NCBI GenBank assembly: GCA_002841625.1
Contig: PHAG01000001.1
Coordinates: 1-64,000 of the forward strand
Length of the DNA: 64,000 nt
Reading direction: 5' to 3'
Source of the DNA: Firmicutes bacterium HGW-Firmicutes-1
GTDB lineage: Bacteria; Bacillota; Clostridia; Lachnospirales; Vallitaleaceae
Shown: in pieces, positions 1 to 64,000 of the stretch
Layout: each line of letters opens with the position of its first letter
Position numbering within the stretch: the stretch's first letter is position 1
The notes under the pieces: model-generated
What the model was told of the DNA's origin: nothing
Database searches by the model: none
Seen by the model: the letters and a program-made list of their open reading frames with translations, nothing else
Translations under genes and position numbers: made by a program

Positions 1-52
1 ACTTATCAGAAAAAATGCTTTTATCGACAGTCAGCGCACCAACTATAACTGG
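1..52 (+). repeat. Right end of nested-hairpin repeat element, copy R1 (cut by window edge)
   Basis: The first 30 bases match the 3' outer stem of the two complete copies at 11922-12159 and 25485-25749, including the run GAAAAAATGCTTTT followed by ATCGACAG. After it comes a copy-specific hairpin, GCACCA-actataac-TGGTGC, and a T-rich stretch. The rest of the element lies outside the window. It sits downstream of the MutS-like operon. Confidence 0.75.
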
Positions 53-99
53 TGCTTATGTTTTGGATTTATTGGGACATTTTCACAAATAATTGACAG

Positions 100-144
100 A
101 AAAAAATAAAAGGAATTCATATCTATCTAAACAAATACAATTCC
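100..144 (-). terminator. Probable terminator of the MutS-like operon
   Basis: On the minus strand GGAATT (139-144) can pair with AATTCC (112-117), followed by a TTTTATTTTTTT tract at 100-111. The stem is short and the loop is long, so the call rests mainly on the U-tract and on its position just after the last ORF. Confidence 0.5.
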
Positions 145-160
145 ATCAATTATAAATTTA

Positions 161-331
161 TTAGTTCCGTTGCCATTTCAATGACTTGTTTTTATTTTCA
201 ATCATGACTTCCTTTAATAGTTCTTTATCTTTAGGATATAATTTTAATGGTTTACTATGTATAATTTTCGATCTTACTCCCCTGAATATAAAATGAATCA
301 ATTTAATTTTCTGTTCTAAATACCCTGTCAT
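161..331 (-). CDS. Possible small basic protein (56 aa)
   Basis: This short frame starts at an ATG preceded by GGAGAAG at good spacing. It overlaps the last 29 bases of the MutS-like gene and ends just before the terminator. The product is lysine-rich with one mildly hydrophobic stretch near residues 9-17, and I recognise no family. The ribosome binding site and the position inside the transcript support it. The length and lack of a known relative argue against it. An upstream ATG at 346 has no ribosome binding site. Confidence 0.35.
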   Translation of the reverse strand: MTGYLEQKIKLIHFIFRGVRSKIIHSKPLKLYPKDKELLKEVMIENKNKSLKWQRN

Positions 332-1802
332 ACAAATCTTCTCCATAACTAGTTTTCAAGGGTTCACCTTCGATTGTTTTAAAAGTTCGTCCGCCGTCGG
401 TTTGTCTTTCAGCTCGCAGAAAAATAGCGTTATCCATTTTTCTATCATAAAAACTATGTGCAAAATCATATAAATGAGTAACGAAAAAAACTTTGATATT
501 TTTTTCTAATAATGCAGAAGTTATCTGCCGAGCTATCTCTGAACCTTCTCTTTCGTTTGTAGCAGCAAATGATTCATTAAACAGCAATATCGAATTTGAC
601 GTTATCGTATCCACTATATCACTCATTCTACCGAGTTCTTCATCAAGTTTCCCACTTTTCATAGTAACATCTTCTTCACGTCTATAGTGAGTAAAAATGC
701 CCTTACAGATATTAGAACAGTACAACTCTGCTGGTACAAACATACCACATTGCATCATTAGTTGTGATAACCCAATACTTCGCAAAAAAGTCGATTTCCC
801 ACCTTGATTGGCACCAGTTATCATAATTAGTTCCTTATCATCTGCATTTAAATCATTACCCACAATTTTTTGTTTCATTGTTAAAGCCAGGCAAACATCG
901 TATAATCCATTAAAGGAATGTACACGTTCATTGGGAGCTACTGGCAATGGAAACGTAATTGGCTCTCCGATTTGAGCAAGTTGTTCATTCAAATTCAAAC
1001 AACCTACATAAAATGCCAATTCATTTCGTAGCATGTTAAAGAAACTCAGAATATGATCTGTGGATTGGGCGAGTGCATTGGCTACAAGATTAACCCCTCT
1101 GTCCCTTAATTCTGACAAAGCCTTGATACCACTTTCATCACGATTACCAATAGAAAAAGAGTACATAGGCGGTTTTGGTGAAAAGACCCGCTTCATCCAA
1201 CTATGGGATTTGTCTTGTGGCTTGCGTAGTATATAACCGGTACCCTCATTTCCTTTTCCCAATTTAGCACTGATTAAAACTCCTTCGCGAAATTTTAGTT
1301 CCCTTAGATGACTTTGTAAACTATTAAGGTATTCATCATCAATTTCCTTTTTTATCATATCAAAGAATGCTGTAAAACCTTCGGACTCAAATTGATTGAC
1401 AGTTTTGTCAGCAATGCTTTTAAGCTTTTTCAGCATTTCCATGAGCATTTGTAACATTCCAATTGAACTATGGAGTATTGAATTAGGGTAATAGCTAAAA
1501 ATTCCATAGTAATGCCTTTTCCTAGTATCCGTTGATTCTATCGCTATGTCGTATATGTCTCTTACAACATAAGAATTTTCCAAACAATCCTTAAGAATAT
1601 TTTGTCTATAAAGTATTGCCTCAAGGTCATTTAAACTTAACAAAGCAACTTTTTTTGCTACTTCGAATAAAAAATCATCACCGAGTGCCATGGCATTAAA
1701 CAACGTATTTAGTTCTAGGTCTTGTGTCAGTGCTTGTTCATTAGATGGTAATTGCTGCTCCAAATCAAAGTCCTGTTCTTTATACATAAGAAAAGCTTTC
1801 AT
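303..1802 (-). CDS. MutS-like ATPase (domain V type), second of a tandem pair
   Basis: This is a MutS-related protein of about 499 aa that lacks the N-terminal mismatch-recognition domains. The C-terminal half carries the MutS ATPase: Walker A GANQGGKS at about residues 330-337 and a Walker B-like strand ending in LLFNES at about 405-411. The usual Walker B aspartate is asparagine, followed by the catalytic-type glutamate. I chose the ATG at 1802 because AAAGGAG lies 9 bases upstream; its A overlaps the stop of the preceding gene, so the two are translationally coupled. Small MutS-like proteins of this kind are common in Clostridia and their role is not settled. The pairing suggests a heterodimer, in the way MutS subunits dimerise, but that is inference. 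Confidence 0.85.
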   Translation of the reverse strand: MKAFLMYKEQDFDLEQQLPSNEQALTQDLELNTLFNAMALGDDFLFEVAKKVALLSLNDLEAILYRQNILKDCLENSYVVRDIYDIAIESTDTRKRHYYGIFSYYPNSILHSSIGMLQMLMEMLKKLKSIADKTVNQFESEGFTAFFDMIKKEIDDEYLNSLQSHLRELKFREGVLISAKLGKGNEGTGYILRKPQDKSHSWMKRVFSPKPPMYSFSIGNRDESGIKALSELRDRGVNLVANALAQSTDHILSFFNMLRNELAFYVGCLNLNEQLAQIGEPITFPLPVAPNERVHSFNGLYDVCLALTMKQKIVGNDLNADDKELIMITGANQGGKSTFLRSIGLSQLMMQCGMFVPAELYCSNICKGIFTHYRREEDVTMKSGKLDEELGRMSDIVDTITSNSILLFNESFAATNEREGSEIARQITSALLEKNIKVFFVTHLYDFAHSFYDRKMDNAIFLRAERQTDGGRTFKTIEGEPLKTSYGEDLYDRVFRTEN

Positions 1803-3334
1803 TATTTTATGCGCTCCTTTAAACATTCATATGTAACATGGTGTTTTTTAGCAATTGATATTGCGTAGGAAAGTCCGTCAGCACGACTTCTTACAATTTT
1901 ATAGGTTCTCACTTCCGGTCTTTCTGGAACTATTGTACTGACCAAACTTACAGTTTTATCACTAAAAGAAGCCAATTCATCTATAAAAGTTACGCAAACA
2001 CACAGCAAGTCCAATTGCACTATTTTTTCCATTATTCTTTTGCCCAAAAGAATAGCGTCTTTTAATGTTGTAGAAGTAAAAATTTCATTCATTATAATGA
2101 TACTATTGGGTGTGGCTTGCTTTAAAATATCATAAATTCTGATTAAATCATCTTGTAGTTTTCCATTTAGATTTGTAATGTTTTCCTCTTTTTCGAAATG
2201 TGTAAACAGTTTGTCGAACAAGAAGAGTTGCGCTTCTCTACCAGGTACGGCGCAACCTATACTGGCTAGATAATGTAACTGACCAAATGTACGAGCAAAG
2301 GTTGTCTTCCCTCCCTGATTAGGTCCAGAAACTACAAATATTCGCTCCTGGTCTTTCAGATAAAAATCATTGTATACAATTGGCAAACTTTGAGTAATGA
2401 GTTTATTAGCAAGAGCTAAATCAAATCCTGCATAATTATAAACTTCTTTATTTTCATCAAACATCTGAGGATAACAGAATTTCAATCCCTCCCTTTTGAA
2501 TTTCGAAATATACTCTAAATAGGCAACATAAAATTGTATTTCCCTATCAAAAATACTCGTGGTTTCATCAAGATAATTGCTATTTTTCTCGCAATAATTA
2601 TCAAGCCTTAAAAATATATCCGGATACAATTTAGCTACTAGATCAAGTATTCCTGCTTCAACATGGTTCATGCCCGAACGAGGAGAAAACTTAACCTTGT
2701 AATCTTTTACCGCACCTAGTTTAAATTTTTCAAAGGTTTGCACCACATCTATACTATAATCAATCTCTTCTTCATATTTTCGAACCTTGATACAAGTTCC
2801 TTTTATAAGAATGCAATACTTTACAGTCGATAAATCTGTTCTTAGCTTATTTGTTTCCATCTGAAGTGTAGTAAAATTAATGGATTCAGCATAGTTCCTC
2901 ATATAGTCACGAAAGGCCAGTAGACCTCGAGATTTTAATTCTGTTAAGCTTAAATCATTTACGAGACAATTTATAGCCTCACAATAAATTTCCACCGCCT
3001 CCAAAAACCATCCTTCCTTATGATATTTGTAATTGAGCTTATCTACAATATCAGCATATCGTCGCATTTCTTTTATTTTTTGCGCAAATGATTTAATACT
3101 ATTAAATAAAGATTCATTTTCAAGATCTCGCATAATTTCTTGGCGATATTTGATTGTTTCAACACTATTCAAGGCAGTGTAAAAAAAAGGTTTCAGATTA
3201 TATTCTTGTTTCCTATCTGTAATAGCGTTAATAATCTGATCAAGATTTAAATTAACAAAAAAATCAGGTTCTTGAAGAGTTTCGGATATTATTCTGTTTT
3301 CATTTTTTTCAAATAGTACGCTGTGGAAAGTCAT
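1802..3334 (-). CDS. MutS-like ATPase (domain V type), first of a tandem pair
   Basis: A paralogue of the next gene with the same architecture, about 510 aa from the chosen start. Walker A GPNQGGKT lies at about residues 337-344. The Walker B strand reads IIIMNE near 412-417, again with asparagine where aspartate is expected. The N-terminal 300 residues are helical and show no mismatch-binding domain. The start at 3334 is preferred because an AGAGGTG lies upstream; an ATG at 3355 has no ribosome binding site. No terminator separates it from its partner. ATP-dependent DNA binding is inferred from the family and the substrate is unknown. Confidence 0.83.
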   Translation of the reverse strand: MTFHSVLFEKNENRIISETLQEPDFFVNLNLDQIINAITDRKQEYNLKPFFYTALNSVETIKYRQEIMRDLENESLFNSIKSFAQKIKEMRRYADIVDKLNYKYHKEGWFLEAVEIYCEAINCLVNDLSLTELKSRGLLAFRDYMRNYAESINFTTLQMETNKLRTDLSTVKYCILIKGTCIKVRKYEEEIDYSIDVVQTFEKFKLGAVKDYKVKFSPRSGMNHVEAGILDLVAKLYPDIFLRLDNYCEKNSNYLDETTSIFDREIQFYVAYLEYISKFKREGLKFCYPQMFDENKEVYNYAGFDLALANKLITQSLPIVYNDFYLKDQERIFVVSGPNQGGKTTFARTFGQLHYLASIGCAVPGREAQLFLFDKLFTHFEKEENITNLNGKLQDDLIRIYDILKQATPNSIIIMNEIFTSTTLKDAILLGKRIMEKIVQLDLLCVCVTFIDELASFSDKTVSLVSTIVPERPEVRTYKIVRSRADGLSYAISIAKKHHVTYECLKERIK

Positions 3335-3403
3335 AGGTATAACAACACCTCTCATTCATATAATATGCTAATAAAATTCAGTCCTAACACTACGCTTACA
3401 CTG

Positions 3404-3442
3404 GTCAATGTTACAAAGCTTCCGCATTCGATTAAACCAGCA
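3404..3442. repeat. Short repeat shared with 49866-49890, inside a CTGGT/ACCAG inverted repeat
   Basis: The stretch GTCAATGTTACAAA then CTTCCGC recurs with few changes at 49866. Here it is framed by CTGGT at its left end and ACCAG at its right end. It occupies the leader upstream of the MutS-like pair. No function is apparent. Confidence 0.35.
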
Positions 3443-3495
3443 AACAACTACTACAATAACCTTACACGTCGAAAAAGTCTCCTCTGGAATAGACG

Positions 3496-3545
3496 CACAA
3501 AAAAGCTGACAACATCTACGGTTTTCACGTAGAAGCCATCAGCTG
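3496..3545 (-). terminator. Terminator of the fluoride operon
   Basis: On the minus strand AGCTGA...TCTACG pairs with CGTAGA...TCAGCT across a short loop and is followed directly by TTTTTTG. This is a strong intrinsic terminator downstream of the DUF190 gene. It isolates the crcB operon from the MutS-like pair. Confidence 0.85.
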
Positions 3546-3566
3546 TCATCAGCATTTCGGATTTTC

Positions 3567-3589
3567 CAAAGGGGAGCTTCATCCCTTTG
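3567..3589. other. Hairpin downstream of the DUF190 gene
   Basis: CAAAGGG (3567-3573) pairs with CCCTTTG (3583-3589) across a nine-base loop. On the minus strand only a short A-rich run follows, so it is not a textbook terminator. It lies between the DUF190 stop and the main terminator and may protect the transcript end. Confidence 0.4.
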
Positions 3590-3638
3590 AAGTAGTATAC
3601 CATTATTTTTTAATGTCTGCAATAATAAATTGGTCAGT

Positions 3639-3989
3639 TTAATTCTTAGATTCCATCTGTTCTTTCCCATATTTGATAACATGAACATCTGTCACCATCA
3701 TCAAACCTTCATTAACCATCTCTTTTGCAACTGAAACTGCTTTTTCAATTCTTTCTGGTATGTCAATTACTTCAACGATAATAGGTAAGCTCAAACTCAA
3801 ATCCAATATTCTAGTTGAATGCAACCTTCCATTTTGTCCATACCCCTCAATTCCCCTTGTTACTGTGACACCGGCTATACCCATTTCTTTAAATTTTAGT
3901 ACTAATGCATGGTAAAGATTGTGTCCTTTGTGCCTAGAATCTTCACTAATGTAAATCTTTAAAATTTTGCAATCATCACTTAAATTCAT
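3639..3989 (-). CDS. DUF190 family protein, fluoride operon
   Basis: A soluble 116-aa protein of the DUF190 family, which has a PII-like ferredoxin fold and is often encoded beside crcB. Recognisable features are the N-terminal strand LKIYISEDSRHKG at residues 9-21, the GIAGVTVTRGIEGYG segment near 37-51 and the IVEVIDIPERIE strand near 70-81. It is the last gene of a three-gene operon behind a fluoride riboswitch, so a role in fluoride resistance or in sensing its metabolic consequences is likely. The molecular activity is not known. Confidence 0.9.
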   Translation of the reverse strand: MNLSDDCKILKIYISEDSRHKGHNLYHALVLKFKEMGIAGVTVTRGIEGYGQNGRLHSTRILDLSLSLPIIVEVIDIPERIEKAVSVAKEMVNEGLMMVTDVHVIKYGKEQMESKN

Positions 3990-4097
3990 GTTTATCCACC
4001 CCTTTATAATAATTAATCAACCTGAAGAAATATCCTCTAGATGTATAGCATAACTAACATCTAATCATAAAAATTTAACGAATGTGGCGATTCAGTA

Positions 4098-4448
4098 TCA
4101 TTGACTAAATTTTACCCCAAAAACATATCCAATGATACCCAATATTAAACTTCCACCTATATATGTAAAGGCATTTAATTTTTCGTTTTCTTGAAACAAA
4201 TTAAATCCTTCATACATAAATGTAGAAAAGGTTGTAAAACCTCCTAAAAATCCGTCTGTTAACATTAAAGTTACATTCTGGGTGAGTCTTTGATTGCTTA
4301 CTATTCCTAGCAAGAACGCTCCCATAATATTTATAATAAAAGTTCCTATTGGAAATGTTGTGTTAGTTTTTTCTGAAATCATCTTACCTAAAGCATATCT
4401 AGATACGCTTCCTAACGCACCGCCAATACATATGAATACATATTGCAT
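4098..4448 (-). CDS. crcB: Fluoride channel subunit CrcB/Fluc (116 aa)
   Basis: A small four-helix membrane protein that assembles as an antiparallel double-barrelled dimer and exports fluoride. Family motifs are GGALGSVSRYALGK (9-22), an Asn in GTFIINIMGAF near residue 40 and GFLGGFTTFSTF (66-77), which carries the phenylalanines lining the pore. It is 13 bases downstream of a second crcB. Two adjacent crcB genes usually encode a heterodimer, in which each subunit inserts in one orientation. Expression is controlled by the riboswitch ahead of the first copy. Confidence 0.95.
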   Translation of the reverse strand: MQYVFICIGGALGSVSRYALGKMISEKTNTTFPIGTFIINIMGAFLLGIVSNQRLTQNVTLMLTDGFLGGFTTFSTFMYEGFNLFQENEKLNAFTYIGGSLILGIIGYVFGVKFSQ

Positions 4449-4461
4449 TTATATCTCCTTC

Positions 4462-4878
4462 TTATTCTAAATTACCTTTTCTAAGCATTTTGGCAACCGC
4501 TTCTCGTGCAAGGATAACACCCAAATATGCAAATGCTAGTCCTAAAAAAGTGGAAATCGTAATATAGGAAATAGCCGAAAAATAATATCCTTCATTGATC
4601 AAGCCCACCGTTTCTTTACATAATGATGAAAAGGTTGTATACGCTCCTAAAAACCCTGTTGTGATGCCCATTCTCAAATCGGCATCAAATTCCCAAATCT
4701 CAAACGCAATTGTTAGGAATAAAGCTAGTAATAGGCTTCCACTTATATTAATTATTAAAGTATTTAATGGAATGTTTTCTCTGTAACTTATTATATCGTA
4801 ACCTTTAATTAAAAATCTAAGCAGCGCACCTAAGGCTCCACCTATACCAATATAAAAATACTTACTTATATTAATCAT
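4462..4878 (-). CDS. crcB: Fluoride channel subunit CrcB/Fluc (138 aa)
   Basis: This is the first gene of the fluoride operon. It has four predicted membrane helices and the same motifs as its neighbour: GGALGALLRF (13-22), the Asn in LIINISGSL near residue 44 and GFLGAYTTFSS (75-85). It is longer than the second copy because of an extended third segment and a basic C-terminal tail. The start follows AGGAGAT. It probably forms a heteromeric fluoride channel with the 116-aa subunit; homodimers cannot be excluded from sequence. Confidence 0.95.
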   Translation of the reverse strand: MINISKYFYIGIGGALGALLRFLIKGYDIISYRENIPLNTLIINISGSLLLALFLTIAFEIWEFDADLRMGITTGFLGAYTTFSSLCKETVGLINEGYYFSAISYITISTFLGLAFAYLGVILAREAVAKMLRKGNLE

Positions 4879-4888
4879 CTCCTAATTC

Positions 4889-4932
4889 AAAAAAATAATA
4901 ACCCCAACAAAAACATATAGCCCTTGTAGGAG
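4889..4932 (-). terminator. Riboswitch-controlled terminator ahead of crcB
   Basis: On the minus strand CTCCTACAA (4924-4932) pairs with TTGTTGGGG (4902-4910) with one mismatch. A TTATTATTTTTTT tract follows. The 5' arm of this hairpin is the conserved 3' strand of the fluoride aptamer, so ligand binding and termination exclude each other, as expected for a genetic ON switch. Confidence 0.8.
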
Positions 4933-4974
4933 TCATTAGCAATCAGCACTTAAAGGCGAACTCCATCGCCTAAT
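4914..4974 (-). promoter_or_regulatory. Fluoride riboswitch (crcB motif)
   Basis: Minus-strand sequence reads GGCGATGGAGTTCGCC, then a short linker, GCTGAT, and TGACTCCTAC. These are the conserved parts of the crcB-motif aptamer in the right order and spacing. It sits 40-100 bases ahead of the first crcB. Fluoride with Mg2+ is the known ligand of the class. Bound aptamer would hold CTCCTAC and prevent the overlapping terminator, switching on the channel genes. Confidence 0.95.
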
Positions 4975-4988
4975 AACATACATCAAGT

Positions 4989-4997
4989 ATTCTAACA
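4989..4997 (-). promoter_or_regulatory. Extended -10 promoter for the fluoride operon
   Basis: TGTTAGAAT on the minus strand fits an extended -10 element (TGn plus TAGAAT). It is about 15 bases upstream of the fluoride aptamer. No good -35 hexamer is present, which extended -10 promoters tolerate. Confidence 0.5.
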
Positions 4998-5123
4998 TAG
5001 CTTTTCAATTATTGCCATATTTATTTTAACCTTTAAAAAATCGTTTTATCAACTAACTAGTTTAAAAAACATTGACAAAGCAAATAATATCGATTAATTT
5101 AAATATATAAGTTAATACTCCAA

Positions 5124-5190
5124 GGTGATGATGTCCACCTTAATTATCTCATTAGAGATTGATGACTTCTGCATAATAGGCAGAGGTTTT
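5124..5190 (+). promoter_or_regulatory. Leader with two hairpins and a terminator, ahead of a hypothetical gene
   Basis: AAGGTG pairs with CACCTT across eight bases near 5123-5142. Then CTTCTGC (5166-5172) pairs with GCAGAGG (5180-5186) across a seven-base loop and is followed by TTTTTTT. The second hairpin is a convincing intrinsic terminator placed upstream of a gene. The arrangement looks like an attenuator or riboswitch leader, but it matches no aptamer class I recognise. Confidence 0.5.
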
Positions 5191-5270
5191 TTTATTTATA
5201 TGAACGAATTGTTGAAAATTTACGAGCTTCTACTTCTAAAGCGGAACTATTAAATCTCAAAGAAGAAGAC

Positions 5271-5696
5271 ATGTTCAACGATGACTGTTTTAATCATCTA
5301 AATTATAAATTTAAAAATTATGCAAAACAAAGTAAACTTGGCAATAACACAATACTAGCTACGGTATTTCAACCACCAATGGCAAATAAATTTTTCATAT
5401 TATTCAATAGAATTATTACAACATCCCATGTACATATTTTAACCAATACTGAGCTAGTTATCATTGAAGAAGATAATAAAAAAAATAATAGAAAGGTCAA
5501 TTATGGAGGAATATGGACATTTATACCCTTAAATAAAATTTCTAAAATAATGTTTCATGAGAATTCTACTGACGGCAAACTGATTCTATCTGTTTTCCAA
5601 GCAGATAAATTCCACATTGACTCGATATATTCAATTGAATACAAAGAAAATCTAATGTCTTTTGTAAAAACATTCAATGAAATGCAAAATGAGTAA
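5271..5696 (+). CDS. Hypothetical protein (141 aa)
   Basis: A soluble protein of mixed strand and helix content with no signal peptide. Residues about 49-127 contain alternating hydrophobic strands, HVHILTNTELVIIEE and then a tryptophan-containing loop, and end in an amphipathic helix. This would fit a PH-like fold, but that is only a guess. The annotated ATG has a weak ribosome binding site (AAAGAAGA). The same frame stays open upstream to 5166 with plausible residues, and an ATG at 5200 lies one base out of frame, so the true N-terminus may be longer or frameshifted. It is convergent with the methyltransferase gene. Confidence 0.6.
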   Translation: MFNDDCFNHLNYKFKNYAKQSKLGNNTILATVFQPPMANKFFILFNRIITTSHVHILTNTELVIIEEDNKKNNRKVNYGGIWTFIPLNKISKIMFHENSTDGKLILSVFQADKFHIDSIYSIEYKENLMSFVKTFNEMQNE

Positions 5697-5704
5697 TCAT
5701 TCCT

Positions 5705-6208
5705 TTAAAACTTATTTTGAGACTCAATTTGTAAGAGACCTTCTTTTCTCCAAAGGCCACCAGCGTAACCAACCATTTTGTTGTTTGCCCCAATAACTCT
5801 ATGACAAGGCACTATAATAGCTAGCTTATTTTTATTATTTGCACCACCAACTGCCCTAGAAGCTTTTGGGTTACCGACCTTTTGAGCGATATATCCGTAG
5901 GATACTGTTTTACCATAAGGAATTTCTGTGAGAGCTTTCCAGACTGCTATTTGAAAGTCGGTACCTGATAATTTATATTTTACATCAAAAATGTTTCTTT
6001 TGCCTTCAAAAAACTCTGAGAACTCGGTCTTAGCTTGTTGAATGATTGGTATATCGCTTTCTTCATAAGTAGAATCATCAACAAAGGAGACGCTAATAAG
6101 TGCATCTTCACAAGCTTCAATTTCTATATTCCCCATTGGTGATGATAAATAGCCATAAAACATATTACTTTCATTTAATTTATTAGTTTCATTCAATTGA
6201 CCTTTCAT
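5705..6208 (-). CDS. ogt: Methylated-DNA--protein-cysteine methyltransferase
   Basis: A suicide repair enzyme that transfers the alkyl group from O6-alkylguanine to its own cysteine. The active-site motif PCHRVIGA is present with Cys135. The DNA-binding helix-turn-helix region around residues 97-122 includes YGYIAQKVGNPKASRAVGGA with the arginine finger. At 167 aa the length is normal for Ogt, with no Ada regulatory domain. It lies 25 bases downstream of ftsY and may be read from the same transcript. Confidence 0.95.
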   Translation of the reverse strand: MKGQLNETNKLNESNMFYGYLSSPMGNIEIEACEDALISVSFVDDSTYEESDIPIIQQAKTEFSEFFEGKRNIFDVKYKLSGTDFQIAVWKALTEIPYGKTVSYGYIAQKVGNPKASRAVGGANNKNKLAIIVPCHRVIGANNKMVGYAGGLWRKEGLLQIESQNKF

Positions 6209-6233
6209 TCGAGTTCCTCCAATTCAAGATTAA

Positions 6234-7190
6234 TTATACTTCCTCTGTTTCCATTGATTCTGGATCACTAAATAAAGCATTAGCGAAATCTTTTGCATTA
6301 AACTTCTGTAGATCATCAATGCCTTCACCTACGCCAATATATTTGACAGGGATGCCTAGCTCTGATTGTATGGCGATCGTTATGCCACCTTTAGCTGTTC
6401 CGTCGAGTTTAGTAAGGACAATGCCTGTAATTTCTGTGACTTCTTTAAACAACTTTGCTTGTTGGAGTGCATTTTGACCAGTAGTACTATCAAGTACAAG
6501 AAGTACTTCTTTATGTGCTTCTGCATAATCTCTATTAATAATCTTAAAGATTTTTTTAAGTTCATCCATTAGGTTTTTCTTGTTGTGAAGTCGACCTGCT
6601 GTATCGCAAATAAGTAGATCTACGTTTCTAGCTTTTGCTGCTTGAACTGCATCATAAACGACTGCACCTGGATCAGAATTTTCTTGTTGTGATATGATTT
6701 CTACATTTGCACGATTAGCCCATTCAGCTAATTGATCTATTGCAGCAGCTCTAAAGGTATCGGCTGCAGCAACTATAACTTTTTTCTTGTCTTGTTTGTA
6801 TTGGTGAGCAAGCTTTCCAATGGTTGTTGTTTTGCCTACACCATTCACCCCAATGACTAAAATAACGGATTTTTTTTGAGTAAAAGCATATGCATCTTCA
6901 CTAATCGTCATTATTTCTTCTATTTCTTCTTTTAATAAACCTCGAACTTCTGAAGGATCTTTGATTTTTTGTTCTTTCACTTTCACTTTTAAGTCTTCTA
7001 TAATTTTAACTGAAGTACTGACACCTAAATCTGCAATGATTAGCGCTTCTTCAAGTTCTTCATAGAATTCATCATCAATTTTAGTAAACCCACTAAATAC
7101 TTGTTCAACAGAATTTATCATATTGGCTTTTGTTTTTGATAGGCCACTTACTAGCTTGCTAAAAAACCCTGATTTTTTCTCTTCTGACAT
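6234..7190 (-). CDS. ftsY: Signal recognition particle receptor FtsY
   Basis: GTPase receptor that docks ribosome-SRP complexes at the membrane for co-translational insertion. The 318-aa protein has a short N domain and a complete G domain: P-loop GVNGVGKT (114-121), DTAGR (196-200) and TKLDG (260-264). The acidic A domain of E. coli FtsY is absent, as is usual in Firmicutes. It follows smc by 13 bases, the conserved rnc-smc-ftsY order. Confidence 0.97.
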   Translation of the reverse strand: MSEEKKSGFFSKLVSGLSKTKANMINSVEQVFSGFTKIDDEFYEELEEALIIADLGVSTSVKIIEDLKVKVKEQKIKDPSEVRGLLKEEIEEIMTISEDAYAFTQKKSVILVIGVNGVGKTTTIGKLAHQYKQDKKKVIVAAADTFRAAAIDQLAEWANRANVEIISQQENSDPGAVVYDAVQAAKARNVDLLICDTAGRLHNKKNLMDELKKIFKIINRDYAEAHKEVLLVLDSTTGQNALQQAKLFKEVTEITGIVLTKLDGTAKGGITIAIQSELGIPVKYIGVGEGIDDLQKFNAKDFANALFSDPESMETEEV

Positions 7191-7203
7191 AATATTTCCT
7201 TTC

Positions 7204-10200
7204 TTAATCTTCTATAGAATCTTCCAATAGTTTAACCGATACTTGGGTAGAAATACCCTTCTCTTGCATTGTAATACCATATAGGGAATCAGCTGCTTCC
7301 ATAGTTCCTCTACGATGTGTAATAATAATAAATTGTGTGTTTTTAGCTAGCTTTTTAAGATAATTAGCAAATCTAGTTACATTTGAATCATCTAAGGCAG
7401 CTTCAATTTCATCTAATACGCAAAATGGCGATGGTTTCAAGCTTTGAATAGCAAATAGCAATGCAATTGCTGTAAAAGCCTTTTCTCCACCTGAAAGCAA
7501 GTTCATGCTTTGCAATTTCTTTCCTGGTGGTTGAGCAATAAGTTCGATACCTGATTCTAAAATATCTTCACCTACAGCTATTTCAAGCATTGCCTTTCCG
7601 CCACCAAATAATTCACGAAATACTTCATTAAATTTAATAGAAATCTCTTTAAATTTCAGTTTAAATTGTTCAATCATTTGTTGATGTAGCTCTTCAATAA
7701 CCTTTTTAAGCATCTCTTCTGCTCTAAGTAGGTCTTCCTTTTGATCCATAAGGAAGCTGTATCTTTCTGATACTGACTTAAATTCTTCTATTGCATTGAC
7801 ATTAACATCTCCAAGTTCTTTAATGTTTCCTTTGATTTCCATTATCATTTTCTTTAAGTTAGCTACTGAACCTAATTCTTCATCCTTTAAGTACAATGCA
7901 TTGTTATAGGTTAGCTCATATTCATTCCACATATAATCGATTTGATTTTCTCGTTGGAGTTCATATTTTTCTTTCGTGTTTTGTAGTCTAAGAATATCTT
8001 TTTCTAGGAGATTCACTTTTTCATTTTGTTCTTCACGAAGTTTATATAAGTTTTGTTGCTCTTCTAATACTTTTTGCTTGTTTGCTTGACGCACTTCTAT
8101 TTCTTTTTGTGCCTCTGTGAGCTTGATTTCCAATTCCTTCATTTCCAGCTCAAAGCTAAGGATTGCTTTTTCCTTTTCACTGATATCTTGATTACTTTTT
8201 TGAATTTCTTCTTTATTTCGAGAAATTTGATTGTTTATTTCAGACAAATCTCTGCTCATTCTAGTCGTATTTTCTACCGTATTTTCAAGCTGTTGCTTTA
8301 GTGCTGAAACTTCAACTCTCATGACTGTAAGCTCTTCAGCAAGTTGATCCTTAAGGTTCTTCTTGTCTTGGATTTCATCAGTTAATTGCTTTACCGAACT
8401 TTCATCAGTCGTATTTTCGGCCTGAGTACCATCCAATAAGAGGTCTAATTCTGAAGTGGCTTTTACAATTTGTGCTTCTTGACCATATAATTGATCTAGT
8501 TCCATTTTAATTTCTTTTTTCTCTTCATTAAATTGCTCTTGTTCTTTTTCTAACTGTTTAAGTTTTAAAGAAATTTCATTTATTTTCAAATTCACTTCAT
8601 ATTCTTGTTTCGTAATCGCTTCAATATCGTTTTTATCACTTGTATAATCGTCACTTAATAAGATGTATTGCTTTTTTAAATCTTCAAGTTCTTTGCTAAA
8701 AATATTGATTTGTTTTTCATAGTTCTCAATATCATTCTTTCTTGATAGAAATTGATTGCTTCCATTTTTATGCGCTCCCCCAGTTAAAGAACCTCCTGGA
8801 TGAATTAAGTCTCCTGAAAGCGTAACTATTTTCAATGAATAATTATACTTTTTAGCGATTCCAATAGCATGATCAATGTTATCAACTACTAGAACTCGTC
8901 CTAATAAATATTCAATAACATTAGAAAAACGTTTTTCACAGTTTACCAATTCTGAAGCATAACCAATAAAGCCAACCTCTTTTTTTGAGAAGGGCCTGTG
9001 AAAGACTTCCTTGCTTTTAACACTTACAATCGGTAAGAAAGTTGCTCTACCAAACTTGTTGTTTTTTAAATATTGAATTAAATTTTTTGCTGTTGTTTCA
9101 TCATCAGTTACTATGTTTTGAACACTGCCGCCTAGTGCAATCTCAATTGCAGTTTCATAAGTTTTATTCACTTCAATTAGATCTGCAACAACCCCCATAA
9201 CCCCTTTGGCTTCTACAGCACCACTCTTTTTAATCTCCATTATCTTTTTAATACTGTAGCTATAGCCTTCATAGTGATCTGACATCTCACTTAATGCTTT
9301 GAATTTTGACTGTGTTGTATGTAATTGTTCGCTTTTCCCTCTAACTAGCTGTTCATATTTTGAGATTTCAATTTCTTTTTTAGCTAAAGTACCTTTTAAA
9401 TCGTCTTTTTTTAGTGCTAATTTCTGTTGATTAATGAGTGTTATATCTAGTTCATTCTGATAATCATTTACGCCAATTAGCCTTGAATTATGTGTTTCAA
9501 CAAGATTTTTATCACGTAAATCTAAGGTTGCTTTTCTAGCTTCAACGTTTTCAAGCATCGTATGATATCTTTGAATTTTTGTTTTAACATTGGAAATTTC
9601 GTTTAAGCGTTCTATTCTATTCGTACGAATTTGTTCAATCTTAAACTCATCCTCTAATATAATTGCTCCAAACTTTTCAAATTCACCTTGCTTTTCAACT
9701 AAGACTGATTCTTTTTCTTTACAACTTGTTTTTATATCATCTAAGCTTTCTAAGTAAGTTGTTTTTTCAACCTGACCACGTTCTTTTTTTGATTCCAGTT
9801 CTTCGTTAAGGTTTTGAATACGTTCACAGTTCTTACTTAAGTTAGAAATTTGTTCTTTGACCAGTTCAATGCTACTTTCTTTTTTCTCTTTATCTATTGC
9901 AAAATGAGTAGCAATTTCTTTCTTTGCATCTATTTCATTTTCAAGCTTTTCTATGTGATTGGCTAACTTAGAATATTGTTCCTTAATCTTTTCATTACCA
10001 GCTCTAAGGTCCTCTATTTGTCCGTTAGAAATATTTTCTTTTTCAGTTATTTCATCAATGCTTTGATTTAGTTTTTCCGATTCATTAATAAAAATATTAA
10101 CTTCATATTTCTTCAAATGTTCTTTATGCTCTAAATATTGTTTAGCTACAAGTGCTTGATCCTTAAGTGCATCTTGTTGACCATGTAACTCTCTCACAAT

Positions 10201-10779
10201 ATCATTTATTCTAACAAGATTTTGTTTTTCTTCTTCAAGGTTTTTTTCAGCAACCATCTTTCTTTTTTTGAACTTAACAATACCAGTTGCTTCATCAAAA
10301 AGCTCTCTTCTATCATCCGGTTTTGAAGACAATATTTTGTCTATTTGTCCTTGTCCAATAATTGAATAACCTTCTTTTCCAACTCCTGTATCCATAAATA
10401 GCTCATGAACATCCTTCAAACGACATTCTACACCATTAATAGAATATTCACTTTCACCTGAACGATAGACACGTCTAGAAATCGTTACCTCCGAATAATC
10501 AATTAACATTTTCATATCATGATTATCAATCGTAAGATCAACTTGACAATAACCTAGTGGTTTTCTTGTTTCCGTTCCGGCAAAAATAACATCTTGCATT
10601 TTAGCACCACGAAGAAGCTTAGCGCTCTGTTCACCTAAAACCCATCTAACAGCATCGGCAATATTGCTTTTTCCACTACCGTTAGGGCCAACAATTGCTG
10701 TTATGCCTTCATCAAACTTAAAAACCATCTTTTGAGCAAAAGACTTAAAACCATACATATCAATGCTTTTTAAATACAT
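7204..10779 (-). CDS. smc: Chromosome segregation protein SMC
   Basis: Condensin core ATPase of 1191 aa, normal for the family. The N-terminal head has Walker A GPNGSGKS (31-38). A long coiled coil of heptad-rich Glu/Lys/Gln sequence follows. The hinge lies around residues 520-640 and includes GVMGVVADLIEV and GGSLTGG. A second coiled coil leads to the C-terminal head with the signature LSGGEKAF and Walker B FCVLDEIEAALDD. It works with ScpA and ScpB, which are not in this window. The gene is followed tightly by ftsY. Confidence 0.98.
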   Translation of the reverse strand: MYLKSIDMYGFKSFAQKMVFKFDEGITAIVGPNGSGKSNIADAVRWVLGEQSAKLLRGAKMQDVIFAGTETRKPLGYCQVDLTIDNHDMKMLIDYSEVTISRRVYRSGESEYSINGVECRLKDVHELFMDTGVGKEGYSIIGQGQIDKILSSKPDDRRELFDEATGIVKFKKRKMVAEKNLEEEKQNLVRINDIVRELHGQQDALKDQALVAKQYLEHKEHLKKYEVNIFINESEKLNQSIDEITEKENISNGQIEDLRAGNEKIKEQYSKLANHIEKLENEIDAKKEIATHFAIDKEKKESSIELVKEQISNLSKNCERIQNLNEELESKKERGQVEKTTYLESLDDIKTSCKEKESVLVEKQGEFEKFGAIILEDEFKIEQIRTNRIERLNEISNVKTKIQRYHTMLENVEARKATLDLRDKNLVETHNSRLIGVNDYQNELDITLINQQKLALKKDDLKGTLAKKEIEISKYEQLVRGKSEQLHTTQSKFKALSEMSDHYEGYSYSIKKIMEIKKSGAVEAKGVMGVVADLIEVNKTYETAIEIALGGSVQNIVTDDETTAKNLIQYLKNNKFGRATFLPIVSVKSKEVFHRPFSKKEVGFIGYASELVNCEKRFSNVIEYLLGRVLVVDNIDHAIGIAKKYNYSLKIVTLSGDLIHPGGSLTGGAHKNGSNQFLSRKNDIENYEKQINIFSKELEDLKKQYILLSDDYTSDKNDIEAITKQEYEVNLKINEISLKLKQLEKEQEQFNEEKKEIKMELDQLYGQEAQIVKATSELDLLLDGTQAENTTDESSVKQLTDEIQDKKNLKDQLAEELTVMRVEVSALKQQLENTVENTTRMSRDLSEINNQISRNKEEIQKSNQDISEKEKAILSFELEMKELEIKLTEAQKEIEVRQANKQKVLEEQQNLYKLREEQNEKVNLLEKDILRLQNTKEKYELQRENQIDYMWNEYELTYNNALYLKDEELGSVANLKKMIMEIKGNIKELGDVNVNAIEEFKSVSERYSFLMDQKEDLLRAEEMLKKVIEELHQQMIEQFKLKFKEISIKFNEVFRELFGGGKAMLEIAVGEDILESGIELIAQPPGKKLQSMNLLSGGEKAFTAIALLFAIQSLKPSPFCVLDEIEAALDDSNVTRFANYLKKLAKNTQFIIITHRRGTMEAADSLYGITMQEKGISTQVSVKLLEDSIED

Positions 10780-10808
10780 CTATTTATCCTCGCATTTTTC
10801 CGCTCTAT

Positions 10809-10838
10809 AAAATGGGCTGACACATGTCAGCTCATTTT
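10809..10838. terminator. Hairpin between rnc and smc
   Basis: AAAATG-GGCTGACA pairs with TGTCAGC-CATTTT around a two-base loop, almost perfectly palindromic. On the minus strand it ends in CATTTTATAG, a weak U-tract. It may act as a terminator after rnc, or as a processing or attenuation site that lowers read-through into smc. Confidence 0.55.
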
Positions 10839-10914
10839 ACTAAACTTTCGTATTATGACAATATATATTGAACGATCTGTAATTGTATAATTATAAATTG
10901 TTCACTATCCATTG

Positions 10915-11601
10915 CTATGTCAATTTTTTTATTGCATCTGAGGCTGCCTCTTGCTCTGCAGCCTTTTTACTTCTGCCTGAACCTTGACCTATTACCTTAT
11001 TCTTATGTCTTACAACGACCTCAAATATTTTATTATGATCTGGTCCACTTTCAGTTACAACAACATACTCTAATGGTTTTTCACTTACCTTTTGGATCAA
11101 TTCTTGTAAATGAGTTTTGCTATCTACAAAAAGCTTTTTCTTTTCAACATCCTTTAAAAGAGTGTTATACACAAATTCTGTAGTTGCTTCAAGACCCCCA
11201 TCTAAATAGATTGCACCAATCAAAGCTTCAATCGTATCCGACAATACTGATGATCTATTTCTTCCTCCAGAATTTTCTTCACCTTTTCCTAGCATGATGA
11301 AATCCCCTAAGTGAATCTCTTTTGAAAATTTCGCTAGCGTTGGTTCGCATACAATGCTCGCCCTAAGTTTAGTTAATTCACCTTCTAACATATCTGGATA
11401 TTTTATAAAAAGATAATAGCTTGTTACTATTTCTAGAACTGCATCTCCTAAAAATTCTAATCGTTCATTATTCTCTTCTTTTGACATTTTATTCTCATTT
11501 GCATAAGAACTATGTACTAGCGCTTGTTCAAGTAATTTAATATTTTCAAATTGATAGCCGATATTGTTTTGAAATTGCTCTAAGTTACACTCAACTAACA
11601 T
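10915..11601 (-). CDS. rnc: Ribonuclease III
   Basis: Double-strand-specific endoribonuclease for rRNA and mRNA processing, 228 aa from the chosen start. The catalytic signature NERLEFLGDAVLE lies in the N-terminal half, with the second acidic cluster at DTIEALIGAIYLDGG. A C-terminal dsRNA-binding domain (about residues 155-226) ends with GSGRSKKAAEQEAASDA. I moved the start from the upstream ATG at 11652 to 11601 because AAGGTGGGAG lies just ahead and the family normally begins near this point; the promoter also overlaps the upstream ATG. Confidence 0.96.
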   Translation of the reverse strand: MLVECNLEQFQNNIGYQFENIKLLEQALVHSSYANENKMSKEENNERLEFLGDAVLEIVTSYYLFIKYPDMLEGELTKLRASIVCEPTLAKFSKEIHLGDFIMLGKGEENSGGRNRSSVLSDTIEALIGAIYLDGGLEATTEFVYNTLLKDVEKKKLFVDSKTHLQELIQKVSEKPLEYVVVTESGPDHNKIFEVVVRHKNKVIGQGSGRSKKAAEQEAASDAIKKLT

Positions 11602-11659
11602 ATTACTCCCACCTTTATTATATTCTAATAGTCCTACCGTCTTCCATAACATGGAATTT

Positions 11660-11688
11660 ATTATAACATATTTATTTAAAAGCTACAA
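11660..11688 (-). promoter_or_regulatory. Sigma-A type promoter of rnc
   Basis: TTGTAG, a 17-base spacer and TATAAT, the last also carrying an extended -10 TGT. It lies 59 bases upstream of the chosen rnc start, on the rnc side of the repeat array. Confidence 0.7.
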
Positions 11689-11697
11689 GGTAACTAC

Positions 11698-11914
11698 AAG
11701 AAAATCGGCTATGTTAAATCATAACTTTCATTACTATCTGCCACTTTTCTAAATTCATATGTATACGTTTCATAGTATCAAGAAAATCGGCTGTGATAAA
11801 TAGAACATTCGTTACCTTTCTGCCGCTTTTCTAATTTCTGATGTATACATTTCATAGAATCAAGAAAATTGGGTGCGTTAAATCATAACTCTCGTTACCT
11901 ATCTGCGATCTTAT
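11698..11914 (-). repeat. Three tandem copies of a REP-like inverted repeat, 82-bp period
   Basis: Copies start at 11698, 11780 and 11862, exactly 82 bases apart. Each begins AAGAAAATCGGCT and continues to a CTGCCGCTTTTCT-like arm, so each unit is an imperfect inverted repeat. The linker ATGTATAC-TTTCATAG-ATC is also conserved. The middle copy is the best and the third is degenerate at its right arm. The same unit occurs singly at 26951, 55151 and, in fragments, 14396 and 18543. Confidence 0.85.
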
Positions 11915-11921
11915 GTAAACA

Positions 11922-12159
11922 AACAACCTGGGCGTTCTTTCGAACGCTCAGGTTGTTGACAATTTAATTAATTATCAATTAACGAAACAGAGATAAAAGC
12001 ATTTTTTCTTCGAAATTAATACGAAAGGCAGTAAGTGTTCATTTTTCGCCTGACCGGCCGAAGGGTAAGGCCAGAAAAATGAACACTTACTGCCAATAAT
12101 GTATACACCTATCTGAAAAAATGCTTTTGTCGACAGCCCGAGCGTTCTTTTGAACTCTC
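11922..12159 (+). repeat. Nested-hairpin repeat element, complete copy R2
   Basis: Left hairpin AACAACCT-variable stem-AGGTTGTT (11922-11957). Then an outer stem GATAAAAGCATTTTTTC (11992-12008) that pairs with GAAAAAATGCTTTTGTC (12115-12131). Inside is a 22-bp inner stem from GGCAGTAAGTGTTC to GAACACTTACTGCC (12027-12094) capped by a GGCC-rich loop. A second copy-specific hairpin, GAGCGTTC-tt-GAACTCTC, closes the right end (12140-12159), echoing the left variable stem. There is no ORF. It lies between the end of acpP and rnc. Confidence 0.85.
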
Positions 12160-12167
12160 TTGTTATA

Positions 12168-12413
12168 TTAATCTTCTATTTCTTCTATTTTACTTTTTAA
12201 CAATTCAACCGCATTTCCAACAGTTTCAATACCTTTAGCCAAATCCTCATCAGTAATTTCAATTTTAAACTCGTCTTCTAATGCTGAAATAATATCAACT
12301 AAATCCAATGAATCAACTCCTAAATCATCGGCAAAACTCATATCCTCACTAATTTTTCCTGAATCATAATTGGCATATTTCGCAATAATTTCTAACAACT
12401 TGCTGTTATCCAT
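12168..12413 (-). CDS. acpP: Acyl carrier protein
   Basis: Carries growing fatty acyl chains on a 4'-phosphopantetheine arm. The 81-aa acidic helical protein has the attachment motif DSLDLVDI with Ser35. It follows plsX, which uses acyl-ACP as substrate, so the two are functionally as well as physically linked. No terminator of its own is clear; the right hairpin of repeat R2 begins only 8 bases past the stop and could take that role. Confidence 0.97.
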   Translation of the reverse strand: MDNSKLLEIIAKYANYDSGKISEDMSFADDLGVDSLDLVDIISALEDEFKIEITDEDLAKGIETVGNAVELLKSKIEEIED

Positions 12414-12498
12414 ATTTTTATACCCCTTTCAAATTATTCGCTTTTTTTTGTGTTCAACCTATTATTAACCTTTTTTAACCCATTATATACTCTAAGCA

Positions 12499-13500
12499 TT
12501 ATAAACTTAATTTTTGCTTGATCTTTTCATTCACTTTCTCTTTATAAAATGTATTACATTGAAGGATTGTGTTCTTCATGGCTTTTGAATCTGAACTACC
12601 GTGGGTTTTTACAACAAGTCCATTAAGACCTAATAAAGGTGCTCCTCCATACTCAGCATAATCTAAAGTTTTCATCATTTTCTTCAATGAGCTCTTAATT
12701 AAAATCGCGCCAATTTTAGAAACAAATGATGATAATATCGCTTTTTTAATCATACCTAGTAAGGACATTGCAAAACCTTCAGTATATTTTAATATAATGT
12801 TGCCAACAAAACCATCACATACTATAACATCAACATTTCCTTTTGAAATATCTCTTGCTTCTATATTACCCACAAAATGAATAGATGGTTCTTCTTTTAA
12901 TAAGGCAAAGGTTTCTTTTGCAAGATTATTTCCTTTTTCTTCTTCCTCACCTATATTAACAAGAGCAATACTTGGAATTTTTTTATTCATAAAACTTTCA
13001 TAATAAATAGAACCCATTTGTGCGAATTGAACTAACTGTGAAGGTTTACAATCAACATTTGCACCACAATCAAGTAGCAAGGTAAAACCTTTTTCATTTG
13101 GAATAAAGGAAGCCAATGCCGGTCTTTCAATACCTTTAATTCTACCAACAATAATTGTTCCTCCAGCAAGTACTGCACCAGTACTACCAGCTGAAACAAA
13201 GGCTTCTGCTTGTTGTTCCTTCACTAATCTTAGTCCTACTACAATGGATGAGTCTTTCTTACGTCTAATTGCCATAACGGGTGACTCGCAATTCTCAATA
13301 ATCTCATCTGCATTAACAACAACTACTTGTTCCTTGTTATAGTTATGCTTTTTGAGTTCCTCTTTTATTAGCGCTTCTTTTCCAACTAATAAAACCTGTA
13401 TGTTTTTTTCATGATTAATTGCTTCTATACAACCTGTCACCACAGAATTAGGAGCGTGGTCTCCTCCCATTGCATCAACTGCTACTCGTAGGTAGTTCAT
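12499..13500 (-). CDS. plsX: Phosphate acyltransferase PlsX
   Basis: Makes acyl-phosphate from acyl-ACP as the first step of phosphatidic acid synthesis by the PlsX/PlsY route. The 333-aa protein begins VAVDAMGGDHAP, the family signature, and keeps the GSTGAVLAGGT and DCGANVDCKP segments. It has its own promoter and is separated from rpmF by a terminator, unlike genomes where rpmF-plsX are co-transcribed. It is followed by acpP. Confidence 0.97.
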   Translation of the reverse strand: MNYLRVAVDAMGGDHAPNSVVTGCIEAINHEKNIQVLLVGKEALIKEELKKHNYNKEQVVVVNADEIIENCESPVMAIRRKKDSSIVVGLRLVKEQQAEAFVSAGSTGAVLAGGTIIVGRIKGIERPALASFIPNEKGFTLLLDCGANVDCKPSQLVQFAQMGSIYYESFMNKKIPSIALVNIGEEEEKGNNLAKETFALLKEEPSIHFVGNIEARDISKGNVDVIVCDGFVGNIILKYTEGFAMSLLGMIKKAILSSFVSKIGAILIKSSLKKMMKTLDYAEYGGAPLLGLNGLVVKTHGSSDSKAMKNTILQCNTFYKEKVNEKIKQKLSL

Positions 13501-13529
13501 GTTTCGCCCCCTTAATGTCTTATACTGAT

Positions 13530-13558
13530 AATATACTAAATTTCTTCTTGTTTTTCAA
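13530..13558 (-). promoter_or_regulatory. Promoter of plsX-acpP
   Basis: TTGAAA, 17-base spacer, TATATT, then AGGGGG shortly before the plsX ATG. It lies after the rpmF terminator, so plsX-acpP form a separate unit. Confidence 0.75.
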
Positions 13559-13604
13559 TATATATTTTTTTATTTATTAACTTATTGTTCATATTCCTTC
13601 TCAT

Positions 13605-13636
13605 TAAAAATGCGTCACCTTTTGGGGAACGCATTC
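13605..13636 (-). terminator. Terminator after rpmF
   Basis: AATGCGT pairs with ACGCATT across a 13-base loop on the minus strand, followed by TTTTAA. It is 16 bases downstream of the rpmF stop. Confidence 0.75.
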
Positions 13637-13651
13637 TTTTCATGTTTATAC

Positions 13652-13828
13652 TTATTCTGTTACGATTACTACTTTATTTTTGTATGTGCCACAAGCTTTA
13701 CAAACTCTATGGGACATAACAAGTGCTCCACATTTACTACATTTTCCTAAGTTAGGAGCAGTTAGTTTCCAGTTTGCTCTACGGCTGTTTCTTCTTGCTT
13801 TGGATACCTTGCGTTTTGGTACTGCCAT
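13652..13828 (-). CDS. rpmF: 50S ribosomal protein L32
   Basis: A 58-aa protein that begins MAVPKRKVSKARR, typical of L32. It contains four cysteines in two pairs (C30-x2-C33 and C43-x2-C46), so this is the zinc-binding form of L32. AGGAGGTG lies ahead of the start. It is directly downstream of the yceD-like gene with only a few bases between them, the usual bacterial arrangement. Confidence 0.97.
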   Translation of the reverse strand: MAVPKRKVSKARRNSRRANWKLTAPNLGKCSKCGALVMSHRVCKACGTYKNKVVIVTE

Positions 13829-13834
13829 TTATCT

Positions 13835-14347
13835 TTACACCTCCTTAAAATTCTCATCATATAAGGCTTTTAATCCCGCAAATCTAAGGTCAATATTGTC
13901 ATTTTCACAATTACAACTAGCTAAATTTAAGTTTGTCCCACAAGTTTTGCAAATGCCCATACAGTCTTCCTTGCATAGCATCTTCATAGGAAAGTTAACA
14001 AATATTTCGTTTAAAGCTAACTTCTCTAAATCTAAATTATAGCCTTCCATAAAAGCTTCTTCATCTTCGACAACCTTATCAATCCTAACTTCTTTAGAAA
14101 AATCAGCTTCTAAATGATATTTTGTTGGTTCATTACATCTATCACAATTTAAAATAAGTATTGTTTTGACCAAACCATTTACTAAAATTTCATTATTTGC
14201 AACTTTTTCTAATTCAAGATTGATAGAAACATCATCTTGAACTTGGGCTGTTTCGTTACCGAATTGAATATCTTTAATGATAATTGTTTTTTCTATCTTT
14301 GCAAATTGCAAATCATTTGTAAAGATATTTGTTAAATTTATTTGCAC
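13835..14347 (-). CDS. yceD: YceD/DUF177 family protein
   Basis: A 170-aa member of the DUF177 family, almost always encoded ahead of rpmF and implicated in 23S rRNA processing or accumulation in bacteria and plastids. It has a CxxC pair (CDRCNEP, near residue 95) and a C-terminal Cys cluster (CKEDCMGICKTCG), which suggests metal binding. I chose the GTG at 14347 because AAGGAG stands 8 bases upstream; the GTG at 14356 would overlap that ribosome binding site. It is cotranscribed with rpmF. Confidence 0.92.
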   Translation of the reverse strand: MQINLTNIFTNDLQFAKIEKTIIIKDIQFGNETAQVQDDVSINLELEKVANNEILVNGLVKTILILNCDRCNEPTKYHLEADFSKEVRIDKVVEDEEAFMEGYNLDLEKLALNEIFVNFPMKMLCKEDCMGICKTCGTNLNLASCNCENDNIDLRFAGLKALYDENFKEV

Positions 14348-14395
14348 AACAATCACTCCTTCTGCAAATATATTTTACTGTAAAAACAATAGGTT

Positions 14396-14420
14396 AAGAA
14401 AATCGGTTATATCTTTAACC
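14396..14420 (-). repeat. Fragment of the REP-like repeat in the yceD leader
   Basis: AAGAAAATCGGTTAT matches the conserved left arm of the units at 11698-11914. The right arm is absent. It sits between the yceD promoter and the gene. Chance similarity cannot be excluded because only about 13 bases match. Confidence 0.35.
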
Positions 14421-14427
14421 ACAAGTA

Positions 14428-14456
14428 ATTATACAGATATAAAAACTTTTTGTCAA
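14428..14456 (-). promoter_or_regulatory. Consensus promoter of yceD-rpmF
   Basis: A perfect TTGACA, a 17-base spacer and a perfect TATAAT. This predicts strong vegetative expression, as expected for a ribosomal protein operon. Confidence 0.9.
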
Positions 14457-14570
14457 CACAAAATCGTCATATTTTATAGATTAACGATGTCACAATTTAT
14501 ACAAAGTACAGATATTAATTCATATTTGTTGATACTCCCATTATAGGAATCTCATTATACCATGTATAAA

Positions 14571-15494
14571 TTACTTATTCCACAATTCTATTTCACTTTT
14601 TGTTCCTAATACAAAGTGATTGTTTTGTACTTCAATAAACTCAGCAGCATCATAGTCAATACCTGTCTTATCATAATGTTTTCTTTTTCTATATCTTTCA
14701 TACATTGGATTGGGATGCGGTATTGCTGATAACAAGGACTTTGTATATGGATGAATAGGATTGTTATATATATCTTCTGCATCACCTAACTCTACTATTC
14801 TACCTAAATGCATAACCCCAATTCTATCACTAATGTATTTAACCATAGATAAATCATGGGCAATAAAAATAAAGGTGAGTCCTCTGTCCTTTTGAATCTG
14901 TTTCAACAAATTAACAACCTGTGCTTGAATAGATACATCAAGTGCACTAATTGCTTCGTCTGCGATTACAAAGGTTGGTTCAACGATCAAAGCCCTTGCA
15001 ATTCCAATTCTCTGTCTTTGTCCACCACTGAATTCATGAGGATATCTGTGGGCATGTTCTCTAGACAAACCTACTATTTCAAGCATTTGATACACTTTTT
15101 CTTCTCTTTCTTCATCTGATTGATAAAGTTTGTGTATATCTAATCCTTGCGCAATAATATCCATAACTTTTTTCCTAGGATTTAAGGATGCCATAGGATC
15201 TTGAAAAATCATTTGCATTTTCGTCCTAAGCATCTTTTCAGTTTCCCTGTCAATGTGTCCTGATATTTTCTTGTTTTCAAAAACCACTTCACCGTTAGTC
15301 GGATTATAAAGCCTTATAATACTTCTACCAGTCGTAGATTTTCCAGAACCACTTTCACCAACCAATCCGAAAGTTTCTCCACGATAAATATTAAAGGATA
15401 TATCATCAACAGCTTTTACAATTCCCTTTTTTCCTAAATTAAAATGTTGTTTTAAATTTTTTACTTCTAATATAATATCTTTATTATTTTCCAT
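14571..15494 (-). CDS. oppF: Oligopeptide ABC transporter, ATP-binding protein OppF-type
   Basis: Cytoplasmic ATPase subunit of a peptide importer. The 307-aa protein has Walker A GESGSGKST near residues 43-51, the Q-loop in MIFQDPMASLNP, signature FSGGQRQR and Walker B VIADEAISALD, plus the C-terminal oligopeptide/dipeptide extension with HPYTKSLLSAIPHP. It overlaps oppD by 11 bases and is the last gene of the operon. Substrate class (di- or oligopeptides) follows from family and operon; the exact peptide range cannot be read from sequence. Confidence 0.95.
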   Translation of the reverse strand: MENNKDIILEVKNLKQHFNLGKKGIVKAVDDISFNIYRGETFGLVGESGSGKSTTGRSIIRLYNPTNGEVVFENKKISGHIDRETEKMLRTKMQMIFQDPMASLNPRKKVMDIIAQGLDIHKLYQSDEEREEKVYQMLEIVGLSREHAHRYPHEFSGGQRQRIGIARALIVEPTFVIADEAISALDVSIQAQVVNLLKQIQKDRGLTFIFIAHDLSMVKYISDRIGVMHLGRIVELGDAEDIYNNPIHPYTKSLLSAIPHPNPMYERYRKRKHYDKTGIDYDAAEFIEVQNNHFVLGTKSEIELWNK

Positions 15495-16530
15495 CTTTTA
15501 ATACTCCCTTCTTCATTTCTTCAATTCGTTTAAATAAAGATTGGGGCATTTCGATTTTAGGAGCATCCTCATGTAATAGCCAAGTTGCTGCATAATGAGT
15601 ATCTGTTATTTTGAAAAACGGTGGCTGCTCTTCTAAATCGATATTAAGAGCAAATTCACTTCTAGCTGCAAATGCATCTCCTTTAGGAGGATATAGCAAA
15701 TTCGGCGGTGCACCATGAATAGAATACAATTCATTTTCTTTGTCATCCATATCTGGAACAGAAGCCAGTAACCCCCAGGTATAAGGATGTTTTGGCTCAT
15801 AAAACACTTCGGCTGAATCGCCATATTCAACTATTTTTCCTGCATACATAACTGCAATTCTATCAGCAACATTTGCCACTACCCCTAAGTCATGAGTAAT
15901 AAATATGATGGATAATCCGATTTTGGATTGTAATTCTTTAATTAGTTCTAATATTTGAGCTTGTATTGTAACATCTAAGGCTGTTGTTGGTTCATCTGCA
16001 ATCAATACCTTAGGATTACATGCCAATGCAATTGCAATAACGATACGTTGTCTCATACCACCACTTAATTGATGGGGATATTGTTTATATCTCTTTTCTG
16101 GGTCAATGATTCCAACAAGCTCAATGAGTTCAACTGCTTTCACTTTTGCGGTTTTTTTATCTAAACCTTGATGCTCAATTAAACTTTCAGAAATTTGATA
16201 TCCGACCGTCATAGTCGGATTAAGTGAGGTCATTGGATCTTGAAAAATCATAGCAATTTCCTTGCCTCTAATTGCAACCATTTCTTTTTTTGATAGTTTG
16301 GTTAAATCCTTGCCTTGATAAATAACCTCGCCATCATCAATCATACCATTTTTAGCTAAAATTCCCATAAGTACCTTCGTTGTTACTGATTTGCCTGATC
16401 CACTCTCTCCTACAATAGCTAGGGTTTCACCTTTATACAAATCAAAATCAACACCTCTGATGGCTTTAACAGTACCATTGTGGGTTTTAAAAGAAACATG
16501 TAAATTTTTTACTTCTATTATTTTTTCCAT
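15484..16530 (-). CDS. oppD: Oligopeptide ABC transporter, ATP-binding protein OppD-type
   Basis: Second ATPase subunit, 348 aa. Walker A GESGSGKSV (42-50), signature LSGGMRQR, Walker B VLIADEPTTALD and the C-terminal extension with HPYTWGLLASVP. Unlike many OppD proteins the C-terminal region lacks a clear four-cysteine iron-sulfur cluster. OppD and OppF form the ATP-hydrolysing heterodimer under the OppBC channel. Confidence 0.95.
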   Translation of the reverse strand: MEKIIEVKNLHVSFKTHNGTVKAIRGVDFDLYKGETLAIVGESGSGKSVTTKVLMGILAKNGMIDDGEVIYQGKDLTKLSKKEMVAIRGKEIAMIFQDPMTSLNPTMTVGYQISESLIEHQGLDKKTAKVKAVELIELVGIIDPEKRYKQYPHQLSGGMRQRIVIAIALACNPKVLIADEPTTALDVTIQAQILELIKELQSKIGLSIIFITHDLGVVANVADRIAVMYAGKIVEYGDSAEVFYEPKHPYTWGLLASVPDMDDKENELYSIHGAPPNLLYPPKGDAFAARSEFALNIDLEEQPPFFKITDTHYAATWLLHEDAPKIEMPQSLFKRIEEMKKGVLKDGK

Positions 16531-16542
16531 AATACACCACCT

Positions 16543-17556
16543 CTACTGTTGTTTCATTTTAGGATCTAAAGCATCACGCATACCATCAGCTACTAAGTTA
16601 AAGCTAACCATTAATATTGCTAACACAACTATTGGTGAAACAATAATGTGTGGATACACCAATATAGACTTATATCCGTCATTAATGAGAACCCCTAAGG
16701 ATGCCAATGGTGGTTGAAGACCTAAACCTATGAACGCCAAAAAGGATTCATAAAATATCGCACTTGGAATTGAAAACATACTCATTATGATTACTTGTCC
16801 AAAAATATTTGGAAGTAAATCTACAACTAATAATGTTGATGTTTTAGCACCTAATGTCTTTGAAGCTAATATAAAATCGAGCTCTTTGAGCTTTAATACT
16901 TGTGAACGTACAACACGACTCATTCCAATCCAGCCTGTGATAACCAATGCCAAGGAAATGGAAATGATACCGGGGTTTAACACAATAACAAATAAGGTTA
17001 CAATAACCAAGTTCGGAATACCGCTTAGCACTTCAATAATACGTTGCATAAAGGTGTCTAGCCTACCGCCAACATATCCCGAAACTAAACCATAGCCCAT
17101 TCCAATAAACATATCAATAATTACAGCAAGGAAAGCAATGTAAAGCGATACTCTTGTGCCAACCCAAACTCTTGTCCATAAATCTCTGCCTAAAGTATCG
17201 GTTCCAAACCAATAATAAACATCCTCTAAGCCTCGTTCTTCATATACATTTATGCCATTTTGCTTACCATCAAATATACCGAGCTTTTCTATACCTTGAA
17301 TTCTTGCAGGTAGATTAATATGCTCATCGACTTTACTTCTATACGTATGTGCTGTCATTGACGGACCAAAAAATGCAAAAAAAGCAATCATAATGATTAA
17401 GAAAATGCCTACTACTGCACCTCTGTTCTGACGAAACCTTAATCTTACATCTTTCCAGAAGCTAATACCTTTATAAACTACATCAGTTTGAAAATCTTCA
17501 TTATTTAGAATTCTTTCAAAGGATTTTTTGTCGTACTTTTGATCAAGCTGGTTCAT
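16543..17556 (-). CDS. oppC: Oligopeptide ABC transporter permease OppC-type
   Basis: Integral membrane subunit of 337 aa. It has a cytoplasmic N-terminal tail, a first helix near residues 48-64, a soluble insert and then the five-helix BPD core. The EAA loop, with ASKTLGAKTSTLLVVDLLPN, contacts the ATPases. Its start overlaps the stop of oppB by one base, which indicates translational coupling. Confidence 0.95.
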   Translation of the reverse strand: MNQLDQKYDKKSFERILNNEDFQTDVVYKGISFWKDVRLRFRQNRGAVVGIFLIIMIAFFAFFGPSMTAHTYRSKVDEHINLPARIQGIEKLGIFDGKQNGINVYEERGLEDVYYWFGTDTLGRDLWTRVWVGTRVSLYIAFLAVIIDMFIGMGYGLVSGYVGGRLDTFMQRIIEVLSGIPNLVIVTLFVIVLNPGIISISLALVITGWIGMSRVVRSQVLKLKELDFILASKTLGAKTSTLLVVDLLPNIFGQVIIMSMFSIPSAIFYESFLAFIGLGLQPPLASLGVLINDGYKSILVYPHIIVSPIVVLAILMVSFNLVADGMRDALDPKMKQQ

Positions 17557-18506
17557 TATTCTCCTCCTTTAGCAACACGAATTCTAGGGTCAATTACACC
17601 ATATATAACATCAATAAATAAAGCCATTATAATATAAAACAAACTATAAAAGAAAGAAATAGCAATAACAACATTAAAATCATTTACACTTATTGCTGTT
17701 ACCAATAAGTCTCCAATACCTGGTATTCCAAAGATTCTTTCAATAACTAATGAACCTGTCATTAACCCTACAGTTAATGGACCAAGTACGGTTACAACAG
17801 GAATTAATGCATTTCTAATAGAATGTCTAAATATAACCTTCTTTGGCGTTAAGCCTTTTGCTTCTGCAAGCATAATATAATCAGAACCTAAAACCTCTAC
17901 CAGTTCAGTTCTCATAAATCTTGCAACTGTTGCAATTACAAACATAGATAAGGAAATCGTTGGTAATATACTTGATTGTATAGGTTTGTAAATATTATAA
18001 GTCATCGGAAATATTGGAAAACCTGCTAGCGTTAGCTTATATCCCAAAAAATAACTCAAACCGAGTGCAAATACATAGGAAGGAATTGATATTCCAATAA
18101 CAGCAAAAACTGTTGTCATGGTATCCCACTTTGAATTTTTATACACAGCTGCGATAGAAGCTAAAACAACACCAATGAGCGAACCAAAAATTAATGCTTG
18201 TAAACCTAACCTCATAGAGATAGGCATTCTACTTTTTAGCATTCTTGAAACAGGAGCATTTTTTTCAATGGTATAGGATACTCCAAAGTCTCCTTTGAAA
18301 ATGTTTTTTGTATAGATTACAAATCTTTCTGCCATTGGCTTATTCAATCCATACTTTTCATATAATAATTCTTTTTGTTGCTCATTCAATTTTTCATCAT
18401 TGAAAGGTGATCCTGGCATGAATTCCAATAACAAAAATAACAACGATAAAATTACGAGCATTGTAACTATTGAAATAAGCAATCGTTTACCAATATATTT
18501 TAACAT
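17556..18506 (-). CDS. oppB: Oligopeptide ABC transporter permease OppB-type
   Basis: The 316-aa integral membrane partner of OppC. An N-terminal helix is followed by the conserved FGDFGVSY-type segment (here KGDFGVSYT), and the EAA loop MLAEAKGLTPKKVIFRH lies near residue 212. It is the first permease gene, about 180 bases after oppA, with hairpins in the gap that may reduce its expression relative to the binding protein. Confidence 0.95.
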   Translation of the reverse strand: MLKYIGKRLLISIVTMLVILSLLFLLLEFMPGSPFNDEKLNEQQKELLYEKYGLNKPMAERFVIYTKNIFKGDFGVSYTIEKNAPVSRMLKSRMPISMRLGLQALIFGSLIGVVLASIAAVYKNSKWDTMTTVFAVIGISIPSYVFALGLSYFLGYKLTLAGFPIFPMTYNIYKPIQSSILPTISLSMFVIATVARFMRTELVEVLGSDYIMLAEAKGLTPKKVIFRHSIRNALIPVVTVLGPLTVGLMTGSLVIERIFGIPGIGDLLVTAISVNDFNVVIAISFFYSLFYIIMALFIDVIYGVIDPRIRVAKGGE

Positions 18507-18542
18507 TGTTCCAACTCCATGTAGATTTATTTTTTACTAAAA

Positions 18543-18573
18543 AAGTTCTGCATAAGAAATTTGAAAAGTGTCT
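18543..18573 (-). repeat. Fragment of the REP-like repeat between oppA and oppB
   Basis: AAGTTCTGCATAAG followed by a GAAAAG-like arm matches the left flank of the full copy at 55151. The other arm is missing. Confidence 0.45.
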
Positions 18574-18586
18574 AAAAGACATACTT

Positions 18587-18609
18587 AAACGCCTCAAATG
18601 AGGCGTTTT
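18587..18609. terminator. Hairpin between oppA and oppB
   Basis: AACGCCTCATTTGAGGCGTT is a perfect 20-base inverted repeat flanked by short T-runs on both strands. On the minus strand it could cause partial termination after oppA, a common way to make more binding protein than permease. Confidence 0.65.
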
Positions 18610-18642
18610 GTATATCTTCCAGTAGCTTATAATTACACTTAC

Positions 18643-18673
18643 AAATCAGTGAGAGATTGACTCCCACTGATTT
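18643..18673 (-). other. Stabilising hairpin at the oppA 3' end
   Basis: AAATCAGTG pairs with CACTGATTT across a 13-base loop just after the oppA stop. No strong U-tract follows, so it is more likely a 3'-end stabiliser than a full terminator. Confidence 0.5.
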
Positions 18674-18687
18674 GATGAATTGTACTA

Positions 18688-20310
18688 TTAATCAGCTATT
18701 TTTACATTTTTATAAATGAATGGTACACCAACTGCATGGCTCTCAATACCTGTTACTTTAGGATTAATCAAGAAAGCATAACCACTTTGAAATAATGGAG
18801 TAATTGCTCCATCTTCTTCTAAGAAAATACGTTCTGCTTCAATCATTGCATCCCAACGACCTTGAGGATCGCCAGCTAGTTTACCTTTTGATGAATCTTG
18901 AACCAATAAATCATAAGCAGCATTTTCATACTTAGGATAGTTCAGTGTTGCACCCGTTAAATAAAGTTCTAAGTAAGTAAGTGGGTCAGCATAATCTGGT
19001 CCCCAACGAGTAATCCCTACTTCGAAATCGCCAGCTGTCATAAGTGCCAATCTATTTTTCTTTGGTTGCGCTTTTAAGCTCACTTTAATTCCAGGCAAAT
19101 TCGTTTCAAGTTCTGCTTGAATAAATTCAGCAGTTTTCTTAACTGTACCATCATCATCAAACAATAATTCTATTTCAATAGTATCACCAAGTTCTGCTTT
19201 AGCTTTTGTCCAATATTCTTGCGCTAATGCAACATCATATACGCTATAAGTTCCAGCAGATTCTCTGAAATCTTTACCGTCTGGTCCAGTAGCTAATCCA
19301 ATTGGAATAATGAAATCTGCTACATTTGAACCATCGTTTAATATTTTATCAACGATTTGTTGTTTGTTGATTGCATGTTGGAATGCTTTTCTAACATTTA
19401 CATTAGAAAACACTTCTGTTTGATTGTTAGGGCAAACATACCATAAGTAACCAGATTCAATTTGAGTATAAGCTTCAGTCGTTTTGTATTTGTCAACTAG
19501 CTCTGCAGCTAATTTAACAACATCTTGATTTCCACTATCATATTCTAAAGTAGCTGTTTGATTATCTTTCATTACTCTATAATCTAAACCTGCAATTGTT
19601 ACGTTAGCAGCATCATAATAAGCTGCATTTTTGTCAAGTTTAAATCCATAACCTTTTTCCCATGTAGTCATTGTAAAAGGACCATTTGCTAAAAGGTTTT
19701 CAGGAGAAGAAGCATAATCAGCACCTTTTTCTGTAACAAACTTTTCATTTAAAGGAAAGAATGTAGAAAATGCTGTTAATGATAAGAAGTAAGGAACTGG
19801 TCTGTCTAAGGTAACAACTAAAGTCTTGTCATCTTGAGCAACAACACCTAATTCTTCACCAGGTACTTCGCCAGCAACTACTTTATCAGCATTTAAAATT
19901 CCTGCAACTCCACCAATGAAGTTATATTCACTAGCTTGCTCAGGACTAAGTAGACGTCTCCAACTAAATACAAAATCAGCTGCAGTAACAGGATCACCAT
20001 TACTCCATTTTGCATCATCTCTTAACGTAAATGTATACGTTAATTGATCTTCACTAACTTCATAGCCTTTTGCTATAGCTGGAATAAAATTACCATCTTT
20101 ATCCACAGTATATAATCCTTCAATTGTCGCAGCAATTACTTCAAAGGATAAACCATCTGTAGCAACATGTTGATCCATAGATGGAAGATCAACCTCTTGT
20201 GCTAGTCTTAGATATTTTCCTGCAGTAGTAGGTTCTTCTTTCTTTCCACACCCCGAAAAAGTGCCAACAATCATAACCATTAGCATTAAAAAAACGATTA
20301 TTTTTTTCAT
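18688..20310 (-). CDS. oppA: Oligopeptide-binding lipoprotein OppA-type
   Basis: Extracellular solute-binding protein of family 5, 540 aa. The N-terminus is a lipoprotein signal: MKK, a hydrophobic core and the lipobox FSGC with the lipidated cysteine at residue 21. The mature protein has YTFTLRDDAKWSNGDPVTAADFV, split over residues about 91-113, the SBP-5 signature. It captures peptides outside the membrane and delivers them to OppBC. It is the first gene after the consensus promoter. Confidence 0.95.
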   Translation of the reverse strand: MKKIIVFLMLMVMIVGTFSGCGKKEEPTTAGKYLRLAQEVDLPSMDQHVATDGLSFEVIAATIEGLYTVDKDGNFIPAIAKGYEVSEDQLTYTFTLRDDAKWSNGDPVTAADFVFSWRRLLSPEQASEYNFIGGVAGILNADKVVAGEVPGEELGVVAQDDKTLVVTLDRPVPYFLSLTAFSTFFPLNEKFVTEKGADYASSPENLLANGPFTMTTWEKGYGFKLDKNAAYYDAANVTIAGLDYRVMKDNQTATLEYDSGNQDVVKLAAELVDKYKTTEAYTQIESGYLWYVCPNNQTEVFSNVNVRKAFQHAINKQQIVDKILNDGSNVADFIIPIGLATGPDGKDFRESAGTYSVYDVALAQEYWTKAKAELGDTIEIELLFDDDGTVKKTAEFIQAELETNLPGIKVSLKAQPKKNRLALMTAGDFEVGITRWGPDYADPLTYLELYLTGATLNYPKYENAAYDLLVQDSSKGKLAGDPQGRWDAMIEAERIFLEEDGAITPLFQSGYAFLINPKVTGIESHAVGVPFIYKNVKIAD

Positions 20311-20357
20311 AATATCCTCCTTGTTTTTTTCTTGAACTATCTTAATTCATGAATTCG

Positions 20358-20386
20358 ATTATACGCTATGACACAAATAATGTCAA
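20358..20386 (-). promoter_or_regulatory. Perfect consensus promoter of the opp operon
   Basis: TTGACA, 17-base spacer and TATAAT match the sigma-A consensus at all twelve positions. It lies 48 bases upstream of oppA. Expression is expected to be high unless repressed, and no clear operator overlaps it. Confidence 0.92.
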
Positions 20387-20600
20387 CAAATTTCCAGCTC
20401 AAGTTGACGTAATTGATTGGTTTTCCGTCATTTTTCACGAAAATATACTCTTGTAATTTGCACTTCCTAACGTTAAAGCAGTGTTTTGGTGCAACGATGC
20501 AGGATTACCTTCAAAGCGCAGGAAAATCTGCTGCACCGCGTTAAATCCCAAATTGCCTTTCTGCGCTTTCCATATATATGCCAAATCTTTCCTACCAAAT
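20387..20600. other. Gene-free stretch with interlocking inverted repeats
   Basis: Between the opp promoter and the ackA terminator there is no credible gene. GGTGCA (20488-20493) and GCAG (20499-20502) can pair with CTGC-TGCACC (20528-20537). Inside that stem, AAAGCGCAG (20513-20521) is complementary to CTGCGCTTT (20561-20569) lying outside it, the geometry of a pseudoknot. It could be a small structured RNA, a regulatory site or a decayed repeat. Confidence 0.45.
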
Positions 20601-20633
20601 AAAAAAAGGACGTCTATAAACTATAAGACGCCC
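20601..20633 (-). terminator. Terminator of pta-ackA
   Basis: On the minus strand GGGCGTCT and AGACGTCC form a hairpin that includes inner TATAG pairs. TTTTTTT follows directly. It lies just after the ackA stop. Confidence 0.9.
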
Positions 20634-20646
20634 TCAGTAAATCGAA

Positions 20647-21843
20647 TTATTCTTGAACTAATTTCAATGTTTCTCTTGCAATCATTAGTTCTTCATTTGT
20701 TGGAATTACTAATGATCTTACTTTTGCATTAGGTGATGAAAAATCTCTTTCAGTACTTCTACATTTATTAAGCTCAACATCAACTTCTACACCTAAATAT
20801 GTTAAATACTTACATACATTTTCTCTCATATCACCATTGTTTTCACCAAGACCAGCAGTAAAGACAACTGCATCTATTCCATTCATGGAAGCTGCATATG
20901 ATCCAATGTATTTTGCTACTCTGTATTCAAAAACATCCATAGCTAATTTAGCTTGTGCATGTCCATCAGCGATCGCATCTTCAATATCTCTAAAGTCACT
21001 TGAATATAAGGATAATCCTAAAATACCTGATTTTTTATTTAATAGGTCAATAACTTGGTCTAAACTAATACCTTCTTTATTCGCAAGGAATTGAATAATT
21101 GCTGGATCGATATCACCACTTCTTGTTCCCATTAGTAAGCCTTCAAGAGGAGTGAATCCCATACTTGTATCAATAGATTTACCACCATCAACTGCACAAA
21201 TACTTGCACCATTTCCAAGGTGACACACAACTATTTTAAGGTCTTCGATATTTTTACCTAAAAACTCAGCAGTTCTGTTTGCAACATACTTGTGAGATGT
21301 TCCATGAAAACCGTATCTTCTAAGCTTGTATTTTTTGTAATAGTCATAAGATATACCGTATAAATATGCTTTATCAGGCATTGTTTGATGGAAAGCAGTA
21401 TCAAATACGCCAACCATTGGTACATTTGGCATTAATTGTTTGAAAATATCAATTCCAATAAGATTTGCTGGATTATGCAATGGTGCAAGCTCACAACACG
21501 CTTCTACAGCTTCAATAACCTCATCCGTAATAATATTTGATCCTGAGAAGAATTCACCACCATGAACAATACGATGTCCAATAGCTTTTATTTCATCCAT
21601 GCTTTTAATTACACCATATTCTGTAGAAACGAGTGCATCTAATACATAGGAAACAGCGTCTTTATGATTGGCCATTGGGCCTTCAATTGTAATTGCTTTC
21701 TTTCCCTGTGGTTTATGTTTAATTTTTGAACCTTCAATACCTATTCTGTCACAAATACCCACTGCTAAGACAGTTTCGTTACTCATATCAAGTAATTGAT
21801 ACTTAAGTGATGAACTTCCACAATTAATAACTAAAATATTCAA
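20647..21843 (-). CDS. ackA: Acetate kinase
   Basis: Converts acetyl phosphate and ADP to acetate and ATP, the energy-yielding end of acetate fermentation. The 398-aa protein begins with INCGSSSLKYQL and carries the signature RRYGFHGTSHKYV near residue 170, the phosphate-binding HLGNGAS and the GTRSGDIDP segment. It is 34 bases downstream of pta, which supplies its substrate. Confidence 0.98.
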   Translation of the reverse strand: MNILVINCGSSSLKYQLLDMSNETVLAVGICDRIGIEGSKIKHKPQGKKAITIEGPMANHKDAVSYVLDALVSTEYGVIKSMDEIKAIGHRIVHGGEFFSGSNIITDEVIEAVEACCELAPLHNPANLIGIDIFKQLMPNVPMVGVFDTAFHQTMPDKAYLYGISYDYYKKYKLRRYGFHGTSHKYVANRTAEFLGKNIEDLKIVVCHLGNGASICAVDGGKSIDTSMGFTPLEGLLMGTRSGDIDPAIIQFLANKEGISLDQVIDLLNKKSGILGLSLYSSDFRDIEDAIADGHAQAKLAMDVFEYRVAKYIGSYAASMNGIDAVVFTAGLGENNGDMRENVCKYLTYLGVEVDVELNKCRSTERDFSSPNAKVRSLVIPTNEELMIARETLKLVQE

Positions 21844-21877
21844 AATGATGTTCTCCTTTTTTGGTAGCTTATTGTTA

Positions 21878-22873
21878 TTATTTATCTTGTGCTTGAACAG
21901 CTGTTATTGCAACAACACCTACAATATCTTCTGCAGTACAACCTCTAGATAAATCGTTTACTGGTTTTGCTATACCTTGTGTAATTGGTCCGTATGCTTC
22001 TGCCTTTGCTAATCTTTCCACTATTTTATAACTAATATTACCTGAATCTAAATCAGGGAATACCAATACATTTGCATTTCCTGCAACGGGATTACCTGGT
22101 GCTTTTGATGCCCCAACACTTGGAACAATAGCAGCATCTAACTGGAATTCACCATCTAGTTTCACATTAGGGTATGCTTCCTTTGCCAGTTTTGTCGCTG
22201 ATGTTACTTTATCTACGTCAGCATGCGCTGCACTACCCATTGTAGAATGCGATAACATCGCAACGATTGCTTCTTGACCTACCAATTGTTCGAATGATTT
22301 AGCTGAACTTCCAGCAATTGAAGCCAATTCTTCTGCTGTAGGATTTTGAACCAAGCCACAATCTGAAAATACAAAAGTTCCATTTGCTCCAAATTCACAA
22401 TTAGGAACAACCATAACAAAAAATGAAGATACCAATTTTGTTCCAGGTGCTGTTTTAAGAATTTGTAAGGATGGTCTAAGTACATTTGCAGTTGAATTAA
22501 CTGCACCTGCAACCATACCATCAGCCATTTCTTCTTTAACCATCATAACACCTAAAAATAATGGATCTTCTGTTAATAGCTTTTCTGCTTGCTCTGCTGT
22601 CATACCTTTGCTTTTTCTAAGTTCAACTAAAGCATCAACATATTCGTTCATTTTTTCAAAGGACTTTGGATCAATAAATGTTGCAGCATTTAAATCTAAG
22701 CCTTCGCTTACCTTAAGGATTTCGACTTTATTACCAATTAGAATAATATTGGCAATGCCTTCTTCAAGGATTTGATGGGCCGCTTCAACAGTTCTTCTTT
22801 CTAGAGATTCTGGAAGAACGATTGTTTGCTTATTTGTTCTTGCTCTGTCTTTTATCGTATTAATAAAGCTCAC
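21878..22873 (-). CDS. pta: Phosphate acetyltransferase
   Basis: Interconverts acetyl-CoA and acetyl phosphate. At 331 aa it is the short, single-domain form without the N-terminal regulatory domain of enterobacterial Pta. Conserved regions are KTAPGTKLVSSFF, the aspartate-containing FSDCGLVQNPT and the C-terminal GPITQGIAKPVNDLSRG. With ackA it forms the acetate pathway and is transcribed from its own promoter. Confidence 0.97.
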   Translation of the reverse strand: MSFINTIKDRARTNKQTIVLPESLERRTVEAAHQILEEGIANIILIGNKVEILKVSEGLDLNAATFIDPKSFEKMNEYVDALVELRKSKGMTAEQAEKLLTEDPLFLGVMMVKEEMADGMVAGAVNSTANVLRPSLQILKTAPGTKLVSSFFVMVVPNCEFGANGTFVFSDCGLVQNPTAEELASIAGSSAKSFEQLVGQEAIVAMLSHSTMGSAAHADVDKVTSATKLAKEAYPNVKLDGEFQLDAAIVPSVGASKAPGNPVAGNANVLVFPDLDSGNISYKIVERLAKAEAYGPITQGIAKPVNDLSRGCTAEDIVGVVAITAVQAQDK

Positions 22874-22948
22874 GATGATACCCCTTTCATTTCTTGTAAT
22901 AGTTTATATTTAAACAAAATTTCACTTCACGTTTATACAACCACTTCT

Positions 22949-22977
22949 ATTATAATAAACTTGTTCTTTGTATACAA
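22949..22977 (-). promoter_or_regulatory. Promoter of pta-ackA
   Basis: TTGTAT, 17-base spacer, TATAAT on the minus strand, about 75 bases ahead of the pta ATG. Confidence 0.75.
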
Positions 22978-23081
22978 TGATTATTTTGCATTTTCTTGTT
23001 CTTTTTTTAATACAACTAACTTATGCTGGTCAGAAATTGCTTCGTTTTTATGAAAAACCAGAAACTCCTATGAGTAATTTG

Positions 23082-23110
23082 TTGCAATTGACATGATATT
23101 ATTCTATAGT
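23082..23110 (+). promoter_or_regulatory. Promoter of tmcAL-ylbJ
   Basis: TTGCAA, 17-base spacer, TATAGT. A TTGACA overlaps the spacer at 23088 but lacks a good -10 at the right distance. The unit is divergent from pta-ackA. Confidence 0.55.
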
Positions 23111-23172
23111 GGATATGAATGGTAGATTTTGTTAAGCAAATCTTACAGATATAACTTTAAAGGGGTATTAAG

Positions 23173-24408
23173 ATGAATGTTGTTGGATTAATTACGGAGT
23201 ATAATCCTTTTCATAAGGGACATCTTTATCATGTTGAGGAAGCAAAAAAGATCACAGGTTCCGATTATTGTATTGCAGTAATGAGTGGAAACTTTGTTCA
23301 AAGAGGAGACCCTGCAGTAGTAAACAAATGGGTGCGGGCTAAAAGCGCTTTGGACAGTGGTATTGATATGGTAATTGAGATTCCCGTACATTACGCAACA
23401 GCGAGTGCAGAATTTTTTTCTACTGCTTCTGTTGCTCTTCTTCATAATACTGGAATTGTAAATAGTATTTGTTTTGGAAGTGAAGAAGGAAACCTAGATA
23501 CACTGGACTCAATTGCTGATTTATTAGCGAACGAACCTGAATCCTATAAGGTATGGTTGGCCCATTATTTGGATAAAGGATTTAATTATCCTACTGCTCG
23601 ATCGAAAGCTTTGAAAAAGTATTTTCCTCACAACTTTGAAGATGTAATAAACTCACCAAATAACATATTGGGCATTGAATATTTGAAGGCTTTGAAGCGA
23701 TTAAATTCCAAGATGAGTCCTTTTACAATAAAGCGAGTTGGGGCTGGATATCATGATGAAAGCTCAAGTGCACCTGTAGTATCTGCTACAGCAATAAGAA
23801 AACAATTAAAAGCGAATACAGAAGGGTCTGTAGTATTAGAGAGTATGTTGCCTACTAGTTCACTTGTTCATCTAAGAGAAGCTATAGACGGCAATATTGC
23901 TCCAATATTTCCCAATGATTTCTTTCCTTTGTTAAAATATAAGCTACTTACTACACATCCTAGCGAGTTGTGTAAGGTTCTTGATATTACTGAGGGTCTT
24001 GAAAATAGAATTCTATCAGCAATTTCTCAAGCTAACTCCATCGAAGTGCTTTTAGATATGGTAACTACAAAGAGATATACAAGAACAAAGATTAATAGAG
24101 CTTTGATTCACATTCTATTGGATATCGATAAGAAACCCTTTCAAACCTTCAATCACAATGGTTATTCCCAGTATATTAAGGTACTAGGATTCAACAAAAA
24201 GGCTCAGCATTTAATGAAACAAATGAAGGACTATGCAACCTTACCTATTATAACAAATGTAAAGGCTTCTTCAATGAGTTTAACATCCTTACAGAAGAAA
24301 ATGCTAGATGATGAAATAAGAGCTACTAACATTTATAACACAATAGTGCTTAGTAAATTCAATCAAATTGTTAAAAATGATTATACCCAACCTGTTATTT
24401 TAACATAG
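23173..24408 (+). CDS. tmcAL: tRNA(Met) cytidine acetate ligase TmcAL
   Basis: Uses acetate and ATP to acetylate the wobble cytidine (ac4C34) of elongator tRNA-Met. The 411-aa protein starts with a nucleotidyltransferase fold: GLITEYNPFHKGHLYHV contains the HxGH-like motif, followed by MSGNFVQRGDPA. AAAGGGG precedes the start. It lies beside the acetate genes ackA-pta, a common neighbourhood in Clostridia that fits its use of free acetate. Confidence 0.95.
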   Translation: MNVVGLITEYNPFHKGHLYHVEEAKKITGSDYCIAVMSGNFVQRGDPAVVNKWVRAKSALDSGIDMVIEIPVHYATASAEFFSTASVALLHNTGIVNSICFGSEEGNLDTLDSIADLLANEPESYKVWLAHYLDKGFNYPTARSKALKKYFPHNFEDVINSPNNILGIEYLKALKRLNSKMSPFTIKRVGAGYHDESSSAPVVSATAIRKQLKANTEGSVVLESMLPTSSLVHLREAIDGNIAPIFPNDFFPLLKYKLLTTHPSELCKVLDITEGLENRILSAISQANSIEVLLDMVTTKRYTRTKINRALIHILLDIDKKPFQTFNHNGYSQYIKVLGFNKKAQHLMKQMKDYATLPIITNVKASSMSLTSLQKKMLDDEIRATNIYNTIVLSKFNQIVKNDYTQPVILT

Positions 24409-24463
24409 TCAGAATAAATGATATAGACTAAGACTATAATGAAATAAAAAGTGTGTTTATAAA

Positions 24464-25399
24464 ATGACGAAAAAAAATGTAATGATGTATATACTTATTA
24501 TATTTGCATTAATAGTCCTACTTCGGTTTCCTAATGAAAGCATCGCTGCTGGAAAAGAAGGCTTGTTGCTTTGGTTTAATGTCATCATTCCTACCCTGTT
24601 CCCGTTTATGATTCTTTCCTATATAATTCTGCATTCACCAATTATTGATGTGATTAATAAAGTGTTTACTCCATTTTTCAAAGTACTATTTGGAGTGTCT
24701 GGAGTTGCGTCTTATGTTCTCATAATGGGTATCTTATCTGGGTATCCTATGGGGGCAATTTTAATCAATGATTTGGTTACCTCTAAAAAACTCTCAGCAA
24801 ATGAAGGTAGTTATTTATTAACCTTTTGCAACAATCCAAGTCCCATGTTTGTTATTGGATTTGTTGCCTCCGCTCAGCTTTGTAACCCTAAACTTGGATT
24901 GCCTTTACTCCTTAGTATCTATTCAGGAAACTTTATAACATCGATGCTTTTCAAAAAATCTTATCCATTGACTTACAGGCCTACCCATGTGGCTCATAAA
25001 CCAAACATAAATTTATCTTTTACATATATTGATGATTGTATGGCTCAAACAGCTAAAGTACTGCTGAAAGTTGGCGGCTACATCATACTTTTTTCAATTC
25101 CGACGTTGCTACTCTCAACTTTACCTATACAACATATTAGCTTTAAATTTCTAATTAGTACCCTTGATCTTACTAATGGTATTCATTTGCTAGTACATTC
25201 TTCCTGCAATCAACTATTGAAATATGCACTACTATCTTCTTTATGTGCTTTTGGTTCTTTATCCGTTGTTGGTCAAACTGCAAGCGTATTAAAAAGCTCT
25301 GGATTACCAATTAATAGATATTTTTTTTCAAAGATAATAAATGGGTCGATAACTTTTGTTTGTGCAATCATAATATTTGAATTGTATTTGCAAAATTAA
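24464..25399 (+). CDS. ylbJ: Sporulation integral membrane protein YlbJ
   Basis: A polytopic membrane protein of 311 aa with about seven hydrophobic segments and the nucleoside-recognition (Gate) domain. In B. subtilis YlbJ is made under sigma-E and is needed for spore cortex formation. Recognisable stretches are LRFPNESIAAGKEGLLLWFN (21-40) and SGYPMGAILINDL. It follows tmcAL by 55 bases and supports the endospore-forming nature of the organism. No clear terminator follows; repeat R3 begins about 85 bases on. Confidence 0.92.
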   Translation: MTKKNVMMYILIIFALIVLLRFPNESIAAGKEGLLLWFNVIIPTLFPFMILSYIILHSPIIDVINKVFTPFFKVLFGVSGVASYVLIMGILSGYPMGAILINDLVTSKKLSANEGSYLLTFCNNPSPMFVIGFVASAQLCNPKLGLPLLLSIYSGNFITSMLFKKSYPLTYRPTHVAHKPNINLSFTYIDDCMAQTAKVLLKVGGYIILFSIPTLLLSTLPIQHISFKFLISTLDLTNGIHLLVHSSCNQLLKYALLSSLCAFGSLSVVGQTASVLKSSGLPINRYFFSKIINGSITFVCAIIIFELYLQN

Positions 25400-25484
25400 A
25401 CAGTTTAAGATAATACAAATAAGTAGATTTTGTATTTAGAAAGGTTGTTTAATAATATTACTGTTAACTTCTGAAATGAATATT

Positions 25485-25749
25485 GGCAACGACTATATAT
25501 GGTCATATGGTCAATACACCAGACTGTCGACAAAAGCATTTTTTCTGATAAGTATATTCATTATTAGGAAGTAAGTGTTCATTTTTCTGGCCTTACCCTT
25601 CGGCCGGTCTAGCGAAAAATGAACACTTACTTCCTTTGGTATTAATCTTGAGGAAAAATGCTTTTATCTCTGTTTCGTTAATTGATAATTAATTTCATGG
25701 TAAACAACCTAAGGCATTGACTATGTATGGTCAATGCCTTAGGTTGTTT
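25485..25749 (-). repeat. Nested-hairpin repeat element, complete copy R3
   Basis: Same structure as R2 in reverse orientation. The AACAACCT hairpin at 25703-25748 has a copy-specific stem AAGGCATTGAC. The outer stem TAAAAGCATTTTT lies at 25648-25665 against 25531-25546, and the inner stem is GGAAGTAAGTGTTC...GAACACTTACTTCC (25567-25634). In R2 the matching inner bases are GGCAG/CTGCC, so C-G has become A-T on both sides. The far end (25485-25517) carries GACTATATATGGTC, resembling the copy-specific stem. It fills the space between two convergent genes. Confidence 0.85.
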
Positions 25750-25824
25750 ACTATGAAATTTTCACATGCACAGCAGAAAAGTTAGTTCTTATAAGTACAA
25801 TCCTCAAAGTATATTATGTTGGTA

Positions 25825-26343
25825 TTATCTTTTTTTACCGGTTCTTCGTACTTGTAGTTCTTGACGATTATTTTCTAGGGCTACGAGCTGTCTCTGCATA
25901 TATTCTTCAAATTTTTCAAAATGTTGATTAGATTGTTGTAGTGTATCCTTAACAGCAACCTCAAGCTGAGCAATTAATTCATCCACATATTCATATGCTC
26001 CAAGCTTCATTTCCTTAGCTGTATTTTTCGCCTCGTCCATTACAACTTCTGCCTCAACATAAGCCTTTTGAACAATTTCATGATCATTCACTAATTTTGT
26101 TACTCTAAGCTCGGCATCCTTTTCAGCACTATTTGCAGCTTGCGACGCTTCTGACAGAATCTTTTCTCTTTCATCTAGAACTCTTTCTGCTTTTTTTATT
26201 TCTTCAGGTAATTTAAGCCTTAAATCAGTCATAAATTCATATATAACCTCAATATCTACCATTAACTTATTTGAAATTGGTACTTTTTTACAAGTATCAA
26301 AATAACCTTCCATCTCATCAATTAAATTGAAAATGTTATTCAC
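25825..26343 (-). CDS. Conserved coiled-coil protein (DivIVA/ATPase-H-like)
   Basis: A 172-aa soluble protein, largely helical with long heptad-like stretches from about residue 50 to 165 and an Arg/Lys-rich tail. Homologues in Clostridia are often labelled ATPase because of coiled-coil similarity to V-type ATPase subunit H, with no evidence of catalysis; I see no nucleotide-binding motif. It overlaps coaD by 8 bases, a conserved neighbourhood. The role is unknown; a scaffold or cell-pole function is possible. Confidence 0.75.
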
Positions 26344-26869
26344 TTAACTCGCCTCCAATTGCATTTATTTTTCTATCGACTATTTGTTTAAGCTCTTCAT
26401 TTTTTTTATTTAAGTAATGAACAACTAATGGGGGAACCATCTTACTAGTATCTCCATTATATCTTGCAACCTCTTTAACAATGCTTGAACTTAAAAAGGA
26501 ATATTCATTTCTAGTAACTAGAAATATTGTTTCAATATTACTATCAAGACTATAATTCGTTTGAGCTAGTTGAATTTCATATTCAAAATCCGAAATCGCT
26601 CTAAATCCCCTAATAATAACTGATGCATTCTGCTCTTTAACAAAATCTACTAGCAATCCCGAAAATGATTTAACCTCGATGTTATTTAAATCGAATGTTA
26701 ATTCTTGGAGAATTTTAACTCGTTCCTCTGTAGAAAATAAGGGACTCTTCTGACTATTGTTTAATACTCCAACTATTAGGTGATCAACTAATTTTGCACC
26801 TCTTATTATAATGTCAAGATGCCCATAAGTAGCAGGATCAAAACTACCCGGATAAACGCCTATTCTCAT
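26336..26869 (-). CDS. coaD: Phosphopantetheine adenylyltransferase
   Basis: Penultimate step of coenzyme A synthesis: transfers AMP from ATP to 4'-phosphopantetheine. The protein has the family start [19 protein letters not shown], with GH of the HxGH-type motif at 16-17, and FLSSSIVKE near residue 128. I chose 26869 over an ATG at 26887 because GGAGTG sits before it and the family begins at this methionine; the length is then 177 aa. It lies between rsmD and the coiled-coil gene. Confidence 0.97.
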
Positions 26870-26950
26870 GCCAACACTCCTTCTCATGTAATGATGCGTT
26901 TAAATGGCGGAAGCCACTTTTTTGTTGATAAGTAAAGTCTTACTATTGAA

Positions 26951-27010
26951 ATTGGAAAAGCGGCAGAAGTGTAACAAGAATTATAACTCAGCACAGCCGA
27001 TTTTCTTGAT
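26951..27010 (-). repeat. REP-like inverted repeat overlapping the end of rsmD
   Basis: On the minus strand it reads AAGAAAATCGGCTGTG, a variable centre with TTGTTACACTTCTG, and CCGCTTTTCC. It matches the tandem units at 11698-11914. Its left arm forms the last codons (KKIGCAEL) and stop of rsmD. Confidence 0.8.
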
Positions 27011-27553
27011 AAACACAAACTTACTAGTCTTAAAAATCTTTTCTTTATATATTACATAATCCTCATACTCTTCCAGGAAATCAAAGGAAGTGTGAGATGA
27101 ACATTCACAAATAATCAGACCATCTTCTTGAAGTAAACTATAGGAACATAATTCTCTAAGAAGCTTTTCTTCAAAGCCTTTGTTGAAAGGTGGATCAAAA
27201 AAAATAATATCTAAGCTTATACCTCGTTCTCTTAACACCTTCAATGCTTGCATAAAATCTAATTTTATGATATCAGCATGATCAAACAATTTCGTATGCT
27301 TCAAATTTTGTTCAATACACTTCAAGGCACTTTGAGAATTTTCTACAAAATAAGCTTTTTTTGCTCCTCTACTTAGTGCTTCAATACCAATTGCACCACT
27401 ACCACTAAATATATCCATAAAAAGGCAGCCTGGTAATCTATGTTGAAGCATATTAAATAGTGTTTCTTTCGTTCTATCAAGCGTTGGCCTTACATCTTGG
27501 CCTTCTGGTGCAACAAGACTTAAGCTTCTTGCTGTTCCTGCTATTACTCTCAT
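26981..27553 (-). CDS. rsmD: 16S rRNA m2G966 methyltransferase RsmD
   Basis: SAM-dependent methyltransferase acting on G966 of 16S rRNA. The 190-aa protein begins MRVIAGTARS, keeps the region VRPTLDRTKETLFNML and the SAM site DIFSGSGAIGIEALSRGA (about 43-60), and has the catalytic FDPPF motif near residue 120. It precedes coaD in a conserved pair. The last eight or so residues are encoded by a dispersed repeat, so its C-terminus probably differs from relatives. Confidence 0.96.
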   Translation of the reverse strand: MRVIAGTARSLSLVAPEGQDVRPTLDRTKETLFNMLQHRLPGCLFMDIFSGSGAIGIEALSRGAKKAYFVENSQSALKCIEQNLKHTKLFDHADIIKLDFMQALKVLRERGISLDIIFFDPPFNKGFEEKLLRELCSYSLLQEDGLIICECSSHTSFDFLEEYEDYVIYKEKIFKTSKFVFIKKIGCAEL

Positions 27554-27738
27554 TACATCATTCCTTCAATTATGCTATTTTTATGCATATATTATATATA
27601 TTAACCTAAACCGTTGAATTGTCAATGTTTTTTTAGCTTAATAGGCCATTTGCCCTAAAAACAAAATTTCAAATAAAATCAGCTGATAGATATCAAATCC
27701 TTAATATCTGCTCTATTCCTCTGTTCCTAGTCAATAAC

Positions 27739-27787
27739 AAAAAGGCAGTTCTTGACATGATTGTTTTCATATTAAGAACTGCCTTAT
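27739..27787 (-). terminator. Terminator of efp
   Basis: AAGGCAGTTCTT pairs perfectly with AAGAACTGCCTT across a 20-base loop, followed by TTTTG. It is 20 bases past the efp stop. Confidence 0.88.
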
Positions 27788-27806
27788 GTATAAATAATAC
27801 TATTAA

Positions 27807-28364
27807 TTATACTCTAGACAAATATTCACCTGTTCTAGTATCGACCTTAATTTTGTCGTCAATTTCTACAAATAATGGCACATAAACTGTTGCACCTGTT
27901 TCAACTATTGCTGGCTTAGTTGCACCTGAGGAAGTATCTCCTTTAAATCCAGGCTCAGTATGTGTAATTACTAGCTCTGCGAAAAGTGGTGGTTCAACTC
28001 CAAAAACAGAACCGTTATGTGAAAGGATTTTAACTACATTGTTTTCCTTCACAAACTTAAGTGCGTCACCTAGTTGATCTTCTGTTAAACCAATTTGCTC
28101 ATATGTTTCAATGTCCATAAAATGGAAAATTTCTCCATCTTTATACAAATACTCCATATCTTTTCTGTCGATGCGAGCTTTTGGCATCTTTTCATTAGGT
28201 CTAAAAGTTTTCTCAATAACTGCACCATTTTTTAAATTTCTAATTTTTGTACGAACAAAAGCAGCACCTTTACCTGGTTTTACATGTTGAAATTCTATTA
28301 CTGTATATATATTTCCTTCATATTCCATGGTAACGCCATTTCTAAATTCACCAGCAGTAATCAT
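27807..28364 (-). CDS. efp: Elongation factor P
   Basis: Relieves ribosome stalling at consecutive prolines. The 185-aa protein shows the KOW-like N-terminal domain with the loop [13 protein letters not shown] near residues 28-40, whose lysine is the modification site in many bacteria, and the C-terminal [16 protein letters not shown] signature. It has its own promoter overlapping a perfect palindrome and its own terminator, so it is a single-gene unit downstream of the Xaa-Pro peptidase. Confidence 0.97.
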
Positions 28365-28393
28365 AGTAAAATTTCCTCCTTACCCAAAGGGGT

Positions 28394-28422
28394 ATTATAA
28401 AATAATTTCACGAATTCGTGAA
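28394..28422 (-). promoter_or_regulatory. efp promoter with palindromic operator candidate
   Basis: TATAAT (28394-28399) has a weak -35, TTCACG, 17 bases upstream. The -35 lies in a perfect 16-bp palindrome, TTCACGAATTCGTGAA (28407-28422), which could bind a dimeric regulator. No regulator is identified. Confidence 0.5.
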
Positions 28423-28522
28423 TATCATGCGAAGATCATTATTTGAAAGTTCTCACATATTTTGTCTTATATAGTTTAAATCAAAACGACAATTTTTTCA
28501 AGGTTTTTTTATTTCCGATTGT

Positions 28523-29593
28523 TTAAAGTTCGATTAATGTTTTTTCTGAATGAGTAAAGCTTTCATATCCATTCTCTTTGACACACACAAGATCTTCTAT
28601 TCTTACTCCACCAAAATCGGGAATATAAATACCCGGTTCAACTGTGACCATCATATTTTGTTGAAGCTTTGTAAAGCCCTTTGGAGCTAATCTTGGATTT
28701 TCATGTACATTTAGCCCAAGGCTATGACCTAAACCATGCCCAAAATTCTCTGTATATCCCGCTTCATAAATTATAGTTCTAGCAACACTATCCACTTCTT
28801 GGCCAGTAAGCCCAGCTCTTAAAATCTCCAACGCCATTTTTTGAGCCTTTAATACAGTATTGTAAATCTTTTTTTGTTTGTCACTTGCTAACCCCATTAC
28901 TACTGTTCTTGTCATGTCTGAACAATATCCATCATAAATACAACCAAAATCCATTGTAATAAAATCGCCCTTTTCTATCTTCTTACTTGTTGGCTGTGCA
29001 TGGCAAAGAGATGAATTCTTCCCTGATGCCACGATTGTATCAAAGGACAATTTTCGCCCACCATTTTTCTTCATAAAATACTCTAATTCTAGAGCAATCT
29101 CTATTTCAGAAACACCTACTTTCATGAGAGGCAAAATATGTTCAAAAGCTCCATCTGCAATAAAGGCAGCTTCTTTTATACAAGCCAATTCACCTTCATC
29201 TTTAATCATCCTTATTTCTTCAACGATATCAATTGTTTCTATTAACTCCATATTGGGAAGTGCATCCTTCAGAGCTTTATATTGGCTATAAGATACTACT
29301 CCTGCCTCAAATCCAATATTTTTTGATCCTTCCTCTAAAATTATATTTTCAAAATTCTTAAGAATCCCCAATGCACTATGATCTAACACATTAAAACCGT
29401 GACATTGATTTGCTGCTTGTTCCATGTATCTAAAATCTGTTAATAGAATTTTTTTAGTGCTACTTATATATAAATAACCTGATGAACCAGTAAAGCCTGA
29501 CAGATATCTTCTGTTCGTATCGTCATGAATAATCATAGCATCTATATTCAGTTGTTTTATCTTTGTTTGCAGTGACTTAATTCTAGTATCCAT
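28523..29593 (-). CDS. Xaa-Pro aminopeptidase family protein
   Basis: An M24B metallopeptidase of 356 aa. The N-terminal creatinase-like domain (to about 130) is followed by the pita-bread catalytic domain with metal ligands in FDTIVASGKNSSLCHA, MDFGCIYDGYCSDMTRTV, GHGLGHSLGL and TVEPGIYIP. It removes N-terminal residues preceding proline. It ends the shikimate gene cluster and precedes efp, a frequent arrangement in Firmicutes. Confidence 0.93.
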   Translation of the reverse strand: MDTRIKSLQTKIKQLNIDAMIIHDDTNRRYLSGFTGSSGYLYISSTKKILLTDFRYMEQAANQCHGFNVLDHSALGILKNFENIILEEGSKNIGFEAGVVSYSQYKALKDALPNMELIETIDIVEEIRMIKDEGELACIKEAAFIADGAFEHILPLMKVGVSEIEIALELEYFMKKNGGRKLSFDTIVASGKNSSLCHAQPTSKKIEKGDFITMDFGCIYDGYCSDMTRTVVMGLASDKQKKIYNTVLKAQKMALEILRAGLTGQEVDSVARTIIYEAGYTENFGHGLGHSLGLNVHENPRLAPKGFTKLQQNMMVTVEPGIYIPDFGGVRIEDLVCVKENGYESFTHSEKTLIEL

Positions 29594-29602
29594 AATCCTC
29601 CA

Positions 29603-30043
29603 TTATTGTGTCAATACTTGCTTGAAGTATTCAAGTGCTTCTATGTAGCCTTTAATGCCTTTTCCATATATTTGTTTCACGCAAACATCTTTTATGACAG
29701 AAATTTTTCTAAAATCTTCTCTTACATAAATATTGGAAATGTGCATTTCTATTGTAGGAATCATAATTGATGCAATTGCATCTCTAATTGCATAACTATA
29801 ATGTGTATAAGCGCCAGGATTTATGATTACACCGTCTACTCCATCGTGATAACATTGCTGGAGTCGGTCTATAATACCACCTTCGCTGTTAGATTGAAAT
29901 ACCTCTACCAAAAGGTCTTCCTTTTTAGCGTAATCTAAAATATAACTCACAACCTCATTATAATTTAATTTACCATAAACACTTTTTTCTCTAATTCCTA
30001 AAAAATTTAAATTAGGTCCATTGACAACGACAATTTTTTTCAC
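29603..30043 (-). CDS. aroQ: 3-dehydroquinate dehydratase, type II
   Basis: Third step of the shikimate pathway, dehydrating 3-dehydroquinate. The 146-aa protein starts with VVNGPNLNFLGIREKSVYG, carrying the catalytic arginine and tyrosine, and contains NPGAYTHYSYAIRDA and the histidine in EMHISN. Only 9 bases separate it from the peptidase gene. It is clustered with aroK and aroE. Confidence 0.97.
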   Translation of the reverse strand: MKKIVVVNGPNLNFLGIREKSVYGKLNYNEVVSYILDYAKKEDLLVEVFQSNSEGGIIDRLQQCYHDGVDGVIINPGAYTHYSYAIRDAIASIMIPTIEMHISNIYVREDFRKISVIKDVCVKQIYGKGIKGYIEALEYFKQVLTQ

Positions 30044-30092
30044 TTAACTACTCCTTTACCCATTGCTAATTTTCAGTCATCAAACTACATTT

Positions 30093-30593
30093 TTATAGTA
30101 AGGAAATAATTTCATCAACTACATTATCAATACTCTTACCCGTTGTTTGAATAATAATGTTTGCCGCATTTAAATAGCTTGATTCTCTTTCATCAAGTAA
30201 CTTCACTATCTTTTCCTCAACATTATCTCCCTTTAATAATGGTCTTTTTGTATCGTCTTTTAAGTTTTGAATTATTTGCGTACTGTCAGTATGCAAGAAA
30301 ACTACAGTTCCAATTTCTTTTAGTAAGATTCTATTTTCTTCCCTTAATACAATCCCACCACCTGTGGAGATGATACTACTTTCCTTGTTCAGTAAATTTT
30401 TAAGATACTCCGTCTCTAATTGCCTAAAGTACTCTTCTCCCTTTAGCTCAAAAATCTCTTGTATCGAGGTTCCTTCACCTTTCTCAATTTCTATGTCCAT
30501 ATCCATCCAATTAACCTCAAGTCGTTGAGCTAATATTTTACCAATAGTAGATTTTCCACTGCCCATAAAGCCAATTAAAATAACATTTCGCAT
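30093..30593 (-). CDS. aroK: Shikimate kinase
   Basis: Phosphorylates shikimate at the 3-hydroxyl. P-loop GFMGSGKST lies at residues 8-16, the shikimate-binding DMDIEIE at about 32-38 and STGGGIV near 77-83. At 166 aa it is a stand-alone kinase. It lies between aroE and aroQ. Confidence 0.97.
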   Translation of the reverse strand: MRNVILIGFMGSGKSTIGKILAQRLEVNWMDMDIEIEKGEGTSIQEIFELKGEEYFRQLETEYLKNLLNKESSIISTGGGIVLREENRILLKEIGTVVFLHTDSTQIIQNLKDDTKRPLLKGDNVEEKIVKLLDERESSYLNAANIIIQTTGKSIDNVVDEIISLL

Positions 30594-30615
30594 TCTATCA
30601 CCATCACTTTATATT

Positions 30616-31482
30616 TTATCGGGAATAAATATAATCATTAAAAAGTTTAAAGCATTTTTCAATTATTGGTTGCGGAATAATTACATCATTCCATATTTGA
30701 AAGGCTTTAACTGCTTGAAAATACAGCATACTTAAACCATTTAATGACTTAACTCCGTTTTCTCTAGCTAGACTTAAAAACATTGTCTCACTAGGGTTAT
30801 AAATAGCATCTATGGCCCATTCTAGCTTATTAAAAAATGTTTTATCTACAATCGGGCTTTCGTGTATATTAGGATACATACCTATAGAAGTAGTTTGAAT
30901 ACAAATATGAACTACATCCAATTTTAGCAGGTCTGTATAATCTTGAACGTCTATCTCGATGTCAAAATATTTTTGTATAGATTTTTTCAAAGCATATGCC
31001 TTTTCAATGGTACGATTAACCAAGATAAGCTTCTTAGCCTTCTGCTGGGCACAGACTACTGCAACAGCCTTAGAGGCACCTCCTGCACCTAAAATGCACA
31101 CTTCTTTATCCTCAAAAGATATGCCTTCTCTTTGACAAGACATTAAAAAGCCTTCAGCATCTGTATTATACCCAAATACTTGATCACCTGAATACTTGAT
31201 TGTATTTACAGCTTCGATAATCTCAGCTTTTTGATCCAAAACATCTATATGTGGTAATACTTCAACTTTATATGGAACAGTAATATTATTTCCTGTTAAG
31301 TTCAGTGCCTTCGCACCTTTTATCGCATCTTCTAGTCGTCCATTTTCTACATGAAAGGGTACATATACCATATTAATCCCCATTTGTTCAGCAAACAAAT
31401 TCTGAATAAAGGGCGACATGGTATGTTCCACAGGGTTACCAATCAAACCTAAAGTTTTCGTCTTACCATCGATATTAATCAT
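30616..31482 (-). CDS. aroE: Shikimate dehydrogenase
   Basis: NADPH-dependent reduction of 3-dehydroshikimate. The 288-aa protein has the substrate site NPVEHTMSPFIQN (16-28), the catalytic lysine in NITVPYK and the Rossmann loop LGAGGASKAV. It overlaps the YqeG gene by 8 bases and leads into aroK and aroQ. Confidence 0.97.
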   Translation of the reverse strand: MINIDGKTKTLGLIGNPVEHTMSPFIQNLFAEQMGINMVYVPFHVENGRLEDAIKGAKALNLTGNNITVPYKVEVLPHIDVLDQKAEIIEAVNTIKYSGDQVFGYNTDAEGFLMSCQREGISFEDKEVCILGAGGASKAVAVVCAQQKAKKLILVNRTIEKAYALKKSIQKYFDIEIDVQDYTDLLKLDVVHICIQTTSIGMYPNIHESPIVDKTFFNKLEWAIDAIYNPSETMFLSLARENGVKSLNGLSMLYFQAVKAFQIWNDVIIPQPIIEKCFKLFNDYIYSR

Positions 31483-31984
31483 TCTTCTTTCCTGCCTTCA
31501 AATACATATTGAAAATTATCTTTTCAGTTGAACGCTTGACTTTCGTAATCCACTCTTCCTTCACAGCGATAGGCTTGACTAGGATAGTCTTAACACCTAA
31601 ACGATTGCCTCCCCATACGTCAGTAAACAATTGGTCACCGATAAAAACACTATTCTTAACTTCCGTGCCCATAAGACTCATTGCTTTTCTGAGGTTTCTT
31701 CGCATTGGTTTTAAAGCCTTGGGTACTGCAAAGACCTTCAAACGTTCGTTAAAGCGAAATACTCTTGTTTGGTTATTATTAGAAACCAAACATATTTTAA
31801 AGCCTTCGTTTTTTAATTGGGTAAATAAATCTATTATTTCTTGTGTGGGATGAGCAACGTCAAAAGGTACTAAAGTATTGTCAATATCAAACATTAGACC
31901 TTTGTAACCTTCATCCTTTAGTTTTTTATATTCTACTTCAAATATCGAATCATAAAATGCTGACGGAAAAAATCTTTCAAACAT
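31475..31984 (-). CDS. yqeG: YqeG family HAD IIIA-type phosphatase
   Basis: A 169-aa haloacid-dehalogenase superfamily protein with motif I DIDNTLVPFD near residues 32-41, motif II serine in LVSNN and motif III GDQLFTDVWGG. Physiological substrate is not established. In B. subtilis yqeG also lies next to aroD and yqeH. I chose 31984 because AAAGGTG stands before it; an ATG at 32008 has weaker support. It is the first gene of the aro transcript. Confidence 0.9.
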   Translation of the reverse strand: MFERFFPSAFYDSIFEVEYKKLKDEGYKGLMFDIDNTLVPFDVAHPTQEIIDLFTQLKNEGFKICLVSNNNQTRVFRFNERLKVFAVPKALKPMRRNLRKAMSLMGTEVKNSVFIGDQLFTDVWGGNRLGVKTILVKPIAVKEEWITKVKRSTEKIIFNMYLKAGKKND

Positions 31985-32085
31985 ATTATCACCTTTCTTT
32001 CGATGCATTTTGTTTTTATCATAGATGGATTGTTAAGTAAATTACCTGCTTAGTTTTCCATTTGAGTAAAAAACAAATCAAAGTC

Positions 32086-32114
32086 ATTATAACAATTTTG
32101 TAATATATATACAA
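32086..32114 (-). promoter_or_regulatory. Promoter of the yqeG-aro operon
   Basis: TTGTAT, 17-base spacer, TATAAT with an upstream TGT that also gives an extended -10. It is about 100 bases ahead of yqeG and just after the pilus operon terminator. Confidence 0.7.
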
Positions 32115-32161
32115 TTGTTTTTTTAGTAATTACTAAGTGACCTCAAAGATAATTCAAGTGT

Positions 32162-32192
32162 AAAAAAAGAAACTGACTTCAATAAGTCAGTT
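32162..32192 (-). terminator. Terminator of the type IV pilus operon
   Basis: AACTGACTT pairs with AAGTCAGTT around a short loop and is followed by TCTTTTTTT. It overlaps the stop codon region of the last minor pilin gene. Confidence 0.92.
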
Positions 32193-32790
32193 ATTTATTT
32201 CTGAATTTTGCTTGCGTTTTTACATTAAGGTCGGATCCATCATTAATAAAGCTAAATTCTATTTCTATTGATCTAGCAGTTTCAAAAGATTCGTTACTTG
32301 TAGCATTGTTTTTTCCAGGTGTGAACCTCATAGAAATAATATTTATAGCAAATATACCCCGATCTATTGCTGACGATAAATCTGAATTTACAGATGTACT
32401 ATACCTTATTTGATCATTTGATTTCATGGTAAATATGTGATAAATATAAGTTGGTTGCTCAGTAATATCATATCCTGTTATTTGTTTAAACGCAATAAAC
32501 TCGTCAACACCATCAACGGCCTGTTCCGTTGTAATAAGTGACAAATCAGTTACACCATTCATATTATGTACACCTGCAGATTCCATTGCTGTTTTAGCCA
32601 TTTGGTTCAAAGCTGTTTGCCCCTCATACTGTAGATCAATAATATTTTTAGTTTCCTCATAGGTCTTAATATGTATCATAATAAAAGTTGAAATAGCTGA
32701 TGTAATGATTCCAGCAATAAGTACTGCTAGAAACATTTCAGCTACGGTGAATCCTTGATTAGAACGAATCATTTTATACATACTAATCAA
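32191..32790 (-). CDS. Prepilin-like protein (PilW/PulJ type)
   Basis: A 199-aa minor pilin candidate with a class III signal: a short basic leader ending in QG before FTVAEMFLAVLIAGIITSAI, with the conserved Glu5 of the mature protein. The hydrophobic N-terminal helix is followed by a soluble domain rich in strands. It is the last gene of the pilus operon. Similar last-position minor pilins prime pilus assembly, which I infer here from position and motif only. Confidence 0.8.
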   Translation of the reverse strand: MISMYKMIRSNQGFTVAEMFLAVLIAGIITSAISTFIMIHIKTYEETKNIIDLQYEGQTALNQMAKTAMESAGVHNMNGVTDLSLITTEQAVDGVDEFIAFKQITGYDITEQPTYIYHIFTMKSNDQIRYSTSVNSDLSSAIDRGIFAINIISMRFTPGKNNATSNESFETARSIEIEFSFINDGSDLNVKTQAKFRNK

Positions 32791-33292
32791 TCCTCCCTGT
32801 CAACCTAGTTAAAGTAACAGATTCTGTTTCACCTGTTGCAGTACTTGTAAAGGTATAAGTACCTGCTCCATTGTAACCATTTAAGCCGGTAGATACTTCA
32901 CCAGAACTTGAATCAAACCGAATTGTAATCGTTCCATCAGAGGGTGGAGTTGTACCATCCTCTAATACTACAGACATTGTTATTTTATTGTTCAGCTGTA
33001 TAGTATTCCATTGAACTATGGTACTATCTGCCGCTATATGATACGTCCTATACGAAGTGATTTCATTTGAAGTAAAATTAATATCTATTCTATAATTACC
33101 ATCTTTTATTGACATATTTTGATCTCGAATATACCTCAGGTCAGACTTAAATTGACTTGAATAAGAATCCATTCTTGATCCAAATACGATATTAATACCA
33201 TAAGATGCCATACCTATACCAATAGAAATAATGACGATTACGATCATAATCTCTACAAGGGTAAAACCCTTTTCGTTTTCCATTCTTTCCAT
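32783..33292 (-). CDS. Prepilin-like protein (GspH/FimT type)
   Basis: A 169-aa protein with the classical cleavage motif KGFTLVEIMIV, a short acidic leader and Glu5. A globular C-terminal domain of beta strands follows. It overlaps the next gene by 8 bases. A minor pilin is likely; the size fits the GspH/FimT group. Confidence 0.85.
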   Translation of the reverse strand: MERMENEKGFTLVEIMIVIVIISIGIGMASYGINIVFGSRMDSYSSQFKSDLRYIRDQNMSIKDGNYRIDINFTSNEITSYRTYHIAADSTIVQWNTIQLNNKITMSVVLEDGTTPPSDGTITIRFDSSSGEVSTGLNGYNGAGTYTFTSTATGETESVTLTRLTGRID

Positions 33293-33310
33293 TCGTATCG
33301 CTCCTAAAGG

Positions 33311-35782
33311 TTAATTCAATCTCCAAAATTCAAAACCCACTAATTGCTTATAAGTATTATTCATGTTGCTATCCTCTGCATCTGAATCATCCACTTCATC
33401 CTCAACAAATTGTATTGGATTACCTATTGCATGGCTATCAAATAATCCTCTAAGACTTGGATTATCTCTGATGAGTTTAGCCATAAACTTAACAGATGCT
33501 CTATCGCTATTGTAAAAAGTAGAATTTCCTTTTCTCACAGTAATTGAACCCCCTGCAATAATAGTCCCTGTAAAATGAACATCTCCATCGATTAATACAT
33601 TGCCCTGTGTTATGATTATGCCTTGGAAGTAACCATTGTTTGTACCGCTAAGAGATACTATATTTTCATATCCATTATTTGTACCCGGGTTATTGCCTAC
33701 AAGTCGAATATTTCTTTTCACTGTCGAGTTTGGATTAGAAACAAAAATAATTTCCGTCGCTTGTTCTAAAAGTGCAGGATCTTTATGTACATAGCTTGCA
33801 GGATATACAATCGGTTTACTATCCGAACCCTCTATTTCCCCATACTCCACTAATTCTTTGATCACATTAAAGCTTCCATCGATCTGTTCAGGCAAGATAA
33901 TATTTTCAAATTCATCATATAAATATAATGGCTCACTCGTTGGAGAAGATAAATTTGTATAATTCGTTGTATTCCTTAAATAATATAGGAAATCATATTG
34001 TACCTTTCCTTGTATCTTTCTAAACCTTTCCAAAATAGGTTGTTCAAATGCTGTGTAATCTGCTTTATTTATCGTACCATCTTTAAGAATTTTTGCACCT
34101 AGCACATATTTATAATTGCTAATATCCAGTGTCGTTGGAGTACCAAATTCAAGGTATTCTTTAAACTCCTCTACTTTATTCACTTCCATAAAAAAATTAA
34201 TCTTGTCAAGAGTGGTATAATATTCCTCAGTGATCGATGGGGGTACCTGAGCGCCCACTGCAAAATAAATACCATTATCTGCTAGTTTTTTGATCGTATT
34301 ATGATCATCATATTTACTAGCTTCTGAAATGGTCAAAGGTAAGGCATACGCTAAATAGTTTTCTTTTACAGAAACACTCTCACCCGTTTGATATGGCCAA
34401 TAATTGCCTCCACCTGTTATATCTCCTACTATATCCACATATGCGGTGCCAGGTATCCATACACCACTCTCACTAAATACATTTTTACTGTTCCAAATTT
34501 TATCATTACTTAAGGTAGGTGCTGTGCCTGAAATAGAAAGGGTAGCTCCTGTTAATGGTGCATTCACAACAATTGCACTGCTCGTATTATGAGAAGCTCC
34601 GCCATCTGAAATGCCATAATAACTCCCATTCAAAATAGAAATACTACTTTGTAAAGCATTTAACTCAAGATCGTCATTTGTATACACATTACCATTGTTG
34701 ATAGTGATTTGTGAATGATCCGCCCCAGCTTTGGTGATTAAGCTATCGCTATATAACAAACCATGATTAACCGTTAATTGATCTCCAGTACCTGTCGTTT
34801 GAATGTTTTTCTGAGTGACCAAATCACCCATAATAGTCACCTTTGCTTCATTAAGCAAGATGCCTTGTAGAACCCCACCAGCATCTTCTGTACCTAAGGC
34901 ATAAATGTCTCCTTGAATGGATACATCCGTATCTTCATTAAAAATGATATCTTGATTCGATACGAAAGCGTTTTGCCAAATTGGATTGTTTTCCACTTGT
35001 ATCGTATCTCTAATCGTCGTTACTGGATAGAGCCTTTCAGGGGCTTTCACGATAATATTAGTCGTTATTTCTCTTTCTGTTTTTCCATAAGTAAAAACAG
35101 AATGAACGTCAGAGATTGTAAAGGTATCGTTACTTGAAGAGGAAAAATCTATTACAGAACCCGCAGAAATTACGGGAAAACTCCCACTATGTGAAAGACC
35201 TAATGTACCTGAACTAATGTCCGTAACAATTGAACTACTGCATAGAGTATCAAAGCTAGTCATGAATTTTTCTTTATAGTTTTTATCTAGCTCTTTCATT
35301 AATGCAGTGGTATTTAACACTTTATCTTCATAGATTATCCCTGCAGCGCTATCTTCAATATAGAATTTTACAAATCCAACGCCTTCGCTAATTCCTGAAT
35401 TCTTGATATATTCAGTTCCTGTCATTGGGTCTTTGAGAACTGCACCATTCCGTACTTCTCCAGGATATATGATTTCAGGATGATCAGGATCTTCTGGAAT
35501 CAAGGTTTTTTCTAAATGGGCAAGTAGTGCTCTCCTATAAATGTCCGTATCCATTTTAGCAGTTTCCAAAGAATATTCGACCTTCGTACCAACTAAGGCA
35601 TATACTTCATCAATACCTGATTCAGAATAATAGACCGCTTTCTTACCTCTTTCGTCATTATACTTCATATTAAGATTCATAAATGTCATCGATAACATTG
35701 CAGTACCCAACACTGTGAGTACCGCTGACATAATAATTACCATCAATAATGTGGAACCTTTTTGATTAAATATATTCTTCAT
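33311..35782 (-). CDS. Large PilX-like pilus-associated protein (823 aa)
   Basis: The N-terminus has a short leader and a hydrophobic helix (KGSTLLMVIIMSAVLTVLG) and matches the PilX N-terminal type, with alanine/methionine-rich sequence and a YYSESGIDEVYAL segment. The prepilin Glu5 is missing. Residues about 270-420 form repeated short strands of the type found in bactofilin-like beta-helices. A later segment (about 700-770) repeats that pattern. No adhesion motif is recognised. It is far larger than ordinary PilX proteins and may be a tip adhesin or surface subunit. Confidence 0.75.
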   Translation of the reverse strand: MKNIFNQKGSTLLMVIIMSAVLTVLGTAMLSMTFMNLNMKYNDERGKKAVYYSESGIDEVYALVGTKVEYSLETAKMDTDIYRRALLAHLEKTLIPEDPDHPEIIYPGEVRNGAVLKDPMTGTEYIKNSGISEGVGFVKFYIEDSAAGIIYEDKVLNTTALMKELDKNYKEKFMTSFDTLCSSSIVTDISSGTLGLSHSGSFPVISAGSVIDFSSSSNDTFTISDVHSVFTYGKTEREITTNIIVKAPERLYPVTTIRDTIQVENNPIWQNAFVSNQDIIFNEDTDVSIQGDIYALGTEDAGGVLQGILLNEAKVTIMGDLVTQKNIQTTGTGDQLTVNHGLLYSDSLITKAGADHSQITINNGNVYTNDDLELNALQSSISILNGSYYGISDGGASHNTSSAIVVNAPLTGATLSISGTAPTLSNDKIWNSKNVFSESGVWIPGTAYVDIVGDITGGGNYWPYQTGESVSVKENYLAYALPLTISEASKYDDHNTIKKLADNGIYFAVGAQVPPSITEEYYTTLDKINFFMEVNKVEEFKEYLEFGTPTTLDISNYKYVLGAKILKDGTINKADYTAFEQPILERFRKIQGKVQYDFLYYLRNTTNYTNLSSPTSEPLYLYDEFENIILPEQIDGSFNVIKELVEYGEIEGSDSKPIVYPASYVHKDPALLEQATEIIFVSNPNSTVKRNIRLVGNNPGTNNGYENIVSLSGTNNGYFQGIIITQGNVLIDGDVHFTGTIIAGGSITVRKGNSTFYNSDRASVKFMAKLIRDNPSLRGLFDSHAIGNPIQFVEDEVDDSDAEDSNMNNTYKQLVGFEFWRLN

Positions 35783-35796
35783 AGAAAGTCTCCCTT

Positions 35797-36759
35797 CTAA
35801 TCATCTATTTTTGTTGATACTACTTCTGTTAATACTTCTTCAATATCATCTTCCTGTGGTGTTTTTTTTATAATTTGGACTTTGATGCTGTAAATTTTAC
35901 GATTTGCACTAATGGCATCTTGCATATTATAATAAGTTTTAGTAACGCCCAAATGTGACCCTTCGTTATCATTGATAAAGAGATTCACCGTATTTTCAGG
36001 TGCTTGATATATAAATAATTCAATATCTGTTGCTGTTTCATTTTGCACATAGATTTTTGTATTATATGCTGGATTTGCAGCTGTAGGAATAGTAGTATCT
36101 TTACATTCAATTCTAATCGCATGATAGGTATTATCAAATCCAATTGGCGTACCATCTAATGTATTAAAATTCATAATCGTACTCGAGGAACCATCCTGAA
36201 TAAATAAATTATCTTCTGTATATGTAATATAAATGATACGAGAAGTCCCTATGGAAGGTCTAAATTCCTCTTCTAAAATTCCGTTATTTGCCATAAACGA
36301 CCTATTATTGTCTGGGTCCCCATGAAAAGATAAAATCGCATCATATTGATCAAAAATAACGGAGTTGTTTTTATAATCCTCATTGGCAAGATCTGGGTTA
36401 TCTTTTGAATAAGATATATTCACTCTGTACTTTTCAGGAATGTTTGGGAAACCTGATGGGATTCCTTCATGTGTCTCGATTGTCCTTACTTCTAACCCAT
36501 CCGTTATAATAGGATCCGTGGCAAAGAAATCCATAAAGTCAACTTCTGATTTTCCTTTTATATTTTCAATACATTGTTGAGCCAATTGGGTTGTTTTCAA
36601 TTTCTCTCTAGCATCAATTGCATGATTTAGTGATCCAATAAATACCATTGAAATAGGTGCTACAATCATACCTACTATAGCAGTAGCTATGATTGCTTCT
36701 ATTAAAGAAAACCCATTTATTTGCTTCAATATTTTAAACATTTTCATTTTAATTTTCAC
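35797..36759 (-). CDS. Prepilin-like protein (PilV/PulI type)
   Basis: A 320-aa protein with NGFSLIEAIIATAIVGMI, a prepilin motif with Glu5, after a 15-residue basic leader. The long C-terminal region contains many short strands. It follows the pilO-like gene by 3 bases. Assignment as a minor pilin is secure from the signal; the subtype is a guess. Confidence 0.82.
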   Translation of the reverse strand: MKIKMKMFKILKQINGFSLIEAIIATAIVGMIVAPISMVFIGSLNHAIDAREKLKTTQLAQQCIENIKGKSEVDFMDFFATDPIITDGLEVRTIETHEGIPSGFPNIPEKYRVNISYSKDNPDLANEDYKNNSVIFDQYDAILSFHGDPDNNRSFMANNGILEEEFRPSIGTSRIIYITYTEDNLFIQDGSSSTIMNFNTLDGTPIGFDNTYHAIRIECKDTTIPTAANPAYNTKIYVQNETATDIELFIYQAPENTVNLFINDNEGSHLGVTKTYYNMQDAISANRKIYSIKVQIIKKTPQEDDIEEVLTEVVSTKIDD

Positions 36760-36762
36760 CTC

Positions 36763-37923
36763 TTAGTAAATCACGCTTCCAGAAGTTTTTACTATTTTAA
36801 ATCTAGGTGACGATGCATCTTCCCCAGAATAGCGAATATTAAATTGCAAATCAGTATTATTCATAATGGTTACATTTGCACCACTTTTATCCTCGGCACC
36901 ATATCTGGTACTACTCATTACCAGTAAATCAAGGTTTTTTCCTGGATCAAAGGCAATAGCTTCATCTCCTGATTTCGGATACATACTGTTTCCTGCTTGA
37001 AGTTTGTAATAATACTTTCCATTTTCTTTATTGACCTCTATTTTAACATCCACAAAATCATTCTTATCTACATATAAAAATGAAGAAGAATTCATGCCAG
37101 TTGTTTGACCTAAAGTAATCGTGGTTTGATCAGCTGTAATCGGACTTAACATAATAAAAAAGTCTGAAGTTTCTTCTTGTTGTGTTTTTTCCGTTTGATC
37201 AATTGCAAAATTTATACCATATTCACTGAATGGTACAAATACACTTTCTTTACCTATATCAAAAATACCCAATTCAAATTTAGAAGGCAATCGTGTATCA
37301 TTTTCGCTAAAAATATACTCTAATCCATAAAATGCCAAAGAAAATGAAGATGTAATGGTTCCAGTTGCAGGATCACTCGTTAACTGTAAATTGTTTAGCA
37401 CAATTCTATTTTTGTTTTCACTACCTAATTCATTGTCATATAAATAAGCCATTAAATCTTTTAGTTGAGAATAAGATAAGGTAGTATTTGTTTGTGTTTC
37501 AACTTTTAAGGCGATTTCTTGCTCCGGATTATACGTTTCTTCCTCAGTGGTCTGCCCTTCTACAATAGGATATAAAAGAAATAAGGTTTCCTGTGCACCT
37601 AAAGATGCAGAGGGCAATTTTATTCCAATTGTTTTTTCAATATGATCCAGTGTATAAATAACCAACTCTTGGGTCAATTCCGGCAAAATGTTTTCTATAA
37701 CCTTTACCTTTATTTTGCCTTCTTCTATTCCATTTAGAAATTCTTGTTTTTTAGGTATGTCAATTGATAATTGATTATACGTTGACTCTAAAGTCATTAT
37801 TTCATTTTCAAGTACTGTTTGTTTCGCATCCATTTTCTTATATGGAATAAAATAAAACAATGCGCACAAAATAATAATCAATACAAATGAGGCTACTTTC
37901 ACGTTTTTTTCAGATAGATTCAT
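36763..37923 (-). CDS. pilO: PilO-like pilus alignment protein
   Basis: A 386-aa bitopic protein: short N-terminal cytoplasmic tail, one membrane helix at about 11-28, a coiled-coil segment at about 30-75 and a periplasm-facing ferredoxin-like domain. This order is that of PilO, which joins the inner-membrane ring with PilM and PilN. The C-terminal 150 residues are an extra domain beyond a typical PilO of about 210 aa. It sits directly after the pilM-pilN fusion, as expected. Confidence 0.78.
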   Translation of the reverse strand: MNLSEKNVKVASFVLIIILCALFYFIPYKKMDAKQTVLENEIMTLESTYNQLSIDIPKKQEFLNGIEEGKIKVKVIENILPELTQELVIYTLDHIEKTIGIKLPSASLGAQETLFLLYPIVEGQTTEEETYNPEQEIALKVETQTNTTLSYSQLKDLMAYLYDNELGSENKNRIVLNNLQLTSDPATGTITSSFSLAFYGLEYIFSENDTRLPSKFELGIFDIGKESVFVPFSEYGINFAIDQTEKTQQEETSDFFIMLSPITADQTTITLGQTTGMNSSSFLYVDKNDFVDVKIEVNKENGKYYYKLQAGNSMYPKSGDEAIAFDPGKNLDLLVMSSTRYGAEDKSGANVTIMNNTDLQFNIRYSGEDASSPRFKIVKTSGSVIY

Positions 37924-37935
37924 ATAAGTACCCTC

Positions 37936-39480
37936 CTAATATTTACAAGATACAGAGAAGGAAACAAAATTTTTGCTTTCATCCTCCGTATTTGTTTGCG
38001 TAATGTTAGGCACATAAACATCTTTAAATCCCATGCCTTTAAGGGTTTCTATAAATTTAGCTACGGTAAGTTTATCTTTTGCAATACAGTTAATTTCAAT
38101 ACTTGTACCTGTATCAGACATTGCTAAGTAAAATACATCTGAAGGCATCTCTTGCTCCATGGTTTCTAATACAGCAACAAAATATTCTGATGTACTCTTA
38201 GATACTTCTAATATCTTTTCTCTAAATTCTACTCGTTTCGTAATCTTCTCAAAATCAGTTTTAATTAACTGAACTTCTTGAGCTTCTGCTATATCTTTCT
38301 CCAATTGCGCTTTTCTTCGTTCTAATCCAATATTCTTCCCTTGTAACAAAGCAAAAGCCGCTACCAAAGAAACCGCAACCAAAACAACAAGCAATAATGA
38401 TGTTCTTTTTCTTGATTGAGATTGTACGCCTTGAGCAATTGTTTTTGGTACTAAGTTAATTTCCGAAAAAGCAGAACCTATAACATTTGAAAAGAATAAT
38501 TCGACATTGTTAAAATTATGATTGCCTTTAGCACTTTTAAAATCGCTAATTCTTTTTGTAGGAATACCAAAGAATTTTTCAATATACTCTTCTATACCAT
38601 AAATGTTGGCTCCACCGCCAACAATATAAATCGTTTGAATTTTATCTTGATTTCTTGATGTATAATAATCAACAAGTCTTGCTACACCATTTAGAATTTG
38701 ATTCATTGAAGATGAGACGTCATTACTTAAATATGGATTCTCATCCTGTTCAATATTTAATAATGGTCTTTCTTTACTAATCCTAATCGCCTCTGATTGG
38801 TTCACTTCAAAATGGTTCATGATACAGTCTAACAAAAGGCCTGTCCCAAAGGATAGGTTACGATTAAATTTTAACACATCGTCAACCGTAACTGATACCA
38901 TAGTGCTTTCACTACCCATATCAAGAATCATAGAACTACCTTTAAGCTTTTCTTTCTTAATAAAGTTCGTTAAACTGTTGCCTGCGTAATCAATACCTAC
39001 TAGTTTTAAATCCATTAAATCCGCTAGATCAACATACTCTTGAACTAAACCTGTTAAAGCTGCGATGATACTTACCTTTAAGGACTTTTCTCCGTCTACT
39101 TCAACAGTGTCTGTGACAACATAATCAAGAATATATTCACTTAAATTAACAGGAAAATATTCAGCCGCGTTATTTTCAACTATTGGTCGAAGTTTTTTAG
39201 GTTTTAAGTTGGGAAAATCAACTTCTCTGGTTATAATTTTACTACTTGTAATGGTAAAAACAACTCTCTTATTTTTAAACCTTTCTTCTTTTAATACAGC
39301 TTTAATAGTGTTGTTTAAAGTAACTTTATCTAGAATAATACCATCATTAATACAGTTAACTGGCGTTGCAATAATTGCAAACTGATTAACCTTGACATTG
39401 TCCTTGTTTCTTTTTAAATCCGCAATTTTTATTTGATCATTGCCTATATCAATGATAAGACAATTTTTCGGATAAACCAT
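37936..39480 (-). CDS. PilM-PilN fusion protein
   Basis: Residues 1 to about 340 are an actin-like PilM domain: LIIDIGNDQIKIADL near the start and GSSMILDMGSESTMVSV and YIVGGGANIYGIEEYIEKFF later. A single membrane helix follows at about 356-375 (RTSLLLVVLVAVSLVAAFAL), then a coiled coil and a ferredoxin-like domain, the layout of PilN. The two proteins, normally encoded separately and bound together through the PilN tail, are therefore one polypeptide here. It is followed by pilO. Confidence 0.88.
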   Translation of the reverse strand: MVYPKNCLIIDIGNDQIKIADLKRNKDNVKVNQFAIIATPVNCINDGIILDKVTLNNTIKAVLKEERFKNKRVVFTITSSKIITREVDFPNLKPKKLRPIVENNAAEYFPVNLSEYILDYVVTDTVEVDGEKSLKVSIIAALTGLVQEYVDLADLMDLKLVGIDYAGNSLTNFIKKEKLKGSSMILDMGSESTMVSVTVDDVLKFNRNLSFGTGLLLDCIMNHFEVNQSEAIRISKERPLLNIEQDENPYLSNDVSSSMNQILNGVARLVDYYTSRNQDKIQTIYIVGGGANIYGIEEYIEKFFGIPTKRISDFKSAKGNHNFNNVELFFSNVIGSAFSEINLVPKTIAQGVQSQSRKRTSLLLVVLVAVSLVAAFALLQGKNIGLERRKAQLEKDIAEAQEVQLIKTDFEKITKRVEFREKILEVSKSTSEYFVAVLETMEQEMPSDVFYLAMSDTGTSIEINCIAKDKLTVAKFIETLKGMGFKDVYVPNITQTNTEDESKNFVSFSVSCKY

Positions 39481-39505
39481 GAGAGTGCCCCCCTCTTTGC
39501 TTAGT

Positions 39506-40249
39506 TTATAATATGAACGAAAGATACCATGAAATTATTTCTTGTCCAAATAAAGCAGAAACCATAATACCAAAAGTCAAAAAAGGTCCAAATGGTATCA
39601 TTTGCTCTCTTTTTATAATTTTTAATGCGATCAATGTAAGTCCAATGACTGCCCCAACAACAGATCCTAACATAAGGGCTAGAAGTATTTTTTGCCAGCC
39701 TAATAAAAGTCCTGCTACAGCCATTAGCTTAATATCACCACCGCCCATCTTCCCTTGAGTTACTACGGCAATGATGAGAAGTATAATACTTGCTATGAGA
39801 AAACCAATCAGATAATTTAACCAATTCTGTATATTAAACACTGTGTTGACGATTGCTAGAACCGCTAACGTGATTACCATACCATTGGGTATAATATAAT
39901 GCTTATAATCTATCATTGCTATTACCAATAGAATAGAAAATAATGCGCTATAAATTATGGTTTCTTTGCTTAGCCCATAAATAGCGAAAATACCCATATA
40001 GGCTGCCCCATTGGACAGCTCTATAATGGGATATTGAATTGAAATCTTTGCTTGACAATAACGACACTTCCCACGAAGAACTAAGTATGTAAATACTGGT
40101 ACAAGATCATACCACGCAAGCTTATGCGAACAGTTAAAGCAATGAGAAGGAGTGTAAATAATATCTTGTTTTTTGGGTATTCGATAGATGCAAACATTAA
40201 GAAAACTTCCTATAAGAATACCTATAAATAAGAAATTAATTATTATCAT
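39506..40249 (-). CDS. pilD: Prepilin peptidase PilD
   Basis: Membrane aspartyl protease that cleaves and N-methylates prepilins. The 247-aa protein has a four-cysteine zinc motif (CFNC...CRYC) near residues 38-65 and the two catalytic aspartates in AMIDYKHYIIP and MGGGDIKLM. About seven membrane segments follow. Its start overlaps the pilA stop. It processes the pilins encoded on both sides. Confidence 0.96.
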   Translation of the reverse strand: MIIINFLFIGILIGSFLNVCIYRIPKKQDIIYTPSHCFNCSHKLAWYDLVPVFTYLVLRGKCRYCQAKISIQYPIIELSNGAAYMGIFAIYGLSKETIIYSALFSILLVIAMIDYKHYIIPNGMVITLAVLAIVNTVFNIQNWLNYLIGFLIASIILLIIAVVTQGKMGGGDIKLMAVAGLLLGWQKILLALMLGSVVGAVIGLTLIALKIIKREQMIPFGPFLTFGIMVSALFGQEIISWYLSFIL

Positions 40250-40773
40250 TATTTGTTTTCATAATCTGTATGAGGGGTTGGATATAATCTTCTTCCTGTT
40301 GTTGCAGAACCATCTGCATTATAGCCAGTATCCATGTCTGCAGCACTTCCTACCCAAACTTCAATAGTTCCATCTGCTAAAATTACTAAATAATAATTTG
40401 TTTCTGTTATAGAGGTTCCTTGAAAACCGGGAGCTGGCATACCATTTCTAAATTCAGTAAATAAATTTGTAGAAAAAGCTAGCTGAGCATCTGCACCTGC
40501 ACCTGCAACTGTTAACCCCGTAACATTAAGTGCTGCTCCTCTTAAATAAGTTACACCATTGGATGCTTCATTTTTTGCAAGAATCTGATTTGCAGCATCT
40601 GCAATCATCTTAGCTTCTGTAACATCAGTCGTTCTTCTTGAGTTATCTACTGCTTTTAAAATATTTGGTATGGCAACAGCTGCAATAATTGCTAAAATTG
40701 CAATAACAATAATTAACTCAATTAATGTAAAACCTTTTTCATTTCTCCATGTTCTTTGTATTAATTTTTTCAT
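40249..40773 (-). CDS. pilA: Major type IV pilin PilA
   Basis: A 174-aa prepilin with leader MKKLIQRTWRNEKG and mature start FTLIELIIVIAILAIIAAVA, including Glu5. The globular domain is rich in Gly, Ala and Thr and contains no cysteine pair. I moved the start to 40773 because AAAGGAG lies 8 bases upstream; the frame extends 14 codons further without a ribosome binding site. Its single-gene position after pilC and strong ribosome binding site suit the major subunit. Confidence 0.92.
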   Translation of the reverse strand: MKKLIQRTWRNEKGFTLIELIIVIAILAIIAAVAIPNILKAVDNSRRTTDVTEAKMIADAANQILAKNEASNGVTYLRGAALNVTGLTVAGAGADAQLAFSTNLFTEFRNGMPAPGFQGTSITETNYYLVILADGTIEVWVGSAADMDTGYNADGSATTGRRLYPTPHTDYENK

Positions 40774-40833
40774 ATCACATTCTCCTTTAATTATTAATAT
40801 TTTTGTAATGTTCAAATTTATTTCAACCGTTCT

Positions 40834-42042
40834 TTAGTATGAGCCTAATTCTCCATACATTCCGAACATTGGTTGCACGATAGATATAACTACAAATCCA
40901 ACAACTACTGCTAGAAAAACTATAATCATTGGTTCCAACATAGTGGTAAGCTGAGATACAGCTGTGTCTACTTCCCCATCATAAAAATCAGCTACCTTAT
41001 TTAATATAGGTTCTAACTGCCCAGTATTCTCACCTATCTTAACCATATGGGTAATCATTGGTGGGAAAATATCCATTTCTTCAATGGGCTTCGACAAAGG
41101 CACGCCCTTACTCACTTGATCTCTAGCATTTAGAAAGCCTTTCTCTACCTTATAGTTATCGACAACTTTCGAAACAATCTCCAGTGCATCTAATATTGGT
41201 AATCCGGATGCAAGTAAGGTACTCATTGTTCTTGAAAAACGTGATGCAACAATTTTAACATTTACCTTTCCAATTAAGGGCATTTTCAACCTCACCCCAC
41301 TCAAAGCCATTTTTCCATAATCGGTTTTGGAAAAATAAGCGAAGCCTCCTCCTCCAAAAACCACGATTCCAACTAATATGTACCACTTATGTACAACAAA
41401 ATCACTAATACCAATAAGTGCCTTAGTGGTTGGTGGTAATTCTGCTCCTAAATCTGTAAACATCTGAACAAACGTAGGAATTACGAAGGCTAATAATATA
41501 ATAACAACTCCAAGTGCAATAATAGAAACTATCATTGGATACATCGTTGCTTTCTTAATGTTCTGCTTCAACTTGTATTCCTTCTCGAAATGCTCGGCCA
41601 TTCTCTTTAGAGCTATTTCAAGATTACCACTTGCTTCACCTGCCTCTACCATATTGACAAGAATGGAGGGAAAATACTTCGAGTGTTTTCTCATGGAACC
41701 AGATAAAGAATCTCCTGCTTCAACATTTGTATAAACATCTGCTATTATTTTCCTAAAAAACTTATTCTCTGTTTGAGATTTAAGTAGATCTAAAGCTTCT
41801 AATACGCTAATCCCTGCTGTCAATATAGCTTCGAATTGTTGACAAAAAATTGTAATATCTTTTATCTTAACTGGGTTTCCTATAACAATATCCTTTGTTA
41901 GTGCTGTTTCTTCAGTTACACTAATAGGATAATACCCACTGTCTTTCAATATAGCGATTGCGCCATTTTTATCGCCGGCTTCTATTTTACCTTTTTTCGA
42001 CTTTCCTTCCTTTGTCATTGCAGAATATGTAAAATTTGCCAC
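40834..42042 (-). CDS. pilC: Type IV pilus assembly platform protein PilC
   Basis: Polytopic inner-membrane protein of 402 aa with two T2SSF domains (about 70-190 and 270-395) and hydrophobic segments near 167-190, 220-240 and 370-395. It couples ATPase movement to pilin extraction. It starts with GTG after AGGGGGGAAG. It is the first gene after the cyclic-di-GMP riboswitch. Confidence 0.96.
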   Translation of the reverse strand: MANFTYSAMTKEGKSKKGKIEAGDKNGAIAILKDSGYYPISVTEETALTKDIVIGNPVKIKDITIFCQQFEAILTAGISVLEALDLLKSQTENKFFRKIIADVYTNVEAGDSLSGSMRKHSKYFPSILVNMVEAGEASGNLEIALKRMAEHFEKEYKLKQNIKKATMYPMIVSIIALGVVIILLAFVIPTFVQMFTDLGAELPPTTKALIGISDFVVHKWYILVGIVVFGGGGFAYFSKTDYGKMALSGVRLKMPLIGKVNVKIVASRFSRTMSTLLASGLPILDALEIVSKVVDNYKVEKGFLNARDQVSKGVPLSKPIEEMDIFPPMITHMVKIGENTGQLEPILNKVADFYDGEVDTAVSQLTTMLEPMIIVFLAVVVGFVVISIVQPMFGMYGELGSY

Positions 42043-42146
42043 AATCTTCCCCCCTGTAGCGTTATATGCATCCGTTATGTATGCAAATATGCAAAATCTT
42101 CAATAATTTACATTTAATTGACAGCATTTGCACTGCTCACCAAGCA

Positions 42147-42176
42147 ATTATACCACACTTTTTCTTCTAAGCGCAA
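42147..42176 (-). promoter_or_regulatory. Second promoter candidate downstream of the riboswitch
   Basis: TTGCGC, 18-base spacer, TATAAT preceded by TGG, an extended -10. Transcripts from it would start about 100 bases ahead of pilC and skip the riboswitch, giving basal pilus expression. Confidence 0.5.
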
Positions 42177-42261
42177 GCATTAGTAGACTTGTAATATAAG
42201 CTAATTTTGCATATTTCGTAACTTTTTACATTATTCTACTTTTAGTGATTTAAAATACAAA

Positions 42262-42353
42262 AAACTCCCTTTCGGTGGCTAGGCTGCCATTTTAATAAGG
42301 CCCTTTAGCTTTGCGTCCCAACCTTTCGATTGGTTTGCCATTATCGTTGAAAG
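42262..42353 (-). promoter_or_regulatory. Cyclic-di-GMP-I riboswitch (GEMM)
   Basis: Minus-strand hallmarks in order: ATGGCAAACC, a GAAA tetraloop hairpin (CCAATCGAAAGGTTGG), GGGACGCAAAGC, then the second helix with GGGCC...GGCAGCC and the closing CCGAAAG strand of P1. A GGGAGTTTTTTG tract directly follows, so a terminator as expression platform is likely. The class binds cyclic di-GMP. It precedes pilC-pilA and the rest of the pilus operon. Confidence 0.94.
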
Positions 42354-42394
42354 TAATAAAAAAGATACAAGTAATTAATTTATTTGTACCTTTG

Positions 42395-42423
42395 ATTATA
42401 CACTCTATTATTTTTTGATGCAA
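42395..42423 (-). promoter_or_regulatory. Promoter of the riboswitch-controlled pilus operon
   Basis: TTGCAT, 17-base spacer, TATAAT, about 40 bases ahead of the cyclic-di-GMP aptamer. Confidence 0.75.
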
Positions 42424-42501
42424 TACAATTATTGCAATATTTTAAATGAAACTGCCAAAATAGTACTAATTAACTATATTATTACAACAACTGAGTCGAT
42501 T

Positions 42502-43557
42502 TTACACCAATCTTCTCTCAATTCCACCAGGATCTGCTGCAAATATAAGGGCTTGCTCTTTTGTTATGTTATCCATTCTCATTAAATCTAATAAGGCATC
42601 ATCCATAGTTTGCATACCCATTCGTTTATTTGTTTGCATAATCGACAAAATCTGATGTGTTTTTTGCTCACGAATAAGGTTTCTAACCGCTTGATTAATA
42701 TGTAGAATTTCAAATGCTGCAACCCTACCCTTATTATCCTTAGTTGGAACAAGCTGTTGAGAAACCACTGCTTGAAGCACTGCCGCTAATTGAATTCTTA
42801 TTTGTTGTTGTTGATGAGGCGGGAAAACGTCTATAACACGGTCTATCGTACTAACAGCTCCAGTAGTATGTAATGTTGACAATACTAGATGGCCTGTTTC
42901 AGCTGCAGTTACTGCAATTGAAATCGTTTCAAGGTCTCTCATTTCACCAACTAAAATAACATCTGGGTCTTGTCTTAGGGCAGCTCTAAGTGCATTGGAA
43001 TAGCTCATCGAGTCAAGGCCCATTTCTCTTTGATTAACAATACTTTTATTATGTGCATGTAAATATTCTATAGGATCTTCTAGTGTAATAACGTGACATT
43101 TTCTTGTCTTATTAATTTGTCCAATAAGGGAAGCAAGTGTGGTCGATTTACCACTTCCTGTTGGACCTGTTACTAGAATAAGTCCTCTTTTTTTAGTATA
43201 CAAATCAATGATAGATGGTGGCAAACCTAATTTTACAGGATCTGGAATTTCAGAATCTACTAGACGTAATGCCGCAGCCACTGAACCTCTTTGTCGAAAA
43301 GCATTTACACGAAATCGACCAATAGATGCTATTGAAAAAGAAAAGTCGACTTCACCATATTCATCAAAGTGCTCTTTTTGTTTAGAGCTCATAATAGATT
43401 CAACTATAACGCTTGTCATATCTGGCATTAAACGTTCTTGATCTAGATATTGAAGGTCACCATTAATTCTTAGAATGGGCGGCACCCCAACTGTAATATG
43501 CAAATCCGATGCTTTTCTATCTTTTGCTTCTCTAAGTAGCTCTTCCATTGATATCAT
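42502..43557 (-). CDS. pilT: Type IV pilus retraction ATPase PilT
   Basis: A 351-aa hexameric ATPase that drives pilus disassembly and twitching. Walker A GPTGSGKST lies near residues 129-137, the Asp box in VITLEDPIEYLH, Walker B DVILVGEMRD and the His box GHLVLSTLHTTGA. It follows pilB by 17 bases. Placement upstream of the riboswitch means motor ATPases and structural genes are regulated apart. Confidence 0.97.
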   Translation of the reverse strand: MISMEELLREAKDRKASDLHITVGVPPILRINGDLQYLDQERLMPDMTSVIVESIMSSKQKEHFDEYGEVDFSFSIASIGRFRVNAFRQRGSVAAALRLVDSEIPDPVKLGLPPSIIDLYTKKRGLILVTGPTGSGKSTTLASLIGQINKTRKCHVITLEDPIEYLHAHNKSIVNQREMGLDSMSYSNALRAALRQDPDVILVGEMRDLETISIAVTAAETGHLVLSTLHTTGAVSTIDRVIDVFPPHQQQQIRIQLAAVLQAVVSQQLVPTKDNKGRVAAFEILHINQAVRNLIREQKTHQILSIMQTNKRMGMQTMDDALLDLMRMDNITKEQALIFAADPGGIERRLV

Positions 43558-43574
43558 TCTATTTCACTCCCCCT

Positions 43575-45278
43575 TTATTCATTGCCGTATGCAATTCTTA
43601 CCATTTCCTCTACAGTGGTTGTCCCATTTAATACAAGTCTAGTTGCATTGCTCTTTAATGTATTTAGACCTTCAGCAAGCGCAATTCTTTTAATATCATC
43701 TGCTGTTCCTTCATTATTTATGGATTCTCTAATTTTTTCGGTAATTGGCATAATCTCATATACACCAATACGACCTGAATATCCAGCTTCGTTACAAATA
43801 TGACAACCTATCTTGCCAAATATCTCAATTGGTTCATCGCTTGAAATCCCTAATATTTTTTTGTCGCTTTCAGATGCAATCATTCGCTTTTTGCATCTTG
43901 GACATAGCTTTCTCACAAGTCTTTGAGCAATAACGCCTACAACAGAAGCACCTATTAAGAAAGGTTCAACACCCATGTCAATTAATCTAGTTATAGAGCT
44001 AGGTGCATCATTCGTATGCAGAGTACTTACAACAAGATGTCCTGTAATAGAAGCCTTTACAGCTATTTCTGCAGTTTCAGTATCTCTAATCTCACCAATC
44101 ATAATTACATCAGGATCTTGTCGTAAAATTGATCGAAGTGCCGATGCAAAGGTAAGTCCTGCCTTAGGATTAACGTGAACCTGATTGATACCTTTTATTT
44201 GTGACTCTACTGGATCTTCTACCGTTACAATATTTATATCCTCTTTATTAATCTCATTAAGGGATGTATATAGTGTTGTCGATTTACCACTACCAGTTGG
44301 ACCTGTAACCAAAATAATTCCATATGGATTTGACAATATGCCTTCAAATTTTTCTAAATCATCAGGAAAAAAACCTAATTGAGCTTTCCCTTTATTAAAG
44401 CCTTCCTTACTATTTACACGCATAACAACCTTTTCACCATAAACAGTAGGTAAAGAAGAAACACGAACATCATATTCCTTTTTATCTACTACGATTGAGA
44501 TTCTACCATCTTGTGGTTTTCTCTTTTCAGCTATGTCCATGCCACCGATTATTTTGATTCTCGCAACAATTGCACTGAGTAAAGAGGTATCATATTCATA
44601 CATCTGCTGCAGTCTACCATCTACTCTAAACCTTACTCTAATGATCTTCTCATAAGGCTCTATGTGAATATCCGAAGCTCTATGTCTTACTGATTGCTCC
44701 ATCATTGTATTTACTAATTTAACGATTGGGGCGCTTTTAAGCATGTCCCCTTCTATTTCATCTTCATTAATCTCTTTATCTAAGTCTAGTGCGCGCTCTT
44801 GCTTAAACTGTTCAGCTGCGAGCATAGCCTTTTGTGACCCATAGTACATTTCTATTGCTCGTAATATATTCACTTCTTCTGCTAGTAGAGGAACAACCTC
44901 TTTGCCAGAATAAATTTTTACATCATCAATTGCAAAAATATTAAGAGGGTCTGCCATTGCAACATAAACCTCTGTATCTGTTTGCTTCACAGGAATCAAT
45001 ATGTTTTTTCTTGCCATATCTTCTGTAATTGTTTTTGTAGCATTCGCATCAATCTCATATTCTTCAATGTGAATATAAGGAATCCCCAATTGGTATTCTA
45101 ATACTTCATTGATACTTTGTTTCGTTACAAAACCCAATTGAATGAGGGCTTCACCAATTCTTGACCCTGTATCTTTTTGTATTTTTAATGCCTCATTTAA
45201 CTGATCATCCGAGATTATTCCATATTGTACAAGCAAATCACCTAGTCTAAGCTTTTTGTTAAGACCATGCTGTCTCAA
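43575..45278 (-). CDS. pilB: Type IV pilus extension ATPase PilB
   Basis: Assembly ATPase of about 567 aa. It has an N-terminal MshEN/GSPII_E_N domain (to about 150; this domain binds cyclic di-GMP in some relatives), Walker A GPTGSGKST, Walker B VIMIGEIRD, His box GHLVVSTLHTND and the zinc motif CPRC...CHIC. The ribosome binding site AGAGGGTG favours the TTG start at 45278; a GTG at 45287 would touch that site. It heads the pilB-pilT unit. Confidence 0.95.
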   Translation of the reverse strand: MRQHGLNKKLRLGDLLVQYGIISDDQLNEALKIQKDTGSRIGEALIQLGFVTKQSINEVLEYQLGIPYIHIEEYEIDANATKTITEDMARKNILIPVKQTDTEVYVAMADPLNIFAIDDVKIYSGKEVVPLLAEEVNILRAIEMYYGSQKAMLAAEQFKQERALDLDKEINEDEIEGDMLKSAPIVKLVNTMMEQSVRHRASDIHIEPYEKIIRVRFRVDGRLQQMYEYDTSLLSAIVARIKIIGGMDIAEKRKPQDGRISIVVDKKEYDVRVSSLPTVYGEKVVMRVNSKEGFNKGKAQLGFFPDDLEKFEGILSNPYGIILVTGPTGSGKSTTLYTSLNEINKEDINIVTVEDPVESQIKGINQVHVNPKAGLTFASALRSILRQDPDVIMIGEIRDTETAEIAVKASITGHLVVSTLHTNDAPSSITRLIDMGVEPFLIGASVVGVIAQRLVRKLCPRCKKRMIASESDKKILGISSDEPIEIFGKIGCHICNEAGYSGRIGVYEIMPITEKIRESINNEGTADDIKRIALAEGLNTLKSNATRLVLNGTTTVEEMVRIAYGNE

Positions 45279-45595
45279 ACTTTTCACCCTCTTATTATCT
45301 TATTGTATTTCATAAAGCAGTGCTTGTCATTATTTTAGGTTTTCATTACGGTTTCGTAACCCATAAACTGACAAAATCAGTCCATGGGTTACAATAAATC
45401 ACGATGTACCACTCTGTAATTCATATTAAATGGTTCAGCTGCTATTTGTCAAGAGAATTATTTGTTCGCTATCACTCACTGTGTAGCTCTTTCTACTTAT
45501 TAATGAATTAGAAATATTTAATCGTATGAGCTATCACTCACTGTGTAGCTCTTTCTACTTATTAATGAATTAGAAATATTTAATCGTATGAGCTA
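45279..45595 (-). other. Gap between sigK and pilB with hairpin and tandem repeat
   Basis: The 317-base gap holds a strong two-part hairpin at 45356-45392, in which GTAACCCAT pairs with ATGGGTTAC and inner ACTGA with TCAGT, and a 62-bp tandem repeat at 45468-45600. Neither hairpin has a clear U-tract, so I cannot say whether sigK transcription stops here. No clear promoter for pilB was found. Confidence 0.6.
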
Positions 45596-45600
45596 TCACT
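45468..45600. repeat. 62-bp tandem duplication abutting sigK
   Basis: Two copies at 45468-45529 and 45530-45591 appear identical base for base, followed by the first 10 bases of a third that contains the sigK stop codon. Each unit includes the inverted repeat GAGCTATCAC...GTGTAGCTC. The last codons of sigK resemble the same palindrome, so the unit probably arose from the sigK 3' end. Confidence 0.92.
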
Positions 45601-46270
45601 CTTGATGAAGCTCATTTTTCAACTTTGCCAATGCTTTTTTTTCAATTCTTGATACATAAGATCTTGAAATTCCTAGCATATGAGCGATTTCTCGTTGCGT
45701 TTTTTCTGGCCTATCATTCAAACCATATCTGAGCTCAAGTACTAGCTTTTCGCGTTTTTTCAGGGTACACTTGATTTTATCATATAGATCTTTGATTTTC
45801 ATCGTTAAATCAACTTGATCGATAATACTTTCATCATGCCCTTCAAAAACATCCATTAAACTAATTTCATTACCTTCCTTATCAACACCGATTGGTTCTT
45901 GTAATGAAACTTCTTTAATGAATTTTCTTTCATTCCTAAGCATCATCAATATTTCATTTTCAATGCATCTTGATGCATAAGTTGCTAGTCTTGTTCCTTT
46001 ATCTACATCATAGGAGTTGATGGCTTTAATGAGGCCAATTGTACCAATTGAAATCAAATCATCCATATCTCTGTTGGGCGTGTTGAACTTTTTAACTACA
46101 TGTGCTACTAGTCTTAAATTTCTTTCTATTAGCATGTTTTTTGCTTCATTATCACCTTGCTTACATTTAATTAAGCAGTCGGTTTCTTCTTGTGCTTTTA
46201 ATGGTTTTGGGAAGGTTTGATTCGTAACGTAATAACAACTTGGTCGAATCAAAGAAATAAAATCAAGCAA
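45596..46270 (-). CDS. sigK: RNA polymerase sporulation sigma factor SigK
   Basis: Late mother-cell sigma factor. The 224-aa protein has a hydrophobic pro-sequence-like N-terminus (MLDFISLIRPSCYYV), region 2 with LIERNLRLVAHVVKKF and DLISIGTIGLIKAINSYD, the SigK-type LQEPIGVDKEGNEISLMDVF and region 4 ending SRSYVSRIEKKAL. The gene is uninterrupted, with no skin element. The leader suggests activation by proteolysis. It lies between the trhP gene and the pilus genes and ends in a tandem repeat. Confidence 0.94.
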   Translation of the reverse strand: MLDFISLIRPSCYYVTNQTFPKPLKAQEETDCLIKCKQGDNEAKNMLIERNLRLVAHVVKKFNTPNRDMDDLISIGTIGLIKAINSYDVDKGTRLATYASRCIENEILMMLRNERKFIKEVSLQEPIGVDKEGNEISLMDVFEGHDESIIDQVDLTMKIKDLYDKIKCTLKKREKLVLELRYGLNDRPEKTQREIAHMLGISRSYVSRIEKKALAKLKNELHQE

Positions 46271-46357
46271 TTAATTTCTCCAAAGATGCACTTATTATAT
46301 ACTATGAATGCAACTTCAAGAATGTGCAAAAACTAATATTAATTTTGCATAACAACT

Positions 46358-47584
46358 TTATTCTTTTTTTCTTATTATTTCGTCCTTCTCAACTTCAATA
46401 TTAACTGGGATTTTTAGGATTTGCTTTGGATGAGGTGCTTCTTGTTGAGAATTTCCATCCATATCACTGATAGCTTGAACAGTAATAATGCTATTTCGCC
46501 CATCACTCTTCATGATTTCAAGTTCATCACCTACAACAAATTTATTCCTTTGTTCGATAATAGCAATTCCCTCTTCTTTAATATAGTCTAATACCTTGCC
46601 AACGTAGGTATAATTTCTAATATACGTGTTTGTATTATATATTTGTTCAGCACCAGCTGGTTTGTCCAAATAAAATCCAGTAGTGAAATTTCTATGGCTA
46701 CATTTTTTAACTTCTTCTAAATAGTGAGGTAAGTTTCTTTTATACAGTTCTGGGTCTTTTAAATAATCATCTATTGCTTGTCGGTACGCCCTTGTTACCG
46801 TAGCTACATAAAGTTGCGTTTTCATTCTACCTTCTATTTTGAAGCTATGAATACCAGACTTCATTAATTCACCAATGTATTCAATCATACATAAATCCTT
46901 AGAATTATAAATATAGGTACCCCTTTCATTTTCATATACTGGCATATATTCCCCTGGCCTTGTTTCTTCAACAAGGTTATAGGTCCATCTACAAGGATGT
47001 GTACATTCTCCTTTATTGGCATCTCTCTCTGTCATATAGTTGCTCAACAAACATCTTCCAGAATAGGAAATGCACATTGCACCATGTACAAAGGCTTCTA
47101 GATCTAAATCCTTAGGAGTTCTTAATCTAATCGTAGTGATTTCCTTAAAAGACAATTCTCTTGCCACAACTACTCTTTTTACACCTTGTTTATGCCAAAA
47201 ATTCAATGCTGCATAATTTGTATTATTGGCTTGGGTACTTAAGTGAATTTCAATCTCTGGAATTTCAGCTCTTGCTATATCTAAAATACCAGGATCAGCA
47301 ACAATTAAGCCATCTGGTTTTATTTCTTTTAATTGTCTAAAATATTCCAGAACCCCTTCAAGATCATCATTATGAGCAATAATATTTGCAGTAACATATA
47401 CCTTTACTCCATTCTCATGGGCATATCTTATGCCCTCTTTCATATCTTCCATTGTAAAGTTTTTAGCTTTTGCACGAAGTCCGAACTCTTCTCCACCGAT
47501 ATATACTGCATCTGCACCATACTTAACCGCAATAATTAAGTTTTCCAAGCTTCCTGCTGGAATTAATAGTTCAGGTTTTTTCAT
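46358..47584 (-). CDS. trhP: U32 family tRNA hydroxylation protein TrhP
   Basis: A 408-aa peptidase-U32 family protein. Relatives called TrhP, with prephenate, add 5-hydroxyuridine at position 34 of tRNA; B. subtilis has YrrN and YrrO. Seen here: the start KPELLIPAGSLENLIIAVKYGADAVY split over residues 3-28, the family signature HGAMCISYSGRCLLSNYM with cysteines, and a further Cys in CTHPCRW, probably for an iron-sulfur cluster. It overlaps trmR by one base, as in the yrrMNO order. Confidence 0.9.
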   Translation of the reverse strand: MKKPELLIPAGSLENLIIAVKYGADAVYIGGEEFGLRAKAKNFTMEDMKEGIRYAHENGVKVYVTANIIAHNDDLEGVLEYFRQLKEIKPDGLIVADPGILDIARAEIPEIEIHLSTQANNTNYAALNFWHKQGVKRVVVARELSFKEITTIRLRTPKDLDLEAFVHGAMCISYSGRCLLSNYMTERDANKGECTHPCRWTYNLVEETRPGEYMPVYENERGTYIYNSKDLCMIEYIGELMKSGIHSFKIEGRMKTQLYVATVTRAYRQAIDDYLKDPELYKRNLPHYLEEVKKCSHRNFTTGFYLDKPAGAEQIYNTNTYIRNYTYVGKVLDYIKEEGIAIIEQRNKFVVGDELEIMKSDGRNSIITVQAISDMDGNSQQEAPHPKQILKIPVNIEVEKDEIIRKKE

Positions 47585-48246
47585 TAGACATCACCTTCTT
47601 TAATTTTACAACTGATGGTTGCGCCATCTGCTATTGGTAAAATAACTGTTTTGAGTAATTTATTATGGTTGAGCTCCCATAGGTATTCTCTCATTCTTCC
47701 ATGAATAGTCCTCTGCCTTCTTGGTATACTCCACCTTGATTTTGCCACATATCCGTCCTGCAGTACATTGTCAGAAACCAATATTCCATCGACCTTTAAT
47801 AGCTTTAAGCAATAAGGTAAAAACGAAATATATTGTCCTTTAGCTGCATCCATAAATATGAAATCAAATTGTTGATTTAGCGTTGGAAGTATGCTCATCG
47901 CATCTCCCTCTAGAATATTGATTATAGATTCTTTACCCGCCGTTTTAATGTATTTATTTGCAACATCAATCATGTCCTTTGACCGTTCAATTGTTGTTAT
48001 GGTTCCACCGTCATCAAGATATTTACTCATAATCAGAGATGAATAGCCGACTGCGGTACCAACCTCTAATATATGTTTGGGTTTTTTTATTGTGAGTAAC
48101 ACCTCTATTAATTGCTTAACTTCATTTTTAATGATTGGTACACCATTTGTTAATGCCTCTTGTCTTATATGATCAATGAATTGATCCTCATCTTTTTGTA
48201 TAGCCTGCAAATATTCTCGAATAAATTCATAGGTTATTTCACTCAT
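47584..48246 (-). CDS. trmR: tRNA 5-hydroxyuridine methyltransferase TrmR
   Basis: SAM-dependent O-methyltransferase of 220 aa that converts ho5U34 to mo5U34 in tRNA. Motif I EVGTAVGYSSLIM lies near residue 62, the acidic TTIERSKDMID near 85 and FIFMDAAKGQY near 130. TrmR acts directly on the product of TrhP, the overlapping downstream gene, so the pair is one pathway. Confidence 0.92.
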   Translation of the reverse strand: MSEITYEFIREYLQAIQKDEDQFIDHIRQEALTNGVPIIKNEVKQLIEVLLTIKKPKHILEVGTAVGYSSLIMSKYLDDGGTITTIERSKDMIDVANKYIKTAGKESIINILEGDAMSILPTLNQQFDFIFMDAAKGQYISFLPYCLKLLKVDGILVSDNVLQDGYVAKSRWSIPRRQRTIHGRMREYLWELNHNKLLKTVILPIADGATISCKIKEGDV

Positions 48247-48331
48247 GATTCACCTTTCAAATGTAAGTAAACTTGATTAAAGCTTGTTAAGGCTAAAGTT
48301 TCCTTTAGCCTTAGTTTGTTAATCTATTGTT

Positions 48332-49411
48332 TTAATATTCTTGTTTATATTGGTTTTTTGCGGCATTATGTCCATCTAAGCTAGTATTAAACTGATGTTC
48401 TCCAGTTTCTTCATTGACCAAAACAAAGAACAAATACTCATGCTCCTCCGGATAAAGAGCAGCTATAATGGATGCTTCTCCTGGATTTGCAATTGGCCCA
48501 ACTGGTAACCCCGTATACATGTAAGTGTTATATGGCGAATCTGTTTCTAAATCCGCATATAACAGCTTATTTTTATTGAAGTCCTTTGGTTTATCCAAAG
48601 CAAAAATTACTGTTGAACACATTTCTAATTTCATATCAATATCTAATCGATTATATATTACACCTGCAACAGTTTTTCGTTCAGTGTCTACCTTAACTTC
48701 TTTTTCTATAATAGAAGCTATTGTAATGACTTGATCAACTGTTAATCCAAGCTCAGTTGCTCTAGTATAGTATTCTTCTTTAAAAACACGATCAAATTCT
48801 TTAAGCATAATACTAATGATATCTGCTGCTGTTGCATCCTTATATACTTCATAAGTATTTGGAAACAAATACCCTTGTAATCTTATGTTTCGATCAGGAA
48901 TATCCTTAATGAACTTGTAACCAAAGTCTTCTTCACCTATTGCATCCATAAATTCACCTGAATCCACAATACCTTCTGAATCTAATTTATTAGCAATTTG
49001 TTCTATTGTGTATCCTTCAGGAATTGTAAACTTTACTACTTCCCTTTTCTCACCATTCGTAAGAAGTGCATTCATAATTTCTTCTTCATCCATGCCTGTA
49101 TTTAATGAATAAGTTCCAACTTGAAATTTACCATCATTTCCAGCCATTCTTGACATTGCTCTAAAATACAGAACACTACCAATCAATTCTTTTTCTTTTA
49201 ATATCTTAGCAATATCTTCTGTAGAAGCACCTTTTGGCACAGTAACATCAACATTAACAATTGCACCATTTGAGTCTGGCGAATTGCCCATTATTTCATA
49301 GCCTATTTTATATGCATATCTACCACCAAAAAATATAGCAACTATAGCAACTACTAAAACAATAAACTTAACGCCAAGTTTCTTCATGTTTGAAACATAC
49401 TTTTTTGTCAT
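48332..49411 (-). CDS. mltG: Endolytic peptidoglycan transglycosylase MltG
   Basis: A 359-aa membrane-anchored enzyme that cuts nascent glycan strands. It has an N-terminal membrane helix at about 11-29, a LysM-like segment and the YceG domain with the catalytic glutamate in TIASIIEKEV near residue 243. The conserved YNTYMYTGLPVGPIANPG motif follows. It is 12 bases after the YlbF-like gene. Confidence 0.96.
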   Translation of the reverse strand: MTKKYVSNMKKLGVKFIVLVVAIVAIFFGGRYAYKIGYEIMGNSPDSNGAIVNVDVTVPKGASTEDIAKILKEKELIGSVLYFRAMSRMAGNDGKFQVGTYSLNTGMDEEEIMNALLTNGEKREVVKFTIPEGYTIEQIANKLDSEGIVDSGEFMDAIGEEDFGYKFIKDIPDRNIRLQGYLFPNTYEVYKDATAADIISIMLKEFDRVFKEEYYTRATELGLTVDQVITIASIIEKEVKVDTERKTVAGVIYNRLDIDMKLEMCSTVIFALDKPKDFNKNKLLYADLETDSPYNTYMYTGLPVGPIANPGEASIIAALYPEEHEYLFFVLVNEETGEHQFNTSLDGHNAAKNQYKQEY

Positions 49412-49424
49412 ATTTTCACCCTTT

Positions 49425-49772
49425 TCATTCTAAGAAGTCAACGTCAAATTCTATTTCTTCTACTAATTGATTGAATATTTTCCATATTAGTTTTGTCATA
49501 TTTAGTTCATCTTCCATAAATACTTTTACAAGTGAATGGCTTAATAGTTCATCATTCGCATTCTTTAAATTCACTAATTGTTCATAGCTATTGTAATAAC
49601 CATAATTATGGCCTAATTGAATCTCAAAACAGCTTTTTCTAAACTCATCAAATTGTGCGCTTAAACTAGGCTTCATTTCTAGATTCTTCTTCGATTGTAA
49701 AAAACTTACATATATATCTGATTTTTTAATTTGCTCAACAAATTCTGACGTTTGGCTTTGCAAATAATCCAT
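49425..49772 (-). CDS. YlbF/YmcA family protein
   Basis: A 115-aa all-helical protein of the YlbF/YmcA (Com_YlbF) family. In B. subtilis the members YlbF, YmcA and YaaT form a complex that controls RNase Y processing. This copy has the family helix EFRKSCFEIQLGH near 44-56. Its neighbour is the other RNA-turnover gene, RNase J. The exact paralogue cannot be assigned. Confidence 0.75.
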   Translation of the reverse strand: MDYLQSQTSEFVEQIKKSDIYVSFLQSKKNLEMKPSLSAQFDEFRKSCFEIQLGHNYGYYNSYEQLVNLKNANDELLSHSLVKVFMEDELNMTKLIWKIFNQLVEEIEFDVDFLE

Positions 49773-49941
49773 ATTATCACCTCGAATAAATACTACCTTA
49801 TTCTATTATATTTTACAGGATACAAGATGGGAATGCAAGTATCATTTTGCGATCCCATCTTGTTAGTCAATGTTACAAAACCTCCGCTTTGCCACAGTTT
49901 CGTAACCGAATGCAAGCTTCGCTTGCACATTGGTTAAACTA
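49773..49941 (-). other. Interval with two hairpins between the YlbF-like gene and rnj
   Basis: CAAGATGGGA (49823-49832) pairs with TCCCATCTTG (49853-49862) across 20 bases. A second hairpin at about 49908-49937 has an AATGCAAGC arm, a three-base loop and a GCTTGCACATT arm, flanked by AACC/GGTT. The second lies just after the rnj stop on the minus strand and may terminate or stabilise that transcript. A stretch at 49866-49890 matches 3404. Confidence 0.5.
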
Positions 49942-51606
49942 CTATACTTCCATAATAATTGGTAATATCATTGGGCTTCTTTTTATTTGTTGCCATAAAT
50001 ATTCATTTAACTCTTCTTTGACAACATTTTTCATTTTAGACCAATCGTTTATATTTCTCTTTGTACAATTATTAAGTGATCCTTTTACTATTTCTTTGGC
50101 TTCTACCATCAAATCACCAGATTCTCGTACATACACAAAACCTCTTGATACTATATCTGGACCTGCTAATACTTCGCCGGTAATCTTCTTAAGTGTAATA
50201 ACAACTATAATCAACCCATCTTGTGACAATTTCTGACGATCGCGTAGTACAATATTACCTACGTCTCCAACGCCCAAACCATCTACTAGTATTTGACTAA
50301 CTGGTACTCGTCCAGTAATTGCTGCGCGATCATTATCTACTTCAAGCACATCGCCTGATGATAAGATGAAAATATTTTCTGGTTTCATTCCCATTTGCTC
50401 AGCTAATTCTGCATGCTTTTTGAGATGTCTATATTCACCATGTACTGGAATAAAAAACTTTGGACGCACTAAATTATGAAGGATCTTGAGCTCTTCTTGG
50501 CATGCATGTCCTGAAACATGGGCGTAATCAAATATTACGTCAGCACCTTTTCTAAACAATTCATTAATTACTCTAGAAACTGTTTTTTCATTTCCAGGAA
50601 TAGCTTTCGAGCTTAAGATTACCTTGTCACCCTTTTGTATCTGTATCTTTCTGTGAGTAGATGCTGCAATTCTTGACAATGCAGCCATTGGCTCACCTTG
50701 ACTTCCTGTAGTAATAATAACAATTTGGCTAGGATCATGATTTATCATTTCTTCTGCAGAAATCATCATACCCTCTGGAACCTTTAAGTACCCAAGCTCC
50801 ATAGCTGTACTGCAAACATTTACCATGCTTCTGCCTTCAACAACAACTTTTCTATTAAATTTTTCAGCAGAGTTCACTATTTGTTGAACTCTATCAACAT
50901 TGGAAGCAAAGGTTGTTACTATGATTCTATTTTCTAAGGTTTCCGAGAAAATTTCGTCAAAGGCTTTTCCTACTGAGCTTTCAGACTGCGTATAGCCTTT
51001 TCTTTCTGCATTGGTACTGTCTGCCATTAACAACAAAACGCCTTTTTTCCCAAGCTCTGCAAATTTTTGAAGATCAATTGGGGATCCATGAATCGGTGTA
51101 TAATCAATTTTAAAATCACCACTATGAACTACTACGCCTGCAGGTGTATGAATTGCAAGTGCAAGAGCATCTGATATACTATGGTTTGTCCCTATGCATT
51201 CTATTTTTATATTACTACTAAATTCTACTGTATCTCCTGGGGAAACACACTTTCTTGTTGTTGTTTTAAGAATATTATGTTCTTTTAACTTGTTCTCAAC
51301 AAGTCCAATTGTTAGGCGTGTACCATAAATAGGCACATTTAAATCCTTCAACACATAAGGCAGTGCACCTATGTGATCTTCATGCCCATGAGTTAACATA
51401 ATACCTCTAACTTTTGCTGCGTTTCGCTTTAAATACGTAATATCTGGTATCACAAGATCAATCCCAAGCATTTCGTCTTCTGGGAAAGCAATACCACAAT
51501 CTACGACTACGATATCGTCCTCGTACTCAAAAGCTGTTATATTCATACCTATCTGCTCTAAGCCACCTAAAGGTATAATCTTTAATTTTGATTTTTTACC
51601 TGACAA
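49942..51606 (-). CDS. rnj: Ribonuclease J
   Basis: A 554-aa metallo-beta-lactamase/beta-CASP ribonuclease with 5' exonuclease and endonuclease activity. Zinc ligands are in LTHGHEDHIGALPYVL near residue 73 and in VVHSGDFKIDYTP. The beta-CASP part contains ADSTNAERKGYT and PVHGEYRHLKKHAELA. A C-terminal oligomerisation domain follows. There is one RNase J gene here; a second paralogue may lie elsewhere. Confidence 0.95.
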   Translation of the reverse strand: MSGKKSKLKIIPLGGLEQIGMNITAFEYEDDIVVVDCGIAFPEDEMLGIDLVIPDITYLKRNAAKVRGIMLTHGHEDHIGALPYVLKDLNVPIYGTRLTIGLVENKLKEHNILKTTTRKCVSPGDTVEFSSNIKIECIGTNHSISDALALAIHTPAGVVVHSGDFKIDYTPIHGSPIDLQKFAELGKKGVLLLMADSTNAERKGYTQSESSVGKAFDEIFSETLENRIIVTTFASNVDRVQQIVNSAEKFNRKVVVEGRSMVNVCSTAMELGYLKVPEGMMISAEEMINHDPSQIVIITTGSQGEPMAALSRIAASTHRKIQIQKGDKVILSSKAIPGNEKTVSRVINELFRKGADVIFDYAHVSGHACQEELKILHNLVRPKFFIPVHGEYRHLKKHAELAEQMGMKPENIFILSSGDVLEVDNDRAAITGRVPVSQILVDGLGVGDVGNIVLRDRQKLSQDGLIIVVITLKKITGEVLAGPDIVSRGFVYVRESGDLMVEAKEIVKGSLNNCTKRNINDWSKMKNVVKEELNEYLWQQIKRSPMILPIIMEV

Positions 51607-51645
51607 AAAAACACCTCCGTTTTTATTCTGTCTGTGTCATTTTCA

Positions 51646-52107
51646 TTACAACACTTCATTTATTGATGAGCTACATTCGCTACATATTCCATAAAACTTT
51701 ACAACGTGATTGGTCACTTTAAATTGATATTTATCACTACAGGTCTCTTCAATGAGATCCAACAAATCATCTTCAGCTTCAATTACTTTACCACATACTT
51801 CACATATCAAATGGTGATGATGATGCTTATGTGCATCCCATTTTCCAATTTCATAGCGAATAAATCCATCGTTTAGATCTAGTTTGTCAATTAGCTTAAG
51901 ATCATGCAATAGCTGTATCGTTCTATAAACAGTAGCCAGTCCAATTTCTGGGCTTTGTTCTTTTACTTTTAGATATATTTCTTCTGCAGTCATATGCTGA
52001 CTAGCATTATTTTTCAAGACCTCTAATACACTTTCTCGCTGAGAAGTTATTTTAAAGCCTTTATCTTTCAACATTTGTTTAAATGATTCACTCTTAATAG
52101 TTGACAT
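51646..52107 (-). CDS. fur: Fur family metalloregulator
   Basis: A 153-aa transcription factor with the N-terminal winged helix (TSQRESVLEVLKN and GLATVYRTIQLLHDL) and C-terminal dimer domain with HKHHHHHLICEVCGK. Two CxxC pairs (CEVC and CSEC) make the structural zinc site. The sequence fits Fur better than PerR, but Zur or PerR activity cannot be excluded without key ligand tests. It ends a run of small regulatory genes ahead of rnj. Confidence 0.88.
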   Translation of the reverse strand: MSTIKSESFKQMLKDKGFKITSQRESVLEVLKNNASQHMTAEEIYLKVKEQSPEIGLATVYRTIQLLHDLKLIDKLDLNDGFIRYEIGKWDAHKHHHHHLICEVCGKVIEAEDDLLDLIEETCSDKYQFKVTNHVVKFYGICSECSSSINEVL

Positions 52108-52135
52108 ATTCTTCCCCCAGAAAAGTTGTTAGAGA

Positions 52136-52408
52136 TTAATCTTCTTGATCGATTTCAAAATTATCAAGAACGTCCTCAAACAATTCAGTAACAGCATCAA
52201 GCTCTTCTTCATCATCTACAATCTCATAAATCACTTCTTCCTCGTCAACTTCAGTTGCTTTAAGAATATATGCTGTCATATCGTCATTTTCTAACTCTTC
52301 TTCTTCCACTACCATTAAATAAACTTCTTCGTTATATTCTACACTTCCGATGACAGCAAAAATAACTTCTTCATTCGTTTCATCAAACACAAATTTTATC
52401 GTATCCAT
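52136..52408 (-). CDS. DUF1292 family protein (YrzB-like)
   Basis: A 90-aa very acidic protein, with strands such as IKFVFDETNEEVIFAVIGSV near the start and a Glu/Asp-rich tail. DUF1292 proteins lie after ruvX in many Firmicutes (yrzB in B. subtilis), the same order as here. Function is unknown. Confidence 0.9.
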   Translation of the reverse strand: MDTIKFVFDETNEEVIFAVIGSVEYNEEVYLMVVEEEELENDDMTAYILKATEVDEEEVIYEIVDDEEELDAVTELFEDVLDNFEIDQED

Positions 52409-52456
52409 ATTTTCACCTTTCTTAAAGTGCCCTATGCACTTTACCTATAAATTTTA

Positions 52457-52876
52457 TTATTGATTCGCATCAAGATAGCCTTGTAAGATAAATACCGCTG
52501 CCATTTTATCAATAACCTTTTTATGTTTTTTCTTGTGAACATCTGCTTCAATTAACAGTCTTTGAGCACCCATAGTACTCAATCTTTCGTCCCAAGTAAG
52601 TACATTAATTCCGAATTCTCGCTCTAATCTTCGTTTAAAAACTAAAGTCTTTTCTACACGTTCGCCTTCTGTGTTGTTCATGTTCTTTGGTAATCCTAAC
52701 ACGATTGTATCTATACTATATCCCGTTATGATCTCTTTTAATCTATTGATCGTACTAACCAAATCTTTTTCATTTTTTCGTGTTATCGTTTCAAGTCCCT
52801 GCGCTGTCCAACCAAAAGGATCACTTATAGCCACTCCGCATGTTTTACTACCATAATCTAATCCTAGTGTTCTCAT
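52457..52876 (-). CDS. ruvX: RuvX/YqgF family pre-16S rRNA nuclease
   Basis: A 139-aa RNase H-like nuclease that helps trim the 5' end of 16S rRNA and is also called a Holliday junction resolvase. The start GLDYGSKTCGVAISDPFG carries the first catalytic aspartate, VLGLPKNMNNTEG the second strand and WDERLST the third. It has its own promoter after the ireB terminator. Confidence 0.95.
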   Translation of the reverse strand: MRTLGLDYGSKTCGVAISDPFGWTAQGLETITRKNEKDLVSTINRLKEIITGYSIDTIVLGLPKNMNNTEGERVEKTLVFKRRLEREFGINVLTWDERLSTMGAQRLLIEADVHKKKHKKVIDKMAAVFILQGYLDANQ

Positions 52877-52950
52877 TTATACTCCTAACATTGAATAAAC
52901 CTTTAAAACATAGAAATTTTCCTCGAAATATTTGCTAATGGCTACAAACT

Positions 52951-52979
52951 TTCATATCCGTTTATTTCACTTTTATCAA
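52951..52979 (-). promoter_or_regulatory. Promoter of ruvX
   Basis: TTGATA, 17-base spacer, TATGAA on the minus strand, 75 bases ahead of ruvX and after the ireB terminator. Confidence 0.6.
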
Positions 52980-53006
52980 AACATATGATGAAAGTTTCTT
53001 GTTCTT

Positions 53007-53044
53007 AGAAAAACTGTAGAACATGATAAATAAATTCTACAGTT
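53007..53044 (-). terminator. Terminator of mtaB-ireB
   Basis: AACTGTAGAA pairs perfectly with TTCTACAGTT across 13 bases and is followed by TTTC. It is 10 bases past the ireB stop. Confidence 0.8.
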
Positions 53045-53053
53045 AAATGTATT

Positions 53054-53332
53054 TTATTTCAATCTTGTATTGATATAACACTCTAATATTTCTTGAAGTA
53101 ATTCATCTCTTTCAATTTTACCAATTAGGGTTCTTGCATTATTATAGCTAGTGATATATGTGGGGTCACCAGATAAAATATAACCTACTATTTGATAAGA
53201 GGGGTTATAGCCTTTTTCAGATAGAGCTTCATATACTTTAGCTATGACTTCTCTAACTTCCTTTTCATGTTCGTTTTCTGAATCATTCTTTTTGAAAAAC
53301 TGTGTATAGTTTATTTTTCCCATCCTCTTCAC
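53054..53332 (-). CDS. ireB: IreB family regulatory phosphoprotein
   Basis: A 92-aa helical protein of the IreB (formerly DUF965, YrzL) family. In enterococci IreB is phosphorylated by the Ser/Thr kinase IreK and limits cephalosporin resistance. The conserved start region GKINYTQFF-KKND and SYQIVGYILSGDPTYITSY are present. In most Firmicutes it lies between alaS and ruvX; here mtaB takes the upstream position. Confidence 0.92.
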   Translation of the reverse strand: MKRMGKINYTQFFKKNDSENEHEKEVREVIAKVYEALSEKGYNPSYQIVGYILSGDPTYITSYNNARTLIGKIERDELLQEILECYINTRLK

Positions 53333-53424
53333 TTCCTTATTAACTTTGCTTTCATGATACTATCTTAATACATATTACCAAAAATTTCAATGTAATTTTC
53401 AATAAAAGTGTTTTAATTCTTACC

Positions 53425-54732
53425 TTATTCTATTTCACCTTTCAGAAAATCATTAATAACTTCCACAATTTGTACCTCTAACAATCTATTTTCAAGTTTG
53501 TCATTCGTCTTATCAACTATAATTTTTGAATAATTTGAAGCATGCCCTATATAGAATTCTTTTCCATTAATCTCTAAAGTATCTTCAAAAATAACTTCAA
53601 CTATACTTCCAATAAATTGTTTTAAATACTGATCATGCAACTCGTCTCGAACGGTCATCAGCTTTTTACTTCTATCATTCTTCATTTCTTCCTTAATCTG
53701 TTGCTTCATAATGGCTGCCTTCGTTCCTTCTCTTGGAGAATACTTGAAAACATGAATATCGGCAAATCCAACTTTCAGTACAAATTCAACTGTTTGTTGA
53801 AACTCCTCATCTGTTTCTCCTGGAAATCCAACAATGATATCTGTAGTAATCGCTGGCTTATTATATACCTTCCTTAAATTTAATACAGATTCGTAATATA
53901 CCTTAGTGTCATAATGCCTATTCATCCTACTTAATATGTCATCGCAACCACTTTGTAAGGATAAATGAAAATGTGGACATATCTTCTTTAGTATGGCCAT
54001 TTTAGCAATAAAGTCTTCTGTCATTAAAGTTGGCTCTAAGGAACCTAATCTGATTCTATCTAAGCCCTTGATATCATTTAACTCTATTAACAAATCAATT
54101 AATTTATAATCTGGTAGTTCTAATCCATAGGAAGCTAAATGAATACCTGTAAGAACGATTTCTTTATAGCCTTTACCAACAAGTTGAGTCACTTCTTTAA
54201 CCACATTTTCTGGTTTTCGACTTCTTACCCTACCTCTTGTAAATGGAATAATACAATAAGAACAAAATTGATTACATCCATCTTGAATCTTAATATGAGC
54301 TCTCTTTTTATCCTCTATTTTACTAATCCACATTTCCTCATAAGGAACATCATGCCTCATATCTTCTATTAGGCTAATCTTTTTATGTTCCCGAATATAG
54401 TCTTCTACAACATCAACTACTTGATTCTTTTTCGTATTTCCAATAATCAAATCAATTTCTTCTTTATCTCGCAATTTATTTTCAGCCATTTGAGCATAAC
54501 ACCCCATAGCAACTACAATTGCACTTGGATTTAACGATTTACCCTTAGATAACATCTTTCTTGACTTCTTATCCGCAATATTAGTCACTGTACATGTATT
54601 GATGATACAAATATCTGCTGACTCATGAAAATCAACAACTTCGTATCCTCTTTGTTGAAACAATTCCATGATCGCATCTGTCTCATATTGATTCACCTTA
54701 CAGCCCAATGTGTGAAAACTCACCTTTAGCAT
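53425..54732 (-). CDS. mtaB: tRNA t6A37 methylthiotransferase MtaB
   Basis: Radical SAM enzyme converting t6A37 to ms2t6A37 in tRNAs. The 435-aa protein has the N-terminal UPF0004 domain with LGCKVNQYET and cysteines at about 10, 46 and 78, the radical SAM motif CNQFCSYCIIP near residue 153 and a C-terminal TRAM domain. It is divergent from the HPr-like gene. Confidence 0.95.
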   Translation of the reverse strand: MLKVSFHTLGCKVNQYETDAIMELFQQRGYEVVDFHESADICIINTCTVTNIADKKSRKMLSKGKSLNPSAIVVAMGCYAQMAENKLRDKEEIDLIIGNTKKNQVVDVVEDYIREHKKISLIEDMRHDVPYEEMWISKIEDKKRAHIKIQDGCNQFCSYCIIPFTRGRVRSRKPENVVKEVTQLVGKGYKEIVLTGIHLASYGLELPDYKLIDLLIELNDIKGLDRIRLGSLEPTLMTEDFIAKMAILKKICPHFHLSLQSGCDDILSRMNRHYDTKVYYESVLNLRKVYNKPAITTDIIVGFPGETDEEFQQTVEFVLKVGFADIHVFKYSPREGTKAAIMKQQIKEEMKNDRSKKLMTVRDELHDQYLKQFIGSIVEVIFEDTLEINGKEFYIGHASNYSKIIVDKTNDKLENRLLEVQIVEVINDFLKGEIE

Positions 54733-54795
54733 AATCTATCCTTTCTATATCCAATATTAACCGCCTTAGAGAATCTCTCTTAACCTACTATTCAC

Positions 54796-54824
54796 TTGAC
54801 ATATGAAATAATAAAGGTTAGTAT
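54796..54824 (+). promoter_or_regulatory. Promoter of the HPr-like gene
   Basis: TTGACA, 17-base spacer, TAGTAT, 39 bases ahead of the ATG. AAGGGGG supplies the ribosome binding site. Confidence 0.7.
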
Positions 54825-54863
54825 AAATATAATAATGACAAAACACTAAGGGGGTATGGGTTA

Positions 54864-55097
54864 ATGAAAACAATCAAAGTTTCACTAAATTCCATCGATA
54901 AGGTAAAAATATTCGTAAACATCATTGCAAAATACGATTCTGATTTTGATTTAATATCAGGTCGCTATGTAATTGATGCTAAATCTATAATGGGCATTTT
55001 CAGCTTAGACTTAAGCAAACCTATCGAATTAACCATTCACGACGATTCAGTCGTTGAAGAAGTTACAGAAGGTTTAAAAAAATACATAGTAGAATAA
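54864..55097 (+). CDS. HPr-like protein lacking the catalytic histidine
   Basis: A 77-aa protein with the HPr fold. The Ser46 region of HPr is well kept: DAKSIMGIFSLDL, with Ser41 in the matching position. The N-terminal GIHARPA motif with phosphorylatable His15 is replaced by SIDKVKI, so it cannot take part in PEP-dependent sugar transport. The pattern resembles Crh of B. subtilis, which acts only through Ser46 phosphorylation and CcpA, but kinship with Crh is not shown. It is a single-gene unit with its own promoter and terminator. Confidence 0.8.
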   Translation: MKTIKVSLNSIDKVKIFVNIIAKYDSDFDLISGRYVIDAKSIMGIFSLDLSKPIELTIHDDSVVEEVTEGLKKYIVE

Positions 55098-55111
55098 TAA
55101 CATTTCAAAAA

Positions 55112-55140
55112 GTCCACTAAAATACTAGTGGATTTTTTAT
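55112..55140 (+). terminator. Terminator of the HPr-like gene
   Basis: TCCACTA pairs with TAGTGGA around a short loop, followed by TTTTTTATTT. Confidence 0.9.
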
Positions 55141-55150
55141 TTACTTTTAA

Positions 55151-55253
55151 AGTTCTGCATAAGCAATTAGAAAAGCGGCAGATAAATATCTAGACTTTTA
55201 AGTCTGCGTATAAATAACAATGTTATTTAACGCTGCGTAGCCGATTTTCTTTT
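55151..55253 (-). repeat. REP-like inverted repeat downstream of thiI
   Basis: Plus-strand AGTTCTGCATAAG, then AGAAAAGCGGCAG, an inserted centre with AGACTTTTAAGTCT, and CGTAGCCGATTTTCTT. The arms match the family at 11698 and 26951; the centre is about 40 bases longer. It starts directly after the thiI stop and lies between two convergent genes. Confidence 0.8.
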
Positions 55254-56427
55254 ATGCTCTAATACTCATAACCTCTGTATCCTTTATTGCTTTCTCTATC
55301 ATAACTTCCATCTGCCCTAACCTCTCCTCTGATCTTTCAATAGACTTCAAAGAAGGCTTTGTAACTGGATGCTTTGCTACAAAAACCGTACAACAATCCT
55401 CATACGGTAATATTGAGGTTTCATATGTTCCAATTGTCTCGGAAATATTTACGATATCTTGCTTATCGAAAGCTATCAGCGGTCTAAAGACAGGCATAGT
55501 ACACACATCATCCGTTGTAACTAGACTTTGAAGTGTCTGACTTGCAACTTGTCCTATGCTTTCACCAGTTATAAGTGCAAGCGCATCATTTTTATATGCA
55601 ATAATTTCAGCTATTTTCATCATTTCACGACGCATAATAATCGTAAGCTGTTCATGAGGGCAATTTTCATAAATGTATAGCTGTATTTCAGTAAAGGGTA
55701 CAATATGAAGATTGATTTTTCCAGTATAAACAGATACTAGCCTCGCTAATTCAATAACCTTTTCCTTAGCTCTATCAGTTGTATATGGGTGAGAATGGAA
55801 ATAAACTGCATCAAGCTTTACTCCTCGCTTAGCAATCATCCAACCTGCAACAGGGCTATCAATTCCACCAGAAAGGAGGAGCATCGCTTTTCCGTTGCTG
55901 CCTACTGGCATACCACCTAATCCTTTGATGATTTTTGAATAGATATATGTTTTATTCCTTATTTCAATCCATAGCTTAACTTGTGGTTTATGGACATCTA
56001 CCTTTAAAGTCGGAAAATGATCTAGTACAAATGATCCAACTTCTCTTGCAATCTCCATTGAATTTAAAGGATACGTTTTCATAGCCCTCTTTGCTTCAAC
56101 CTTAAAAGTGAAGTCAAATTGCTTGTACTCTTCTTCCAAATAAGTAATAGCCATTTCCTTGATATGCTCAAAATCAGATGAGTCTAGGACTATGACTGGG
56201 CAAATACCAATTAGTCCAAAAACCTTTTTTAACACATCAACGATATCATCTTCGTCTACATCTTCTAGTGGTTCAACATATATTCTTCCTTGTTCCTTTA
56301 ACACTTTAAACGATCCAATTTTAGATAATCTACCTTTTATTTGATCAACTAGCGCATTTTCAAATAGATATCTATTTTTACCCTTAATGGCTATTTCTCC
56401 ATATTTCACTAAGAAGGCTTTTTTCAT
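55252..56427 (-). CDS. thiI: tRNA 4-thiouridine synthetase ThiI
   Basis: Adenylates U8 of tRNA and transfers sulfur to give s4U; it also supplies sulfur for thiamine in some bacteria. The 391-aa protein has an N-terminal ferredoxin-like and THUMP region (to about 170) and the PP-loop LLLSGGIDSPVAGWM near residues 183-197. There is no rhodanese domain, as in other Firmicutes, where a dedicated cysteine desulfurase delivers sulfur directly. That partner is the preceding gene, 28 bases away. Confidence 0.96.
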   Translation of the reverse strand: MKKAFLVKYGEIAIKGKNRYLFENALVDQIKGRLSKIGSFKVLKEQGRIYVEPLEDVDEDDIVDVLKKVFGLIGICPVIVLDSSDFEHIKEMAITYLEEEYKQFDFTFKVEAKRAMKTYPLNSMEIAREVGSFVLDHFPTLKVDVHKPQVKLWIEIRNKTYIYSKIIKGLGGMPVGSNGKAMLLLSGGIDSPVAGWMIAKRGVKLDAVYFHSHPYTTDRAKEKVIELARLVSVYTGKINLHIVPFTEIQLYIYENCPHEQLTIIMRREMMKIAEIIAYKNDALALITGESIGQVASQTLQSLVTTDDVCTMPVFRPLIAFDKQDIVNISETIGTYETSILPYEDCCTVFVAKHPVTKPSLKSIERSEERLGQMEVMIEKAIKDTEVMSIRA

Positions 56428-56455
56428 GTTTTTCTCCTTTGCAATATCTTACAGC

Positions 56456-57622
56456 TTATTTTCTCACAAATTTTCTTAATACAGGAACTATTTCCATTAG
56501 TTGCTTAATACAATAATTAATTTCTTCAACTGTATTGTACATAGAGAAACTAAATCTTACTGAATTATTGACCTCTGCTTCTGTATACCCTAATGATAAA
56601 AGTGTCGCACTTGGTTCTGGCTTATTAGAGGAACAAGCTGATCCTGTTGAAATAAATATTCCTTTGCTTTCTAAAGCATGAAGCAGGACTTCACCTTTTA
56701 CACCTTCAAATCGCATATTGAGGATATGGTGTGCACTATCGTTTCCTTCAATGCCATTTACAAAGGTTCTTTCAATGTTGTTCATAATTCCATCTCTAAG
56801 TTGCGCTTTTAACTCTAATAGCTTTTGTGAATTGGTGGTTAAATTGCTGTACATATAATCTGCTGCAACACCTAATCCAGCAATTCCTGCTGTGTTTTCT
56901 GTACCTGAACGAATTCCCATTTGATGAGCTCCACCGTACATAAGTGGCTTAATTTTTACTTTTTGACTAATATATAGTACACCTACACCCTTAGAAGCAT
57001 GTATCTTATGTCCACTAATGCTTAAGCAATCGACTTGCCACTTTTTGGGTTGAAGCCATATTTTCCCAAAGGACTGAACAGCATCAACATGAAAAATTGT
57101 ATTTGGATTTTTTGCTTTAATAATTTGTCCTATTTTATCTAACGGGGATATCACACCAATTTCGTTATTCACATGCATAATCGAGACAAGTATTGTGTCA
57201 GGTCTTATTGCACCTTCTAATACTTCTAAGTTAACTGTTCCGTCTGAATGCACTGGAATGGTTGTCACTTCAAAGCCTTCCTCTTCTAGTTGTTTTGCGG
57301 TACGCCCAACGGAAGGGTGTTCATAGCATGAAATAATGATATGCTTTCCACTTCTAATATAAGCTCTAGCTACACCTAAAATTGCTAAGTTGTTTGATTC
57401 AGTACCTCCAGAAGTGAAAAATATTTCTTTTTTTTCAACTTTCAACAATCTAGCAAGAATGCTTCTAGCTTCAGTAACTTCCTTTTCTGCCTCTATTCCC
57501 ATATAATGTAACGAAGATGGATTGCCATAGTGCTCATCCAACACAATACACATTTTTGTAATTACTTCGGTCATAGCTTTTGTTGTTGCTGCATTATCTA
57601 AGTATACATTCAATTCCTTCAC
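56456..57622 (-). CDS. Cysteine desulfurase (NifS/IscS family), ThiI partner
   Basis: PLP enzyme releasing sulfur from cysteine. The 388-aa protein has YLDNAATTKAM at its start, the PLP lysine in SGHKIHASKGVG near residue 204 and the sulfur-accepting cysteine in STGSACSSNKPEPS near 328. The gene pair with thiI matches the nifZ-thiI arrangement of B. subtilis. No IscU or SufU scaffold is nearby, which supports a role in tRNA thiolation over cluster assembly. Confidence 0.93.
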   Translation of the reverse strand: MKELNVYLDNAATTKAMTEVITKMCIVLDEHYGNPSSLHYMGIEAEKEVTEARSILARLLKVEKKEIFFTSGGTESNNLAILGVARAYIRSGKHIIISCYEHPSVGRTAKQLEEEGFEVTTIPVHSDGTVNLEVLEGAIRPDTILVSIMHVNNEIGVISPLDKIGQIIKAKNPNTIFHVDAVQSFGKIWLQPKKWQVDCLSISGHKIHASKGVGVLYISQKVKIKPLMYGGAHQMGIRSGTENTAGIAGLGVAADYMYSNLTTNSQKLLELKAQLRDGIMNNIERTFVNGIEGNDSAHHILNMRFEGVKGEVLLHALESKGIFISTGSACSSNKPEPSATLLSLGYTEAEVNNSVRFSFSMYNTVEEINYCIKQLMEIVPVLRKFVRK

Positions 57623-57734
57623 CTCAAATTTTTGTAGAATTCAAGTGGTATCTTCAATACTGTACCCAATATATCATATGCCTTTTTCTACAAAATGATA
57701 CTCTATTCATGGTATAGAGAAAGTGTTGCGCATA

Positions 57735-57759
57735 GAAAAAGGTAGGGATGCCCTACCTT
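57735..57759 (-). terminator. Terminator of the hrcA-dnaK-cheY operon
   Basis: AAGGTAGGG pairs with CCCTACCTT around three bases, followed by TTTC on the minus strand. It lies 30 bases after the cheY stop. Confidence 0.88.
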
Positions 57760-57788
57760 AAGGTCCTATTATATGATCTAAAGTCGAT

Positions 57789-58157
57789 CTACTTTGACAT
57801 TATATTATCGATAGCTTGTAGTACTCTAGCTTTTTGAAAAGGTTTTACAATAAAATCCTTTGCACCTTTTTTAATTGCATCAACAACCATTGGTTGTTGA
57901 CCCATTGCAGAACACATAATAACCTTTGAATTTGGACTTTCCTTTAAAATATCAGGAAGTGCTGTAACACCATCCATTTCTGGCATTGTAATATCCAATG
58001 TAATAACATCTGGTTTTAATTCCTTCGCTTTCTTAATGGCTTCTATACCATTACTAGCTTCACCAACTACTTCATAACTTTCTTCTTCTAACATTTTTTT
58101 TAATACCGTTCTCATAAATACTGCGTCATCAACAATTAACACTCTAATTGCAGCCAT
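57789..58157 (-). CDS. cheY: CheY-like single-domain response regulator
   Basis: A 122-aa receiver domain with no output domain. Residues VDDAVFMR hold the acidic pocket (Asp10, Asp11), LDITMPEMDG the phosphorylation site (Asp55) and KPF the conserved lysine. It is 2 bases after rsmE at the end of the heat-shock operon. No histidine kinase or chemotaxis gene is in the window, so its partner is unknown. Confidence 0.92.
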   Translation of the reverse strand: MAAIRVLIVDDAVFMRTVLKKMLEEESYEVVGEASNGIEAIKKAKELKPDVITLDITMPEMDGVTALPDILKESPNSKVIMCSAMGQQPMVVDAIKKGAKDFIVKPFQKARVLQAIDNIMSK

Positions 58158-58159
58158 AA

Positions 58160-58900
58160 TTACTCCACCTCCAAGTTATACATTAAAATAGACAATACTA
58201 CCATGCCTGCTGTTTCAGTTCTTAAAATCCTTTTACCCAGAGAAACAATAGAAGCCTCCATGGCCATAAGTCTTTCAATCTCAATTTCATCAAAACCACC
58301 TTCTGGTCCAATAAAAATTCCAATGGATCCATGGTTAGCGGCTTGAGAAAAAATTTCTTTCGAACTCTTCATGTCACTAGCCTTCTCATAAGGTACGATT
58401 ACATTTTCTAACTTTCCCGCGTATTGTAATGCCTCATCGAAACTCATTGCATCAGTTACTGTTGGAATAATAGCACGATGAGATTGTTTTGCTGCAGCAG
58501 AAGCGATTCGCTGCCATCTATCATTCTTTTTTTCTTTATTCTGCTGGTTTATTTTTACTATGGACCTTGCCATCACAACCGGAACAATTTCATAAACACC
58601 GAGTTCAATACTCTTTTGAATGATAAGTTCCATTTTATCCTGTTTAGGTATTCCCTGAAACAAATATATTTTTGTAGGCAATTCTTGATTTGATTGTTGA
58701 ACAGATTGTATTTTGCATTTAACGAACTCTTTTTCTAATAAATCTATTATACAACAATATTCTTGCCCTTGTCTATTACTAATTATTATTTCTTCATTCG
58801 TAGAAAGTCGCAAAACATTAACAATATGGTTAACATCGGCTCCTTCAATCGTAATATAATTTTCTTCAATTTGGTTGTCTTCTACAAAAAATCGATGCAT
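58160..58900 (-). CDS. rsmE: 16S rRNA m3U1498 methyltransferase RsmE
   Basis: SPOUT-class methyltransferase of 246 aa acting on U1498. The N-terminal PUA-like domain begins MHRFFVEDNQI, and the C-terminal knot contains FIGPEGGFDEIE and LGKRILRTETAGMV, the SAM-binding motifs. It overlaps no gene but is only 4 bases from prmA. Confidence 0.95.
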   Translation of the reverse strand: MHRFFVEDNQIEENYITIEGADVNHIVNVLRLSTNEEIIISNRQGQEYCCIIDLLEKEFVKCKIQSVQQSNQELPTKIYLFQGIPKQDKMELIIQKSIELGVYEIVPVVMARSIVKINQQNKEKKNDRWQRIASAAAKQSHRAIIPTVTDAMSFDEALQYAGKLENVIVPYEKASDMKSSKEIFSQAANHGSIGIFIGPEGGFDEIEIERLMAMEASIVSLGKRILRTETAGMVVLSILMYNLEVE

Positions 58901-58904
58901 AAAA

Positions 58905-59837
58905 TCACGCTTTCATCTTGGAGGTTATTGCTACCCATTCTCCATGATTTGTTATTTCAATTATTTCAAAATTCGAACTAATTAGCTTTGATTTCACTTC
59001 ATCCAATCGGTCTAATATAATTCCAGAAGAAATGAATAAGCCATCATTTTTCAGAACTCTTTTTATATCATCTACCAAAACCAATATAATATCAGCCATA
59101 ATATTTGCAACTACTAAATCTGCTTTTTCATTTACTTGACTAATTAAATCGCCATGAAAAACGGATATTTGTGCCTCCAAATGATTAAGCTCTACATTTT
59201 CCTTACTCACTTTAACCGCTGCTTTATCTAAATCAATAGCAGAAATTTTTCCTGCTCCTAGCCTTGCAGCTACAATGGATAAAATTCCACTTCCACAACC
59301 AACATCAATGACACTTACACCTTTTTGTACATATTTCTCTAGCTGTGTAATGCACATTGATGTGGTTTCATGGGTACCACATCCAAAAGCCATACCGGGA
59401 TCTATTTCTATGACAATGTCGTCTTCCTTTAAATCTAAAAAAGGCTCCCAGGTTGGCTTAATGACTATATGTTCTCCAACTCTAAATGGCTTATAATATT
59501 GTTTCCAATTGTTTGCCCAATCTTCTTCTTTCGTTATTGATCTATTGATCGTACCTTCACCAATGTCAACATAGCCTTTTATTTCTTCTAAGTATTCCTC
59601 AATAAGCAAGACTTTTTCTTCAATGTTCTCTTCTTCTGAAAAGTAACAGATTACTTTAATTGAGTCAGAGACTACAAGCTTACTGTCAATATAATCTACA
59701 ATCAGATTTTCTTTTTCGTATTGGCTTAATTTATTATCAACTATTTCAATACCTTTTACACCAATAGAATACAACATATCGGCTATTAGCTCGATTGCAT
59801 CTTCTTTTGTGTTTATTAGAATGCTATGCCATTCCAT
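58905..59837 (-). CDS. prmA: Ribosomal protein L11 methyltransferase PrmA
   Basis: Trimethylates ribosomal protein L11. The 310-aa protein has an N-terminal substrate-binding region and the SAM site DVGCGSGILSIVAARLGA near 178-195, preceded by FGCGTHETTSMC. The conserved NIMADIIL motif follows. It lies between dnaJ and rsmE as in many Firmicutes. Confidence 0.96.
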   Translation of the reverse strand: MEWHSILINTKEDAIELIADMLYSIGVKGIEIVDNKLSQYEKENLIVDYIDSKLVVSDSIKVICYFSEEENIEEKVLLIEEYLEEIKGYVDIGEGTINRSITKEEDWANNWKQYYKPFRVGEHIVIKPTWEPFLDLKEDDIVIEIDPGMAFGCGTHETTSMCITQLEKYVQKGVSVIDVGCGSGILSIVAARLGAGKISAIDLDKAAVKVSKENVELNHLEAQISVFHGDLISQVNEKADLVVANIMADIILVLVDDIKRVLKNDGLFISSGIILDRLDEVKSKLISSNFEIIEITNHGEWVAITSKMKA

Positions 59838-59853
59838 TTATGAATCACCTCGT

Positions 59854-60999
59854 TTATTCAAAAACGTCTTTTACTTTATCGTACCACTTTTTCTTTTTAT
59901 CGCCTTGTTCATTTGATATAGTCTTAGATATGGCTGCGAATTCCTTCAATAATTCAATCTGTCTATCATTCAGATTTTTAGGCACTTCAATAATAACAGT
60001 AACATATTGATCTCCTCTAATCTTAGGATTGCTTAATTTAGGGACACCCTTACCTTTTAATCTAAAACGTGTATTGGTTTGTGTTCCCGCATTCATTTCA
60101 TACTTAACATTTCCATCAATGGTTGGCACTTCAAGTTCATCACCAAGCGCTGCTTGCGCAAAGGTAATTGGCATTGTATATAGTATGTCAATATCTTGTC
60201 TTTCGAAATGTGGATGAGGTTCAATATAAATAGTCAATAAAATATCGCCTCTTGGTCCACCATTTTTACCTGGTTCGCCTTTTCCTTTTAAACGAATACT
60301 CTGACCATTGTCAATTCCTTCAGGAATAGATACTGATATCTTTTTAATTCTTCTTACAAAGCCTGAACCTTGACAATCGGTACATTTTTCTTTGATAACC
60401 TTGCCAGAGCCTTGGCATTGACCACATGTCTTAACGCTTGATACTGTACCAAATAAAGTTTGTTGATTATATCTTACTTGACCAGCTCCATGACAAGTTG
60501 GGCATTGTTCTGGTGAAGTTCCAGACTTTGCTCCTGATCCATGACATGTATCACATGGATCTGATGTTGTTACTTGAATTTCCTTTTCAATTCCAAAAAC
60601 AGCTTCTTCAAAGGCCAATTTAATATTAGCTCTTAAATTAGCACCTTTTGTTGGCGCATTTGAACTTTGTCTTCTCGAGCCTCCAAAAAAATCGCCAAAG
60701 ATATCTCCAAAAACATCGCCCATATCTCCAAAATCAAAACCACCTCTAAACCCACCAGCACCAGCTCCGTTGTCAAAGGCTGCATGACCAAATTGATCAT
60801 ACTTAGCTCTTTTTTCCGCATCACTTAATACTTCATAGGCTTCTGTAGCTTCTTTAAATTTATGTTCTGATACATCATCATCTGGATTCGTATCTGGATG
60901 ATGTTGCTTCGCAAGTTTACGATATGCTTTTTTAATATCTACCTCAGTTGCACCTTTTGAAACTCCCAAGGTTTCGTAATAATCTTTCTTTTCTGCCAT
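59854..60999 (-). CDS. dnaJ: Chaperone DnaJ
   Basis: Hsp40 co-chaperone of DnaK. The 381-aa protein has the J domain with HPD in [10 protein letters not shown] near residue 33, a Gly/Phe-rich linker and four CxxCxGxG repeats ([32 protein letters not shown]) that bind two zinc ions. A C-terminal substrate domain follows. It is 234 bases after dnaK. Confidence 0.98.
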
Positions 61000-61233
61000 A
61001 AAATCACCTACCTGTTTTTTTAGAGCAAGAAAGCTCTACTATTTAAAATTCAGCTTTCCCGTGGCCAAAGCCAATATTCATTAATAATATCATTACTACT
61101 ATACGATATATCCATCTATAATGCAATACTTGCTCTATACTAGAATAGCTTACTAATAGTAGTAACCATGGCAATACGACTGCCAAAGCAGTCGTATTGT
61201 TTAAGTTATGTTGTAATATGTTATAGTCTAAAC
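61000..61233 (-). other. dnaK-dnaJ gap with two hairpins
   Basis: CAATACGACTGC pairs perfectly with GCAGTCGTATTG (61172-61199), and TAGAGC with GCTCTA (61021-61038). Neither has a clear U-tract on the minus strand. The first may stabilise the dnaK message or separate it from dnaJ. No CIRCE-type operator (TTAGCACTC) is seen in the gap. Confidence 0.55.
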
Positions 61234-63093
<1,860 letters not shown>

Positions 63094-63141
63094 TTATAAT
63101 TCCTCCTATAATATGTTAAAACTATCAATTTTTTTGTGATA

Positions 63142-63726
63142 TTAATTTACTACCTTAACCATACTAAATCTAAGTACACGATCCTTGAACATATATCCTT
63201 TTTGAAGCACTTCTATAACTTCGTTTTCACCATAATTTTCATCTTCTTCATGTGAAACTGCATGATGCAAATTAGGATCAAATTCCTGATAGAGGGCGTC
63301 CATTTCTTCTACACCTAGATCTTTCATTGCCCCTAATAGTTGTTTGTAAATCATTTCAATGCCTTGCACAAAGGAATTTTCTTTTTCTTCTTCTGATGCG
63401 ATTCCTAATGCTCTCTCGAAATTGTCTATAATTGGCAAGAATTTTTCAAATACTTCCTTGGATCCATTTTCATACATTTGAGATTTTTCTTTTATTGTTC
63501 TTTTTCTAAAATTATCATATTCAGCCATAGTACGTTGGAGCTTATCAAGATAGCTCTTAGCAATGTTTCTCTCTGCTTGAAGCTTTGATTCAAAATCCAT
63601 TTCTGTCTCATCTAATTCTACATCAAGAGCAGTGTCTATCACTTCTTCCATGATTTCATCCTTTACTTCTGTGTCTTCTGTAGTCGTATCATTTGCTGTT
63701 TCTTGTTTTAATTCGTCTTCTATCAC
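63142..63726 (-). CDS. grpE: Nucleotide exchange factor GrpE
   Basis: Promotes ADP release from DnaK. The 194-aa protein has an acidic disordered N-terminus (about 1-45), a long helix with YLDKLQRTMAEYDNFRKRT and a C-terminal beta domain with FDPNLHHAVSHEED. It lies between hrcA and dnaK. Confidence 0.96.
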   Translation of the reverse strand: MIEDELKQETANDTTTEDTEVKDEIMEEVIDTALDVELDETEMDFESKLQAERNIAKSYLDKLQRTMAEYDNFRKRTIKEKSQMYENGSKEVFEKFLPIIDNFERALGIASEEEKENSFVQGIEMIYKQLLGAMKDLGVEEMDALYQEFDPNLHHAVSHEEDENYGENEVIEVLQKGYMFKDRVLRFSMVKVVN

Positions 63727-63744
63727 TGTTTTTCCACCTTTCCT

Positions 63745-64000
63745 TTAGCTTCCTTTGTCGCCTTTTATAAGTTTTTTCTCCATACTATTGATTAAATATT
63801 TTAAAGAAGAAATAGTATTCATATAATCCATCCTTTTAGGTCCGATGATTCCAATTGCACCAACCATCTCTCCACCTATACTATAAGATGTCGTAATAAT
63901 ACTACATTCTTTCATTTCAGCAACTTCAATTTCTTCACCAATCTTAATCTTAATCTTGCCATCTTCATTGCCTGTCATGCTATATAACAGCGTTTTTAAA
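63745..64000 (-). CDS. hrcA: Heat-inducible repressor HrcA, C-terminal part
   Basis: The last 84 residues or so of HrcA, the repressor that binds CIRCE upstream of class I heat-shock operons. The frame is open to the window edge. Typical C-terminal sequence is present: IKIGEEIEVAEMKECSIITT, then GAIGIIGPKRMDY. The first part of the gene and the operator lie outside the window. Confidence 0.92.
   Translation of the reverse strand, partial: LKTLLYSMTGNEDGKIKIKIGEEIEVAEMKECSIITTSYSIGGEMVGAIGIIGPKRMDYMNTISSLKYLINSMEKKLIKGDKGS

What the first reader, a model, noticed from the sequence alone, without database searches (positions are those of the whole stretch)
11922..12159. Nested-hairpin repeat family (R1-R3) with a covarying base pair
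Two complete copies, at 11922-12159 and in reverse orientation at 25485-25749, and a cut copy at 1-52 share one layout: an AACAACCT/AGGTTGTT hairpin, a TTAATTATCAATTAA spacer, an outer stem with TAAAAGCATTTTT and a 22-bp inner stem with a GGCC-rich cap. The inner stem differs between copies as GGCAG/CTGCC versus GGAAG/CTTCC. The change is matched on both sides, so pairing is kept while sequence changes. That points to selection for a folded RNA or cruciform. No ORF lies inside. Candidate roles are a non-autonomous mobile element, a structured small RNA or a dispersed regulatory element; I match it to no named family.
Basis: partly seen in the sequence, partly recalled or inferred. Interest (0 to 1): 0.72.

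Follow-up and report, generated by a model that had tools for sequence, protein, structure and literature searches.

The report
Terminator-seeking mobile repeat carrying older hairpin
A roughly 195-base parasitic DNA repeat that lands in hairpins at the ends of genes has carried along a separate folded hairpin, whose tip is conserved in related bacteria while its stem changes from place to place and mostly stays paired.

Summary
(1) The repeat is a ~194-bp non-autonomous element with imperfect terminal inverted repeats TCAGGTTGTTGACAA/TCAGACTGTCGACAA, at 41 or more places in the window's genome. Relatives link such ends to IS1182-family transposases; one intact IS1182 element and three other insertions show exact, flush 19-29-bp duplications of a whole hairpin, whereas the known member IS1272 is reported to delete it. 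No IS1182 transposase was found in the window's genome. (2) The inner hairpin is a separate module, also found without these ends here and in 12 of 145 other genomes searched. Its head (G-NNN-GACCG...AAGGC) is constant; its ~21-bp stem differs between loci but pairs 96% (shuffles 57%). Half-steps are strand-biased in old copies (G.U 32, A.C 5), not in young ones (3:3), and orthologous stems in one genus are partly broken. No Rfam family matches. Function unknown; I favour recognition as a folded single strand, with templated palindrome correction as a serious rival.

The parts
11930..11949 (+). left copy of the target hairpin, GGGCGTTCTTTCGAACGCTC (overlaps the first two bases of the element end)
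   Evidence: local alignment with the right flank, GCGTTCTTTYGAAC 13/14, next to both element ends
11921..11929 (+). AAACAACCT outside the element; complementary to the element end AGGTTGTT, present in 3 of 49 copies
11948..11962 (+). left terminal inverted repeat TCAGGTTGTTGACAA
11963..11994 (+). AT-rich spacer with TTAATTATCAATTAA, then CGAAACAGAGAT
   Evidence: alignment of copies
11995..12008 (+). outer stem, 5' arm AAAAGCATTTTTTC
   Evidence: folding and alignment
12027..12047 (+). inner hairpin module, 5' arm of 21 bases
12048..12073 (+). conserved head of the module, GCCTGACCGGCCGAAGGGTAAGGCCA
   Evidence: head shared with hairpins of other genera
12074..12094 (+). inner hairpin module, 3' arm
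12115..12128 (+). outer stem, 3' arm GAAAAAATGCTTTT
12127..12141 (+). right terminal inverted repeat (TCGGGCTGTCGACAA on the minus strand)
12140..12159 (+). right, decayed copy of the target hairpin, GAGCGTTCTTTTGAACTCTC
25711..25740 (-). second copy: target hairpin copy AAGGCATTGACCATACATAGTCAATGCCTT at the element's left end
25519..25712 (-). second copy of the element (left end TTAGGTTGTTTACCA altered, right end TGTCGACAGTCTGG)
25567..25633 (-). second copy: inner hairpin module with GGAAG/CTTCC stem base
   Evidence: 95.5 bits
25485..25517 (-). second copy: decayed direct repeat of the target hairpin at the right end
   Evidence: score 16; 99th percentile of mismatched flank pairs 11
1..37 (+). 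right end of a further copy, cut by the contig edge; same sequence as the end of contig C9

Best explanation
Layer 1 (well supported): the repeat is a MITE-like, non-autonomous element of the IS1182 type. A transposase acting in trans on the TCAG(G/A)(T/C)TGT(T/C)GACAA ends (inferred) inserts it at the foot of a terminator-like stem-loop. Both strands are joined at the 5' feet of the hairpin and repair copies it (inferred), so a complete hairpin ends up on each side (seen). In this genome the left copy tends to stay paired more than the right one. No such transposase was found in the window's genome, so the copies look like remnants of past activity. Layer 2 (shown as a pattern, function inferred): the inner hairpin is an independent, older module that the element has captured. 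It has a constant head and a stem of about 21 bp that drifts in sequence and mostly keeps its pairing, lies between genes, mostly behind the end of a gene on the other strand, and also occurs without these element ends. I think it is most likely recognised as a folded single strand (RNA or single-stranded DNA) in one orientation by a factor acting in trans. It would behave like a REP-type dispersed palindrome, and IS1182-type and other nested repeats would have carried it further.
For: Layer 1: 41 BLAST places; common ends and direct repeats of hairpins. Exact flush whole-hairpin duplications: 23 bp around an intact IS1182 element in G032, 29 bp at two G010 contig ends, 27 bp around an apparently split IS1182 copy in G051, 19 bp around a 312-bp cousin element in the window's genome. 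The G032 transposase is IS1182 family (NF033551, 417 bits, cut-off 270). A decayed IS1182 gene in same-family genome G019 is bounded by ends 2 mismatches from the element's, and a fragment in G002 lies beside TCAGACTGTAGACAAA. Layer 2: model matches in 13 of 146 genomes, own included; head pattern 120 times in 10 of 10 genomes, backwards control 0. 77 distinct arm pairs found by head alone pair 96.0% against 57.4% for shuffles (max 63.7). G.U 32 against A.C 5 in 72 distinct stems. 98 of 99 lie outside ORFs of 80 aa or more; convergent 37 against divergent 3. Some orthologous sites have fully compensated stems.
Against: Layer 1: only 9 of 26 two-ended copies have a flank repeat at or above the 99th percentile of mismatched flanks; no IS1182 gene was found in the window's genome; the ends of the intact G032 element differ from the element's by 3 bases; the hairpins beside the decayed G019 element differ from each other; the inside of the G010 insertion is not assembled and no transposase was found there. 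Layer 2: among 43 comparable copies in this genome one-sided changes are 3 G.U, 3 A.C and 1 A.G, with no strand bias, and 8 double changes, which fits templated correction without selection. In 72 old stems there are also 22 other mismatches. In genus g8, 13 of 17 comparisons of hairpins beside orthologous genes show 1 to 5 broken pairs, some at the inner end where the register is uncertain, so pairing is not kept everywhere. In 75 of 99 cases the next gene downstream of the head lies on the opposite strand, which does not suit a simple mRNA 3'-end role. The 99 are not independent (arrays, orthologues). No partner protein was identified; there were no transcript data.
Confidence: 0.7

Rival explanations
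1. The inner hairpin is kept paired not by selection but by replication: strand-switching copies one arm from the other (quasi-palindrome correction), so a mutation in one arm is often written into the other. The module would be a passive, self-correcting palindrome.
For: In 43 comparable copies of this genome double, compensated stem changes (8 copies, 4 types: GGAAG/CTTCC 2, GTATTC/GAATAC 3, GTACG/CGTAC 2, GCAAG/CTTGC 1) are about as frequent as one-sided ones (7). Orthologous loci such as L114/L281 show double changes, some of them transversions, with few intermediates. Broken pairs at orthologous g8 sites speak against strong selection there.
Against: It does not explain the strand bias of half-steps in old stems (32 G.U to 5 A.C), the constant head across genera, the nearly constant stem length in the two genera searched by head or the bias towards gene ends.
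Confidence: 0.33
2. The module is a cis-acting transcription or mRNA 3'-end element (terminator, stability hairpin or barrier to antisense transcription) selected at gene ends.
For: 98 of 99 lie outside ORFs of 80 aa or more, often within tens of bases of the end of an opposing gene; convergent pairs outnumber divergent ones 37 to 3; the flank on the 5' side of the stem is A-rich, so the opposing gene's transcript would read a hairpin followed by U.
Against: The half-step bias favours the strand antisense to the nearest downstream gene. Many copies have no T run. Paralogous copies share heads within a genus and tandem arrays exist, which suggests copying rather than only cis selection. The gene-end bias could come from insertion alone.
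Confidence: 0.25
3. The whole ~194-bp repeat is one dispersed structured RNA gene or regulatory element, not a mobile element.
For: It folds far better than shuffles and its inner stem covaries.
Against: Sharp ends with inverted repeats, duplicated targets, nested and truncated copies, and the inner hairpin occurring without the rest.
Confidence: 0.05
4. The ends belong to another transposase family (or a lost one) and the IS1182 association in relatives is coincidental.
For: No IS1182 gene was found in the window's genome; end identity to the intact G032 element is imperfect.
Against: IS1182-type genes lie between or beside such ends, with the same unusual hairpin target, in G032, G051, G019 and G002.
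Confidence: 0.12

Closest known systems
IS1272 / IS1182-family insertion sequences (PMC4923244, PMC5678879)
   Same: transposase family of the intact relative; terminal inverted repeats (16 bp in IS1272); insertion at stem-loops, several of them terminators, without primary-sequence specificity
   Different: IS1272 is reported to replace or delete the stem-loop without target duplication; here the whole stem-loop is duplicated. PMC5678879 drew this outcome as a hypothetical pathway b; my ten literature searches listed no report of an observed case
MITEs of prokaryotes
   Same: short, no ORF, terminal inverted repeats, many copies, mobilised in trans (inferred)
   Different: carries a conserved module that also occurs outside it and in at least one other nested repeat
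REP / palindromic units mobilised by RAYT transposases (recalled)
   Same: dispersed intergenic palindromes biased to gene ends, paired and arrayed copies
   Different: here the tip is constant and the stem free to drift; no RAYT gene was looked for
Rfam structured RNA families
   Same: covarying stem with conserved unpaired bases in the head
   Different: no Rfam family matched the hairpins at gathering score; on them only weak microRNA-precursor matches below the gathering scores appeared

Membership tests
IS1182-type non-autonomous element (MITE) | terminal inverted repeats like those of an IS1182-family element | tested here: met
   ends of a decayed IS1182 copy in G019 differ by 2 bases, those of intact G032 by 3
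IS1182-type non-autonomous element (MITE) | same target choice (terminator-like or palindromic hairpin) | tested here: met
   exact duplications; in this genome 9 of 26 copies have a clear flank repeat, left flank folds below the 5% control level in 10 of 26 copies and right flank in 4 of 26
IS1182-type non-autonomous element (MITE) | no transposase ORF inside | tested here: met
   longest open stretch 60 codons
IS1182-type non-autonomous element (MITE) | cognate transposase in the same genome | tested here: not met
   no DUF772 match in G000, none to the G032 transposase; genome 98.96% complete. A non-autonomous relic can outlive its partner
IS1272 mode of insertion | hairpin deleted, no target duplication | tested here: not met
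   whole-hairpin duplications of 23, 29, 27 and 19 bp, flush with both ends
Structured RNA family | covariation beyond chance | tested here: met
   and part of the comparisons; mutational templating is not excluded, and g8 orthologues have broken pairs
Structured RNA family | strand-specific tolerance of G.U | tested here: inconclusive
   32:5 in old copies (19:5 as distinct events), 3:3 in young copies
Structured RNA family | transcribed | not testable with these tools
   no expression data
REP / RAYT system | linked or co-occurring Y1 transposase | not tested
Any Rfam 15 family | match at gathering score over the hairpins | tested here: not met
   (window and 26 loci)

The most novel reading that the evidence does not exclude
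The inner module is a new class of dispersed genetic element: a constant folded head on a drifting, mostly paired stem of about 21 bp, recognised as a single strand by an unknown factor that copies or uses it, and spread in one bacterial family both alone and as cargo of unrelated terminator-seeking and other nested repeats.
Probability: 0.27. Interest if true: 0.85.

Novelty: new variant of a known kind. Interest (0 to 1): 0.6.

Why it matters
The insertion data give observed cases of an outcome that I found only as a hypothesis for IS1182-type elements: duplication of an entire stem-loop, which would leave a terminator on both sides and make insertion mild for the host. Separately, a hairpin family with a conserved tip and a drifting but mostly paired stem, in up to dozens of copies per genome and partly at orthologous sites, is a natural test bed for a general question: when does covariation mean RNA selection, and when does it mean that DNA replication repairs palindromes? 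Covariation alone is often taken as proof of RNA function; here the two readings could be separated by the strand bias of half-steps.

Tried and rejected
IS66 ends: the inner stem starts GTAAG like (recalled) IS66 ends, but a pattern scan of 7 IS66 loci of relatives showed no such ends; wider stretches fetched for it were not examined. Mimicry of a 23S rRNA helix: suggested by GACCG...GGAAAGG; in the G016 rRNA region the model's best match was one unrelated hairpin read on both strands (17.6 and 16.8 bits), with nothing at the 23S site; dropped. Phage, plasmid or viral spread: no match for the element in plasmids, for one hairpin of genus g3 in phages or plasmids, or for two head patterns in viral contigs (each covers only one subtype). 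Spread over the class: 1 of 391 genomes, the window's own, at E <= 1e-4 with the stricter filters. Model R1 also missed G009, which has 12 head matches, so negative genomes are not proven empty. The end pattern has chance matches: its control also hit 11 of 31 genomes, once or twice each, so single matches there mean little; I used only places with hairpins, repeats or IS1182 genes.

Data dropped: one search aligned 45 of the 49 dissimilar hairpins (L231, L282, L258 and L251 left out for divergent heads), and allowed a one-base choice of register at each end, so its 98.4% is flattering; the head-only set has no exclusions. The G.U/A.C count leaves out L285, L287, L333, L305 and L350, whose arms do not zip or shift register; over positions 1-19 of all 99 hairpins it is 48 G.U, 13 A.C and 52 other mismatches. 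In one search (66 model-selected hairpins) it is 61, 4 and 22, but the model itself favours G.U. One search leaves out 6 of 49 (2 solo hairpins, 4 with truncated or shifted arms). The grand total is not used because some loci appear in two registers.

Literature: searches. Read: passages of PMC4923244; passages and part 1 of the Discussion of PMC5678879. All others were seen as search listings only. MITE, REP, RAYT, IS66 ends, quasi-palindrome correction and rRNA motifs are partly from recall. 'Terminator-like' is by eye (hairpin with A and T runs) and by folding; the terminator scan tool was not used.

Full report
What is there. A search of the window's own genome (3.95 Mb, 33 contigs, 98.96% complete) with copy 1 gives 41 places in forward register; of the other 42 listed matches 41 are the palindrome read backwards and one is a further partial place. 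The tool scored 40 of 84 first-look candidates, so 41 is a lower bound. Oriented and compared, the copies share one block of about 194 bp that begins TCAGGTTGTTGACAATTTAATTAATTATCAATTAACGAAACAGAG and ends TTGTCGACAGTCTGA. The two ends are imperfect inverted repeats of each other. Of 49 places with the hairpin cap in the stretches I held, 26 have both ends at 185-199 bp; the others are truncated, nested, decayed or solo.

What flanks it. Just outside both ends there is often a stem-loop that differs from copy to copy. In the best cases the same stem-loop is on both sides: in L002, GATGTTGGATAAACCCAACATC with an A run before the left copy and a T run after the right copy, one base different. By local alignment, 9 of 26 two-ended copies have a flank repeat at or above the 99th percentile of mismatched flank pairs, and 17 do not; the left flank folds below the 5% control level in 10 of 26 and the right in 4 of 26. 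So in this genome the duplications are mostly old or lost. Copy 1 of the window has one (13 of 14 bases, next to both ends), and copy 2 a longer decayed one. AACAACCT itself stands before 3 of 49 copies.

Which mobile element. A 16-base end pattern with at most one mismatch occurs in 11 of 31 genomes including the window's own, though the backwards control also hits 11 of 31 once or twice each; what counts is that many of the matches stand right after a terminator-like hairpin. In G032 the neighbouring ORF is an IS1182-family transposase (NF033551, 417 bits, cut-off 270; Pfam DUF772 and DDE domains). That element is intact, has ends TCAGTCTGTCAA, and has an exact 23-bp copy of the hairpin CCGCCGCATTATAAATGCGGCGG on each side. 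Three more cases are exact and flush: 27 bp in G051, where an apparently split copy matches the transposase on both contigs; 29 bp at two G010 contig ends that stop in the end motif, where the inside is not assembled and no transposase was found; and 19 bp around a 312-bp cousin in the window's genome. In same-family genome G019 a decayed IS1182 gene lies between ends that are 2 bases from the element's, but its two flanking hairpins differ from each other. No IS1182 transposase was found in the window's genome. The repeat is thus best read as a stranded non-autonomous IS1182-type element.

Comparison with known IS1182 behaviour. For IS1272 and TnSha1 two papers report insertion at stem-loops, several of them terminators, with deletion of the stem-loop and no target duplication (PMC4923244, passages; PMC5678879, passages and Discussion part 1; the latter also reports some non-hairpin targets). 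The second paper draws, as an alternative, joining at the 5' feet of the stem-loop, which would duplicate it whole. The cases above have that outcome. I saw no report of it in the listings.

The inner hairpin is something else. Its head and stem also occur in another genus, outside the element. A covariance model from 26 hairpins (12 of 25 pairs with changes on both sides) finds 53 in the window's genome, of which 6 lie outside the element (C3:193873, C13:94012, C9:109505, C17:16647, C8:269456, C8:288018), and matches in 13 of 146 genomes including the window's own: G001, G003, G008, G012, G013, G016, G017, G019, G020, G021, G055 and, with a single weak match, G022. The sequences show a head, roughly G-NNN-GACCG-N-(short paired tip)-(T/A)AAGGC with variants in genus g8, on stems that differ strongly between loci. 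A search with the head alone gives 120 matches in 10 of 10 genomes of two genera, and none for the pattern read backwards.

Pairing. In 99 head-defined hairpins pairing runs about 21-23 bp and then stops, except in L285, L287, L305 and L333, which break or shift register; in G055 the stem goes on further. In the 77 with distinct arms 96.0% of the positions pair, against 57.4% (max 63.7%) when arms are exchanged between loci. In 45 dissimilar hairpins the 5' arms are only 45% identical on average but 98.4% pair (caveats under Tried and rejected). At sites with orthologous neighbours some stems have changed on both sides: L114 against L281 (neighbour protein 77% identical over 304 aa), 4 double changes, 1 one-sided kept, none broken; L021 against L280 (84% and 83%), 8 double changes in ungapped register, perhaps fewer if one base pair was inserted; L288 against L313, 3 double; L318 against L349, 2 double. 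Against this, L297 and L314 differ by one broken pair; L223/L234, L236/L296, L301/L317, L310/L317, L310/L348 and L317/L348 are identical; and in genus g8 13 of 17 comparisons beside orthologous genes have 1 to 5 broken pairs, some at the inner end where the register is uncertain. Pairing is thus widely but not universally kept.

Selection or replication? Half-steps separate the readings. In 72 distinct old stems there are 32 G.U and 5 A.C when read in the direction of the head, besides 22 other mismatches (19, 5 and 17 as distinct events; binomial p for G.U against A.C 7e-6 and 0.007). A duplex or cruciform has no such direction; a folded RNA or single-stranded DNA has. But in 43 comparable copies of this genome it is 3 to 3, and double changes (8 copies, 4 types) match single ones (7) in number, which is what templated correction of one arm from the other would give. 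I think both may operate: correction makes stems drift together, and selection on the single strand filters what persists.

Context. Of 99 head-defined hairpins (not independent: arrays and orthologues are included) 98 lie outside ORFs of at least 80 aa. Flanking gene directions relative to the head are +/- 37, -/- 36, +/+ 16, -/+ 3, and 7 with one side unknown. So the module avoids divergent promoter regions (37 against 3, p 2e-8), and in 75 of 99 the next gene downstream of the head is on the opposite strand and ends towards it. In G021 it forms arrays with 152-255-base spacing. Four copies in the window's genome (L243-L245 and a diverged L246) sit inside a different nested repeat with its own outer stem, around TTATGAACTGAAGAG. 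This shows that more than one kind of repeat carries the module.

Verdict. The finding is real. The 194-bp unit is a terminator-seeking, non-autonomous IS1182-type element: an ordinary kind, with an unusual whole-hairpin duplication. The inner hairpin is a dispersed module without an Rfam match, conserved in its head over several genera and mostly paired in a changing stem. Its function is not known, and the main open issue is whether its covariation reflects single-strand function or palindrome correction.

Noticed in passing
window 3523-3595 (-), 4920-4979 (-), 5115-5178 (+): Three fluoride riboswitches within 1.7 kb, next to several small ORFs.
   Followed up: no
window 42270-42348 (-): A c-di-GMP-I-GGC riboswitch.
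   Followed up: no
L074 about 2220-2350, L075 about 1805-1930, L076 about 1750-1880, L115 about 900-1020, L134 from 1501: A second hairpin family with the same TGTCGACAAA start and TTTGTCTC(T/G)G or TTTATCTCTG end but a different head (GACAAAGAGG..TATAC stem); in L115 inside a 312-bp element with an exact hairpin duplication.
   Followed up: partly
window 1-100; G000 C9 end; C17 end (L112): Contigs C1, C9 and C17 end in the repeat: the palindrome breaks the assembly, and window 2-98 duplicates the C9 end in reverse.
   Followed up: yes
window 38-130; L077, L079, L082, L111, L112: Several copies share long flanks (GGTGCTTATGTTTTGGATTTATTGGGACATTTT... on one side, GGACATAATC... on the other in some), as if the element had been copied inside a larger repeat.
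   Followed up: no
L279, L298, L331, L332 (G021): Tandem arrays of the hairpin module with start-to-start spacings of 152-167, 195-196, 234 and 255 bases.
   Followed up: partly
L243, L244, L245, L246: Nested repeats with outer stem AAGATGCACTGTTATGAACTGAAGAG (diverged in L246) carrying the module; possibly another non-autonomous element of unknown family.
   Followed up: partly
L122 1501 onward; other G032 places: Ends TCAGACTGTCGAAAAA or TCAGATTGTCGAAAAA at 7 places in G032, each of the 5 looked at directly behind a hairpin; at L122 the end points away from the IS1182 gene and its hairpin is shared with that element.
   Followed up: partly
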